DNA of 64,000 nucleotides from Chiua virens (Eukaryota > Basidiomycota > Agaricomycetes > Boletales > Boletaceae), in NCBI GenBank assembly GCA_019787685.1, contig JAHNUO010000005.1, forward strand, positions 1,798,001 through 1,862,000, in the 5' to 3' direction. Shown one piece after another: positions 1 to 64,000 of the stretch; position 1 is the stretch's first letter, and every line of letters starts with the position of its first letter. The notes beneath the pieces were generated by a model, which had not been told where the DNA came from, did not search any database, and saw nothing but the letters and a program-made list of their open reading frames with translations. Position numbers and translations under genes: made by a program.

Positions 1-619
1 GAGCGTGGCTGCCAAAGTGACACGCGATGCGTGCATCGAGGGGTGGTGTTTTGAAGAACTCGAGGACGATGAACGCGAGAGCACACCCAAAGGGTTTGGA
101 AGGGAATTTGGGAGCGGGTACCCTTCCGGTATGTGGTCATTCCATTTGTCGTGAATCAGGTCGAGTGAAGTTGGACCTTATGTCCAGACCCAAAAACGAA
201 AGCTTGGCTCGAAGAATCGCTCGAGAAAACGTTTGGGTTCCCTTCTGTGGCGCGATTCTCATGGACTACCGTCAAAGTTATCCTTGAAAAGTCGGCACAT
301 CCGATCAAATGGTGTGTTGTTATTGTAGATCGTCCCCGCATTAAATTTGACTGGCAACAGGAACGACGAAGGGCAAGATGCGCTCGTCATGACGTTCGGC
401 AGTGGTCAAGGCAGAGACAAGGATAGAAATCTTGTTACGCGAGACCTGTGCCTTCGAAGTGTGGGCACGCTGTGATTTACGATACACGGGTACAAATACA
501 AAACCCTGTCTTTTATGGCGCAATCATGAACTAGTATTGACCAGATTGCGACAAAGCATTCCTTGCGCGCTGTTCAGCTGCGAGGAGGTGAGCGATATCT
601 TGTTACCCAAACGGTTCGT
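1..619. other. No gene recognised at left edge
   Basis: Short overlapping open frames occur on both strands but none resembles a known family or shows a convincing exon chain. It is probably the 3' flank of the CipC-like gene plus intergenic DNA, or the tail of a gene cut by the window edge. Confidence 0.4.
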
Positions 620-1061
620 CTATTTAAGCTCACCGTCTTGCTTGAGGCGGTGTTTATCGTATGCGTCTAAACCCTTTGTTTCCACGAGACGGTCGATGTA
701 GCCGCCCGAAAACGCGGCCCTGCGACGAGAAGTGAAACCCTTGTCAGCGATGCACGGATGTGCGTCTTACAGCAGCTCAACGGCCTTTTCATGATTGACA
801 GGTTTACCCTGAGTTTTGAGGTGATGCTCGTATGCTTTCGCCGCCTAATGTTACATCACGAAGTAAGTGTTGGACCTGGAAATGAGCGAGGTTCTGCGTG
901 CCTCGTACGAAGCTGCAGCAGCGATGAGTTCATGTGAGAGTTTGGCGGTGTGTCCGCCAACGACCTGGTGGTTGACAATGGATCAGAGCGCCGTCGTGGT
1001 TCAGGGTGTCCTGTACCTGAGAGTAGGCTTGGGCTTCATAAGAGGAGTCGTGGAAGAACAT
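620..1061 (-). CDS. CipC-like (DUF3759) stress/antibiotic-response protein
   Basis: A small cytosolic fungal protein of the CipC type, a family first noted as induced by concanamycin; its biochemical role is unknown. I assemble four exons, complement(620..719, 772... ending 771..844, 902..964, 1017..1061), giving about 93 aa with every junction in frame. Family hallmarks are the MFFHDS start, the KLSHELIAAAASYE segment, the AAKAYEHHLK helix, and the C-terminal AAFSGGYIDRLVETKGLD block. Introns are 52, 57 and 51 nt long. The second intron appears to begin with GC instead of GT (GC-AG) at 901. The gene is divergent from DIS3 with only about 112 bp between the start codons, so the two probably share a promoter region. 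Confidence 0.8.
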
Positions 1062-1173
1062 GTTGGTTGTGTAAACGGTGGAGTCTCCTAAAGTTAATGT
1101 CAGTACGTCAATAGCATCCGGTTACTGTGGGAATGTTTGCGAGGACGCGTTCCTCCTACCTCAGCCATTCAAA
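1062..1173. promoter_or_regulatory. Shared divergent promoter region, CipC-like / DIS3
   Basis: This is the 112 bp gap between the divergent start codons at 1061 (-) and 1174 (+). No TATA box or other named element stands out. Its role as a bidirectional promoter is inferred from position only. Confidence 0.4.
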
Positions 1174-4100
1174 ATGCCGCAGATAACAATTCTGAAGCGT
1201 CCGCGTGAAGAAGCAGTCGTAACCCAGCGCAAGTTTTTCAAAAAGACGACCAGAGGAAAAGTCATCAAAGGTTTGCATACAAGTATCTTTCTGACATTAG
1301 GTTAAGCTTTCATCAGTACTACGAGAACGCTACCTTCGCGATGATATATACTGTGGCATCATCGCGTGTCGGATCTGCACTGGCGTTGTCAACCCCATCT
1401 TGCCCTCTGCAGGCGATTCCACTCACAAGCAATTCACGACTGGTCACTATGTTCTGCCGGATACCAACATATTTCTGGCTCAGGTCGCGTCACAGAACCT
1501 TTTTCGTCGTGTCTTGTGTTCACCACAGTTTCTTCTAGATGGATCTGATAGAATCTCCTACCTTTAATCCCCCAATCATCTTGCTCCAAACGGTCCTGGA
1601 GGAAGTCCGACACAGATCTCTACCACTCTACAATCGCCTCAAGACGCTCGTCAAGGCGGATGACAAGAAGATTTGGGTGTTTTATAACGAATTTAGATCG
1701 TTTGTGTCCCTGTCCGTTTTCTTCTTCTATTGCTTACTCTAATCAGAGGAACTGCTGTCGTGGCAGAAGAAAACGAGTCACCCAACGATCGCAACGATAG
1801 AGGTGGATCTGGACTTGTTCTCCGCCTTTCGACCGCATTAACTCGTTCATAGGCATTCGGAAAGGTGCAGAGTGGTATAACACCCACATTTCACTTGCCT
1901 GTCCCCCCGTTCGCGGTCAAACGCGCAAGATTCCCCAAGTTATACTTCTCACCGACGATGTTGCGAACCGACACAAGGCTGAGGCTGAAGCCATACCGAC
2001 CGTTTCAAGTTGAGCCCTTTCCTATAATCTGTTTCGTCGATTTACGTCTCGAACAGTCCGTCAATACATCGAAGGGATGCAGGAGGCTGAAAAACTTTTA
2101 GATCTGCTTTCTGCCACAGGTAAGGACGATGTTGGACAGACTAAAGCTGGGACAACTACACGGACGGCCCTCTATGCCAATGTATGCGCAATCCAGTCGG
2201 GTGGAAACGGAGTTCAGGCTGACTGTACTTTAGTACCTTCCCACTGCTATGCTTCTGGCTGGTGTTAAAGCTGGGGAACTCCATCAAGGGCATTTCAACG
2301 CAAACCAATACAATTATCTAGAGGTTCGTTTTCATACAGCTTGATTGATCAAGCTGTGACGTTTGGGATGACATTGTTTGCCAGGGAACTGTACCGGTCC
2401 CAGCTTTCACGAAGCCTGTCCTTTTAGTCGGCAGAGAAAATATGAATCGCGCTGTTCATGGCGATATCGTGGTCATCCAAGTCTTCGATGAGAGTGAATG
2501 GAAAGCTCCGACCGACGAAGTGGTCGACCAAGAGGGTATGTCTTGCGCTATTGCGGTCTCGTCACATCCAAGTCTTGATCATCATACCTTCAGCCACCTT
2601 GAAAAATGATAATGCAGAAGACTCAGAAGAAGAATCAGACGGAGATGATTTCAAACTTCGCGAAGAAACGAGAGCACTCCAGTCCGTTCATGCCAAAAAA
2701 GGTTTCGCTGAAAAGCAGCCAACTGGACAGGTTGTCGGAATTATAAAACGCAATTGGCGCGCGTGCGTTTTTACTCCACTGCCAGCTTCCTTGGTTTCTC
2801 ATCGTAACCGTTGTTTCTCTAGTTATGTGTGCCATCTTGATACTGCGTCCCTTCCATCGACGGCTTCAACGTCGCTTTCTACTCAAACTGTCTTTGCCCT
2901 CCCGCTTTCCAGATTGCTCCCTCGTATCCGACTTCGAACTCGCCAAGCCCCCGCACTTCTCGGGCAAAAGATTCTCGTGACCATCGATCGATGGGACGCG
3001 CATTCACGGTATCCAGAGGGCCATTTAGTTCGCGCGCTTGGAAAAGCAGAGGACAAGAAACAGAACAGGAAAGCCTTTTGCTGGAATTCGAAGTGCCTTA
3101 TCGACCATTTGGAAAAGCCATTTTGATTGTTTGCCTCCTGAAGGTGACCAGTGGGTTGTGCCGCCCAAGGACCCGACCAACGCAATATGGCGAGATAGGA
3201 TGGACTTGAGGGATTTGGACATTTGTAGTATCGATCCGCCAGGTGAGTGTCTAGCTATGAAAAAAATAGTGGGTTGACGTGTGTTACCGCAGGATGCCAG
3301 GATATCGATGACGCCTTACATGCTCGCCGTCTCCCTAATGGCCTTATCGAAGCCGGTGTCCGTGAGTACTGCTACTTGAGACTTGTCGATGTATTCAATC
3401 ATGATCTATAGACATCGCGGATGTCTCTCACTTCGTACATGTCGATACCCCCATGGACAGCGAAGCTGCCTCGCGCGGTACGACTGTATACCTGGTAGAC
3501 AAACGTATCGACATGTTGCCAGCGCTTTTGGGCACGAACCTCTGCTCCCTCCGACCACACGTTGAAAGACTGGCGTTTAGTGTGATATGGGTAAGTCCCT
3601 TTAATCGGTCATGTACACGGGCACTAACGAATGACTCTAGCAACTCACCGACTGACGCGGACATTATCAACGTCAAGTTTGCAAAATCCGTAATCGCCTC
3701 GAAAGCGGCATTTGAGTATGAGGAGGCCCAAATACGCAAGGACGACCCGTGAGCAGTTCCTTTGACGCATATAGTTGTGTGGCACACTTAGTTTGAATTG
3801 CATTAGGAATCGTACTGACTCGATCACGCAATCCATCCGCCTTCTCAACGCACTTGCCGTCAAACTCAAGGCACAGCGTATGGCAGCTGGCGCGTTGAAT
3901 CTCGCCTCTCCGGAAGTGAAAATTCACTTTGGGTCTGCCTGAGTCCTCGGATCCCATCGATGTCGAGCAAAAAGAGCTGCGAGAGACAAATAGCTTGGTT
4001 GAAGAGTTCATGTTGCTCGCCAACGTGAGCGTAGCCAAGAAGATCGACGAAGTATTTCCGCAGACCTGCTGTTCTGAGGTACGTGGTGCCATCTTATGGA

Positions 4101-5100
4101 TTGAGGACGCAATGTTGACTTCGGATTTGACAAGACGCCATTTACCGCCCCCCAAGACGAATTTCGAGAAGCTCCAGATGTGCTTCTAAAACGCAAGGGA
4201 TTCAAGCTCGATGTCTCGAGCTCGGGGGCACTGGCGGCCTCGTTGGATGAATGCATCGTGCGCGTGCAACCCATCCATTCTTTCCGCTGATTTCTCACGA
4301 TAACTTGACCTAGGATCCATCGGCACCCGCGTTCAACACCCTCGTTCGTATCATGGCGACTCGATGCATGCTGTCGGCCGAATATTTCTGTTCTGGAAGT
4401 ATGTCCAGAGATACGTTTGGTCACTACGGTCTTGCGAGCCCGATTTACACGCATTTCACGAGTCCGATTCGGAGATATGCCGGTGAGTCTCCACGTCCAT
4501 GACGATGACACATCCCAACTACCGACCGTCCCGTCAGACGTCCTCGCACACCGTCAACTGGCTTCCGCCATCTCCCACACCCCACTGCACGCCTCGCTCC
4601 ACTCGAAATCCAACGTGGAGCGCATCATGGACATGATCAACCGACGGCATCGGATGGCGCAGATGGCCGGACGCGCCAGCGTCGAGTTCTACGTCGGGCT
4701 CGCGCTGAAAGGCCGCGCGGAGGCGCTCGTGAAAGGGAACGGTGGTTCGGAAGGGATAACGGAGGACGCGTTCGTGATACGGACATTTAGGAATGGTGTG
4801 GGGGTGTTTGTGTTCCAGTGCGTCTGTGTCCTTGAGGTGTGTTGGGGTGCTGACGGTCGTGCGTGATCTAGGCTCGGACTGGAAGGCCTCGTGACGTTCA
4901 AACGTGACTGTCCAGTTCGATGCGGAGAATTACACCGTCATGGTACCGAGCGGGGATGGTCGCTGAGGACGCCTGCGCCGGTTGCGATATCGGTGTTTGA
5001 CAAAGTCAAGGTCAGGATCGCGGTGGAGAAAGATAAGAACACGCAACGTGGACGCGTCAAGATGACGCTTATGAGCCCCGTCGATTCGAGAGGGTTATAG
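1174..5100 (+). CDS. DIS3: Exosome catalytic subunit DIS3/RRP44 (PIN + RNB nuclease)
   Basis: The processive 3'-5' exoribonuclease and endonuclease of the nuclear and cytoplasmic RNA exosome. In order, the exons encode the [15 protein letters not shown]-terminus typical of DIS3; a PIN domain ([10 protein letters not shown] near 1460, ending with [16 protein letters not shown] near 1945-1995); the linker [14 protein letters not shown]; cold-shock domains ([20 protein letters not shown] and [13 protein letters not shown], 2.3-2.5 kb); the RNB catalytic centre with [20 protein letters not shown] (around 3230-3350) holding the Asp cluster; the [21 protein letters not shown] signature (about 4420-4480); and a C-terminal S1 domain ending at the stop at 5098-5100. 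The start at 1174 is the first ATG in frame with the conserved N-terminus. At least eight short introns interrupt it. No broken exon was noticed, though I did not resolve every splice site. Confidence 0.92.
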
Positions 5101-5382
5101 AATAATCATGGATCGAAGTGCTCTGATCGAACGCAAAAGGACAGGTTACATGCCCACGCCATCTAACATCAATATAGAGATTTTCAGGTTACAACAAGTA
5201 TGCCAATCAATTAGTAAACCATGAGACCACGAAAGGAAAACGGAAATTGTAGAGAAAAGTGTCAATCTGAACGATAACCCTGAACTTTTGGGTCAAGCAG
5301 ACACCTTTCACCATGTCATTGATCATGAAGTTCACGAAATTCGTAGACTGCGAATTCATCTCGTCATAATCCAGTCACCACA
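5101..5382. other. Convergent 3' intergenic region
   Basis: The 3' flanks of DIS3 (+) and the DUF6533-type gene (-). Nothing else was seen. Confidence 0.5.
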
Positions 5383-7186
5383 CTAGTACTGGTCAACGTG
5401 ATTCAACGTCCCTTGGAACCATCTGAATGCTATCCTGTTCCCTCGTTCTGCCCTGCATCCACCTCTATGTTCACCGCCGCCTCGTTCTCCTCGCGACTTG
5501 CGAATACAATGCCCGATCTGGCTAGCGCCACGCTCGGATAGCGTCGATAAGCCAAACCCAGAGTCAATCCCGCCCCCACGCCGGCCTTGAATGTCATGCG
5601 CGTGCAATTCCCGTATGCTTATGACGAATCGAGGGGTGAGAGTGAAAATGGGCACATACTGCGCCAAATACACTAGAAAATGCAGCCCATTGTCGGATGA
5701 AAGCCCTCCCCAGTTGTTGTACAATATGTTAACTATGTTCTGCAGGAGGTAGCTATGATAAGAAATTACCATTAGCCATATCTAATGCGTTTTGTAGCAT
5801 TGGCAGTAAAGAGGACCGAAGATAGACACATACGCAAGGAAGTAGAGGATACCCTGCTTGACGAGTATATTGATGTATCGGTTAAGTTGCCACTGCTTTG
5901 ACACGCGGTACATTTGAAGTGACTGCCTCACAAACTGGATGATTGGAAGCATGGACAAGATTAAACTAAAGAGGATTTGCACAGCGTAAGCCACTTGTGC
6001 CAAGATGATTGCTCCAAGGGGCGCGGTCGCCGCGAGCGTGCAAAATGAATTATTCCTATATTTTGCTGGTGACCCCTGACCATTGTTAGTGTGGCATACA
6101 TTCGATGAAAGATGTCTACACATACATAAAGAATTCTTCGGATCGCTGGTGAAGAAATAATGTGCTGCGGTGGAGAGGACTTCAACGAAAAAGAAGACAA
6201 TGAGTATACATAAGATTGGCCTTGATCGATTGTATATTGCCCATACGCGCAAGATCATTATGACTGTAATTCCAATTGTAGTTTCTAATTTTTCATCCAA
6301 GCTACATAGCTACTCACAATCGGCGGCGCCAAAGAAAAAGAAATATGACCATTGCATGGTAAGAAACACAATTTCACCTTGAAGTGTTTGTGAATGGAAT
6401 GGAGAAGGTGTTTTGAGTGAACACTCACACCTGTCAAGCGGATATCAGTTGACAATAAGCGTGAGTGAAATCAAGGCAGTACTGGTACGCACATCTGAGT
6501 ATGCAGTAATATTCATGTCAGCACCGTCATCGATGATTGGTGTACGAAGCATACCTCTTCAGTACCAGGTACAAATGTGGTTCCATCTTTCAGTGTGGTC
6601 AAAATTGGATCAAGTCTGTATTTAATGACTCTAACTCACAGAGGGCAGCGCACCTGATAAACGGTCGGAGTTAGCATTTAGTAAATGCATTGCAACAACC
6701 ATAAGCTTACGCAACATTCAATAGGCCGCAATAACGAATCTGTGAAAGCACCGCTAGAGCCTATACTCAGGCTAGTGAACTAGAAGTTTCGGTACACACG
6801 AGAATGAACAGCGTCGACACCCAGGTCCACGGTTTGCTCTGTTATCTCATCAGGGATACGTCAACTCCATGAATGGGCATGCACTGACCCAGATGTATTT
6901 AATCTTCATAGATTAACGATCAGGGAACCATTCACGCATGATATTGGAAAGCACATGAACTATACCTCTTTCGGAAAGACGAGGACTTAGGATGCGTGAG
7001 TCTGTGCCTCACAATGGAACAGTATCGATAGCTTACCGGAATCATATACGACGGCAGTGATGATGGCGACTGCAAGAAAGTTGAAACCTTATGAAATTGA
7101 TCATCACGAGTGCGGGAAAGCATACGAGACACATAGTTATTCCACTCCATGGCAATGAGAGATGGCTCCTGGTCTGCCGAGGGCAT
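5383..7186 (-). CDS. DUF6533-type 7-TM membrane protein (copy 1)
   Basis: A predicted integral membrane protein of the large Agaricomycete DUF6533 family; function unknown, topology GPCR-like. Starting from the ATG at 7186, I can follow AIITAVVYD, then VLVFPKEV, then KIKYIWSKPWTWVSTLFIL and IRYCGLLNV, the usual N-terminal module split by tiny introns. Downstream are further TM stretches, ITVIMILRVWAIYNRSRP (about 6245) and ILCILIVFFFVEVLSTAAHY. The C-terminal part has TPRFVISIRELHAHDIQGRR and GIDSGFGLS, followed by a Gly/Arg-rich tail to the stop at 5383. No disabling change was noticed. It has two same-strand relatives in this window, at 20.1-21.4 kb (decayed) and 55.3-57.1 kb. Confidence 0.75.
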
Positions 7187-8642
7187 GGTCTTGAACGGAT
7201 TTAGACTGAAAGATCGAGAAGCGCGAGAGATAACTATGGGGTGTTCAGACCGATGGGTTTATAAGACCACTGAATTCAAGTTCAAGACGCCTGCATAGCA
7301 TCATGTTGAACATTGTGGGGCTGATGCGGCTGGGACCTGATGGACACTCATGCAGTAGTTCGAACCCACCTTCCGGAATGCCCAGCATGAGTGGCGGAGA
7401 TAAGCTGAGATTTCTTGGCTTGCCTAGAAGACGTGGTTCCGTATCTTCACAACGAATGGTGCACAGGCGTCCGATCTCCTCGTCACCAAAATAGGTTAGC
7501 TGTTTTTGCTACCGTATGGGGTTTCTCCCTCACGACACTCCAAGGACCCGGTGGCATGGGTTAGACCTTGGTTCTTCCCCAGTATCCTTCTCAGACCCGT
7601 TGTCAACCTGAAGCTGTGCACTTAAAGAAGCAGTCTGCGGCGACCGGGCATGGCTTGGATCGATGCGCTGCGCGGAGATAAGTGATCAATCAACACGCCT
7701 GGAAGCGAGTGAGGCTCACTGCTCCATGCTGCCTGACGCGATTCGTTACGCAATGGCTAGGCCAGAGAAGATCAAAGGCTGTTCATCGTCGCCAGGCTGA
7801 TGTTGGCCACCAAGAAGTACTTCGCCCATTATTGGCCTGCGGTGGTACGCTCTCCGCAATATCCCGAAAAACAACAGGAGCACATGCCGTCCATCACTTC
7901 TGGACCATCTATCCTATCTCGAACAACGATGGGTGGCTTACAAGAGTTCAATCTCCCGCAACTGTGTTGGCTGGACTTGACATCCGTTACGATGCATGAC
8001 GTGACGCTGTAGAATTAAAAAAGTATGGCTAGGGTGAAACCCGTTATTGTTGGTGATCGTGCTTCTTGGTGGATATCTACGTGCAAGGTTACTAGTCGCC
8101 GGGACAGCACTTTTTGAACACATGGTGCCCGATGTGCCGGTGTGTTCCGAACGGCTATAGGGCTCATGCGGCTGGAATGGGCGGTGATAAGTTAGGTCAC
8201 TCAGCTGGCTAGAAGCGTGAAGGTTTCTTATCGTTTTCGTCCGCTGCACTACGACCCTTCCGTCACAATGAGCGTTGCTTGCGTCTACGACCTCATATAC
8301 AAGATACGGGGTAACACAGCTGGTATTCACCTCGAACAACGATGAGCCACGAAACAGCTCACCAGAGCAGCCGTACCAGCTGAACTTAGACACGGATTAC
8401 GACGCAGACGGGGCAGCGGAGAATCAGAGAATATTTGATATCCATGAAATCCATAGGATGTATGGCGTAGTTGGAGTTCCACGCGCTTTTGTCCTGTGAC
8501 GTTGATTGTTGACCGAAATCGAAGGCACAAACTGCCCTTCCATCAGTATCAGTATTAACGCACCAAGGGTTACGTGACTGTGCACTACTTGTGTCACGTC
8601 TGTCACGCGTCCTCATCGTGCTCGACTACGACGACAAAGACA
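7187..8642. other. 1.4 kb intergenic region without a recognisable gene
   Basis: Only short frames on both strands. The words 'ctcgaacaacgatg' near 7918 and 8331 and 'catgcggctgg' near 7323-7331 and 8164 recur loosely, which may reflect an old internal duplication. No family is recognised. The right end is the 5' flank of MED8. Confidence 0.4.
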
Positions 8643-9455
8643 ATGGCAACTCCACAGCTCGACTTTAATCCCAACACACTACCCGTCGCGCAGCTTGAAT
8701 CTCTACGATTCAAAGCCAACCAGATTATCGAGTCTATCCAGGTTTTGCAGCGCACCATCGACGCTGGCGGACTGCCGGCGATGCCACCCTGGCCAGACAT
8801 CCTGTCCAAGTACAATGTCATTCTATCTCAGACACATAGTTTTTATTCCTCGCTAAGCTCACCGCCATCTACGACACACTCCCAGCAGCTGTCCAGTCCC
8901 TACGAGAACATCGCACTCCACCCAGGCGTCCCCATGACCGACCTCCAGCTTGATAATGATCTGATCCCACTCATGCGCAATCAACAGACAACGGACGTGT
9001 TGAGGATGGAAAATGCCACTGTTCGTCGCCTTGCCGAATGCATGTCCACCCGTGGGGCGATTGCCACCAATAGTCTGGACGGCCAGGCTAATCAACCCTC
9101 GAGCGGGTTCGGCACGGGGTTGAGGCAGAGGGTCACTTACGAAGACGTCCTCCGCGAATGCGCAGAAATACGAGGCGCGCACGATCACCGTGTCGAGCGT
9201 GCAGTCCGTGCGGTGCTCATGTTGAGGGACAAATTCGAGTGGAAACAGCGCGTCGAAGTCGAAGAACCAGAGCCAGAGGAACTCGAGTGGGACCCGCGTG
9301 TACACCAGAAAGATGCGCATACCGATAACCAAGAGATGGCGGATGTCGAGGGGCAGAGCAGTGACGAGGAAGAAGTCGTCGAGGGTGAACTGGCCGGTGA
9401 CGATGGTCAATCACCCACGGACGTCGAGATGGCACTGGCCAGCGAGAGTCACTAA
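8643..9455 (+). CDS. MED8: Mediator complex subunit 8 (MED8)
   Basis: A head-module subunit of the Mediator co-activator, acting in RNA polymerase II transcription in the nucleus. A single uninterrupted frame gives 270 aa from the ATG at 8643. The frame is open upstream to 8574, but the conserved part begins after this ATG. The N-terminal half matches the family: LPVAQLESLRFKANQIIES helix, the PPWPDILSKYNVILSQ segment and a YENIALHPGVP segment, then a helical LIPLMRNQQTTDVLRMEN region. The C-terminal third is acidic, rich in Glu/Asp (about residues 200-265), and looks disordered. It is followed within 130 bp by the convergent APH-like gene. Confidence 0.85.
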   Translation: MATPQLDFNPNTLPVAQLESLRFKANQIIESIQVLQRTIDAGGLPAMPPWPDILSKYNVILSQTHSFYSSLSSPPSTTHSQQLSSPYENIALHPGVPMTDLQLDNDLIPLMRNQQTTDVLRMENATVRRLAECMSTRGAIATNSLDGQANQPSSGFGTGLRQRVTYEDVLRECAEIRGAHDHRVERAVRAVLMLRDKFEWKQRVEVEEPEPEELEWDPRVHQKDAHTDNQEMADVEGQSSDEEEVVEGELAGDDGQSPTDVEMALASESH

Positions 9456-9580
9456 AGCGAATATGGCATTTTATTTCGATGTTTTAATAACATGGTGCGT
9501 TTTTCAGAATCTCCACGCATTCAGGCAAGATGCTCTTTGCCCAACGTACCGTTTCCTTCTGTGTTGTTGCTCCCTCTTCT

Positions 9581-10538
9581 TTATGCGCCGTCTCCTCTGC
9601 TAAGATCATCAAAGCTAGGTATACGGTATACCACGTCCTCTTGGTCTTGTGTCGCGGAAAACACGATTAGCGTGCCGTCCTCTTCGCCATCGAAATACCC
9701 TTCGCCTATCGCCGCGCTTGGTCCCGGCGGTAAGAACCATGCTTCCATCAACGGATCTCCCCAAATTGCGCGTCCAAACGTCGGGAGTATGTATGAAATG
9801 TCTGCTTCTCTGTCGTCCTCGCCTGCCAACGACACTATCACATCCTCTTCATTCCCCGTCACCCATATCAACCTCGGCATTTCCACATCATCGAACAAAA
9901 ACGACCCAATCGCGCGAGACAGCGAACGTCGCAGCTGGTCGACATCAATGTCACACGGCGTACTCTTGCGTGTCTCCGCATCGCCGCATACCCGTTCGAG
10001 AAGCCCTTCGAACTGTGACACAAACGTGTCCTGCCAACTGTACGGCGTCATGTCTTCTCCTTCTCCTTCTCCTTCCCCCTCCTCGCCCGCAGCCAACAAC
10101 GCCGCGAACGAGGGTACACTCGGAGGTTCTGGCTCCTTGTCCATCGGTACCCCAAACCAGTCGTTCGTGACCCCATGGAGAGCGCGGAGGTATGTACCCA
10201 GTCGCAGCCCGATCCGCGCGAGCTGTGTGGGTGAGAGCACGTGGCGGATAGATGCCAAGGACGTCGTGGCGGGTGAACGTGGAGAGGAACCGGGAATGCG
10301 GAGGAGTAGCCAGCCAAAAGGCCATTTCCCATCATTGCCTGAGACATCGTGCGCGACTGGCCGTGGGACTGGCACGGCGGTGTTGTCGAGGATCTTGGAG
10401 AGGACGATGGAGAGGGCAGGGAGTGTGATTGGTCCGGGAGGCGCCGTAGTCCCTGATTGGAGTGGGGATACCAGCAAGAGATACGATCTATCGGAATTGG
10501 ATAGTGTGATATGATAGAACGTCTGCGATGCCGTGTAG
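9581..10538 (-). CDS. APH/choline-kinase-like protein with degenerate catalytic motifs (5' end unresolved)
   Basis: Looks like an aminoglycoside-phosphotransferase-fold protein that has lost catalytic residues. The frame carries an N-lobe-like start (FYHITLSNSDRSYLLLVSPL), a KWPFGWLLLRIPG strand, the APH-type helix LSPTQLARIGLRLGTYLRALHG, and a C-lobe block where an HGD...N loop is expected but RLIWVTGNEEDVIVSL is read. Where a DFG/IDFG element is expected, ILPTFGRAIWGDPLMEA is read; the GRAIWGDP tail is typical of the family. Stop at 9581. The true start lies further 5' (no ATG at the open-frame limit); an acceptor just before 10538 suggests at least one more exon. An acidic Glu/Gly repeat encoded at about 10055-10085 is low complexity. 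The fold assignment is by motif reading, so function is uncertain. Confidence 0.5.
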
Positions 10539-11004
10539 CTGTTTCGATGATCACAAATGTACGTTTAAGTTGTTAGCAAAAGAAGTGTGCACATACTGGA
10601 CTCAGGTGAACTGCATACCTGTAGCTGGTGTGCTTAATCTCGGAGAATGAAGCGACTTGGACGCTCTGATTATCATCATTGCTGTTGATGACATCGTGCA
10701 CTTGTTCCAGGGTTACCTGCATCATGGTGGACGTAGATGTTTGAACACAGGTAACGGACCACGATAGTTGAGCGATGATAAGATAACATCAACATGCGTG
10801 GGAGTAAGCGTGCATGCACTAAAACCTGAATACTAGCAGTGTGATACACGAAAAGTCCGTCGACTAATCCAAGTTGGACTATCCGAGAACACAATGAGAT
10901 GTGTGATCCGAACCGTACTTCAGTTAATTGGTTGGATCTTGGTCCTCACAAGTCCAAAGGGAAGACGAGCAACCTTCGTTCATTGTGATCCAATTCCGTT
11001 CCCG
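10539..11004. other. Intergenic or unresolved 5' exons of the APH-like gene
   Basis: No convincing coding segment was found. Upstream exons of the minus-strand APH-like gene may lie here. Confidence 0.3.
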
Positions 11005-11626
11005 TTAGGGGAACCAAGGACACATTCTGCACTTCCTATCAGAAACGGCACGTCCATGGTCGTCGTCATCTTTTCTTTGGGACATAGACAAGGATGCATC
11101 GTAGTCGAAAGGCGTGGCCTTTTTGATCTCATCACGAATCACCGTCTCGTCGACGTCGGTATCTAGCGCTAGCACACGATACAGTGACATTTACAACAGG
11201 ATCAGATGAAGCTGGTACTCACCCCATTTGATAACAAGGATCCAACAACTTGAACATTAACCAATCCACAGATAAATGCCACTGTCACGCACACATCCTT
11301 CGAGCAATCCCCGAGCACATTAGGCGGTTAATCAAAGAGTGATCTCATACCGTCCACTTTGTCACGAGGTCAACCATCGCCAAGGTCAAGGGCATGTTCT
11401 GAGCGTCTTTCAGACGGACAAATGGCGTTGTCATCAAGGGCGTGTTGAAACCTATCCGGGAGGCAGTATATGACATCAGTATTATCGCGAGAATGGCTTG
11501 TATATCATAACGAACAACTCACCTGAAAAGCGATAGGACCATGCCTTGCGTTGCTGATAGCCGGAGCCCTATCATTTTTCCAGTAAAGTCATCGATAATG
11601 GCCGAACTGTTCAATGTACCAAACAT
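11005..11626 (-). CDS. Hypothetical small protein with one hydrophobic segment
   Basis: Not recognised. A chain of short exons can be read from the ATG at 11626 (MFGTLNSSAIIDDFTGKMIG), through NTPLMTTPFVRLKDAQNMPL and LTLAMVDLVTKW, then a hydrophobic segment VCVTVAFICGLVNVQVVGSL, and a charged tail DTDVDETVIRDEIKKATPFD to the stop at 11005. Introns with GT...AG ends fit between them (for example the one starting gtgagttgttcg and the one starting gtatgagatc). The hydrophobic stretch of about 20 residues could be a membrane anchor. It lies 260 bp downstream of TFB5 on the same strand. Confidence 0.45.
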
Positions 11627-11887
11627 GGCCTTCCTATTTGCGTTTCACGTATGGTATCGTATCCAGCGAAGAGGTCTCGAGGCCCGCCTTTCGCCCCGGG
11701 AATGCACTACAGGTAACTAGGTTCGAAATGCCGTGAAAGAACCACTGCAGATTCAGAATGTACATGCATGGCTGACATACTCGCTCTGAAGCAAAGGTAA
11801 GCCGAGTCCGCAGGAAATGTGTGGATAGCTCCAAGCTACTAAAGGAACGATTGCATCTCTCGAGGATGGATACACCCGCGAGGTGGG

Positions 11888-12264
11888 TCACTGACTCGCA
11901 TCCAAGCTATACGTATTTTTCTCCAACTAGGATGAATGGCAATGAGAATGTATACCATCTCGTGTAGGTGGATGCACGTACCTCGGCCTCCAGTTCCTTT
12001 CTTACTCTGTACTCCTCGTCCGCCTTGATGATGAGATGGTAGTCATCAAAGTCTTCTATGATGAAGGGCTCTCTCTCGTTCATCGAGAGCAGTATTTGTT
12101 TCACTGCAGAGTCGCTGGGACCATGAGGGATGCTCAGAAGTCCATCCTAGGCGGATCACCTAGCCTTGGTGCTTACCATGTGAAAAGGATACCTTTCAAG
12201 CTCTTTAGTAGTCTGCTTCGCATTTGAGAGATTCGTGCGAGTACACACCTTTAATGGCCCTCAT
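11888..12264 (-). CDS. TFB5: TFIIH subunit TFB5
   Basis: The smallest core subunit of general transcription factor TFIIH, needed for nucleotide excision repair; it stabilises the p52/Tfb2 subunit. I assemble four exons, complement(11888..11926, 11982..12114, 12177..12192, 12249..12264), 204 nt = 67 aa plus stop, all junctions in frame. The protein reads MRAIKGILFTCD, then SAVKQILLSMNE, PFIIEDFDDYHLIIK, and ends LEKNTYSLDASQ, matching the family in order and length. Two exons are only 16 nt long, which is why no long open frame is visible at the 5' end. It is divergent from ribose-5-phosphate isomerase. Confidence 0.9.
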
Positions 12265-12703
12265 ATCACCCTGAGGTCCTACGGAGGTGGGTGTGAATTG
12301 GGATGGTGGTGTGTGACAAGCTCCGAGTCGACGCAATTGTGACGATCACGCGTATTTGACAGTGCTCAGCGACTCGGACGGTACTCACCCTTTCGAGCAG
12401 CTCTGGGTCCACAGTTTTGTCGCCAACATGACCCCCTTGCCTCGACACTCCAGGTCAAGCTTTGTAAGTCGATTGGTTCGAGTTGTAAGCTGACACGACT
12501 GATTCAGTACAACCCCATTTGTCTTTTCATTCCCAACCTCCTGCTTCGCGGCTCCTTGAAATCTACTGTTATAATTATCGTAGGAAAGCTTTTGACTAAG
12601 CGTCTATTCCCGTCCCACCTGAGTCCACCACACCTCGTCGTAATCCCTGGACCATTGACACGTACCGGATCCTGCATCCTTCTGACGCCTGTTCCCAGTC
12701 ACC
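12265..12703. promoter_or_regulatory. Divergent promoter region TFB5 / RPI
   Basis: A 439 bp interval between divergent start codons. It holds no coding signal and is presumed to contain both promoters. A pyrimidine-rich stretch precedes the RPI start. No specific element was identified. Confidence 0.4.
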
Positions 12704-13859
12704 ATGTCCGCCGTTGAGGAATCTAAACGGCTCGCTGCTTATACAGCAGTGGATAAACACATCCTTCCTCATCACAAGGTACTGCTGGTAGGATCCATGT
12801 CAGCATCACTTGCACGATACTCATACACCGCTCAGATCATCGGGATAGGTTCAGGTATGTGCTTGCCGCATCAACCTCTTCTCCACTTACTCGTCTTCTC
12901 CTCAGGCTCTACCGTACCCTACGTCGTTGATCGCATCGTACAACAAGGTGCTGAGTTGAACAAGGGCCGCGTCTTCATCCCTACCGGGTTTCAGTCCAAG
13001 GAGCTCATTATTTCGGCCAAGCTTACCCTCGGCGACGTGGACGAGTATCTCACGATCGATGTCACGATCGATGGCGCTGACGAGTCCGTCCATGGCATTT
13101 CACTTTCGCCCATCGATGCTTACCCATTGTAGGGTCGACCCTAACCTCAACTGTATCAAGGGTGGAGGAGCGTGTCATCTGCGAGAAAAAGTTCTCGCAG
13201 AAGCGGCCAAAACGTGTGTTCTCGCGTTTCTGATCTCTTGGTTCGCCTCATCTCATGTCCGTCGGAGATTCATCGTGGTAGCCGACTACAGGAAAAACAG
13301 CGACTACCTTGGAAAGAATGTGCGTTTGTTCTTCTCGGACATTTTACATGACTTCTAGTATTCACCTTTACTATTCATCTAGTTCACCCAAGGCGTACCG
13401 ATCGAGGTCGTTCCTTTTGCATACGCCAAGGTCCTACAGAACCTCCGTGAGCAACTCGGTTCACCCAACGCATCACTCCGCATGGCAAAAGCAAAGGCGG
13501 GACCCGTTGTTACCGACAACAGCAATTTTGTCATCGACGCCCCTTTCTCGAGAGACTTGGTGCAGGCCCCGGCTTCGGTACGTGGAAATCATATCTTCCA
13601 TTTGCTCTGTCTGATGTAGAATGATTTCTTGTTGCTCCCCGAGCAGCTGTTGGCGAAAATAAAGATGCTGACCGGCGTCGTGGAGGTTGGTTTATTCTGC
13701 AATATTACGCAAGCTGCATACTTCGGTAATCAGGTACTATCTTTTAAATTTTCATTGCCGAAAGGTCGTTTGTGTTGATATTACGCGCAGGATGGGAGCG
13801 TGACGGTGAAGAGAGCACAAGGTAAAGAGGTGGTCGAAGAACGTGTAGTCGCCCCTTGA
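12704..13859 (+). CDS. RKI1: Ribose-5-phosphate isomerase
   Basis: Interconverts ribose-5-phosphate and ribulose-5-phosphate in the non-oxidative pentose phosphate pathway, in the cytosol. Eight exons are assembled: 12704..12778, 12836..12854, 12906..13083, 13133..13213, 13268..13319, 13383..13577, 13647..13733, 13791..13859 (756 nt, 251 aa). Diagnostic motifs are [47 protein letters not shown] with the catalytic Asp pair, [20 protein letters not shown], and [15 protein letters not shown]; the C-terminus has [11 protein letters not shown] and VEVGLFCN. Exon 3 uses an uncommon but canonical GT donor (gtccgt). The second exon is only 19 nt. Confidence 0.93.
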
Positions 13860-14270
13860 AGGTCTACTTTGGATGGAAGTGAGGGCTCTGTGTATCTAGA
13901 AATCTTGTATTGAGTCTACTGCAGTTTGTACTCTTCGTGAATGGTGTTGTACGGGTCCTGCGTTGTTTTACAAGCACTGCCCGATGGCCAGTGGCCACTT
14001 CGTCAGTGCAGCTTTCTCAGCAACTTTTTTCATCGCGTGCGTGCCAATATATGTCAACCAGTCATCTATGTTTAGTAACGATAATCATCGGGGGTCGAGA
14101 GGGAAATGTAGGAATCCTGGCACTCACGGCAGTCGCATCTTCGATGTCTGATGGAGCGGACAGCACAGCCATTACAAATACTAGCGTTGTTAACGTTCAC
14201 TACACTTCTCCACCCAGTGCCTACCATCTCCCTTCTCACTGTCGTACGGGGAATATAGTTAGTTTAAGAT
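13860..14270. other. Intergenic region upstream of the NLR-like gene
   Basis: About 410 bp without a supported gene; 3' flank of the isomerase and probable promoter of the NLR-like gene. Confidence 0.4.
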
Positions 14271-17200
14271 GAATACCACGTACGTATATCCATTGCCTTG
14301 ATACTTTTGGCCAGGTCCGCTGACTGTGGGGCTAGGGCAAAGATATTTACTATCGGAGGTGAGGTTGTAACACTAAGTCTGTTCGATGCTGACTTATCTT
14401 CTTTCAGGGATCAAACTTCGTACTGGAACAAAACCTAGACTCTGGCGGAAAAGGATATACTACATCAAGTTTTACTCGGCCGGAACAGCGCGATCGACGA
14501 AGGAAACGAAGGATGGAAAGGATGGTCTTTCATGGGATGAAAACTTTCTTTTGTGAGTATGCATCAATACTGCATACTAGAGAACTGAATGATGTCAGCG
14601 ATGGGAACGACAAGGACGACTTTCGCGTGGAGGTTTACCAGAGGCATCGCTTTCCACGCAAACGGGACGAGCTCGTTGTAAGTCTCACTTCTACGTTCGA
14701 AGACGTAGTGACGAAAGTGAACAACAACGGTACGGAAAACACATGCAGCATGTTCTACTGACAGCTCGTTTTCAGTGTTTGAAGAATCTCTCCGAAAGGA
14801 CCCTTCCATGTCTGATGATTCTTCGGAGGCCAAATTTACACTCAAATTTACATTCATCACAGCCCCCCATCAAGGGCACGACACCCAGAAGCGTCAGGCT
14901 GACTGTGACATCGGAAAGGCGATCCAAGCAGCTGGCGCAATGCATCCCACGCTTACTGTGGTTGATCCCGCGACTTCGGCCGTCGATGAAGTCCCACAAC
15001 TCATGGGTAGCGTACAAACATTTGAGACGACGTGGAACGTTTTGTTGCAGAGAATCGAGCTCCTCAGCAAGATTTCCGCCAGTATTGCGCAGGTATGGAT
15101 GTGTTGCTCAGTGTCGCCGTGCGCATGCGGTCTGATCGCTACGTAGATTCACCCTTATGTATCGCTGGCTTGGTTCGTTGTGTCGTCTGTCAATCAGGTT
15201 TGATCTCCGATGAAATCCCTGTGCCATTACTGAGTACTACGATGCTCAACACAGATTCTCGTAAAGCAGAAAAATTGCGATGATCAAGTAATTCGATTGG
15301 CAGGTACCATGAGCGACGTCTTTGCGTTCGTCCACGATACCAATCCATTGAAGACGATCGAAGAACATGTAGAGCCCCTTAAGCTCCTCATCCAACAGGT
15401 GATGGAGTGCGCGGATTTCATCCGGGACTACGCCGAGCACAAAGGCTTCGGTAAGGAGGCCCGCTGCCTTATTGTGTCTCTTACTCACCCCTGATGCAGT
15501 GACACGGATGGTGACATCCACGTTCGCAAATGTCGACACAAGAATCTCGGATTACCAGAGCAAGCTGCATGAGCTTAGAGACGCATTCGTGCGCGGGATT
15601 ACATTGCAAACCAGAATCATTGTCGGTCGTTTGCACGACATGGTTGACGACGGCGGTAGGCCTGGCCTTTTCTGATCCTAATCAGACACTCACGAATGCC
15701 AAACGCAGCGGACAAAATCGAGATAAGCGCCTTGAAAGACCTGCCATATGCCGACGGTGCAAGGCACGACCAGACGAAGGGTTGCCTGCCAGGCACTCGA
15801 GAAACATTGCTGCGCGAAATTTTTGAGATCCTCAATAATCCCGCAGATGATGCACCTCGAGTCTGTCTTCTGATTGGCGTCGCTGGGTCGGGCAAGTCTG
15901 CGGTGGCTCATTCAATCGCGCGATGGTATGACAAACAGGAAAAGCTAGGCTCATCGTACTGTTTCGCAAGGGCTGATGTAGTGAGCCGGAACCCAAATAA
16001 TCTGTTCAGCACCATTGCACGCGATCTTGCCGACCGTGATCATCAGTACAGGTCTGCCTTGTGCAAGGTGATCCAAGCAAGCCGATCGCTTCGCACGTCG
16101 CGGGTGCCTATGGAGCAGCTTGAGCAGTTGATCATCGAGCCTAGCAAGGACGTCCGCCCTATCGGACCTTTGGTCATCGTGATCGATGCGCTCGACGAGT
16201 GTGGCGATCAAGCTAATCGTCAGCACCTTCTACCTGCCCTTTCTAGACTGATCACGGATACGTCTTTCCCGACCAACCTTCGTTTCTTGATAACCACTCG
16301 ACCGGAAAACGACATTCTAGACGACATTCTCGACCAACTGCCGTCAGACCCACGCCTGGTTTGTAAGGAGATGGGAGATATCTTGAAGCAAAGTGTTGAC
16401 GCAGACATCGAGAGGTTCATCCATCATTCCCTCGATAAATATTCGTCCGAGCTCCAGTTAGTTGACCAGGACTGGTGTCGACTACTCGTGCAGCGCGCGC
16501 AACACCTCTTCCAGTGGGCAGCCACGGCATGCAACTTCATCAGAGAGATAGGTTCAAGCGGACTCGGGCGATCTGATCGGGTTCGACTACTCCTGGAAAC
16601 CGATAAGATTGAAGGTGGTTATCCGCTGGACCAGCTTTACCGGACCGTGCTACGACAGCTATTCGAGTCCGAACCAGAACGGGATCGGTTTCGTGAGGTG
16701 ATGGCCATCGTGCTCGCCCTCAAGAAACCACTCCCCCTTCCTTCCCTTTCGGCTCTCATTGATGGACACTTGAGGGTACCAGTAGATGTTCGAGCCTGTT
16801 GTTTCAGCTCTTGCATCTCTGTTGGATGGGGCTTCTGATGACCGGAAGCCCATCCGTCCACTTCATACATCCTTCTATGATTTCTTACGTGATGGCAAGA
16901 GCAGTTTCACTTTTCAAATCCCACTCCTTCCCCAGAATTCCCTCACCCTTGGACAAGCATCACTTGCATGCATGCGCCACATGCTTAAGTTCAACATTTG
17001 TGGCCTCACTGATCCCCGAATTCTCAACACTGTTGTCCCTGACCTATCCAGTCGGGTGGGCAGAGCTATCCCTCCTCATCTATCATACTCCTGCCTATAT
17101 TGGATGGACCACTTGCAACATGTTCAATGTACCCCAGACCAACTTGATGACATCACTCTGTTCTTCAAAACCTTCTTCCCCTACTGGGTTGAAGCCATCA

Positions 17201-19524
17201 GTCTTCTATCCCTCTCCTCAGCATCACCCATTCTGTCTGCCCTAGAGACCTGCACAATCCTTGAAGGTTGGGCCCAGCCCAAGGTAGGACAAACAATTTC
17301 ATGACTGGTAATTAATTCTGAGAAAATTAATCAGGAGCAGAGTATCACTATCCTTGCCTCAGAAGCATCCAGATTCATCCAGGTGTTTGCCCCTGTATTC
17401 AGAAAATCTACCCCCCACCTATACCTGTCAGCTATGCCCCAGACCCCCACCAACTCACCACTCTGTCAGCTTTGGCAGAAGTTCCTTCTAAAATGTACTT
17501 CAATCACCTCTGGACATCCTACTAGTTGGCCAGCAGACATTCATACTCTTCAGGGGCATAAACATTCTGTTGTATCTGTTGCCTATTCATATGATGGGAA
17601 AAAGATTGTCTCTGGCTCTTATGATAGGACCATCAGGGTTTGGGATGCAGCCACTGGCCAGCACATAGCAGGTCCATTCCAAGGGCATGGAAATTGGGTT
17701 TCATCTGTTGCCTTTTCACCTGATGGGAGGACAATTGTCTCTGGCTCTTTAGATAGGACCATCAGGATTTGGGATGCAGCCACTAGCCAGCTTATATCAA
17801 GTCCACTCCAGGGGCATGATCATTCTGTCACATCTGTTGCATATTCACCTGATGGGAAGAAGATTGTCTCTGGATCTGAGGACAGGACCATTAAGGTCTG
17901 GGATGCAGCCACTAGCCAGCTCATAGCAGGTCCATTCCAGGGGCATGAACATTCTATCACATGTGTTGCCTATTCATCTGATGGGAAGAAGATTGTCTCT
18001 AGCTCTCATGATAAGACCATCAGGATCTGGGATGAAGCCACTAGCCAGCTTATAGCAGGTCCACTCCAGGGGCATGACTGTTCTGTCACATCTGTTGCAT
18101 ATTCACCTGATGGGAAAAAGATTGTCTCTGGCTCTCATGATAGGACCATTAGGATTTGGGATGCAGCCACTGGCCAGTCTGTTACAGGTCCATTTCAGGG
18201 ACATGAAAGTTCTGTCACATCTATTGCCTATTCACCTGATGGGAAGAAAATTGTCTCTGGTTCTCATGACAGCACCATTAGGATCTGGGATGCAGCCACT
18301 GGCCAACCTATAGCAAGTCCATTCCATAAAGATTTTGTTACATCTATTGCATATTCACCTGATGGAAAGAAGATTGTCTCTGGCTCTCATGACAACACCA
18401 TTAAGATCTGGGATGCAACCACTGGCCAGCCTACAGCAGCTCCATTTCAGGGGCATACATACTGTATCATATCTGTTGCCTTTTCACCTGATGGGAGGAA
18501 TATTGTCTCTGGCTCTTATGATAGGACTATCAGGATTTGGAATGCAGCTACTGGTCAGCCTATGGCAGGTCCATTCCAGGGACATGAAGATTCTGTCACA
18601 TCTGTTGCCTACTCTCCTGATGGGAAGAAAATTATCTCTGGCTCTTTAGACAGAACAATCAGAGTCTGGGATGCAGCAACTGGCCAGTCTATATTAGGTC
18701 CACTCCAAATGCATTCAGAATTTGTCACATTTGTTGCTTATTCACCTGATGGGAGGAAAATTGTCTCTGGCTCTGATGACAGGACCATTAGGATTTGGGA
18801 TGCAGCCACTGGTCAGCCTATTGCAGGTCCATTTCAGGGGCATGAAGATTCTGTCAGATCTGTTGCCTATTCACCTGATGGGATGAAGATTGTCTCTAGC
18901 TCTCATGACAAGACCATCAGGATCTGGGATGCAGCTACTGGCCAATCTATAGTAGATCCATTCCAAGGGCATGAGGATTCTGTCACATCTATTGCTTATT
19001 CACCTGATGGAAAGAAGATTGTCTCTGGCTCCCATGATAGGACCATCAGAATCTGGGATTCAGCCACTGGAAAGTCTATAGCAGATCCATTCCAGGGGCA
19101 TGAAGATTCTGTCACATCTGTTGCCTATTCACCTGATGGAAGGAGGATTGTCTCTGGCTCATATGATAGCACCATCAGGGTTTGGGATGCAGTCACTTGC
19201 CAACCTATAGCAGGTCCATTCCAGGGACATAGCTCAGTGGTCACCTGTGTTGCATTTTCACCTGATAGCAACTATATTGTTTCTGCATCTAAAGATGAGT
19301 CCATCAAAGTATGGAAGGTACAACAACTTGTCTCCCTTGGCAGCCTCCATGAAGATGATGGATTTATTTTCTCTGGTGATCTATGTCATCACTGGATTGC
19401 TCCTTGGTTTAGGCCTGCTTTTTACCTTCCCCCTCTTTCCTTAGTCATATCTCGTCATGGAACATATCAGGTTGACATAGATGGTTCATTTGGAGAATCC
19501 TGGATTGCTTGTTGGAAGTCATAG
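14271..19524 (+). CDS. NLR-like C2-NACHT-WD40 STAND protein, apparently frameshifted
   Basis: A fungal NLR-like signal-transduction NTPase of the HET-D/HET-E-related type; in other fungi such proteins act in self/non-self recognition and cell death. In order: a C2-like N-terminus (from IKLRTGTKPR near 14412 to VYQRHRFPRKRDELV); an alpha-helical linker (IEEHVEPLKLLIQQVMECAD, ADFIRDYAEHKGF); a NACHT domain opening with PYADGARHDQTKGCLPGTRE, Walker A GVAGSGKSAVAHS (about 15877-15915) and Walker B LVIVIDALDEC (about 16171-16203); then IRPLHTSFYDFLRDG and 14 WD40 repeats. The intron 17284..17334 joins NACHT and WD40 parts in frame. Near 16787 the frame changes by one base with no usable intron, so the gene may be a pseudogene, or this may be a base-calling error. 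The start is uncertain. The 3' half is almost free of CpG. Confidence 0.8.
17542..19325 (+). repeat. 14 tandem WD40 repeats (about 129 bp each)
   Basis: Fourteen head-to-tail units of 43 codons (one of 41, the seventh, lacking two residues of the QGHE segment). Each follows the pattern PFQGHEDSVTSVAYSPDGKK then IVSGSHDRTIRIWDAATGQ. Variation concentrates at a few positions (residues after GH, the SGS/SSS-x-D position and the ATGQ-S/P-I-x-G/S/D end), as in NLRs with recombining repeats. Fourteen units would make two seven-blade propellers. The last unit (FSPDSNYIVSASKDESIKVW) is the most divergent. Confidence 0.93.
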
Positions 19525-20082
19525 TTTTATTTTGTTCTGGTAGATCTTCTGAGTTGTGCATGATTCCTTTGTCTTTTCTACTATGTGTACATATGTATGT
19601 ATAGCTAGTACTACTGTACCATTTTAATTAATTTGTCAGGCCCTGTGACATGTGAAACAGGAAGTCTTTTTTGCTTAGTCTCTTACTTACATATGTAGAT
19701 CCAATTCAAAGTCCAATAAGTCCACCTAGTTATACCTGTCAGTTCAAATTCAACCTATCCATGCTCCACTCTTGTGATTTCATTGATGCATGCAGGTGGG
19801 CCATAGACCTAACAATGCTGGCCAGGCCCAGGCCTTGTCATATTTCTAGTTGCATTTTTCTAAGCACTAATTCACAACACACTAATGTGCTTATGTAGTT
19901 ATGCATCTTATACCATGTTCTACAGATTTTACTCCAATGTCTCTCTGGCTTACTAGTATCTATAGAACTTCAAGTTTAATTGCCATCTACATCATAATCC
20001 ACTTGCTTCATACATATGCACCTGAGGTCATGCATGTGCACTTGCATAGCAATTTATTACAAGTATATTTACTTGCTTGAGT
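19525..20082. other. CpG-free intergenic DNA
   Basis: AT-richer non-coding DNA between the NLR-like gene and the DUF6533 pseudogene. No gene was seen. Confidence 0.5.
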
Positions 20083-21407
20083 CTACCTGCACCAGTCAAG
20101 CTGATTCAATCTGGCTTCCTCATTCTGCCCTGCATTCAATTCTATGTATTTTTTCTGCCACATCATCCTCCATGTGACTTGCAGACACAATAGGCAAATC
20201 AGCAACACCATGGTCAAATAGTGTTGATAAGCCAAACCCAGAGTCAATCCTATCCCCACTCCTGCCTTGAATTCATACTCATACAGCTTCCATATGCTCA
20301 CTGGCATGAATAATTGAGGGATGAGAGTGAACACTAGCAGGACATACACCATGAAAGTTGATAGTAACTACAGCTTATGGTTGGCTGGAATCAGTCCCCA
20401 GCTGTACAACATGCTGACAAGAAAGGGGACTGAGGACAGAAAGCCATAGAAAGAGATAGATTGATGTACATGTATTGGTTGAGTTACCACTGCTTTGTCA
20501 CATGGCACATTTGAAGTGACTGCCTCATAAACTGGATGGTTGCAAGCATGCACAACATTACACTAAAGATGATTTATTTGTACATTGCCCATGTGTGTAG
20601 GATCATTATCACTGTAATCCTCAATTAAATTTCATTTTCTCATCATTCCAACTTGAAGCATTCATGAATGGAATGGTGGAATCAAGGTTGAGTACATGCA
20701 TCTGAGTACACAGTGAGTCATGTTAGTACATCCATCAGGATCAAAATTTGATGAAGCACACCTATTTACAACCAGGTACAAATGTGATAACATCTCTCAG
20801 TGTGGTGAAATTTGAATCAAGTCTATATTTTTCAGTCCAATTTAGTACAGAGGGCAGTACACCTGATGAGCACTCAAGTTAGTGTCTAGCATGTACATTG
20901 CAACAACCATGGGCTCACTGATGCTAAACTCAATAGACCACAATAACAAATCTATGAAAGAATTCAAGTTGCTAGAGCACATGCTTGTGAACTGGGAGTT
21001 TGAGTACACACAAGAACACATAGCATTGACACCCAGGTCCATGGTTTCTTCTGCTGCCTCAGATCAGAAACATGTCAACTCCACAAATGGGGTGCACACT
21101 GACCCAGATATATTCTATCTTCATAGATCAATGATTAGGTCCTCAGTCTTCTCATGCATGATGCTGGAAGCAACATGCACTGTACCTCTTTTGGAAAGAT
21201 AAGGGCAGATGCATAAATTTGTGCCTCATAATAAAATCAAATTGATAGCAGACTGTAATTGTATATGATGGCAGTGAGGATGGTGACTGTGAAAAAACCT
21301 GAGAGACCAGTAATCTCCATAAGCATAGAAGAGCATACAGGACATCATGATATAGTTGTCCTACCACATGGAAATGAGAGATGACTCAACTGCAGAACAG
21401 AGGACAT
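20083..21407 (-). pseudogene. Decayed DUF6533-type 7-TM gene (copy 2)
   Basis: Base-level similarity to copy 1 (5383-7186) runs in the same order and orientation: for example 'gataagccaaacccagagtcaatcc' is shared at 20227 and 5549 (given here only as positions with a common core 'gccaaacccagagtcaatcc'). Where copy 1 has CG, this copy has TG or CA (gcgtcgataagc versus gtgttgataagc; cccgtatgct versus tccatatgct). A segment equivalent to about 270 bp of copy 1 (5960-6225) is missing: 'actaaagatgattt' runs straight into 'gtacattgcccatgtgtg' near 20570. Only fragments of frame remain, so it cannot encode the full protein. Confidence 0.85.
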
Positions 21408-21620
21408 GATTCTTGACTGGATATTAATTGAGAGGCAGTGGGTGGTCTGAGAAGCATGAGAGATAACAAACAGCTATGATGGTATGTTCAAGCCCTACTC
21501 AGACCAACAGATTTATAAGTCCACACATACTTGCCAGTGTGTTCACCACTATGTTTGCCAGTGACTGCAGTGAACATGCCATACAACATCCTGTATAATT
21601 CACATACATATTTTGCAAAC

Positions 21621-22703
21621 CGACCAACTTTGGTGGTCATATCATGATGCAACTTGAACCCCAGCTCCTGTAGCTCGGAGAGACGTGAGTGTTAGGACTC
21701 CGAGTCTGCTCGGTAACTTACGATACAACGGGAATGGCAATCTGAGTCTTTGGATAATCCGCCGCCTGTCCAGAAATCCGCACTACAGGATGCATGCTCT
21801 CGACGGCCCGGCTACACAGGAACACTATGCATTCTTGAAGCCACTCGCACAATTGGCATCTTTGTTTGCTTCTCTTTTGCCCAAGTTAAGGCTGCCCCCG
21901 GCCATCCCTAATTCTGTTCCCTGCCGTACCCTCAGGCTGCTATGACTTTCGCATGTAAGTCGAGGAGCCAATTGAAGATCAAAGTTTCATTCACCTCTTC
22001 CGCAGTCGCGACCTGTTGCTATTCTGATTGGTCACACAGCAGCCACTGTACCGTATTCAGCCAATGAGTGCATGACTTATCTTCCATCGGTTCGAATTCG
22101 GATCGGTAGAAAGTCAGTCGTGCCGCGGACGTAACACCTGAGATCTGAGAGTTCAAGAAATTGACCGTAATGGTACATATGCTTCATTCTTCTTTTGGTT
22201 CCGTTGGTACATGCAGGTGGTCTAGGCCGGATCCGACGTCGCCAGTTGCTGTAGAGTGCTGGCGCTTAACCGGTGGTCGAGACTCTCGTCGATTTACAGT
22301 TTAATTGCATCATTTCCAGGCACTACTCTGGAGCACACAGCTTCAAGCCTGCCAGTCCACTGTTCTAGACCCCGTCGCTCACACAGATGCCGTCGATGTG
22401 GTGACGCAGCAGCTCCACCTCGACTATCTAACCCCAACAAAGTGGAGTCGTCGGTTCTAGACCCTCGAGATATCTGCGCACCGCCGGAGAGTTCTGATTT
22501 CCAGATTTCCTTGCCCTCCTGTTCAAGCATGCTTCGAACTTCTGCGGTATGACGTGTATGCCTGTCTGGGGCTAGTTTTGCTCTCAGTCCAATATCCAGT
22601 TCCGCTCAAGTATTCTCTCAACTAAATGATCATTCAACCCCGCTACCCCCTATATATTCCTCTGTATCGAGGAATTTCTGACCATGAGCCTTGTCACTTC
22701 CCA
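21621..22703. other. Intergenic region, right of the CpG-free block
   Basis: CpG-rich again from 21621. Short frames exist (for example around 21685-21945 and 22256-22552), but none resembles a known family or forms a clear exon chain. Confidence 0.4.
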
Positions 22704-23410
22704 ATGCCACTCCACGATATCTTCAACTTTCGCAGGCTTGCGCGCGCACTGCGCTTCAATCCAGTCAACGAACGTCCAATCCCCCTCGAGCTCACAAGAG
22801 AGCTCGATGACCTGAGAAAAGTCTTGTTAAACCTGGTATACATCTCGCGTTTTGCCCGTGCCCGAGTTGCCTAGAACTGAGACGTTGATTGATGCAGCTT
22901 ACTGCATTCCTCACGTCGGTCCCCTTCCTCGATCTTGTCTGCGCACGTGTCTAATGTCGCTCCAGTGTGCATGCATCGAGTGTGATGGGCGCGGTGACAT
23001 TGGCACTGTTAGTGTACACGATCAATCTTCATATCGTGATCAATGCCAGTTTTCTGCAGGTAAGTGCGACATGCGTGATCTTTCCTCTCACCTTTATTTT
23101 CTTTTGGTGGTCCTACGTGGTCTGATGCTATCCCTAGAATAGTCCGACGCTGTCCAGGATTCTGCACGCGATACCCGTTCTTGGTATATTTTGTATGGCC
23201 ACCTTCGAGCTGGTTGTCGTCGTGCAGTCCCCTCCCGTCGCAGCCGCCGTCCTTTTGGCGTGTGCCTTACCACCACTCGTAATTGCGGCTCATCTTGGGA
23301 GACGCTATGCTGAAACGATCTTTATTCCATTTCCTGTACAGACGCGGGACGTGGCGCCTGCTGTGTCAGGCCCGGCTGATGAGACAGTCGAGCTTGGGAC
23401 AGCCAAGTAG
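22704..23410 (+). CDS. Hypothetical membrane protein, 3 or more TM segments
   Basis: Not recognised. A first exon MPLHDIFNFRRLARALRF...VNERPIPLELTRELDDLRKV begins at 22704. Short exons after small GT-AG introns give LTAFLTSVPFLDLVCA, VMGAVTLALLVYTINLHIVI then NASFLQ, and finally SRILHAIPVLGIFCMATFEL with VVVVQSPPVAAAVLLACALP, ending at 23410. At least three hydrophobic segments long enough to cross a membrane are visible. Exact exon borders were not all settled. It is convergent with the RhoGEF gene, 160 bp away. Confidence 0.5.
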
Positions 23411-23572
23411 AGAGCGACTAGCTCAAAATGCATTGAATCAAAGTCAGAAATACCATCCGTTGTAGTATACATGGTTGTACACACATATTCCCGAACCTAG
23501 CATACATTAAATGATTCCGTATGATTGCACTGATGTCCGTCTCATTGAAGTATTCCCTGATACGCCTAGGTA

Positions 23573-26500
23573 TTACATGTCCCATTCATCCCACAACCCT
23601 TCCTGGGATTTGAATGATCCTGGAATGGGGGTTTTCGGCGTAATTTCTACCGTTTCCACAATCTCGACGATCTGGTCACTCAACCCATCTTCGTCATCTT
23701 TGTGGCCCCGCATCGCGACATACAATGGCCCGCGCAGGAATGGTCCTTGGATAAGGAGACGTATATCGGTAGCCTCGATCACTTGCTTGAGCAGACCCGT
23801 CTGCACGTCCCTGATTTCGATGAATTCCGGGGAGAAAAGGAGGATATTAGGAGATCGGTGTACGAAAGAAGTAGCTTTGATCTCCCAGCGGATGAACGAA
23901 GAGTTACGCGTGGGCTGACCATATTTGGTGATATAACAGCCCATTGCTTTCGAACGTGTGTTAGTTGGAACAACCAACAGTGCTGAAATGACGTTCACTC
24001 ACTATCGTAGATGACCATTAGTTCTGAGGTGGCTTCAAGTCTGAAGAGTCCGAGAGGTTTAGCTGCCTCGCATCGATCTTTCAGGTCCGCCGTGACGGAA
24101 TTATGAGAAGCGCCGCTAAAGTCCGGAACGACGCTAACGACAGAGACACTGGAACAACACTATAAGTTTACGACGGAGTGGACTCCCTGCTACGTACTTG
24201 TTTGGGTTCGCGATGACGACGCCTCGTTCCGTACAGATAGCAACTGTCTTGGCCAAAGGCATGACGGCGAATACGTCCTTCGGAACATAGAAGGGCTTGA
24301 TTATGATACAACGTCAATCATTTATGCCCTAACCGAGCGAAACATTTCTTACCTCGCCAAAAGGTCGGAAAGACAGCAGCCCTCCCCTTGAGGAGGAACG
24401 AATCTCGGAAGGGTTGCAAACCTCGACCGTATGCACGTTAACTTGGAACAAAGTCCGGACTGCGTAGATAACTAAAAGAAGGCATTCTTCAGACAGGCGA
24501 GGGAGCGGAATCGTAGAGCGTTACCAATTGTCCTATCCCCCATGTGACCAGCCTGACAGCAAACAACGCTACCAGTCTGACCTGCAATCGTTTCTAAGGA
24601 TGCATCTAGACTGCTTGGTGGTGACTGATACTGAGCAACTCGTGCGAGGACCTCTAGCGAGTAGGACAAGAGATAATCGTCATGGTGGATGACAATCTTG
24701 TTGAAGTCCTGAAGTACAATCATGCTCTTGACGTTCTCGAAAGACAATATTTTCCGATAGTCTGATGTTAGCTGTAAGCGAATGAAAGCTCTGAACGGCA
24801 TGGGAAGATATTCACTTTCACCTCTACGACCCACGAATATACCCGTTGAACAGCCAACTACCATGAAGCTTTTGCCCCCACCAGTAACTGAGAATGGTCA
24901 GACACCTTCATCACTTCAGTAGATTCCCACGTACCAAAAGATACTACCTGCAATACCCGACCGGATGGCGGCCTCTTCAATGTCGTCTGCCGCACCATTT
25001 TACGGCCCGGAACCCGGAAAGGACCGTCTTCCACAACTTGAGACACGTACCACTAGTATCAACGGTGATCTGAGTAAAGAAGCTACGCCCGAGAGCTGTT
25101 ATGTTACCTGGTTCCCCTCATGCCTGACGTCATCGACTCCTTTTGCGTCCACCAACGCATCGTGCCACTTCTGTCTGATAGATTCGGATGGAGCATATAG
25201 TGTGTACCGTCGAGTGGACTTCTCTGTGGCGTGATAGATTGTAAATGGATAGATCGACCGATAAGCTCCTCGCAAACTGTCCAAGATGCCGCCTTCTTCC
25301 ACGCGCTCTTTCCTGGTCTCGGGAGGATCTTCAAAGCTACCAAGCCTGAGGTACTCTAATGGTATAGGCTAGACATGTCATCTGTACATGGACTTTCCGA
25401 GAACAAGAGATTTGCGTACCCGAGACACAACAAGACGCTTCGTCACTCCTCCCCGCTTCTCTTCCTTCGTTATCAGCACTATGATGGTATTAGTATCAGC
25501 CGGAAGTATGGACATTTTCCTAGAGAGATACCTACAAAAGTTGTCGAGCAGTGCTACATAGAGATCAAACCAAGGGTTCCATTCCATTTCGGACTTGGAC
25601 CTTCGAGCCAATATGCCAGCATAAATAAATGAGCGATGATCGCTATACCAGTCCAGCTCCTGCAAACAGATATCAGCAAAGGTGGCGAACGAGGAATAGG
25701 AAAGTCCATTACGATGATTTCTCCTTTATTGAACACCAAGCTTTCACATAGATCCCAAAACTTGACTTTATTCTCCGCAGCCTCGATTCCGGGCTGGGTA
25801 CTCTTCAGAAATTCGTTCAGGATAGATAGTATTACAGGGAGGTCCTCAGAGTCAGGGTGATTAGCATCGGTTAGTTTATAGAGATGTTCAAGGATAAGGT
25901 TGAGGCGTGGAAGACGCGTCACAGGTCGCGAGAGGAACGTGATCAGGTCTCGTTTCCTGACGCGCGGATCTTGTGCACATCGTTGCATAAATTCTTGATA
26001 AGACTTGCTATATTTAAGTTCAGTACGGTGCCGTTGTTCAGCAAGGGGGTAATGCTTGATGTAGGATTCGTAGTCTCCCTGGAATTGGAAGGTGGCTGAT
26101 GAACGTTGAGCCAAATTTCAAGACCTTGCGCAAGGGAGTGCGCCCACATTCAAGGATGATATCAGCGACACTTTGAACGAGCGGATGCTGTTCTTGCTGT
26201 CGTTCGAACAAGGCTACCAGCATTTGCTCGTGACGCATGAGAATTTGATCCAAATTCCAAAAAACGGTCGACATGAAGCTTTGTTGTCTGTTCGCGTCGC
26301 CTACAATTGGTGGTGAGGCAGAGAGCAGCGGTTCGATAAACACCTTTGAGAGACGTGAGTCTGAGGAAACGAACGATGGCAGTTACACTACCTCCTTAAT
26401 AAGCTTGAGGTCGGAGACATAATCACGTTCTGACTTAAATATTTCGAAAAGCACGGACTGCCGTTCGACCTTCTCGTTTCCCAAGCGCATCGCGCGCTTC

Positions 26501-27148
26501 CGGCGGCACAAGATGATACCACTCTTCGTCCTTCTCTGCGAGTTCGCCGTGTTGGAACCGTCGAAGACCCTCCTCTGACTGAAGGCTACCCGAGCCTCAG
26601 TCACAACCGGGAGAATGAAACCAAGCCACATACCTCATGTTTGACAGCTCTCGCGTCAACATGTGGAGATTCAAGTCCATCTAATACAACCGGAATTAAG
26701 GAGCCCGTCACGACCGTAACCCTTGCACAGGAAAGAGCACACCTCATCTGCAGGTAGGTTGACCGACGGGGAGTAGGGCGACATTATATCACCCCTGCTA
26801 CTGTATTCCTCTTCGTAGGAATGTTCGCTATCAGATTTAGGTCGATCTGTGATGATACTCGTGCGGTATCCTCTGAGAGACAGATCTGTATATTTGCGGG
26901 TCGGGAAGGCCAAGACTGGGCGGCGGGGGATCCAATACGCTGCGAGTACGACTTCGTGTGTGTGATGGAACGCCGAGCCGAGCGGCCGGTTGCCTTGCTG
27001 TTGGCGTTGTGTCCCATGAGCTGAGGTGCCCATTTGACGCAGAGCTGAGCTCGAAGGGGTACGACGTGAAAATCTCAGGATCTTGCTGTGTACGATGAGA
27101 ATTTCCGTGTGGAATGGCGACGTGGGGATGGGGACGATGGTTGTGCAT
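23573..27148 (-). CDS. Rho guanine-nucleotide exchange factor, DH-PH-CNH (Rom1/2-like)
   Basis: Activates Rho1-type GTPases at the plasma membrane; in yeasts the equivalent Rom proteins drive the cell-wall-integrity pathway. The start is the ATG at 27148; the N-terminus is a long, Pro/Ser/Arg-rich, probably disordered region (26.7-27.15 kb). The DH domain follows (SERDYVSDLKLIKEVV near 26400-26450; MFIEPLLSASPP; then TFLSRPVTRLPRLNLILEHL near 25,900). The PH domain includes NPWFDLYVALLDNFC, KRLVVSR and TLYAPSESIRQKWHDALVDA (25.1-25.6 kb). The C-terminal CNH (citron) domain is spread over exons from 25.05 to 23.57 kb, with VVGCSTGIFVGRRGESEYLP, YCGQPTRNSSFIRWEIKATS-like core and GSFKSQEGLWDEWDM at the end. 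It sits head-to-tail behind the BUB1 gene, only about 115 bp from its stop. Confidence 0.88.
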
Positions 27149-27263
27149 GGTGTGGATGTCGAGAATACGTCGCAGGTTAAGGTCCTTTTGCCGCATTGCC
27201 TTATCTCTTCATCTACGTCACTCGGGTTTGCATATGTTTGTTACACGACCACTACCAAAAATG

Positions 27264-30200
27264 CTAATGTGTGTACGAAGACAGCTCGACCTTCTTGAGC
27301 AACCCTTTGAGCGTGTTGCTGCTCCGATCGCAATTGCTCTGCAGCCACGCCTCCATCTCGACCCGCACTCTTCCCAACCCCTCGCAAATCGGTAGACTCC
27401 CGTCTTCACGAACTCGGCAAGGGTTGAGCAGCATGTCGAACAACCTTGTGAGTATATCCGTTTGCCAGTATCGTTTAAACGGTGTTGCAATCTTGTATAT
27501 TGGTTCCGCATCCGTGGACTCAGGCGCATACATCACCGACGATGCTTCGATGTACTTCCCGAACAGCATACAGTATACGATGCCTGCAAGACCAAAGTAG
27601 TCTGTCTGGTATGTCCAAGGCCGTCCCTCGCGGATCTCAAAACAATCTCGATCGTCCGTGGGCCAGTCAGCGATGAACTGTTGGCCGTGGCGTTGCGGGA
27701 AGAGTGTCGTATCGATGGTCCGTCCAAAGTCAATGACTTTAATGCCCCGGTATTCCCAACCTCCTTCCCCATTGGGCTGGTAAATGCTAGACAATGTCGA
27801 TGCTCCTCCCGGCAATTCTTCGAGGCGGAGTAGGCAGTTATCGATCTTGAGGTCTCCATGGATAAAGCCGACTGTGTGCATACCCTCCAGGAAACGCAAG
27901 AGCTCGATCGTGAAGAAGAAGACCAAAAGCTCATCTAGGCAAGCCCCTTGCTGCGAAATACCCGCCGGCCCTGCGCGATTCACAGCATCCAAGAGCGAAC
28001 CATGCGGACAAAGCTCCAGTAGGAGATGTGACTCGTCACGGAAAGCATACAGCGCGTGGGGTGTGATTATGGAACGCCTCAGAGGAGCAGAGAATGTCCT
28101 ATGGATCCGTCGAAGCACGTGGAATTCCCAAAGATTGCGGGGCTTCACGACTTTGAGTGCTATCAGGGCCTTGTCCTCGTCCTCATCTTCATCTTCGTCG
28201 ATATCGAGGTCCTCGTCATTATTCCCACCACTGGACTTGGTGACTTCTCGTGCGGAGAACACGGCGCCAAAACCCCCCTCTCCAAGTTTTTCAGACACTC
28301 GAAGCGATCTCCCCTCGAGGTCGACCATTACCCCATCATCATCAGTCGATCCTCCCTTCCCGCTCTTCCTTGCCACCCGTGCGGCATATCGCTGTAGTCC
28401 ATCCAACATGCCTCTATCCTGGGTTTTAAGGTCGTGGAAGTCTGCATCTGCGGGAAGAAACGAAAGAAGAGTCGCAATTATCTGAGGGTCAGAAGGAACG
28501 CAAGGATTAGGTGGTTTGAAGGCGGGCGTGACAGCCAACGAGTCCGAAAGGCTGAGTGTTCCAGTACGCTCCTCGAGTGGCCCGAGGTCGCCTAACTGAG
28601 CGCCGTCGTGCATATCATAGTCGTCTTCGCCCTCTTGCTCACGCACCTCCCTAGCCAGCTTCTCCGCCACTTTAAGGGCATGGCGACCACTTTCGAGTCC
28701 TCCTCGTCTCTCCATTCACTGTCTTCGTCCAAACCATCTCTAGCTCGCGTAGTGCTCATTGGCGTCGGGAACCCTCTCGTACTAAACTCGCACGTCCGTT
28801 CAGTGATCGGAGTCATGACATTGATTTGGCCAAACCTCCCACCCAATGGTGGATGATAGTTGTCCTCCTCGTCCGCAAAGCCTTCCTCCTGGAGCGCAGT
28901 CTTCGTCCCCGTACACCTGCTCTCCTTGTGCATGTCGACGGTAATCTTCAGTCAGTCGTCGAACTGGCTGTCGCTCGACGACACGACGGCGGCCTCCATC
29001 TCGGCTTCTGCCTCGCCGCCTTCATAAACATACCCATCTTCGCTCTCGGAAAGGCCACTACGACTGCTGCTGCTAACGATATGCCCATCTTCCGCATCAG
29101 GATCCTCGACGGCTTCGCGGAGGTCCGTCTCGCTCGACTCGTCGGTGAAAGCCTCTTCAATTATAGGCGTGATCGGTATCATTCGTGGTTGTAGCACGTT
29201 CGATTTCTTCGTTGAAGCCGATGTCACGACCGACGGAGCATTGTCGACGAAGGGTTTGAAATGCGCCCGTGGCCTGGCTCGCACCAGAGGAGGGCTTCGG
29301 TGTGAACACATTCCCACCACTAGCCCCCGAAACTGTATTCTCGCCCTGACCTTGACCCGGTGGACGGGAGAATACTTTAAAGGGTGTTTTCGAGTCGACA
29401 AATGGGACGAATGTCTGAGACGGTACTTGACCCTGTCCTTGATTCTCATTTTTGGCGTCAGGGCTGATCTTCGTCTGTGAGGGCCGAACGATAGGCTCTT
29501 TCTGGGAAATGGGTGTGAAGGGCTTAGGAAAAGACGGGTGAACCTTGTGGCTCTTCCGAGATGGGTTTCAAGGCCGATGCTTTTGAACCGTTGGGGGGTT
29601 TCGCAGCAGCCGGATTCACAGAGACATCTTTCCCCGGAGTAGTGCTCGAATCTTTGACGGAAAGCGCCCGACGGCCTGCATCGGGAGTAGGGGCAGAAAC
29701 CTGTTTAGGTTCATCGACAAACGGTTTGAACTAGATGCAGACGGTGCATATATGCGTGAGTAAGGTCGGCACAATTTCCAGAAAACGAGCAAACCTTGAG
29801 TGGAGGAGCAGGATTTTCCTTGCGAGGTACATTCTCATCAACAAACGGCTTGAAAGCTAGCAAACGCGAACAGTTGTAGTTTCACCCAAACGCTTCATCT
29901 AAGAACACTTGCCTGGACCAGGTGGCTTTGGGTTCTCACTCTGCGGTGGGGTGCGCGAAGCTTCCGGCCTTTCCGGGACAGCTCTACGTCCGCCAATGGG
30001 TTCGATTTTCCGTACAGGAGCGTGCTTACTACCGGGCATGGCACGTTTGACCGTCTTGTCCGGAGAGTTGTACATCCCAAAGACGTCTGCCAGGGCTTCC
30101 TTCGTGTTGATCGTCACGGTGGGTTCACTGACATTGACTGGATTGGTACTCTTTCGTCCGCCTCCCGCAGCGGTAGCACCCATGTTCTGGGTGCTTCTTG

Positions 30201-31111
30201 AATCGTCTTCGTTAAAGTTCACCTTGACAGCACTAGATAAAGAATCACGGAGCTCCGAAGCGGGTGGTGGGCCCCACTTTTTGCCTAGCAGACCCATTGA
30301 ACGCGCACGGACTTCTTGCGCTGAATATTCAACGCCAGAAGGCGTGAACAGTAGCGACAGGTTGAAGCGAAGCTTTTCTGGCCGCCTGCCTGGCGCTGGA
30401 GGAGCAAGCATGGGTGCATAACGGCTATGAGCAGAATTGGAACTATTTGAAGGACCAGAAGACGATGGTTTAGAACTAGAAGATGACGTCGAGGGTGCTG
30501 GTTCATGGTTTTTGAATGGGTTCCGCCGCAGGGCATCCACCTCTGCATTTCCACTTGGTCGGAAAGAGGTTGACTGATGTTTCGAAGGAGGGCGCGACTG
30601 GAAGTCCCGATATCTCTTCTTGAGTCGTTCGATGGGCCGTGCGCTTTGAGATATGCCAGTACGGAATACCTTGTCGGCATCCGAACGCCTGAACCGGACC
30701 GTTAGTGTTCTGCGAGGAACGAGCAGCGTCTACGGACGCACCGTCCCTCTCTTTCGAGCTCTAGAGCGTACTTCCTCCCACAGCAGCCCGTAGACACACC
30801 CGATCTCCTTCTTCAGCAAATATGTGTAAATGAGAGCAGGTTTTTCGACCACTTTAGCGTAGTTGCACCAGAGCTTTAGATATCCTCAAATCACCGCTAT
30901 ACCGGGCATCGTCCTTGAATTTCCTTGTCACCTCGTCGAGCAGCTGGATGAATCCTGAGTTGGGATCGTTCTCGGGGAAGGTGCGTGATGTCCATTTGAT
31001 GAAATCGTCGTACGCGGCAAGGGGGTCCTCATCTTCCTCAAGGGCCTCTGCGATGCTCGCGCGATACTCAGCACGTTCCTGATCGATTTGAGAGGCGCGT
31101 GGTGCGGGCAT
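27264..31111 (-). CDS. BUB1: MadBub-type spindle checkpoint kinase (BUB1 with Mad3-like motifs)
   Basis: A mitotic checkpoint kinase that binds kinetochores and Cdc20. The ATG at 31111 opens the TPR-like Mad3/BUB1 N-terminal domain (DPLAAYDDFIKWTSRTFPEN). A GLEBS Bub3-binding motif (TVTINTKEALADVFGMYNSP) lies at about 30057-30130. The middle has an ABBA-KEN-ABBA cassette (FKPFVDE, RKENPAPP, FKPFVDE) at 29,857-29,709, plus two more ABBA-like motifs, FVPFVDS near 29,394-29,411 and FKPFVDN near 29,242-29,262. The C-terminal kinase lies in one long exon, 28715-27264: glycine loop KLGEGGFGAVF, lysine in LIALKVVKP, catalytic loop FIHGDLKIDN, and VIDFGRTID. All catalytic residues are present, so it should be active. 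The presence of both an active kinase and Mad3-type motifs suggests one undivided MadBub gene. Confidence 0.92.
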
Positions 31112-32299
31112 TGGTTGTCCTCGGTTGTCCTTGGTTGGCGTCGGTTGTGCGGGAGTCCAAGTTGGTCTTTCTTACGGCCTACGCGACGCGTTTGGCAGCG
31201 CTCACGTGCCCAATCACATTTACGATTTGTAAGCAGCTATTGCTGTAGACTCCAAAACGCTGACACCGGAAACGCGGTGTCACAGCGTGAATACTGACCG
31301 GGTTTAGGACGCGTCACCACTCGTGCGACTCATCTACATATTATGGCAGCGAATCGTACGTCTTTCGCTCTTGATTTGTCTTCATAATGCAACAAAACAG
31401 GTACAACAGGTTTCGCACGAAACGTGATCCAATGTGTCCGAAATTGTGGATGCATCTCGCCAGACAGCGGATGGCACACCCGAACGCGTACGATCAGAGA
31501 CATCATTATGTCTCTTAGGAAGCTTTACCTTTTCGTTTTCTCGAAGAGATCCCATAAACACACGTTTGCGATCTCAACGTACAGCGGGCGATGAATCTAA
31601 TCGAGATAATTGTTTCCTATAGTGACCGAATTTGCGTCCAGTTTGACAGTTAACGACTCTGGATGATCGTTTCCATCTAATAAAGGCTCGTCATCCTACG
31701 AGTCGGAATCTACAGAACCATTGTGAAAGATGTCCGCGCCGTACGTCGGCTTATAAATGCATGTCTACGTACCCTTGCCTTGCTATGACACGTCCTCACA
31801 CGAATTGACAGGAAAATATGTTCATCTGGACTTACTACAGAGTCATGTCCTGTTCCTTGCCTATTCCCGTTTGCGTGACCATATACGAAAACAACGAAAC
31901 AGGCGCCCGCAATGTAGCCCATCCTGAGATTTTCTCTCACCCGGCATCAGATGAACGCAACGACTCCTGTCGCTTCTCGGTACCCAGAACACGAAAACTG
32001 CATCCATTTATCCTCCAACTTCCCCATGGAACCTCACCTCCCGCGTCATAAAGGATTCAGTCTCAGTCAGGCAAACAAATTGTACAAAGGATATAATCAT
32101 CAAAAAGCATGTAAAATAAATACTAAATATGAAACAAGACAATTTATCTGCAAGGAGATTTCGCATTTCAAAAGTACAACCTTTGAATATCATGGTTGCT
32201 AATACATTAGGATAAACCTGCCCCAGTCTGTTTGCCCAAGCTCGACAGATGTCAAATGACATTGGTAGAGACAAGAACAAAGAGAAAAAGGAGGATCCC
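31112..32299. other. 1.2 kb region without a confident gene
   Basis: Divergent upstream region of BUB1 and downstream flank of the U2 gene. A possible two-exon + strand frame begins with an ATG near 31343 followed by a GTACGT...ACAG intron, but the product is unrecognised and very short, so I do not call it. Confidence 0.35.
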
Positions 32300-32490
32300 C
32301 CGACAACACAAGCTGGCAGTGCAGTAGCAAGGTCATCGCATCCCCGGAGTTGCAAGCAGAGCTCGCGGGGAACAAGGGCGGCAAAAATTTGATAACCAAA
32401 GAATGAGGGCGGTGCCCTCATAATAGTGGTTAAACTATTAAGAACAGATACTACACTTGATCTAAGCCAAAAGGCCAGAGTGGTAAGGAT
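32300..32490 (-). ncRNA. U2 spliceosomal snRNA
   Basis: On the minus strand the transcript starts about 32490 (ATCCTTACCACTCTGGCC). It contains GGCCTTTTGGCTTAGATCAA, then GTGTAGTATCTGTTCTT with the branch-site pairing GUAGUA at 32454-32449. Further on is a stem of GAGGGC...GCCCTC, and the Sm site AAATTTTTG at about 32381-32391 followed by a 3' stem (CCCCG...CGGGG). These are the conserved 5' part and Sm site of U2. The 3' end near 32300 is estimated from the usual length of roughly 190 nt. A TATA box lies just upstream. Confidence 0.92.
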
Positions 32491-32509
32491 TCGAGGTGTC
32501 GCGCTCGGC

Positions 32510-32519
32510 TTTATATATC
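32510..32519 (-). promoter_or_regulatory. TATA box of the U2 snRNA gene
   Basis: Reading the minus strand, ATATATAAAG lies about 20-29 nt before the inferred U2 start at 32490. The position fits a TATA element of a fungal snRNA promoter. No proximal sequence element was identified. Confidence 0.65.
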
Positions 32520-32822
32520 TTTCTTGACGCGCGCACGGACCATGGCACGTTGTCCTTCCATATTTGACCATGGTTAACTTCCAGGTTCGATAGATTACAT
32601 AATACAATTCACACACTTAGCGAGGATCACAGTATCGATTGATTGCAAAGGGATTTATGTTGCCAGTAAGATATCGTAGTTACAGTACTACAAGGCCCTG
32701 GATGTGCCAAATTCCTCGGCCTCGGGCATGTCACATACAACAAAGACTGGCACCATCGCTCTCCAGCTCACAACAACAATATGAGGGGGAAAAAATCAAG
32801 GAACAGTGCACCAGGACCATAT

Positions 32823-35800
32823 TCATGCGTGACCCACACCACCCATCGGTGGTGGGGCTGGACCTGCTTCATATGCGTGAGGGGGCCCATTCGGGCCTCC
32901 CGGTGGCATCATCATCTGGTACGGGACGGTATGTTGTACTACAAATCCGTTTTAGTAACAGAAATCGATGGAGTGGAAATTCAGACGAACGCTGTGGGCT
33001 CTGGTGGTAATATGGATGTGCGTGCATCGGAGTGGGTGTTGGTGGCATCGAAGGACGAGGAGCTGCTCCATTTGGCGGCGGGGGGTACGTGCCAGGGGGT
33101 GGCATGTATTGTGGCGCTAGAGTGTTAACGCAGTCAATAGCGTACTCAGGATAAAAGACACCGCGATACGCACGTGGCATTTGTGGCATTGGTGATGCAG
33201 CAGTACATAGCTAGTCAATTGGTTGGTAGTCGCTCAGCCCCAGATCAATAACAACTCACGTTGCGCATTTGGTGGTATGGCGGGGGGGTAAGGCATTGGC
33301 TGCATGAATGGTGCCGATACAAAGGCACCAGGAGGTGGGGGAGCCATGCCAGGCATAATAGGCTACGGACGATGCGTCAATTTCCTTACAATATCAAAAA
33401 CTGTCATTTCCCACCTGCCCATGGTAATAAGGAACGTAGAAAACACGATGTTCACCCTCTTCGTATGGGGGATGGGTGACAGGTGGAGGACCAGGTGGCG
33501 CCATATGAGTGGGTTGTTGAGGTGGTTGGTGTGTCACAGGAGGGAACATATTTGTATATCGTTTGCCACTATAGGGCCACATCGCAGCTACAACTAAATG
33601 AGAGCAGTTCACAGAGACGCGTGAGACCTATCCTACTGATATTGCTGGCTTCCACGACCTTGTTATGTTTGAAGGGATTAAAATCATCCTTGACATGTAC
33701 CGTAACCTTCTTGACGACCTTGGTACCAAAGAAGGGGTTGGGAGTGGGAGGTGTCTACAACTACGTTGAGCGACACGCGAACATGAGGGTTAGTGACCTC
33801 ACCGATTCCGCTGGTTTAACATGAGGTGACGCCGATGCAGAAGCAGAAGTAGTACTGGGAATAGGCGAAGTAGGACCCTAGATACACCAAGTAAGATACC
33901 CCAAGTCAGTAATTTCAGTTAGGGGAAATTAGTCTTGTCATTACAGGAGTGAAAGCGTTTGCTTTTGGATTCGGCCGGAACGACGACGCGTTTGCATTCA
34001 GCCGGTTCGTCGAGGTCGGCGAGGTCGGTACGGTGGTAGTTGTCGAGCTCCCGTTTGTTTGTGGGCTGGGTGACTTCGCCCTGTTCCCTCTGAAAGGGGG
34101 AATGGATTGAATGTGCATGCTAATGGTCGGTTTGCCGTTCGTCTTGCCAGGCTCCGATGGTTTGCCAACTACCTTAGAAGCGGATGCTGATGAAGTCGGA
34201 ACAGACGGTTTTGCCGAGCTAGGAGCGACTGAAACAGGTTTCCGCACCGCCTCAGGTGCAACCTTAGCGGAAACAGGTATTGGCGGGACAGCGTGAAACA
34301 CTGGGGGATGGATTGAGTGCACCCACGGTGCCAATACTACGAGCGGTCGATGATGTCGCGTCTTGAGTGGCCTTTTCCCGAATCTGCCGCTGCTTATCTT
34401 CACCCTTGGCCAAAATCGGCACCAAATCATCGGGAATGGGTTTGTTAAGCTGTGTGATATCTCGTCAATCACTGAAATCAAGGTTCAGATGGATGACCGA
34501 CCTTGAATGTCTGCGAGAACTTGAGCAGCTCGGCTTTACGCTTGTCCATCTCACTTTTAACCAATGCCTGCTTTTTTTGAGTCAGGCGCTGCCTCTCATT
34601 CGTCACAAAATCACGGAAGGCTGGAAGAGGATCTGCTGGCGGCTATAAGGTCACCATGATGAGTAAGGACTTTGATGTCTTGCTCGACGCTCTAGAGCGT
34701 AAATGCATACCTTGTTAACCGATGATGTCGAGGGTGCTGGAGAGGTCGATTTGGCAGTTGGGGGCGCTTCTTTCTGACCCACAGATGCTCCGTCAGGGCC
34801 GTTGACGGCAACCCTGGGAACATCGGCTTTCGGCGGCGGGCCATTGGTGACCGAAGTCACAGTAGAGCCAGGTTGTTGCTGCTGCTGCTGCTGCTGGAGT
34901 TGCTGTTGTTTACGCGCGCCAGGAGGAATATACGCATTTGAACCGCGAACGACCGCCCCATATCTATGGTGCGCGATAAATGTATTGCACGTAGCACAAA
35001 ATTAGAAGAACGTACTTGTCTTCCTCATTGACGCCGCTGTCGTCGATACTGAGGTTTCTCTCCTCTGCCACATGGGGGTTGTTGGTAGTGCTCTACCAAA
35101 CATATGAATGAGCCCTTGTAATACAAAATGCACACTCGGGTCGGAAGACATACCCCCATAATCTCACTAGCAATGCGCTGTGCCTTTCGTTCCCTCTCTT
35201 TATAGTCTGCCGCAGACCTGTCGAGTTTGGTTGTGTAGAACTCCTCATCAAACGAGGTGGTAACACCAAACATCTGTTCGTTAGTGGCGAACTGGTCCCA
35301 CGAGGCATTATTGCCTGCCCCAGATCCGAATGTGATTTCATCTCCGACCCCGTCGTTGTGGGACGTCGATGCGCCAGGTGACGCTGGCGAGTCTGAGGTT
35401 TGCCATGCCTGCAACTCGCGCTCTCGCGTGACCTGGCCTTTGCTGATGTCAGTGTCCGTCCGAAAGGCTGTCATGGAAAATTACAACATTAGTACCGGGA
35501 CAAAGGGTAGAACAGGACACGGAAGTGATTCAATCTCGGCAAACACCGTAGAATGGATCCGCGTTTGAGGACTCACTGTCACCATTTGGCACTTTGGCAT
35601 CAGCTGGTCCGGACAGCCAATTCTCGATATTAGAGGATGCGATGAAGACAGAGTCTTTGATAGGGTTGCCCGGTTTCGAGAACTCCTTGGCGTCTTTGAG
35701 AGTGACACCAGTTGTGTCACCCTCGGGACTAGTGGAGGATACGACGCCTTCGTAACGCTGGCCGGTTTTCGTCGAGAGAGTGATGGTCGTACCCTAGTGA

Positions 35801-36161
35801 GAAGTAGGGTGGTTACATGAGATGTAATCGGAGATGCAAGACGCACGGTGAGACCAGCAAGATTCTGTAGGGCACGATCTTGAGGGGCATCTTGAGGACG
35901 ACTACCGTTGGCATGGGCGGGCAGTGGGGGGAAGGTCCCCTGAGGAGCAGCGGGGGGGCCATTGGGGAGACGGGCGGGAGTGTTGGCAGGAGAGAATGTG
36001 GGAGAAGCCCTTGCCCCTGACCAAGCTGGGCGACTAAATCGGGGATAAGAAAAGGCAAGGATGATGGGCAGGGACATATGTGGCGAGGATGGAGTAGAGA
36101 CATACCGGGTAGCGTCCGTCATACCCTTCCTGGACTGCTTCGGGCGGGAAGTTGTTGCCAT
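32823..36161 (-). CDS. PBP1: Ataxin-2 / PBP1 homologue (LSm, LsmAD, PAM2, polyQ)
   Basis: An RNA-associated protein of stress granules that binds poly(A)-binding protein. The start at 36161 opens MATTSRPKQSRKGMTDATRY. The LSm domain follows (QDRALQNLAGLT, then GQRYEGVVSSTSPEGDTTGV, 35.65-35.85 kb, ending near SNIENWLSGPADAK). LsmAD is next: AFRTDTDISKG, DQFATNEQMFGVTTSFDEEF, and SAADYKERERKAQRIASEIMG (35.1-35.5 kb). A polyQ tract lies at about 34871-34910. A PAM2 motif LNANASSFRPNPKANAFTP (about 33945-34005) should bind PABP. The C-terminus is Pro/Met/Tyr-rich, ending PPHAYEAGPAPPPMGGVGHA at the stop 32823. Several small introns interrupt it; all exons I read are open. Confidence 0.9.
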
Positions 36162-37257
36162 TGTGAAGAGATATGAAGTAAAGAAAAATCAAGGAGAGAA
36201 GATGCGAGAGAAAAGCAAAAGAGAGCAGAAATGAGGAGAGATAGCAAGCACGACGCGACTAAAGACCGCTCGGAGAAATCAAGGCTTGCAAAGGGTGTGC
36301 TCGCTGGTTTTAGCTTGGAAGGTAAAGAAAAGAAATAAACCCTTTCAAGCTAGCGAGGGGAAGATGAAGAGAAACAATTTTATGTTTCGTGCGGGCGGTT
36401 GACTGCAGAGTCAAGTCGAAAAGTCGCTCACTAACCAACGTCGCCTCCATGCCCAATACAACGATCACCCTTCCCGCGGGAACTTCCACAGCCGGACCCC
36501 AAAAACCACCCATTCTCAGTGCACACATCCTCGCCACCATGCACGACGGCGACGAGCACATGGACACTCGTCTACAACCATCCCAACCACTCGCACAATT
36601 GTCCAAAATTCTCGTCCCAATCATTATCGGAAACAACGTTGCGCCACCCCGGAGTTTGAATGCGGTCGCAGGGGTCCCAGCACATGTTCGTCGCAACGTT
36701 CATTGCATGAGTACTATGGTTCTTCACAATTGATGCAATCTGTCCGTCAGTCAATGGTTAGAATGCCACTCGGAGGTTCACCATGCCGACTGGCTCAGCG
36801 ACCAATGTCAGACGAAGAACAGTTTGCCAATGTGCCTCTTCGAACGAAGCTTTCTCGCCGGCGACGGCCCCGGGCTCGACCGGTATGTGGCGAACAGTGA
36901 CAGTTTTCTCACCGCGGACACCATGTCAGTTGAGTCACGCGTGCCAGCGGTAAAAGGTGCACCATTTGGGGTTCGTCAAGTCCTTCATTCTCGAAGGAGC
37001 TGCACGGGGTGACATATTTCCCCTCTTGTCGTCTCAATCGGGAAAGTGCCCTCTGTTTCTCGTGTGAGTAACAAACTGGCCATCTGATCTCGGTTCAGAG
37101 AGAATGTGCACAGGAACAGGTTATGCACTTGCTGCATCTCTCACACCATGATTCGCGCAGTAATTTGGGAGATGTGCATCCGGACGACATACTCATTTGC
37201 GGCAGGCTTTAAAGGTTGGTATTAACTCCGTGGTCTTTATTCTCCTCTTCAGCTCCC
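36162..37257. other. 1.1 kb interval, no confident gene
   Basis: Divergent region between the ataxin-2 homologue and the aquaporin gene. Open frames exist on both strands. On the minus strand, segments such as GEKTVTVRHIPVEPGAVAGE (about 36,780-36,920) and CDRIQTPGWRNVVSDNDW (36,590-36,690) look protein-like and could be exons of a small gene, but I could not join them or recognise a family. Confidence 0.3.
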
Positions 37258-38809
37258 ATGTCCTACCCAACAGTCCGTCTGCGCGATGTCGCCCCGCAAC
37301 CACGCTACATGGCCACTTGGGAGAGGGTCAAGCATGGCAAGGTTCATTTTTGCACGCAAATGCTTGCCGAAATGGTATTGCATTTCCCTGACGCCTCCTT
37401 CTCAAATAAAACTGACAACTTGGTTGCGAACAGCTGGGTGCATTCCTATACGTTTATGCAGGTTCACCGTTTTTTTTTCTGAGTAGCGTGTTGGTCCTGA
37501 CTATTCGTCGTTCACAGGTGTTGGATCCACAGCTGCATTGATTGTCGGTGATCTCATATCGCAACCGATTGGCTGTAAGCCTACCTCTCGATAGTATTGA
37601 ACATCGTACCTTACCTTGATACCCAGCTCTTTTTACCGTCGGCGTCGCTTATGCCATCGGAATTATGCTTGCAGTCACGATCTGCGGGCCGACTTCTGGC
37701 GGCCACTTCGCACCCAGTGTTACCGTCTCATTCGTTGTATTCAAAGGTTTCCCGTGCGAAAGGCAATCGGGTATGATCTTTTCACATCATCTTATATCCT
37801 GGCACACGAGGCGTGCTAATTTCAAACGTAGCTACATATTCGCGCAGGTACTCGGTGCTTATATTGCAGCCCTTATCATATATGTCCAGTGGAAGGACTA
37901 TCTCGTGGTATCTCGTTTCTCGATCGTCTGCAGAGGGAAGTGCTTAACTTGGTAAAGATCGCGCAAGAAGTTCTCGTTAAAAAGGGCCTCTATGACGCCA
38001 TGATGTTCACGCCTCAAGGACCTGGAGGCATCTTCGCGCTCTACGTATCGCCCGGCACGAACTTGCATCGAGTTCTTCTCAACGAATTTATGACTGTGCG
38101 TGGTTTATCCCCACCCTCCATCTGTCTAATTGACATTGTGTGCAAGGACTTCGTGCTCGGTCTTGCGATAAGCGCCTGCCTTGACCCAACCAATCATTTC
38201 ATACCACCCTCGGCGGCACCTTGGGTCATTGGAATCACCTAGTACGCATTCGTAGCCATCATCGAGCAGCTTTTTGTCTGACCCACGCCACAAGTGCCAT
38301 GGCCATATGGGGATACTCCCCAACCTCACGTATGTGCGTTCTCCGCGATCACGCCCCCAACTGATCATCTGCACCATCCTTTTCAGTTGCCGCAAACACC
38401 GCGCGTGACCTCGGCGGACGCCTGATGGCAATGACAATCTGGGGTCGCCAAGCCTCAGGCGGCCCATACGCCGCCATCGCCGCGCTCACCAATATCCCTG
38501 CCACACTCCTCGCCTTCTTCCTCTACGATACCTTACTTTGCTCTTCCACCCGCAGTACGTCTCTCGAGTGCGCTTCTAGGTTTCGGACGAAAGAAGTTAA
38601 CGGACATCCGCGTCGGTCTAAAAGCACTAACGCCACAGCACGTTTCCTTCCTCAGAGCACACAAGACCTATCACGAAGACAACGCACTCGTCCCATCAGG
38701 CTATCTTGCTGGGCTTGAATCGCCCCACAACGACATGACATCTGAGAGATCGTTCGATGCGAAACCTACGGGAGACACAATGGTTGAATTTGCCGCCAGA
38801 AATGTCTAG
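37258..38809 (+). CDS. Aquaporin / aquaglyceroporin (MIP family) with altered NPA motifs
   Basis: A membrane channel of the MIP family for water, glycerol or other small solutes. The ATG at 37258 opens MSYPTVRLRDVAPQPRYMAT. Exons then give TM1 (LGAFLYVYAGVGSTAALIVG), loop B SGGHFAPSVTVSF (about 37690-37730), AIRYIFAQVLGAYIAALIIYVQWKD, TM4 (DFVLGLAISACLDPTNHFIP), and loop E NTARDLGGRLMAMTIWG (about 38390-38440). The last TM is NIPATLLAFFLYDTLL, and the tail ends at the stop 38807-38809. The canonical NPA boxes are replaced by A-P-S and N-T-A, with the selectivity Arg after the second box retained. It has many introns. Substrate specificity cannot be predicted. Confidence 0.85.
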
Positions 38810-39150
38810 CCATCAGTCGCGATCCTCTTGGTAAATGGAAAGTGGATGACCGGAAGGGAAATATTGGTTAAATCTCGTTGGAAAGGGTAATTGGTATAGC
38901 ATGCGAACGTCGTTGCCGCGGACCGCATGGATTTATGGTCTATCACTATGTACAGCATATTTGTTTCTTGTTCCAGGATATGTGACGACAGAGTCGTCGC
39001 AATCTCGTTTGTTATGGTTAGATAGGAGAATTTGTAGCGAGAAACGTCATTCAAGTGTGTTGTCTGTGAAAGACATTGTTCGATGCTTATTGCAGACTTT
39101 GCGGGCAGCCTCAGTCCAAGGATAATCTGAGTCCAAGGATGACACATCCT
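38810..39150. other. Intergenic, nothing recognised
   Basis: 3' flank of the aquaporin gene. No supported coding or RNA signal. Confidence 0.4.
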
Positions 39151-40320
39151 TCAAGTTTGAAAAAGCAACATCGGGCATGCCTTTACGTGCTCCATCTCAA
39201 CGATGTGAAATGGTGCCGGCGGCCAGATCCGAGTCCATGTCGCACCTGTATCGATAATTGCTCTAGGATGCAGTGAGACATAGTAGGCTGCGGCCAAGGA
39301 TTCACAACAATAGAACATTCGTAATAAGACCGACTCACTACAAGATGACGTTCTCGCCACGAGGGGCCTGGTGAATCAACATGGATACGCGCTCCGAGAG
39401 AAGAAACAAATATTGGTATATACATGATCGATTGAACAACACGGTGTGGGCGGCCCTTGAAACGGTCCTGAGCAGATGGTCAGCAATCTACATACCCAGA
39501 CGATACGCACGAGAAAACTGCCCGAACCACCATGAGAACACGACCCCACTCTTGTCTTCTTGACCGATGCGCACCACCCTATCCAAGATCTGACCACACT
39601 GGCACCGTCAAAGAAGTCATCGACCACTTTGTAACCCGTGTCATGCTTATAGTTTAAAGCCACGTCGACACCTAACACCTTCTTCAGCTAGAATCATCGC
39701 TCCCGCCGGGGAGCGCCTCGACGTGTGCGCCGGCACGTTGTTTTCCTGATGGACCTTGTTGTCAATTGTAATCGTGGCGGATCACTCTCTGAACGGACGA
39801 CACGCACCGTACCACGCACGAAAGAGGCAGTCCATAGCGTCTCTTTAGATTCCATCAACACGCGATCGACGATAGATCAGACTGGACGTGCCAAGGATAC
39901 AGAAAGCGCCGTCCCGCGGTACCTGGAGTGGGCCTGAACGTGTTCCGTCCCAGATGAGCATACTATGGAGTCCTCGGACGCACGGAATGTCGTTCTTCTG
40001 GGAATATTTATATTTGGCACATTCAAACGGAATGATGGTGGCAGTTCTGTATCAGGACGGAAACGAGGCCGTGACTTGAAGCTTGAAACACCGATACGAT
40101 GTGGCCGTTTCCGGACCCCCATCGATCCGAACAGCACCACTGAGTGGCGCTAGCTCAGCTTCAACCGCGTACGATGATCAAGCGAAAGATCTGTCAGTGT
40201 CACCGGAACGACTTCACCCGGATCGCCTTCAGAGCATCGCTTAGAAAAAGCAGGATCGCGGCAAGTACCAAGTCCGATGGAAGACATGGCACGGCGTGCG
40301 CATGAACAGTCTTTATTTTT
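39151..40320 (-). pseudogene. Decayed tandem copy of the prostaglandin-reductase-like gene
   Basis: Fragments of the neighbouring intact gene (40776-42265) appear in the same order and strand, in shifting frames. Near 40,215 is PGEVVPVTLTDLSLD, matching PGEVVVQVTYLSLDPAM of the intact copy. Near 39,630-39,675 is LGVDVALNYKHDT, matching LGVDVALNYKHST, followed by VVDDFFDGA where the intact gene has GYLDVFFDNVGG. The catalytic core is broken by frame changes and the glycine-rich NADP loop is missing or eroded. It is a duplicate that has lost function. Confidence 0.7.
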
Positions 40321-40775
40321 TTCTGACGTAAGTCGTAAGATGTCAAAGTCGGCGCTCGGGTGCATTTACTCAGGCTGTAGGCCGTCATGTGTAAAAGGGA
40401 TTTAGATGTTTACCTGCTTACCGATGCCTTTGCCAGTGTGCTGGCTGTTCAGAACGTTCAAGCTTCTGTCAAGTTAGGACAAATGGAGAAATTGATCCAG
40501 ATGACTTCCAGACCAACAAATATGGCGACGTTGTGGTGGAGAGCCTTACGCAGTTTTCAACCATTGGAACGTGTATAGATGACTCAGTACGTCCACCGCC
40601 GATTAGGTGCAGCGAAACGGGGGATAAAAACCATAATGATACAGGGGATACACGCATCTGTTAGAAGCATGCGCGTAAGAGGCATAAATATCTCTTGTTA
40701 CAGAGGCTCATGCCGGTAGGCCGTCAAAATTACAACGCGGCGGCCCAGATGGGAAAGTTCAAAGTCTGAACAACG
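40321..40775. other. Intergenic between pseudogene and intact reductase
   Basis: No gene recognised. Confidence 0.4.
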
Positions 40776-42265
40776 TTACAACCTTGGTTGTCCAGCGTAT
40801 TTCTCGCTGGAGACGTGGACAACCCTGTTCGATCCATTGTAAATTTCAGGGGCAAGTGGATAAGAAGTGGACTTACAGCTTCCCAGTATTACCTCCGGAA
40901 AACAACAGCGGGAGTGCCTTTGGTGCATTCTCGAGCCCCTCGATGATATGGAACTTTCGTTTAAGCGTGCCGTCAGCGAGACCAACAGCGAGATCGGCGA
41001 TTGCTTTGGGGTACTGAGAAGCGTAATCAAATCTATGCGAAATGAGTCACATAAATTGGCTCAAGGACAAGGTGAAAACCTACACAACAAAACCTTGTAT
41101 CTTGGCTCGTTGCGAGATAAGGTTCATGTAGTTCTGAAGGCCACGAGGTGTTGGTGAGTCTACAGGTAAATGAGAACGCGTTCTAAGAGAAGCAAGCATG
41201 ATCAACCTACTGTAGGCAGAGATGGCTCCTGAAATGATGGTCAGCACAACGAAATCGTGCGCATTTCCAAAAAAATGCACGAACCACACATCACTATCCT
41301 TGCATTCTTGTTCAATCGCCTCAACGCCATATCCAAGATCTCCCCACCGACATTGTCAAAGAAGACATCGAGATATCCGACGGCCTTCTTCAAGTCCTCT
41401 TGGAAAGTGCTATGCTTGTAGTTCAATGCCACGTCGACGCCTAGTTCGTTCGTAAGCCAAGCACATTTGTCGTCGCTTCCAGCGAGGGCCACGACTCTTG
41501 CACCGGCACGTTTTCCGAGTTGACAGACAAGGGACCCGACTGCGCCTGCGGCACCAGACACCAGGAGGGTCTCACCAGCCTTGATCTCGCCAACGTCGTG
41601 AAGACCCTGTTGCCACATGGCAAATCATTCTCTGAATGAACAGTACTAGGCACCAGACCACTCACGAAATAGGCAGTCATACCTACATGTCATATAGAAT
41701 TTTAGCCAACCATGACACATTAGCAATATGATGTTAATAACTCGTACCGGGCATGCCAAGGGTATTTAAAAAATCCAGTGCCATGGTGCCTGGAGGGGGA
41801 CTTGAGAATATTAGTCATCGCCATAAGGTTAGTCCTCGGGGATTCACGTTATCTTTTGGAGTTGTTTATCCTTTAAGACGACGAATTCAGTCCAACCTGC
41901 TCGCATCGGGTGCATCTAGGTCAAGAACGGGGTACCAAAGGGGCATTACCATAACACGTACCAAGCGTTCCGGATACCACGTCACCTTTGGCAACAGTAC
42001 TTCCCTCCCCTGCCTCCACGACGATACCCAGTCCCCCTGCGCGCATCACCTCGCCAATCTGAACAGGGGGTAGATAGCTGCGCGTGTCCCTCACCCACCC
42101 GCGCATGGCAGGATCGAGGGAGAGATACGTGACTTGGACGACGACTTCACCCGGTCCGGCTTTCAGGACATCCTTGGAGACGGTCTGCGATTCAAAAGTG
42201 TCGGGGAGGAAGTCTGCTTTAGGACGCTCCCGCAGAACGATGCGAGTGAATGTGCTGGATGACAT
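40776..42265 (-). CDS. Zinc-less MDR oxidoreductase, prostaglandin-reductase-like
   Basis: An NADP(H)-dependent medium-chain reductase of the leukotriene-B4/prostaglandin reductase group, which reduces C=C bonds of enones. The start is the ATG at 42265 (MSSSTFTRIVLRERPKADFL). Hallmarks: GPGEVVVQVTYLSLDPAMRG, YLPPVQIGEVMRAGGLGIVV, the nucleotide loop LVSGAAGAVGSLVCQLGKRA (about 41510-41590), NELGVDVALNYKHSTFQEDL, and DVFFDNVGGEILDMALRRLN. The C-terminus has GFVV then IADLAVGLADGTLK-type sequence and ends VVHVSSEKYAGQPRL at 40776 after a short intron. No zinc ligands of classical alcohol dehydrogenases are seen. A decayed copy lies immediately downstream. Confidence 0.88.
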
Positions 42266-42825
42266 GACGTGCCAGTGACAAGGTGCTGTCGATGTAGCTG
42301 TCAACGAGATATGAAACGAACTGGGTACGTTCAAGGCTCGTGAACCTTAAGAATCATTGGCACCGCCGATAGCATCCCAGCACCCACGGTCCTCGGATGG
42401 TCTTTTCTGCCAGAGCCCGGCTATGACAAGAATATCTGATCCGAACAAGTGATGAACACCAACCTGTCAAGGATAGAGACATACTATGATGGAATCACGA
42501 GCTAGCACGACCGGCTCTCATGCGGATTACAAAAAAAAACAGTTACTGTAACAAATCATACGTACAAATGTGCTAGTTTCATGCTACGGAAAAATAGAGA
42601 TCACAAGCCATGCAGATGCAATTAGATACCAGCGAAATCTGGGCTTGCAAATATTCCAAATGTAAATGAGAAGTGTCAGTGTGTAATATCATAACATTGC
42701 GAAATGAATGGGTGAGTGTTGGATCCATCCGAAACAAAATCATGATTACGATCGACGGATCGGGACAGGGAGTAGGCCCATCAAGCCAAAGACGAGGGCA
42801 TATAACCCAGATGCTACATACGGAA
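42266..42825. other. Intergenic, nothing recognised
   Basis: Upstream flank of the reductase gene and 3' flank of the next minus-strand gene. No supported feature. Confidence 0.4.
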
Positions 42826-43349
42826 TCAGTAGATGCATCGAGGTACAGCATGATGGACACTACCTCCGATGGTCCCCTTCAAGTATCCCAGACTGGACCA
42901 TCTTCCGAGTGTGATAGAGAGGAGTGACCAACCGGCGAGGATGGCAGCAGTCAGAGTTGGTATCACGCGCGAAAGCACGCCAGACTTCCTCCATGAGCGG
43001 TACTTTGAAAGAACCTCAGAAAACCACAAGAGGGGTAACCACGGGGACTCACGTCTGGCTCAACCCCTCTGATCCAGTGCACGAGTAAAACATAGAGAAA
43101 TAGGAGGACTACGATCCCGCCGAGACATGATGCGAGGAGTGCGACCGTCCTATTCCGGGTCAATCAGAGCAGAGTGTATGGGTAGATGACCTACCTCGAC
43201 CAGTCATCCGGGCCAGCGTTATGTGTATAAAGCAAGCCGAAGAGAACGCGATGGGTGTTGAGAAGAAATGTGATGACAGCGCCAGGGATGATGAACTTGA
43301 GCTGGCGGAGGGTATGTCTGGAGAGAGCGTGGAGACGTGGACTGGCCAT
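42826..43349 (-). CDS. Hypothetical small membrane protein
   Basis: Not recognised. From the ATG at 43349, three exons can be joined through GT-AG introns: MASPRLHALSRHTLRQLKFI, hydrophobic IIPGAVITFLLNTHRVLFGL and HNAGPDDWSR; then TVALLASCLGGIVVLLFLYV, LLVHWIRGVEPD; then SKYRSWRKSGVLSRVIPTLT, AAILAGWSLLSITLGRW to the stop at 42826. Three hydrophobic segments suggest a multi-pass protein of about 145 residues. The start could lie further upstream in another exon. Confidence 0.5.
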
Positions 43350-43544
43350 GTGGTAGTAGGTGCTAACGAGCACTTTACCTGTTCTATAACGATATCAGCT
43401 GAGACTGTAACCACGTCACTCAGCCTGGCAGTCCTAGACAGCGAGGATGTGATCGTTCACGACGCTGTGAGAAAGCGAGGGACTGCCATATGAGGCTACG
43501 GCCGAACAACTGTGTCAACATCCGTCTGCAGTACTAGTAGCCTC

Positions 43545-44314
43545 ATGGCTCGGGGAAAACCTGCAAAATCACTAGTGGTCAAAGTTCCACGACACGGCGC
43601 TCAGCATATCGGTCTCAAGTTCAGCATCTCCGTCGAGAATCTCGTGCGCAAGGAATATGCTGCCGCAAAGGCGGCGAAACAGCGCCCACGCATAGTACGC
43701 TACCAACACAACAATGATCCCCCAGCAGTCGCTTTGGCGCAATCAATTGTCGGTCCATCCAATTCGTTGAGATGCGGTGCTCATTGTCGACTGCAGGAAT
43801 CGGCTTCGGAGTGGAATTCGCGCCTGACCAGTGCGCGTGCACAAAGGGGACCGCAGTGGGATGTGGGCACCCAGCAGTGAGCAGAACCACTCTAGTTGCA
43901 TCCTATACGGGCATCTAACACTTGTATAGATTCCAAGTTGACTTTGGATCTACACTCTACTACGACCCTACCTCACTCCTCGAGGTGCTAAAACAACAGC
44001 GTCCCCAAGAAGAGGACCACACTCAGACACCCGTACGACCGGGTCCAATGCAGCCTCCAGACTTCCGCCACGAGTCCCCTCGCATTGTTCGAAATCCATC
44101 TGCCTCTGCAATGCCGCCAAACTACGCATATGGGTCTCCTCGTCACCCACAGCATCAACCAGCCGCCTTCAATCCAATACCACCAGGTCATTTCTATGGC
44201 CCTGACCCTCGGACAGCTGGTGGAATGATGCAGGGTAGTATGTCTCCGGACATCCGTAGACGCTCCGGCAGAATTGGACCGGAGGAGGGATTCATCTCAC
44301 TTCATGGCCCGTGA
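43545..44314 (+). CDS. Hypothetical Pro/Ser-rich protein
   Basis: Not recognised. The ATG at 43545 opens a basic segment (MARGKPAKSLVVKVPRHGAQ, then KEYAAAKAAKQRPRIVRYQH). A short intron, starting GTGAGC at about 43877 and ending TATAG near 43929, joins it in frame to QFQVDFGSTLYYDPTSLLEV. The rest is rich in Pro, His, Met and Arg (for example NYAYGSPRHPQHQPAAFNPI) and ends GPEEGFISLHGP at 44314. The composition suggests a disordered nuclear or RNA-associated protein, but this is only an inference. Confidence 0.5.
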
Positions 44315-44485
44315 ATAATTATTACCAAAGATACCTTGTATTTTTTATACATCCCAAATGTAACGCGTCTACGCTATGTTGGGTTTCAACGCACGTCGAT
44401 CGAGACTACGACATTGCGAATCTTTATCATCTTCTCCAGTACATACTTACTCATCATGCCAATACCGACACTATCTACTCCATTA

Positions 44486-45055
44486 TCACGATTTCGAAGG
44501 GCGTGACTTTCGTTTCTTGGTGCGTTTTGGCCCGCCATCTATAGAGGATGGCCGCAGGCGCTTCTGGGGCAGCAGTGATGGACGATTTTTGCGCCATCGC
44601 TCCCACGTCTGGGCGAGTTCTTGTGTCGACGCATCGCCATTGACAGGTTCAGCGATTTCTTCATGCTCTCCTGAGCCTCCACGCCTATTTCCCCCCTCAG
44701 GCTCTACTATCACCTCTTTCTCGCCGGTCCGATCACTAAGAGGACCCTTCCTGGCCTCCTCTGCCGCCAAGGCTAACTCGGCCTCCGAGGGTGGGCGACA
44801 CTTGGCAGTGCGGGGTTCCCTCATCGCCTCTGTCACAGGCATACTCAAAAGTCGATGGCCCGGACAAGTATGTGTACAAGTACGATGCTTGTTCCCCGAA
44901 AGGGCGTGGCGCGGTAGAGAGGCCTGCTTGCGTGGCCACAGAAAGGAATGAGACTCGTTGCGACACGGTTTCGAGTTGCATGTATGGATGCACATCTCAA
45001 CCTCGGAGGCGGTGTAGATCAGAGGTCCACTGGTTATTTGTGGCCCAGGGGCCAC
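44486..45055 (-). CDS. Hypothetical basic-tailed protein or 3' exon of the adjacent coiled-coil gene
   Basis: An open frame whose likely real part starts at MPVTEAMREPRTAKCR (about 44843). It continues EAELALAAEEARKGPLSDRT, an acidic Glu-rich stretch, LAQTWERWRKNRP, and ends in a strongly basic tail PKRTKKRKSRPSKS that resembles a nuclear localisation signal. The related coiled-coil protein at 49-51 kb also ends with a basic KKKKRK segment, so this may be the last exon of the gene at 45333-46514. A stop at 45333 argues against a simple join. Confidence 0.4.
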   Translation of the reverse strand: MAPGPQITSGPLIYTASEVEMCIHTCNSKPCRNESHSFLWPRKQASLPRHALSGNKHRTCTHTCPGHRLLSMPVTEAMREPRTAKCRPPSEAELALAAEEARKGPLSDRTGEKEVIVEPEGGNRRGGSGEHEEIAEPVNGDASTQELAQTWERWRKNRPSLLPQKRLRPSSIDGGPKRTKKRKSRPSKS

Positions 45056-45332
45056 GGGGATGGATATGGTGGTAGGTACTTGCTGTGAGGGAGAAGGAAT
45101 TTATTTTCTTGTGGATAAACGACAAGAATGGGACCTACGTTTCGCTGTTCATCTTGGGATGTATTGTTTTCCTCCAGTGGTCTCCTGATGGACTTGTTCT
45201 CGTTCATGAGACATTTGGAAGCCAGAAAAAATAAGTAGCACTGACTCGAGATGGAATTTTCAAGATGATCATATCGCTACGTTTGTCGGGGCTTGGATCC
45301 GCACGCGGCTACAAACATGTGAGAGATGATCC

Positions 45333-46514
45333 TTAAACCCACGGTTGGATAGCTACTACCGTCGGAGAAGACTCTGGGGGGGCCGGTGTGTTCGAAGGGC
45401 TCGAAGGTTCTGGTGCGGTTTGGTGTTGCCCAGAGTCAAAGGAAGCAATCTGCTCATGAAGTAATGGAGCTCGAAGGAGTGCAACCATGGCCTCAAGATC
45501 TTGAACCCGTTTCGCATTGTCTTGGCATGCACTACGCTGCTGCTCCACCGCTGCCTAGTAAAAAACGATATAGGCTTTCATGACACGTCTCGAAAACATA
45601 GGAACAAACCGTCTGATCTGCAAGTGCACTGGTTAGCCTCTGGACTTCTTTCTTCTCGTTCTCCAGGAGAGTCATGGTCTCTTCAGCTGCCTTAACCTGT
45701 CCAGCGAGCGTCGTCTCCCGTTGCTCTAGTTCAGACAAACGGGTCCGCGCTGCCTGGGCATCACGTTTCCAGTCGCTCCCATATTTTTGCCATTGCAACA
45801 CCAACTGCTTAAGCCGCGTTATTTCCTGGGTGACCTGATTAAGTTTTTGCAGTGTTTCCTCGGACGCAGGTTTGGAAGGAGCAGTTTGTGCTGAAGTATC
45901 GTCCGGTGTGAGCAATCGGGCCGGAGAAAATGTATTGCTAGTGTCGGCCTTGGCGGATGCCAGGGCTGCTCGAAGCTGTTCGCTCTGAACCTCTAGCGAC
46001 CGTTGAACGCGCTGTAGCTCTTCCTAGAGGACATATTGAGTGTAAGGTACATCAAACAGTCAATCAAAGCATCGAAATGCACCTCAGCTGCTTCACGCTT
46101 CCTCTGAGACTCCTCCAGTTCTTCTTCCTTCACCTGAAGTTCGGCAGCGAGAGAGTGGCACCTCTCACGCAAGTCATCTACCACCAGCGAACCTTGCTCC
46201 GTGTCTCCCTTACGCCTAGGTACTGCATTCTCAACCTCGCCAGCGCCCTCGCTCTGCCCTCTTGCAACAAGATTCTGTTCGACCTCCCCCTCCGAGTCCT
46301 CCCAGCCCGGAGGATGGCCGTCGAGTCGTGCACGAAATTTCGCAAAGGAAGCCATGAGGCCATCGCACCCCGTCGCCAACACCTTTCGTTCGTCAGCCCA
46401 TTTTGCGGAAGACTGTGTGAGCTGATGGCGCAAATCGGCGACGATATGCTCGAGTTCGAGGTTCTTCTGGAGGAGGTCGTCGAGATGGGGTCGTAGTCTA
46501 GTCGGCGGTGCCAT
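45333..46514 (-). CDS. Coiled-coil protein (copy A of a local pair)
   Basis: The ATG at 46514 opens MAPPTRLRPHLDDLLQKNLE and a long heptad-rich helix (LEHIVADLRHQL, ERCHSLAAELQVKEEELEES then QRKREAAEVHFDALIDCL). A second exon covers 45550-45990 (EETLQKLNQVTQEITRLKQL, TRLSELEQRETTLAGQV), and a third ends at 45333 with EQQRSACQDNAKRVQDLEAM and a Pro/Ser-rich tail. Family and function are unknown. It is related to the + strand gene at 49085-51345 by HLDDLLQKN versus HINDLVQKN and ADERKVLATGCD versus MDERKTWAEGCD. The two diverge around an aldo-keto reductase gene. Confidence 0.6.
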
Positions 46515-47160
46515 GGAAGTTGGCGATGCAGCGGTGGAATGCTGAAAAAAATGAGGGAATGATAAAGCTGCTACTAGAGCCGTTTGGAATAACCCTCGGA
46601 AGGACCACTCCTCCACCTCTGGATGTAAATGTGAAGCCGTCGAAATGGTCTCTGAATCCACGTTAGGTCCCTCAGCTACGACGTTTCACACGAGATTACG
46701 TCTCGACAGGAATCTCAGGCTTTGCAAACATCAGCTTTTTGTGCAGAAACTGCCAGTAGTACTGTGGATGTCCGATTGGGTGCTTGGAGCTGACAGAGCT
46801 GAGCGCTGAGTACGGTCACTGAGGTGACTGAGTACTGAGTGCTGAGGATCGTCTACACTTTGTTCGGGACTACTAGTGCATCTACAGCTCGTTGGAAAGA
46901 CTTGGAATAGCGTGTGCTCAGGTTAACGTCCTAATCTCGCCGCATCGTGTATTCACTGGTCCGTGCTACGTTCCTTCAGTCTTAGGTTTAAATACAAGTA
47001 CAGCGAAGGTCCGATTTCCCTGACGTGCGAGTCAGGTGCCAGTTTCTGGTCGACTGGCTATCAATAGTCACTACGGTGAGAACTAGATCATGTCCTCGGG
47101 CTGATGATAAAGTGCCTGTCTTCAGGATACTCCCAGAACTGTACTCTACGTGCGCCAGCA
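46515..47160. other. Divergent intergenic region with CTGAG repeat tract
   Basis: Between the coiled-coil gene (-) and the aldo-keto reductase (+). Near 46796-46850 the pentamer CTGAG/ACTGAG recurs about eight times in 60 bp, an imperfect microsatellite. No gene or named promoter element was seen. Confidence 0.5.
46796..46850. repeat. Imperfect CTGAG microsatellite
   Basis: Repeated CTGAG, ACTGAG and GCTGAG units in a 55 bp tract of non-coding DNA. Confidence 0.6.
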
Positions 47161-48818
47161 ATGTCGTCCACAAAGAAGGTTCCGTACAGTGAGTTGATTT
47201 AACCAGGAGTTAGCCTCTGATGATTAACGTGCGGTGAATCCTAGCGAAGCTCGGCAGTTCGGGCTTGAAGGTCTCCAGGATCATCCTCGGTACGATGCAG
47301 TACGGCGATAAGGGATGGCAGGAGTGGGTCTTGGGCGAGGAGGAAGCTGTTAAACATATCAAGGCGGCGTAAGTATCTCGATCGCCTCTTTCATCCTCGC
47401 GGTATCGATCTTGCGCACAGATACGACGCTGGAATTCAGACATTCGACACCGCTGATGTGAGTTGGTCGACGGTGTCCGGTATCGCATATCTGAGCTGCC
47501 CTAGACTTACTCGAACGGCTACTCGGAAGTCATCCTCGGAAGAGCGATCAAAAGACTTGATCTGCCTCGCGATGAAATTGTGGTGATGACAAAGGTGGGT
47601 GGTATTGATGATCGAGTAGGACAGCTACACGGGTTTGTGCAGGTCTATAACGTCGTCGGCCGCCAGTATAACGTTGATCAGATCGCTGGTCGGAAGGATC
47701 CAGATCAGAACGGCTACGTGAACCAACATGGGTTAAGTCGCAAGCACATCTTTGCGAGTGTGAAGAAGAGTCTGGAGCGACTTCAGCTTGATTACATCGA
47801 TGTTCTTCAATGTAAGATCTAGCAGGCGCAGAAAATGGTACTTATTAACAACGTTACAGGCCACAGATTCGACAAGGAGACGCCAATCGAAGAGACCGTG
47901 AGCATGTTGCATGATATGCGAGCTTCTGCCGGTGTTGACTGCAACCTAGATGCAAGCCCTTCACGATGTCGTCAAAGCTGGTTACGTCCGCTACATCGGG
48001 ATGAGCTCTTGCTGGGCATATCAATGTAAGCTCTCACGATGCAATACATGTATGCACTTACATATAGAGTTATAGTCCAGACCATGCAGAGTAAGGGCTG
48101 ACATACATGTGATTTGGAAAAAGTTTGCTGATATGCTTTGAAGACTATGCGATCACGAACAAGCTTACGCCGTTCATCTCGATGCAGAACCACTATAGTC
48201 TTTTGTATCGTGAGGAGGAGCGCGAAATGTTTCCTACACTCCAAATGTTTGGTGTTGGCTCGATTCCTTGGTCTCCACTTGCTCGTGGTGCACTCACCAG
48301 ATCACTGGGCCAACAAACGAACCGAGGACAAAATGACTGGTAACTCACACCCTCCGTTCGTCGAGTTGACATGACTCACGTTTAATCTATTTCAGGTTCA
48401 TTGGAAACTACGCAAATGCATCGTCGTACGAGACGATCATAAACCGGTATGTTCTTGTATTCGTTCCATGAAGGACGTGTCTTACCGGACTACTCAGGGT
48501 CGAAGAAGTGGCAAAAAAGAAGGGAGTGAGCATGGCGCAGGTTGCGATTGCATGGATCCTCACCAAAGACGGTCGGTTCTAATTCCTGAATGTCTCGTCT
48601 AACTTCAGCTGGTGTCGTCCGCAGGTGTCACCGCTCCCATAGTCGGTACTACTAGTCTGGCTAACCTCGAGGACATTATCGGTAAGTCTCTAGTTAATGA
48701 GCGCCAGTGCCATGGTTAATGTCTGGTTAAAGCGGGCCTTGACGTGAAATTATCGGCAGAAGACATCCAGTATTTGGAGGAGGCATATAAACCAATGCCC
48801 GTGCTGGGACATGCATAA
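47161..48818 (+). CDS. Aldo-keto reductase
   Basis: An NADP(H)-dependent oxidoreductase of the AKR superfamily, cytosolic. The ATG at 47161 opens MSSTKKVPY. Exons then read SGLKVSRIILGTMQYGDKGW-type N-terminus, AYDAGIQTFDTADTYSNGYS with the catalytic Asp and Tyr (about 47420-47520), RDEIVVMTK with the catalytic Lys, and LDYIDVLQCHRFD with the catalytic His. They continue with ALHDVVKAGYVRYIGMSSCW, PFISMQNHYSLLYREEEREM, SIPWSPLARGALTR, AQVAIAWILTK, and APIVGTTSLANLEDII at the cofactor site, ending PMPVLGHA at 48818. All four catalytic residues are present. It has about ten short introns. It lies between the two coiled-coil relatives. Confidence 0.92.
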
Positions 48819-49084
48819 GGGTGCATATGCGACTATTCGACACCGACTAGCTACCAATCTTGTTGCTAGTCTGACTTTGCTTTTATCACAACGGCTCTTT
48901 GGTTAGCGATGTCATTATGACGATAATGATGCCCTTGCCAGTTGTCCAAATGTTGCCCTTTGTTGATATTACCCCCCATTACGTAATCGACCTCCTTCAA
49001 GTTGTGCAACACAGATTCCTTTGCAAACAAGATCCTAGGTGATTAATCTTTTTTGTTTCCCCCGTCCTTTCGTCTTTTTGCGAC

Positions 49085-51345
49085 ATGATTACGCGGTCAC
49101 CAGTAAAATCACTCAGACCGCCCCCTGTCAATGGGGCGACTGCAAAACGCACCCCAACGCCGCTGCGTTCTAGCGCGGTCGCAACCGCGACAACCTCCAT
49201 ACACGCCTCCTCAACCGCTACCGGCTCAACTGCTACTCCTCACGAAGCCATGGTCGCGTCAGCAGCACGCCCACATCAACGATCTTGTCCAGAAGAACCG
49301 CTCCGCCGAGCAGACCGTCCGAAAGCTCAAGGAAGACCTCTCCAAAGCCGCCGCTGACATCCTCGCGTTGAATGACGAGCGCAAGTCCTGGGAGGGAGAC
49401 CGCAAGGCATGGACGATCGAACGCCATAAGTTGATGGACGAGCGCAAGACGTGGGCAGAGGGTTGTGACACGATGCAGGCGTGCCATCGTATACAACAGT
49501 GTCGCGTAGCGTGTGCATTGGACGACGAGCGTGTCGCGGTACTGAAAATGCAGGAGGTGGCGAGAAGGGAACAACTCAAACGATTGCAAAGGGATTACAA
49601 GATTACAAAGTTTCAGGCACGAGAGGCGGAGCTAGAGGCACAGTTGGAGGAGGCTGAGGAGTTGAAGGAGGAGGCGATGGAAGTGAGAGACCAACACGAG
49701 AAGTCCGCACAAGAGTTGAAGGTGCAGTGTGCAGGGCTTGTTGACGAGATCAAGTCGAAAACGGCGGAAATCAAGGCTGCGCAGAAACAGCGCGAACAGA
49801 TCGAGGTACGTCATCATCACCGGCAGAGCATCCTTGCGAGCTTTGTTACGGGGCTCTCATTCTCTCATTAGGACGATCTCCGCCGCCTACGAGAGGCCCA
49901 TGCGGATGTGACAGCAGCGTCCACAACAGCATCCTCTAAGCTCGCACGCATCACCACAGAACGAGATGCGCTGGAGCCTCAGATTGCCTCCCTCAAAAAT
50001 TCCCTTGAACTAGCACAGGATGAAGCTATTGAGCTCCGCACGCAGCTCGCCAATTGGAAAATCTTGAAGAAAGGAGAACATGCTGAGGCGGAGGCAGTGA
50101 AAAAAAGAAGACGGAGCTTGAGCAGGAACTCGGGGATGCGAGAAAACGTATCAGCGAGCTTGAGGTAAATGTTGAGGGAAGTGAAGCGCTGGACGCGAAA
50201 CTTCAGAAGCAGAAGGACCGGGTTGGGAAGCTCAAGCAATTTCTCGAGGAATGGAAGGTAAAACATTGCATTTTGACTCACGGAACTGATAGATTGATCA
50301 TCTGACAGGCGGAAGCTGAACAACAAACCACTGCTCGAAAGACGGTGGAAACTCAGTTGGCCGACGCGCAAGTACAAATTGCGAGCTTAGAGCAGAAAAT
50401 CGTCGAACTTCAAGCAGAGTTGTCGGCTGCCTGCAAAGCCAAGGTAGGTCTTGTATTTTCGTCTTATTTCAACGCTCATATACGCCAAAACCTCAGCCAG
50501 TGAGTAAGAAAGCACCTCCACCAGAGCCAGCAAAGTCAGACAACGAGATTGGCGCAGCACTCACTTCCCCTTCTACCTCCCTTCCAACTAAAGTCAAGAA
50601 GCCCAGCAAACCAGAGTCTGCTAAACCCGCTTCTTCTAAGCCCTCTTCCACTAGGCCCGCTGACGCTCCTGCTAAACCGCGACCAAAACCACGTATTGTC
50701 AAGAAACCTGATCCCATTCCGGAACTTCAGGAAAGTGATATTGAGATTATTGAGCCACCTCCTGCTCCATCGCCTGCTCCTGAACCAAGTGCCAAAGCGA
50801 AGGGGAAACAAAAGGCGGTTCACGACGATGACGCTGGAAGCGATGCCGAAACGGGAGAGGTGCGGAAAGACAAGAAGAAAGGAAAGACAAAGGAGACAGA
50901 AAAAGAGATAGAGCTAAAGGAACCGACGAAAGCCAAGGTAACCAAGCCGAAGAAAACTAGTACAAACGATGATACCGATGAGACGCGACCAAAGGCCAAA
51001 GCGAAGGCTAGGAAGCGTCCTTCGCCTGATACTCCTCCCAAGAAATCCAAGGCGAAACCGTCGCAATTGAGGGAGGATTCCGACGATGCTGCAGCCGGGG
51101 AGACGGATGCACCGCCGAAGAAGAAAAAGCGGAAGATCAATATCCTTAATACTACTTCTCAACCCGCCACTTTCAACTGGGACAACCTGGGACAGGTACC
51201 GTCACTCTCTTTCCTTGTGCAATGGTCACTGACATCGACGTTATACCAGAATTGGGAAGAGGGCTTAGGCATACCAACACAACTTTCACCCATGAAGGAC
51301 ACAGACGTTGTTCCTCGGCGGTTAGGGAGAGCGAGTAAAGGCTAG
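49085..51345 (+). CDS. Coiled-coil protein with Lys/Pro-rich tail (copy B of a local pair)
   Basis: A long helical protein. After a Ser/Thr/Ala-rich start (MITRSPVKSLRPPPVNGATA at 49085), a coiled coil runs from HINDLVQKNRSAEQTVRKLK through LEAQLEEAEELKEEAMEVRD to LEPQIASLKNSLELAQDEAI (49.3-50.4 kb). The C-terminal exon (50500-51200) is rich in Lys, Pro and Glu (KKAPPPEPAKSDNEIGAAL, KPRPKPRIVKKPDPIPELQE) with basic KKKKRKINILN. A last exon ends LSPMKDTDVVPRRLGRASKG at 51345. Between the start segment (49085-49255) and the coiled coil the frame shifts by one base near 49265, either through an intron that I could not place or an indel. It is likely nuclear because of the basic clusters; function is unknown. 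Confidence 0.6.
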
Positions 51346-51783
51346 ATATGTATAAGTTCCAGGTAGGGGATGATATATTGTTACATGATCGCAATGTATA
51401 GGACAAATTTTTGATATGAAATGTATATTGCCAAGTCATGAAACTCTTCTCAACGTGGATCTTCGTGATCAGAGCGATTATAGTGGCCGTTTTGTATAGG
51501 CCGAACTCCTTATTCCCGTGTGCCATCGATATGCACGACGCATATCCAGCGACAAAGGCGTGTGAGACGGCCAAGTAAACGGTTCGGATGAAAGAAGGGA
51601 AAAACCAGCTTGGGAATCTTTTCAAGTAGCCGGCGGAGTTTAAAACTTTTGGTACATGACCTTCCCGCGCTAATGTGAAGTCAGGGGGTTTGCGTCTTGG
51701 ACACTAGACGAGCATGAGCACAACCAATGTGTCAGTGGTTTGATCGCCTACGGCTTAGCTTCATCAGCCCTGCGTTACCTCGA
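51346..51783. other. Intergenic, nothing recognised
   Basis: 3' flank of the coiled-coil gene and 5' flank of the amylase. Only spurious-looking frames. Confidence 0.4.
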
Positions 51784-54284
51784 ATGCAGTTGGGTCCAGA
51801 CAAGAACTCTCAGAATCCGGTCATGGTCAGTATGCCGCTTTCATGACGTACTGGACCCACCACATCATAGAAGACTAGGTCCAATTCTTCACTTGGGACG
51901 CCCAGCATCCCGACATGAGCTGGTGGAAACATTTCGAAAACGAGCTACCTCGTCTAGCGGAGCTTGGGTTCACTCAAGTCTGGCTACCACCGCCAAACAA
52001 GGCAATGCATGGCAAGGTCATGATTTCCATGCGCTAGATGTGTCTGTTTCTAATAGATTTTGCAGCGAGGACAAGGATACGATGCTTACGATCTGGTATG
52101 TGGGCAGTTCTGGTGTACGCCTATGTCCGCTTTCATACGTTTGTCTTGTTGTACCCAGTGGGACTTGGGAGAGTTCGACCAGAAAGGGACTATTGCGACC
52201 AGATGGGGTACCCGGCAAGAGCTCCTTGATGCTTGTTCTTCAGCACGCCGAAACAACATTAGTGTCATCATCGATGCTGTGCTGAATGTGACTTTTCCTC
52301 CTTTTTTTTTCTTGCTTGACTTGACGCTCACATTTTTGCAGCACAAGATTGGTGCTGACAGGATGGAGACATTTAATGCTGTATCCGTGGATCCAGAGAA
52401 CAGGCTACATGTTTTGGAACGTGAGCGAAAAGTTAGGGTACGTGAATTTTCAGCCTTGCGAAGTGCTCTTTCCAGCTCTAGTAGGGCTGGACAGCCTTCG
52501 ACTTCCCTGGACGACAAGGAAAGGTGAGCACAGAAATCTTGACTCGATATAGACCTCGAATAACATTCAAACGTGACAGTACAGCAGTATGAAGTGGACC
52601 TATGAGCACTTTACAGGTTAGTTTCGTCATGGCCGTCTCGTTTTCACTAACAGATAAAGCAGGGCTTGATTGGGATGATCTAACTCAGTCTCGTGGAGTC
52701 TATCGGATTTCGAGTCCAAATCATAAAGGCTGGTCCAGGCGGGTTGACTCCGAGCTTGGAAATTATGATTATCTCCTCGGAGTTGATGTTCGTACGAGAA
52801 TGGAACCTTACAAGTTGTTGTCTATTCACGATTCTTGTGAATGAACTGCAGATCGATTATCGGCATCCTGCAGTGCGTGATGACATACATGCATGGGGTT
52901 CGTGGATACTCGATGTGCGTTACTAATCAGAAAGCTTCTCCCCTTTATTTTAACTCTGAAATTAGGAAACGGGTGGAGGTGGATTTAGGCTAGACGCTAT
53001 AAAACACATAGATCGACATTTCCTATTCGAGTTTGTGAGAGTCGAATACGCAAGTTTGCGGGACCGCATCCTCATACGACTCTTCATCCTAGATCCAAAA
53101 AATTCGTCGTGTGCATGACAGGGAGAAACTGTTTTTCGTATCCGAATATTGGAGCGCCAAGTCAGCCTCATTTCCTCCTATTTGTGTTTCGTTCGCTGAC
53201 AGTGCAATACAGCTTGCGGAAAATGCTACCTTACATCAGAGCATTTCAAGGATATGTGCGACCTTATCGGTTTTTCATTGCCCGAACCTAACAAATGCGA
53301 TGGTAGACGGCTTTCTTCGATGTACCACTTCACGATAACTTCCATCAGGCTAGCAAGTCAGGGTCATCGTACGACCTCCGACACATTCTTGACAATACTC
53401 TCCTCACTCTCCGACCCAAAGACGCTGTTACTTTTGTGGATAATCATGAGTAAGTAATGTATCTCCTGAGTTCCGGGACCGTACCGATTGACACTGACCA
53501 AATAGCACTGTGAGGAGTTGCACTTGTTTGCACCGTTACTCACATCCACTGATCGACCAACTTAGCAAATCGGACAATCCTTGGAGAGTTGGGTTTGTCC
53601 TTGCACATTTTCAAGACTTTCTGGTTCATCAGTTTTCATTGTAGGTGGACACTAACTTCAAGGTCCAGGCGTACGCTCTCATCCTGCTACGAAGCGAAGG
53701 GTACCCGTGAGCACCCCCTATATCAAACCATCGAAGAAATACCCCATCTCAGTCTCACGTGTACCTTTGTCCCATAGCTGCGTCTTTTATGGAGATCTAT
53801 ACCCCAACCAGGAATGTTTCGCCGAAGCGACTGCGGATAAGATCAGACAACTACTGACAATCCGGAAAATGTTCGCGAATGGGCCATCGAAGGATTACCC
53901 TCAACATCGGAATTGCATCGGGTTCGTTCGGTTGGGGAATCCCGGATGTGCCGTCGTATTGAGTAATGAATCACTTGACGATAGGTGCGCTCGAGCCCGC
54001 GCCCGCGTTTTTGTAGAGTCTGTGCTTATGGATAGGACGAGGACGACGTCACCGATAGTTCGAATGCATGTAGGACAGGTCCGTTTCGCCGATTATATGA
54101 CAGCGTCTAGAACCTGATCTCACTCCTGTGTGACAATTGATAGGGCGGAAAAGGTGCCGTGTTCCGTGGTGTCTTTAACCCTACACGTTGCGTCGTGGTG
54201 GACAGAAAAGGGTGGGGCGAGTTTTACTGCTCGGCTGGCGCAGTCGAGGTATGGATCAGAGATCAAGACATGGCCCTGATGTAG
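51784..54284 (+). CDS. Alpha-amylase, GH13 family, apparently intracellular
   Basis: Hydrolyses alpha-1,4 glucan bonds. The likely start at 51784 gives MQLGPDKNSQNPVM, joined by an intron to VQFFTWDAQHPDMSWWKHFE. Core motifs across many short exons: LGFTQVWLPPPNKAMHGKGQ, GYDAYDLWDLGEFDQKGTI, NISVIIDAVLNHKIGADRME, GFRLDAIKHIDRHFLFEF with the nucleophile Asp, IQKIRRVHDREKLFFVSEYW with the acid/base Glu (near 53130), TAFFDVPLHDNFHQASKSGS, and AVTFVDNHDT across the intron at 53451. Then come YPCVFYGDLYP and a C-terminal beta domain ending AVEVWIRDQDMALM at 54284. All three catalytic acids are present. No signal peptide precedes the catalytic domain, so it resembles the cytosolic bacterial-type GH13 enzymes of fungi. 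Confidence 0.9.
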
Positions 54285-55320
54285 TGCTCGGTGTATTGTC
54301 TCGCTCTCGCTCTCAGAAAGGGGGATTTTTACTCTTAGAAGGTGCGACTACGCTAGCTGTCATTTTCAAGTAGTACATCATGATCAATATGATCCGACAG
54401 CAGTTTCCTGCTACAAGTTTATATCGTGTCTACGAGTCGGGTGTCATAGCGATTTGGTAACCTCTTGAAGTCTTTCTCCCTGAGCACCAGACTCTGAAGG
54501 ATTTTGCCTATATGAGTGTGTCCAAATGGTTGGCCTTTGTTCCGAATGCAAAGGAGCGCATTCACGAAGGGAAGTGGTGAACTGAAGAACCTGATCTCGT
54601 CCTCGTCGAAGCTAACAGGGATCTTGAGGCGATTCCAGCTGATTTCACTCAATTGGGGGGTGGGGTTCCGCCGATGAATTGATATAGGAAGGCCGAAGGT
54701 ATGACTTGAATACTGTAGCAGTGATGAGCTTTCTGAGGGTGTATGTACTACAAATTCAAGCTTACTGCTGTACAATCAATGCCTTCCTCCTGAAGGCTGT
54801 CCAGCAGAGGGGCTCGATCTATTCTTGGCCCGAGCGTATAGACATCATCTCATCCAAGAATAGATCAAACCATGCCACCCACTATACCGAAGTTTTTCGC
54901 AGCGGCCGTACGCGAGGTGGCGACTGACTCGGATCAGACGAGGTGAGCCCTTGTGAGGGCCGGGGACGACGACTATTGATTGGGATCACAGGTCGACATT
55001 TATATATCCTACTGCTATTGCCTCCGGACGACTCAGATGTGTAATCTGTAGTCTTTGTCTAGGCCGAGCTTGGTTTGCTCGTGTTTATACTAATGCTCGA
55101 TGCACGATCTCCAACAAAGTTGACTAGGACCATTTCCGATCTCAGTAGGCTAGCTTATCAATACTGGACCAGGTCATAAACGTTCTGGCTTCATGTTGCC
55201 AGGAATCATTCTAAATACAGTGACATTTGAGATCTCGAGCCACCGGCATATAAAACTTATCACCCTAGTAGTAGAAATCGGAATATACTGGACCGATGAC
55301 CATCTCCTTGACTACACCCG
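54285..55320. other. 1 kb region without a recognised gene
   Basis: A minus-strand frame at 54419-54775 (118 codons, containing NRLKIPVSFDEDEIRFFSSP) is unrecognised and may be a short gene or a remnant. The rest is non-coding by eye. Confidence 0.35.
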
Positions 55321-57129
55321 CTAAGCGGACTCAACCTCCCTTGGGACCAACTCGATGTCTCCTGTGTCTTCGCGCACATCCTCCCCCGCGTTCCTCGCGA
55401 CCTCGCTCTCCACACCAGCCGCAAACACCATCGGTTCTGGGGCAGCACCGTGGCTGGATAACATAGACAAGCCAAACCCGGAGTCAACCCCACCTCCACG
55501 TCTACCTTGAACATCGTGTGCATACAACTCCCGTATGCTGATGATAAATCGAGGCGTTAGAGTGTACACAGGCACGAGGGCAACTATGTTTGCTAGCATG
55601 TACTTCCAACCACTGTCTGGAATGTTTCCCGTGTAGAGCAATATGCTGATGAGGTTGAGCGAGATGATTCTGTGACATAAATGTTTCAGTTGGATCATAA
55701 CTCAACCAATGGTATAAATTGTCAGAAATAGTTTTTAGGTTGGCAACTGAGGAATAAGGCTGGGGCCGGGGACTGGAATACTTACCCTGTGAAATAAAGA
55801 ATGCCCTGCTTCACGAGCAGGTTTATGTACCGGCTGAGTTGCCAATGTTTTGTGACACGGTACATTTGAAGTGACTGCCGTACGAATTGCGCAACGGCTA
55901 GCATGCACAACACCGCACCAAACGTCATTTGGGAAGTGTCAGCCACAGAACTCCAAACGGGCTTTACGACTTGCACCGTGCAAAATGAATATTCCAGTAC
56001 TTGAATGGTTACAACTGACGGCTGGTTAGTGTAGCTTGAATTAATCGAGTCAGAAGCTACGTACATGATTTCGAGTCATTCTTCGAGTTACTATCGACAA
56101 CAGTAGCTATCATGACGCCGATGATCTCGACAAAAAGCATGGTAAGAAGTACGCCAAGGATTAGTCTTGATCGATTGTACATTGCCCATACGCGCAGGAT
56201 CATGACTACTGTAATCGCTATCATAGAATTCATTTCTGAATTAGAGTAACTCGACTACTCACAATCGGCTGCGCCGAGAAAGAGGATGTATGTCCAGTGC
56301 TGAGTATACCACAGTATTTCGCCTTCAATGATTTATGAATAGAAAGCGGGTGAAATACTACTACAAGTGAATACTCACAACTATCTCACTGGTATCAGAC
56401 ACATCCTAAATGTGTGGTGATGGTAGTGAGCCCAATACGTACGTCTAGTAATACAGTGATCATCATGGGGCACATCTATTATTCACCGATAGCTTGGGCA
56501 CATACCTTAAGATCAGGCACAAAAGTACTCCCCACTTTTGCCGCAGTCAATGCTTGATCAAATTTGTATTTTATGATATCAAACTTACCGAGGGAAAGGA
56601 TCCTGGTACATGCGTGAGGTCAGAATGCAGTATATGCATTACGCAGGCATCGTACACTCACGCCAAATCATATAGGCCACAATAACGAACCTATCAAGGT
56701 CTTCTTAGAAGACAACCTAGTGCCAGGTACACTGGAAACTAGGTACGCACAACAAGATACATTGTCGTAACCCAAGACCATGGTTGATGCTGCATTCTTG
56801 TCAGGAATGTATCAGCTCAGGAATTGGCTGTGTACAGACCCAGATGTACTCTATCTTCGTCAATGATCGATTAGCGAAAGGTTTTGTCCGTGACAGAGTC
56901 CAGCTGCACCTCTTCTGGAAAGACAAGGACTGGCAATCATGATGGTCAGTTTGCTGCTCACAGCGGAATACAACCGGCGGCTTACTGTAATCATATCCAA
57001 CAGGAATCAGGAGAATAACTGTGAGTTACTTGTGAGATTGATTACCAAAGTACTACAGATGCACATACGAGAAAGATAGTTGTTTTGCTGAATGACTGAG
57101 ATGCCAGCGGTCAACTGTAGATCAGACAT
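55321..57129 (-). CDS. DUF6533-type 7-TM membrane protein (copy 3)
   Basis: A paralogue of the gene at 5383-7186, same strand and exon order. The start is ATG 57129 (MSDLQLTAGISVIQQNNYLS). TM segments include QLVLVRVLRVWAMYNRSRLI-like sequence near 56170, MTFGAVLCMLAVAQFVRQSL then QMYRVTKHWQLSRYINLLVK (55780-55920), and NIVALVPVYTLTPRFIISIR near 55570-55620. The C-terminus is ELYAHDVQGRRGGGVDSGFG, followed by an acidic tail to the stop at 55321 that differs from copy 1. No break was noticed, but not every exon was verified. Function unknown. Confidence 0.7.
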
Positions 57130-59676
57130 AGTTTTGTTGGATGCAAACAGAAAGCTGTCAGAAGTGCGATGGATAGGAAATGGTATGGGAATTACTCTGC
57201 ACAGAGTGATCAGTTCATAAGAGTTCTGGATTTATTGTTTGGGACAACATTCAAGTTGCGATATGGCAATCATGCGGCTGGAGCACGTTGCATGTGGCCA
57301 GCTTGAGTGACCCTGGCTAGTACTAGGGATGAGCGAGGGTGAGACTTTTTTTTGACCCTTGTCGTGAGAGATGCCATACTGATACACCATATATGCCACA
57401 GCAAAGCTACATTTGCTGCACCGAAGTCATGAACGTGAGTGTGGCGAGCATGCCTGCAGGTAAGATCGATTGCACCACGATGGGTAATTTCTGCAAGGTC
57501 TTGGAATAGAAGGCTCATTGTTCCAAATCTGTCTGATCGTGTCATGAACATCACAGCCCATGGATCTCACACGATGTTGGACAATGGGAAAGACCAGCTT
57601 GATGCGAGGAGCAATGAGCAGAGCAACTATATACATGACCGAGCGAGCACTGGGAGATGTGGTAAAACACACGTACATATGAACAGACAGATGCATAGTA
57701 GACCAGAAGGTTCGTCCTCTCCCGACAGATTGGGTTAAAATGCATCTATCTTTTATATGTTGGCAATGGCCATAGTGATCTTGGCATCTAGAAGCATTCT
57801 GCAAAGCAGTAGTAGGCATGTGACGCCGGTCTGGCATGTCCTTCCAAGACAACATCCTCAAACATGCTGTGCAACCTTGGACTGATTCTTGAGGACACCG
57901 CCCGCGAATTGGGTTGGTCAGTGGAGAGTCTGAGACAGCCTGATCGATAAATGTGAGGACCTCATGTTCCTTTACCTCACCTTAGTTCCTTTCGATCTTC
58001 ACCTCATGATTTAACGACCCTGAGGGCAGACCTGAGTGATAAATAGATTATGTAACATGTTATTACTACAGCACATTGTATGATTGACGACGAGCATTGA
58101 AGACAGTAGACACAATGGCGTTTGCATTATTTAGGACAGACATAAATGTTAGTCCCGACGTGAATGACAAATATGAAGTTTAGTTTACCATGGGCATGAA
58201 TGAAATATCAAGTTGATTCCGAGTTCTGTATGTGTGCCGAATCATCAAGCATATCCGCATGTGTATGTATTCCGAACATAAGCTTGTGCTGGATGCAGAC
58301 ATTTGCGACAACTTGAAGTTCAGGCAAACATTTAGTATACTCATCCCAAATGGGGCGGGATGTGTGTTCAAGTTGACGAGGAACTTTGGAAAGATGGATT
58401 TGTTGCAAAGAAGCAAATGGACCGACATTCTCGCTCACCCTGATGTCTGGCAAGCAAGGGAACTACCTCAAAATCAACAATACAATTACTTGGTCATGAT
58501 CATTTCTGCGTGAGAATCCATTGAACTGGACACAGGTATCGGTCCATCGGCCCTTGAGTTCAATCGTTCTGCAAAAGTCGGCCGTCGCCAGGATGAACGG
58601 GCTCGAAGCCAGGAACGAAGGCGCTCCCTTACTAAGTACGCTAGTCTTGATTCCAACTCAGCTACTCGCACATATGGCATTTGGGACATGACCGCGTGGT
58701 CCACGCCTCCCATTTGCAAGTCCACCCACTCCGTCCCAGGCCAAGGCTTTAACCCGCTAGCAGTTCCCAAGGATTGCCTCACGATCCACCTGCCATACTT
58801 GGCGTGGCAAGTGGGTTGTGAAGCAACATGTGAGAACTCGAGACTTATGATCCGTAACTATGACTGTAACGTAGACACAAGTCATTCAACGTCACCGCGT
58901 GGGGCAAATTGATCCAATCGCAGTCGGATGCCTCAGGCTGAACTGATTGCGCGATCAAGCTACGTCGGCTTGGAAGGGAGACCAGAGCTCGCTTGACACA
59001 AGGGTGAATATAGCTTTTGCGCGGTGAGCTTGTAGGCCACAAGGTTTCAGCAGAACCCTCGAATCCAGGATGTGGCGAAACAAGGTTCGAGTCGTCGGCG
59101 ATGTGGGGTACAGGAACCCTCCGCATGCGGGGGTGGAGTGTGTGTAAATTACGTATTGAACAGCCGCGGGCGTTCGCGTTCGACGAGGGAATCAGCGGGG
59201 GTACAAAGCTGTGCTGCCAGTATGTTCTCTCCAATGTATTTCCGTTGGTCCATTTTAAGTGTGAATTTCACGGAGTGGAAGGCTGCACAAGGACACCGAT
59301 AGACAATAAACTGATCTGCACAGCCGTCCGAGTCCGTCTTGCAAGTACATGCGATCTGACAAGAATGGTAATCTAGCCAAATGCTCGTCTTTCGGATCGT
59401 AAGAAGTCGTCGCATGCTACTATGAAAACAGGCCCATCTCCTAGAATCCGAAAGGAAAATGAGTTCTTGGCAGAGAAAGTGGTATTCAAAGAAGGGAAAA
59501 AATCAACGGTTCGAATACTAAACAATCCGACGTGGAAGCTTGCAGGCCAGAAGATCAGCTGCAACCCCACAGCTTCTACAACAACAATCTTTGTAATGTA
59601 AGATGAAGCAATAAAGGAGCAGAACAAGAGTGTCTGATATAGAATCAAGCACAGGTATCAGCCTCTTTGCGGGGCA
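57130..59676. other. 2.5 kb gene-poor region
   Basis: Many short overlapping frames on both strands, none convincing. No transposon terminal repeats, CpG depletion or tRNA signature was seen. It could hold decayed DNA or a long intergenic RNA, but nothing in the sequence demonstrates either. Confidence 0.4.
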
Positions 59677-60665
59677 TTAGAGAAGGATAGCAGCAACGAC
59701 AGCGCCAGCAAAGCCAGCAGCGCCGAATTGTGCAACGTTGGCAGGGGCGCCGCCAGTGGAGCTAGAGCCTGCGCCTGAGGCGGATGGAGACGAAGCTGGA
59801 GTGGTCGCCGCATTACTGGAGCTAATACTCCGTCAAAATGACGTCATTCGTGACCGTCAAAAAAGAACTTACGACGCAGAAGCGCCGGATGGGGTGGTAG
59901 TAGCACCAGATCCACCCGAGGTTGCGGCTGGAGCTGAAGCACCAGTGATCGCTGTACATGACACAACATTAGCGCGTGTTACACAAAACAAGGTTTCATT
60001 GTACCAGAGCTCGAGGTCAAGCAGCCCGAAGCTGGGATTCCATATCAATAAACAGCACCTGTCAAAAAAGGAGGTGACTCACACCCAGGCTGGACACTGA
60101 TGGCCGCACTCTGAGCAACTGCACCCGTGCTATCACGAAGGGTGAAGCCGATGTACGTGCCTAACGACGATGAGTACATCCGCAAACGAACCTAGACAAG
60201 ACGCACCTTGGGCGATGTTGACGGTCCAAGTGTAGGAGGTAGAATTCGTAGCGGAGAAGGACTCGAGGGCAGCCCCATTGGGCGACGCGCCAGGAAGGAT
60301 GCTATCCCACGTCCCAGTAAACATGAGATCTGAGATCTGAGACAAATAAAGCTTACCTCTGTAAACACAGACACGAAATCCAGCAGATGGAACGAAGGAT
60401 GCATTGAGACACGTACCAGGTAGTAGGGAGCTAGGGCAGAATAGATAAGCGTCGGAGTGGAACAGATAGACAGGAAATGACACACCAGTACCACCCGACC
60501 ATGAAAGGAGGGTCGGTTGACACTCGACAACATTGGAGCTATCACGAGACACGATAAGAATAGAACATTATACACTCAAGAATAAATACAGACGGGGTGT
60601 TGATGGTGAGGGTAGGCAAGGACGCCGGACGCGAGGAGGGCGATAGCGGTGAGGATGGTCTTCAT
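59677..60665 (-). CDS. Secreted Ser/Thr/Ala-rich GPI-anchored-type surface protein
   Basis: A predicted extracellular or cell-wall protein. The ATG at 60665 begins a signal peptide MKTILTAIALLASGVLA. Exons then read SNVVECQPTLLSWSGGT, a beta-rich domain with LPGASPNGAALESFSATNST and SYTWTVNIAQG, and TYIGFTLRDSTGAVAQSAAI. A low-complexity Ala/Ser/Gly/Thr stretch (59,740-59,940) follows, then a hydrophobic C-terminus SSTGGAPANVAQFGAAGFAG plus AVVAAILL at the stop 59677. The Ser-rich stalk with a terminal hydrophobic tail suits GPI anchoring. The arrangement resembles the Ser-Thr-rich GPI-anchored (Kre9/Knh1-related) family. Introns are numerous and not all resolved. Confidence 0.75.
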
Positions 60666-60788
60666 TGTGAGGTGGTCGTACGAGGGGGAGAGTGAAACCT
60701 GCGGACGAGATGTTGTCACATTTTATGTCTCCGCCCAAATTCGTTCATGGCTGACCTCGCATACTACTCGCTATAATCACATAATTAC

Positions 60789-61832
60789 CTATTCGTGTCG
60801 CACCACATGCACGTTGGTCACCAAACCGTAATGATCACTGATCCACTCCCCCGACGACGTAACCTTGGCTCCAATACCTACCCTCACCGGTTCCTCCACC
60901 TCCATCCCACCGCGTGAAACCCACAGCACCTTGTCCAGCCTCGCAGTGGGGTGCTCGCACGGCGGTTGATATCCCCACGTAAACCCCTCCGCGTCATCGT
61001 CCGTCCCTTGCCACGCATCCATCAACCCCACCTCTTCTGCGATCCTCATGTCCGTCGGTCCGATCGCATTCATATCCCCTCCCACGATCCCCCCCTGCAG
61101 CTCATACTCCTGCAACGCCTCGGCGATTATGCGCAACTGCTCCGGTCGTGCCCGTTCCCCACGTGGAAGCGACTCCAAATGCGTGTTCGCAATCCGCACC
61201 TGCACGATCCCATCCGATAACCGTGGTGCCTCCCGCGGTGCAGGCACCGCCAACTTGACGTCTACGAACAACCCATTCCGCGACATCTCCGAGTTGCTGA
61301 AATCGATCGTGAACGCCCCGCACACGGGCACCGTCCTCGAGACGAGCGTGACATTCCCATACGTCGCGGTGTGCGGCCACTTTTCCGTCGACGACGGCAC
61401 GACGAGGAAGCTTCGTTGCACCCACTCGTTGGTGAGGACGAGCGTGAACGCAGCTGCAGACACCTCTTGCAGCAGGATGCAGCATGGCTCAGGGCGCTCA
61501 TTAACCGACTTGCATTTGAATACATCCTGTCGGATATACTCCAGTGCGGCGGAAAGCCGCTTCTTAGGGCTTTTCGACGCAAAGTCGACGTTCCATGTCA
61601 GAACACGGAGGGACGAGGGGAGTGGTTCCTTGATGCCTCGCGCACAGTTGGACGTCTGTGCCCAACGTTTCTTGTGCATCGAGAACCGCACCGCCCGCAG
61701 CGGTCGAGGGATATCTAGCATGTCTGATCTGCCCCTAGGAAACTGAGTGGTCTGCTGCGTATCAGAGGAAGAGTCCGCGAGTTCGGAGGGCGGTGAGGGG
61801 ATAAATACTTCATCGATGTCAGAGTCGAGCAT
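60789..61832 (-). CDS. TDP2-like endonuclease/exonuclease/phosphatase-family protein
   Basis: A metal-dependent phosphodiesterase of the EEP superfamily. The closest pattern is tyrosyl-DNA phosphodiesterase 2, which removes topoisomerase II from DNA 5' ends. A single exon of 347 aa starts at ATG 61832. Motifs in order: LRVLTWNVDFASKSPKKRL (TWN), CCILLQEVSAAAF (LQE, metal Glu), ANTHLESLPRGERARPEQLR (catalytic His), GGIVGGDMNAIGPTD (GDxN), and ARLDKVLW and EWISDHYGLV (SDH). All core residues of the EEP fold are present. The N-terminal 60 residues are acidic and Ser-rich, as often in this group. The substrate is inferred. Confidence 0.82.
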   Translation of the reverse strand: MLDSDIDEVFIPSPPSELADSSSDTQQTTQFPRGRSDMLDIPRPLRAVRFSMHKKRWAQTSNCARGIKEPLPSSLRVLTWNVDFASKSPKKRLSAALEYIRQDVFKCKSVNERPEPCCILLQEVSAAAFTLVLTNEWVQRSFLVVPSSTEKWPHTATYGNVTLVSRTVPVCGAFTIDFSNSEMSRNGLFVDVKLAVPAPREAPRLSDGIVQVRIANTHLESLPRGERARPEQLRIIAEALQEYELQGGIVGGDMNAIGPTDMRIAEEVGLMDAWQGTDDDAEGFTWGYQPPCEHPTARLDKVLWVSRGGMEVEEPVRVGIGAKVTSSGEWISDHYGLVTNVHVVRHE

Positions 61833-62194
61833 CCTTGGATGTGTGGGCTAAGATCGATAAACACCGTGGTTTGCTGGCTTCCTCGCGGTTTATGGTTGAT
61901 GTCCAACTTGCTTAGCAGGTGGTGCCACTGTGGTCAGCTATCGGTAGATCCTTCCTCCCGCCCACCACCTTTTAATATTCGTGATTCCATTGATTAGGGT
62001 ACCCACGCTTTGATCCCTGGTGCAATCGACGTGGCATGAGGCCAAGTTCCGGCTGAGATAGTTCGCCGTCTTTATCGCGTGTTTGCATCATGTCCAATCA
62101 ATTTTGCCTCGTGTCAGAATTCCTCGTGGGCTGTGCAAAACCATGATATTAGCGGGGTTAACAAAAAAAAAGTATCTACGCAGACGTGACCACA
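61833..62194. other. Intergenic, nothing recognised
   Basis: Upstream flank of the TDP2-like gene and 3' flank of the PDI gene. No feature supported. Confidence 0.4.
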
Positions 62195-63844
62195 TTACAG
62201 TTCTTCTCCTTCCCGGCCAATAAACGTCTCAGTCTTTTCAGGAACGAATGCTCCAAGAATGTTGGCTTTGATTTTGATCTCGTCCAGCTTGGTAGGCGCA
62301 AGGGTGCGCTTCCTTAGGATTGATCCGAGACTAAGGGGCACGAGGAACAATCAGCACGCCCACAGTATTACAAACGCAAAATCAAGGCGTCGGCTCACCG
62401 TTGAGTCTCCTTTTCGACGTAGGCCTCGCTTGTACTGATAATCTTTTCCATCACACGCAGATAATGACTGGCCGTGGCATCAAGGGAATCTGCCACTTCC
62501 CGAGCCTCCTTCAAGATGGCTTCACGAGCATCTCCAGCAACCGCAAGGAACTTCTGAGCGACCGAGTCAAGCTCCGCCAAACGCCCGGCCTAAAAACGTC
62601 CAGGTTTCAAACGAACAACGATGGCACCCGCTTACCTTATCGTTTAGATCGCCACCAACGGCTCGGTGGGCACCACACCGCTCGTTAAGGAAGTCAACAA
62701 ACGCCTCCTCCGAGCGTGGTCCTTCATAATTCTCAACCTCCTTTCCACCGCGGGGGAAGAACTTGATGGTAGGATATGATGCAACGCCGTAACGCCCGGC
62801 GATTTCCTTATTCTGCGCAGCATCGGCATCAATGTTTGCCACGATGCACTGCGGCGGTGTCAGATACATGACGCAATATGCAAAACCAATACAAGACACA
62901 CGTTGCTTTCAAGTTTGAAGTCCTTGGCAACTAAATTCTGCTCAGGAAAAATGGATGCGTTGAGACAACCATCAACTTACCCTGTTCATAAATCGGCTTA
63001 AGGGTTTTGCAGTGTCCGCACCATGGGGCTGTGAATGTGATGAGAACGTCTTTCGTTTCATCCTAACTTCTTTTTGAGCGCTGTTCCAGTCTACAGCATT
63101 CATAAGACATACCAGAGCAATGTCATCAAAAGTGTTCACATCCAAGATCAAGGTAGAAGGTGGTGGTGGTGGCTTGATGTTCGACTTGACACCAGACTTT
63201 GACGCAACACTATGCACCGTCAATGCACTGCGCCTCTAGCTCAAGATTACCTTTGCTTACAATGAAGCCAGTGCGTCCAATCTCTACCGCCCTCGTAGTT
63301 CTCGGAATTACCCTGGGCATCGAACCACTTGAGAGCTGAGACGACTCATGAGAGGGGTTCAACAATATATTTGGAAGACGCTTACTGGGGTACCCGGTGA
63401 CGCCATGCTTTTGGCCGAGGGGTTTACCTTCACCGTCGGCATCTACTTTGGCAATCAAAACCTTGTCTTTCGCGTGAGAAAACGCGTCCGCAAGCTGTTC
63501 ATAAATTGGCGCAAGGTTCTAAATGAAAACAATGCATAGTTGAGATGGAGGTGGCGTCACGACGAACGAACGGTGCACCTTGCAGTGACCACTGTCAGGT
63601 CGCGCGACAATAAGTCAGGCCCGTTTGTACAACGTTCGAACTCACCACCATGGCGCAAAGCTAAAGGTAAAGTAGTTATGACGTGAGTTATGAATGAACG
63701 CGCGTGTCAACTTACAATTCTACGAGACCAGGCTTTCCCTGTCCGACTACGGAGTCAAAGTTGCTGGGTAACGAGTTCGAGCACGTTCGAGGCAGAAACG
63801 CCTGCCAGCAGGCCGGCAAAGAGTAGCGAAATCGAGAACTTCAT
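62195..63844 (-). CDS. Protein disulfide isomerase, ERp38 type (two thioredoxin domains + ERp29-like tail)
   Basis: Forms and rearranges disulfides in the ER lumen. The start at 63844 gives the signal peptide [18 protein letters not shown]. Thioredoxin domain a carries [20 protein letters not shown] (the CGHC is assembled across a 13-nt exon near 63580-63592) and [20 protein letters not shown]. Domain a' has [20 protein letters not shown] (about 63000-63060), [20 protein letters not shown], and [21 protein letters not shown] helical C-terminal D domain ([40 protein letters not shown]) ends FIGREGEEL. Both active sites are intact. The C-terminus is not a standard K/HDEL signal. It is likely induced by ER stress in relatives, but no element was seen here. 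Confidence 0.9.
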
Positions 63845-64000
63845 GGTGGAATGAAGGGAGAGTTCATTGGTGTCTACGTGGAGCAATATTCAGGCTTAGT
63901 CAGCGTCTGGCGCGGACCGCTCGGACCGCTATCCGGTACAGTAGCTAATCAATTAGCATCGGAGTCTCTGTCATCCCTTGACTCAGCCTCGAGTGCGATT
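63845..64000. promoter_or_regulatory. Upstream region of the PDI gene
   Basis: 5' flank of the minus-strand PDI gene to the window edge. It contains a short direct repeat (CGGACCGCT twice, near 63925-63945). No known element was identified. Confidence 0.3.

Follow-up and report, generated by a model that had tools for sequence, protein, structure and literature searches.

Ascomycete-type RIP lowers the frequency of CpA, raises that of TpA and targets duplications longer than about 0.4-1 kb with more than 80% identity, whatever their location. MIP (methylation induced premeiotically), a response to duplication between loci, methylates repeats but does not immediately mutate them. Invertebrate-style gene-body methylation is recognized by CpG-poor bodies of transcribed genes, CpG-normal 5' ends and long-term CpG loss. 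To our knowledge, and according to reviews, most fungal species do not methylate coding sequence. The NWD arrays of Podospora anserina are thought, in portions of the relevant literature, to be exposed to repeat-induced mutation (PMC1805685, PMC2873952, PMC4986451). For basidiomycetes, passages of two reports tie CpG-biased mutation to DNMT1 (Masc2-type) and describe CpG mutation in Rhizoctonia solani AG8 as commoner near repeats (PMC4352252, PMC4014442), while part of a third has DNMT1 and DNMT5 accompanying CG methylation (PMC7862722).

The window analysed here is a stretch of 64,000 nucleotides from the boletoid basidiomycete Chiua virens (contig JAHNUO010000005.1, positions 1,798,001 to 1,862,000). 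Its plus strand carries an NLR-type gene in which Pfam matches give the domain order NACHT/NPHP3_N NTPase, then WD40 repeats. The long NACHT-bearing exon (15660..17283), with an NPHP3_N/AAA_16/NACHT match in 15660-16835, is putatively joined to the WD40 exon (17335..19524) by a 51 bp GT...AG intron (17284..17334). The WD40 exon is open up to its stop codon (19522-19524), and the open frame, 739 codons from stop to stop (17305-19524), starts inside the predicted intron. Within this exon, on the same strand, lies a tandem array of 13.1 WD40 units of 129 bp (17551..19230). Because a one-base length difference relative to the seven siblings compared disrupts the NACHT-exon frame near 16.8 kb, the window copy is probably degenerate.

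The 3' half of this gene lies in a CpG desert (17054..21620, without strand). The preliminary description had claimed a single CpG, at 19453, between 17053 and 21621, with a graded left edge and a sharp right edge, and an exact count bears out all three points. There is 1 CpG in the 4566 bp of 17055-21620 (o/e 0.005, versus 0.94 for the whole window); it falls in the WD40 exon, and the array has 0. CpGs occur to the left at ...16888, 16975, 17017 and 17053, and rightward from the lone interior CpG at 21621, 21676, 21684 and beyond, so that the CpG-free runs are 2400 and 2168 bp, compared with 139 bp for the longest other run in the window. Outside the block and its edges, all 500-bp bins have a CpG o/e of at least 0.52. 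The dinucleotide check proposed at the outset gave a matching result, with TG+CA o/e at 1.54 in the block versus 1.16 in the window; GpC o/e in the block is 0.96, and TpA o/e is 0.70 in both. On the left, the NACHT exon is CpG-normal as far as about 16.75 kb and is followed by a graded edge (16750..17053, plus strand), an erosion front whose CpG columns are CG/TG/CA-polymorphic among paralogs. On the right, normal CpG density is regained within about 60-100 bp (21621..21730, without strand), in the gap preceding a RhoGEF-CNH gene whose pieces lie between 23573 and 26117 on the minus strand.

Chance is excluded as the cause of the desert by three types of randomization. Recoding the WD40 protein with the codon usage of the NACHT half gave 160 ± 9 CpGs (minimum 127, n=2000) and shuffling the gene's own synonymous codons gave 46.5 ± 4.7 (minimum 30, n=1000), against 1 observed; shuffling the noncoding sequence of 19525-21620 gave 82 ± 7 (minimum 56, n=1000), against 0 observed. 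Both codon-based expectations are far above the observed count, and codon bias is thereby ruled out, as the preliminary description had argued.

The NLR gene belongs to a multicopy family, with 28 other places in the genome, each 500 bp or longer and some overlapping; of 698 NACHT relatives 120 were listed, and the organisms named in that list are Imleria (two proteins), Lanmaoa and Boletus. In all 19 NACHT-WD40 paralogs fetched, CpG is lost over the WD40 exon and the ~200-400 bp immediately upstream, and in 17 the depletion reaches ~100-350 bp beyond the stop codon. The 5' boundary has roughly the same position in each of the 19, grading over ~300 bp with homology continuous across it. The NACHT half is CpG-normal in every one (o/e 0.91-1.22 over a 1.2 kb upstream stretch). 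Binned against the WD40-exon frame (with starts or ends hand-placed near sibling values for two copies with a broken or shorter frame, L021 and L026), the paralogs have 3.8-7.0 CpGs per 100 bp from -1000 to -500, then 3.0 and 1.7 in two successive bins, 0.2 from -200, at most 0.7 in every listed bin inside the frame, 0.16 over the 100 bp that follow the stop codon and 5-9 at +300 to +600. The 20 complete arrays, window copy included, each have ~13 units of 129 bp (TRF match 71-95%; 81% in the window copy) and 0-3 CpGs (o/e ≤0.03). Depletion extends to the linker and the tail, which are not repeated (0-3 CpGs in each copy), and one WD40 paralog that is more distant includes a 1000-bp piece with 0 CpG. 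Equally CpG-poor relatives, which the preliminary description had counted against its reading, are thus found for the WD40 half of the paralogs but not for their NACHT half, and they turn a local oddity into a domain-specific, family-wide feature. That description had also suggested that C-to-T change was tolerated; in agreement, 17 of the 19 paralogs have an open WD40 frame of 732-738 codons, although all 19 arrays are nearly CpG-free.

The desert had been described as a single domain. CpG loss does run throughout it, but it is a composite of a family-wide part (17054 to ~19.6 kb) and a copy-specific part (19.6-21.62 kb), the latter being a window-specific extension of 2.1 kb (19525..21620, without strand) with 0 CpG, where siblings are usually depleted for ~100-350 bp past the stop. 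A search of the extension for repeats of at least 40 bp found none. It contains a decayed multi-exon gene (20118..21440, minus strand) convergent with the NLR gene, the presence of which, noted earlier, is backed by homologous copies at window positions 5441-7072 and on other contigs; those copies are not CpG-free. A Pfam search with five pieces of the decayed gene gave no match. Its identification as a DUF6533 protein was rejected since none of the 28 matches of a PF20151 genome search falls at its homologous places, and nothing supports an early thought that it was a pheromone receptor. Aligned with a sister copy, the extension has kept 0 of 49 sister CpGs (38 are TG/CA, 3 TA and 8 other), whereas change at non-CpG sites is limited to 21/173 (C>T) and 27/159 (G>A). 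Three further copies gave 0/42, 0/46 and 0/32 CpGs kept, while sister-sister controls keep 44/96, 34/71 and 35/78.

The change is from CG to TG/CA on both strands, with other contexts affected much less, which matches the deamination signature claimed for the block and expected of 5-methyl-CpG. Among 12 close copies, CpG-creating T>C/A>G substitutions occupy 4/388 array columns versus 38/495 equivalent others (p 1.4e-6), and no such deficit is seen in the NACHT half (13/138 versus 21/326). At the 5' edge, C>T/G>A affects CpG in 10/26 cases versus 12/148 elsewhere (p 2e-4); the NACHT half, too, has a slight excess of such changes at CpG (21/150 versus 36/410, p 0.08). The p-values of these 12-copy tests ignore kinship of the copies and unit exchange, and a looser CpG-gain test, in which the new dinucleotide need not be CG, gave no significant deficit (27/391 versus 48/495, p 0.15). 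The transition/transversion ratio is 2.93 at the edge, 1.60 in the NACHT half and 1.05 in the array, but the linker, although CpG-poor, has 1.63 and the tail 2.09; it is not a clean readout. New CpGs rarely persist in the array, and the 5' edge is still eroding.

We consider it probable that methylation and deamination of CpG, focused on the tandem array and leaking outward, account for the pattern in this NWD-like NLR family. The 3' half of the gene and the adjoining DNA would long have been inside a CpG-methylated chromatin domain centred on the array, the short-period array recruiting or holding methylation and deamination of 5-methylcytosine converting nearly every CpG to TpG/CpA. In the window copy, the domain would have extended further in the 3' direction, reaching 2.1 kb beyond the stop and covering the neighbouring gene, which decayed, and would have halted before the next gene. 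The WD40 frame would survive since CpG-free codons exist for Arg (AGR), Ser, Pro, Thr and Ala, so that the target-exhausted array would be largely immune to further CpG mutation and free to shuffle its repeats and diversify its binding face. A genome profile search found three cytosine methyltransferase loci (PF00145; L029, L030 and L031), with a BAH match adjoining L030 (above the cut-off) and L031 (weak, below the cut-off). More tentatively, short-period, high-copy coding tandem repeats may themselves recruit stable CpG methylation, and NLR sensor arrays may have purged their CpGs in answer; if so, "target-exhausted" arrays escape methylation-driven mutation and can stay long and similar, still shuffling and diversifying, in a genome that might otherwise have silenced or mutated them.

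An active RIP-like deamination of CpG aimed at short tandem repeats, in place of slow spontaneous deamination of 5-methylcytosine, would leave the identical product, CG to TG/CA, and CpG-biased RIP-like change, with CpG mutation higher closer to repeats, is described for basidiomycetes in part of one report (PMC4014442). We regard this as unlikely since CpG loss in retrotransposons is graded and not catastrophic (among the 30 best-scoring RVT_1 loci, o/e is <0.5 in 4, 0.5-0.8 in 8 and >0.8 in 18) and a general PF00145 search, not directed at RID, identified no RID-type gene.

A single ancient erasure, after which CpG-free units spread by duplication and concerted evolution with methylation no longer active, would fit both the common 5' boundary and the exchange of units. 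In a regex-anchored comparison covering L012 and the window copy (13 units in each; units were missed in several other copies), L012 units are 0.92 alike within the gene and 0.79-0.80 alike to window units, whether in the same or another position. Among 10 close copies compared at fixed offsets, units in the same position are 0.945 identical, those in other positions 0.907 and those within a gene 0.909, and the same-position unit is the best match, or joint best, in 331/1170 comparisons. Unit position is partly kept, as this exceeds one in 13; concerted evolution or reshuffling of units is nevertheless present. Against a finished erasure, few or no CpGs remain in the unrepeated linker, the tail and the window-specific extension either, CpG-creating substitutions continue to be underrepresented and CpG loss at the edge goes on, which makes this explanation quite unlikely.

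Homology-triggered RIP or MIP, in which dispersed paralogs recognize each other and are mutated or methylated, would suit a multicopy family, and such systems are described for fungi in portions of two papers (PMC1805685, PMC4352252). It is improbable for several reasons. First, in the best 24 pairs listed, the NACHT halves share 97-100% identity across 1.2 kb (3' flanks 96-99.7%) and yet retain a CpG o/e of 0.91-1.22; L015 and L022, 17 kb apart on one contig, are 100% identical in NACHT and CpG-normal there. Second, among 14 copies both halves are about 0.9 identical, yet CpG o/e is ~1 in the NACHT half and ~0.01-0.1 in the WD40 half. Third, two retrotransposon loci (L036 and L037), 99.5% identical over 3483 bp, keep CpG (o/e 1.14). 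Fourth, the CpA-to-TpA signature is absent: both parts of the block show an elevated CpA o/e (1.64 and 1.66), with TpA o/e at 0.63 and 0.77, versus 0.70 in the flanks, which, with the near-identical duplicates retaining CpG, also rules out ascomycete CpA-type RIP. Over the time scale seen, dispersed-homology RIP or MIP is therefore largely refuted. Normal CpG in a NACHT-WD40 gene whose units have diverged (C11; 129-bp self-identity ≤0.36, at most 0.43 over six offsets tried), together with the near-identical NACHT halves that keep CpG, points to the array of ~13 tandem 129-bp units as the best discriminator, rather than to dispersed duplication. Low-copy tandem repetition alone is insufficient because polyubiquitin (about four units, identity up to ~0.7) is CpG-normal, as is a 118-bp array of 24-bp period and 68% match in L026 (10 CpGs, o/e 1.3). 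The recruiter may be the tandem repeats or another feature of these WD40 exons, the long high-identity arrays compared all being within the family.

Selection against CpG in coding sequence, such as for escape from methylation-based silencing of the array, could contribute inside the exon, where the frame is open in most copies and dN/dS among 11 close copies is 1.07, versus 0.22 in the NACHT exon (54 and 53 of 55 pairs kept, respectively, with dS > 0.02; repeat exchange biases such estimates). For the window copy, L011 and L024 against the close copies, WD40-exon dN/dS is 0.40-0.46, with the same bias. As the general explanation, selection is very improbable: it is refuted for the extension, where noncoding decayed DNA is equally CpG-free; depletion begins ahead of the WD40 exon and stops beyond its stop codon; and neither the C11 gene nor 35 bacterial WD40 loci are CpG-free. 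Those bacterial loci (CpG o/e median 0.90, minimum 0.49) also show that the WD40 fold is not inherently CpG-free. Import of the WD40 half from methylated DNA, raised earlier in view of the sharp composition contrast within one gene, is scarcely credible given the graded boundary shared by 19/19 paralogs, the unbroken homology across it and a 3' end of depletion that differs between paralogs and the window copy. A viral contig scan and a plasmid tblastn search found nothing.

The sensor domains of fungal immune-type receptors are highly repetitive, yet they are kept in genomes with defences directed against repeats, and this family looks like an end state of that conflict. It suggests long-lived methylation of fungal coding sequence. 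Each gene has a built-in control, two halves similarly diverged between copies, one CpG-normal and the other nearly CpG-less, and the family offers a testable case of whether tandem or dispersed repetition attracts CpG methylation in basidiomycetes. A practical consequence is that CpG-based RIP indices would mark open NLR exons as decayed repeats.

As in the Podospora NWD/HNWD genes (het-d, het-e and het-r), portions of the literature on which describe NACHT followed by tandem high-identity WD40 units that are homogenized and shuffled with position only partly conserved (PMC1805685, PMC2873952, PMC4986451), variable residues flank a conserved one in each unit: here these are phases 14 and 16 around D15, with 38, 39 and 41 variable as well, and unit diversity peaks at phases 14, 16, 38 and 39. 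In the Podospora pseudogenes described there, however, NACHT and flanks are RIPed and the WD array is largely spared, whereas here the array is CpG-exhausted and NACHT is spared. Ascomycete RIP, as partially surveyed in those sources, changes C to T mainly at CpA, in contrast to the CpG-only change here. The CG to TG/CA change instead resembles the CpG-biased RIP-like mutation or 5-methylcytosine deamination that sections of two basidiomycete reports describe (PMC4352252, PMC4014442); what those sections cover is transposons or a diffuse, genome-wide effect, while the loss here is near-complete, is limited to half of a coding gene, occurs in all members fetched and leaves frames mostly intact. 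Unlike in MIP, duplicated segments that are near-identical but lie outside the array show no CpG depletion. Finally, long-term CpG loss behind a CpG-normal 5' end is shared with invertebrate gene-body methylation, but here it is seen in one family of tandem-repeat exons.

Exact counting placed a single CpG, at position 19453, between positions 17053 and 21621 of the window, as the preliminary description had proposed. The observed/expected ratio (o/e) for CpG is 0.005 in this block (17054-21620) versus 0.94 for the window, and the longest CpG-free run elsewhere in the window is 139 bp. Based on flank densities, approximately 287 CpGs are expected and approximately 286 have been lost. TG+CA o/e in the block reaches 1.54, with a surplus over expectation of approximately 213 (about three quarters of the CpG loss), and TpA is unchanged.

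The NLR gene entering the block from the left has an NPHP3_N/NACHT match at 15660-16835 and an open WD40 frame at 17305-19521, which includes a tandem array of 13.1 units of 129 bp (81% match, 0 CpG); a 51 bp intron is predicted at 17284-17334. Near 16.8 kb this copy differs in length by one base from seven aligned siblings; the NACHT-exon frame is thereby broken, and the copy is probably degenerate even though the WD40 frame remains open. The pseudogene previously suggested within the block was also recovered: bp 20118-21440, on the minus strand and convergent with the NLR gene, are interrupted; their homologues are a copy at 5441-7072 of the window and multi-copy genes located on further contigs. 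None of the four homologues examined is CpG-free (o/e of 0.4-1.4 in 200-bp bins), the CpG-poorest being L034, with several 200-bp bins at 0.4-0.6. When the noncoding extension of the block (19525-21620) was aligned with the window's own sister copy of the decayed gene, 0 of 49 aligned CpGs were kept (38 TG/CA, 3 TA and 8 other); non-CpG changes in the same alignment were C>T at 21/173 and G>A at 27/159. The extension keeps 0/42, 0/46 and 0/32 of the CpGs of the sister copies L033, L034 and L035, respectively, while as a control the sisters retain 44/96, 34/71 and 35/78 of each other's CpGs. We infer that the CpG state of the sisters is older than that of the extension. As CpA (o/e 1.66) and TpG (1.63) are raised about equally in the noncoding part, both strands have been hit.

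The family of the decayed gene is multi-copy and multi-exon, with members in the window (5441-7072, 20118-21440 and 55466-56216) and on contigs C10, C2, C12 and C9; on contig C5, which carries the window, a stretch of about 235 kb contains eight of its places. Five pieces tested had no Pfam match. Adjoining the 55466-56216 relative on the right, bp 56501-58500 are partially depleted (CpG o/e 0.54-0.73, TG+CA 1.35-1.53), possibly representing a similar domain that is younger or weaker.

The CpG loss results from mutation and not from codon choice: the WD40 protein written with NACHT-half codon usage is expected to have 160 CpGs (sd 8.7), and shuffling of the exon's own codons gives 46.5 (sd 4.7), against one observed. 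There are signs that this loss is still operating. Among 12 close copies, T>C/A>G changes were found in 4/388 array columns where they make a CpG versus 38/495 where they do not (odds ratio 0.13, p 1.4e-6, with the p-values here and for the edge treating columns as independent, which they strictly are not); the corresponding NACHT counts were 13/138 versus 21/326 (not significant). With 15 copies, the array counts were 7/390 versus 127/491. A looser version, in which the new dinucleotide was not required to be CG, gave 27/391 versus 48/495 (not significant). In the 12 close copies, C>T/G>A changes at the 5' edge (16750-17060) were seen at 10/26 CpG columns versus 12/148 columns elsewhere (p 2e-4) and at 15/30 versus 35/141 in 15 copies (p 0.008), compared with 21/150 versus 36/410 in the NACHT half (p 0.08). 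The transition/transversion ratio is high at the edge (2.93) and low in the array (1.05) as expected, with 1.60 in NACHT, and is not uniformly low in CpG-poor DNA (linker 1.63, tail 2.09).

A search of the genome (48.3 Mb, 136 contigs) with the block DNA, in which 40 of 106 candidates were scored, identified at least 28 other NLR-related places of at least 500 bp, some of them overlapping. Of 120 NACHT relatives listed, the four that carry an organism name come from boletes, which makes a bolete-like mushroom the likely host. Nineteen of the 28 were taken with their flanks, together with 1000 bp of a twentieth, more distant copy that contains 0 CpG. In 19/19 paralogs, 1.2 kb of the NACHT half has a CpG o/e of 0.91-1.22 and the WD40 array has 0-3 CpGs (o/e ≤0.03). 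Using a rule of three CpGs in 100 bp to set depletion edges, all 19 have a 5' edge 216-386 bp ahead of the WD40 exon frame. The 3' edge is 103-341 bp past the stop in 17 paralogs and 812 bp past it in the other two, which have 99.7% identical flanks and are either alleles or products of a recent duplication. The frame is open over 732-738 codons in 17/19; that of L021 is broken and that of L026 is shorter (636). As several paralogs are near-identical, they cannot be counted as 19 independent events; the same CpG pattern nevertheless holds for L024-L028, five copies that have diverged further (identity of 0.55-0.76 with the window copy in 150-bp bins). In the preliminary interpretation, tolerated C-to-T change stood beside the alternative that the WD40 half had been imported from methylated DNA. 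The mutational part stands; the import part fails because the 5' boundary is common to all sampled copies, with homology continuing across it.

Close NACHT-WD40 copies are clustered on contigs C9, C43, C32, C46 and C127, some of which resemble haplotype copies; on C9 and C43, for instance, the flanks of L024/L025 and of L016/L018 are 99.3-99.7% identical. Because haplotype-like contigs carry different numbers of these genes, the two nuclei of a dikaryon may differ in how many NLRs they carry.

On the observed time scale, dispersed duplication is rejected as a trigger because near-identical dispersed segments are CpG-normal. Identity among 14 copies is approximately 0.9 in NACHT and WD40 halves alike. 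CpG is normal in the NACHT halves (identity 97-100% across 1.2 kb) and the 3' flanks (96-99.7%) of the 24 best listed pairs; L015 and L022, which lie on the same contig at a distance of 17 kb, share an identical NACHT stretch holding 85 CpGs; and a pair of retrotransposon loci with 99.5% identity across 3483 bp has a CpG o/e of 1.14. Long, high-copy tandem repetition appears to be the best discriminator, the long arrays compared all being WD40, because three kinds of sequence falling short of it are CpG-normal. First, a second NACHT-WD40 gene type (C11, L001+L032) has WD40 units diverged at the DNA level (best 129-bp self-identity 0.36; ≤0.43 at six offsets tried). Second, in a TRF scan of the window and 76 loci of the same genome (arrays ≥100 bp, period ≥6), all arrays were WD40 arrays or parts of them with 0-3 CpGs each, except one in L026 (118 bp, 24-bp units, 4.9 copies, 68% match) with 10 CpGs and an o/e of 1.3. 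Third, polyubiquitin has about four units with up to ~0.7 identity.

Among 11 close copies, dN/dS is 1.07 for the WD40 exon (dN 0.057, dS 0.054; 54/55 pairs) and 0.22 for NACHT (dN 0.030, dS 0.133; 53/55 pairs). Against the close copies, WD40 exon dN/dS is lower for the window copy (0.46), L011 (0.40) and L024 (0.45), so any replacement excess is recent or confined to few sites. Across 16 copies, unit diversity is highest at phases 14 and 16, flanking near-invariant D15, and at 38 and 39, with 41 also raised; in Podospora NWD genes, PMC1805685 describes two pairs of selected codons, each around a conserved site. Among 10 close copies, the same-position unit was best in 331/1170 comparisons (identity 0.945 for same and 0.907 for other positions), and unit exchange is therefore frequent, with position partly kept. 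L012 units are 0.92 identical within the gene, versus 0.80 (same position) and 0.79 (other positions) to the window copy. In L012-L020, L022 and L023, fourfold sites of the NACHT exon have diverged 2.5-2.7 times more than those of the WD40 exon. As the WD40 value is the lower one even outside CpG contexts (0.034 versus 0.085), homogenisation by repeat exchange, besides loss of mutable CpG, probably lowers WD40 dS.

CpG loss is not confined to WD40 arrays: the 30 best-scoring retrotransposon loci have a CpG o/e of 0.09-1.14, four being below 0.5, so that some of them are affected too, mostly less completely. L059 (C11:154891-155376; o/e 0.13) and L060 (C16:721973-722458; 0.09) have reverse-transcriptase frames of 1239 and 1189 codons that are still open, and so provide another case of CpG-poor DNA with long open frames. 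The genome has three PF00145 methyltransferase loci: L030, adjoining a BAH domain above cut-off; L031, adjoining a weak BAH match below it; and L029, a methylase match alone. We take L030 and L031 to be putatively DNMT1/Masc2-like and L029 DNMT5-like.

The loss is local, CpG-directed and of transition type; its centre is the tandem array, from which it leaks outward by a few hundred bp. Cytosine methylation would be its cause, and the array would recruit that methylation. In the window copy, methylation may have spread further 3' over the convergent gene that decayed (either spread or decay may have come first), ending ahead of a RhoGEF-CNH gene. The case comes with a strong built-in control and can be put to a clear test by experiment. 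In the open-licence PMC literature, with subscription papers mostly outside it, we found no report of fungal NLR genes in which CpG loss is near-complete and limited to one domain. Gene-body methylation is linked to low expression in a rust and in Pleurotus, according to PMC12129025 and PMC5974365. Basidiomycete transposable elements resemble the block in showing methylation-deamination or CpG-type RIP-like change (PMC4352252), as does Rhizoctonia solani AG8, where CpG mutations are commoner near repeats (PMC4014442). The Podospora NWD family resembles this NACHT-WD40 family, and RIP of its WD arrays has been proposed as a mutation source; in Podospora pseudogenes, however, the NACHT domain and flanks are RIPed and the WD array is largely spared (PMC1805685), the reverse of the pattern observed here.
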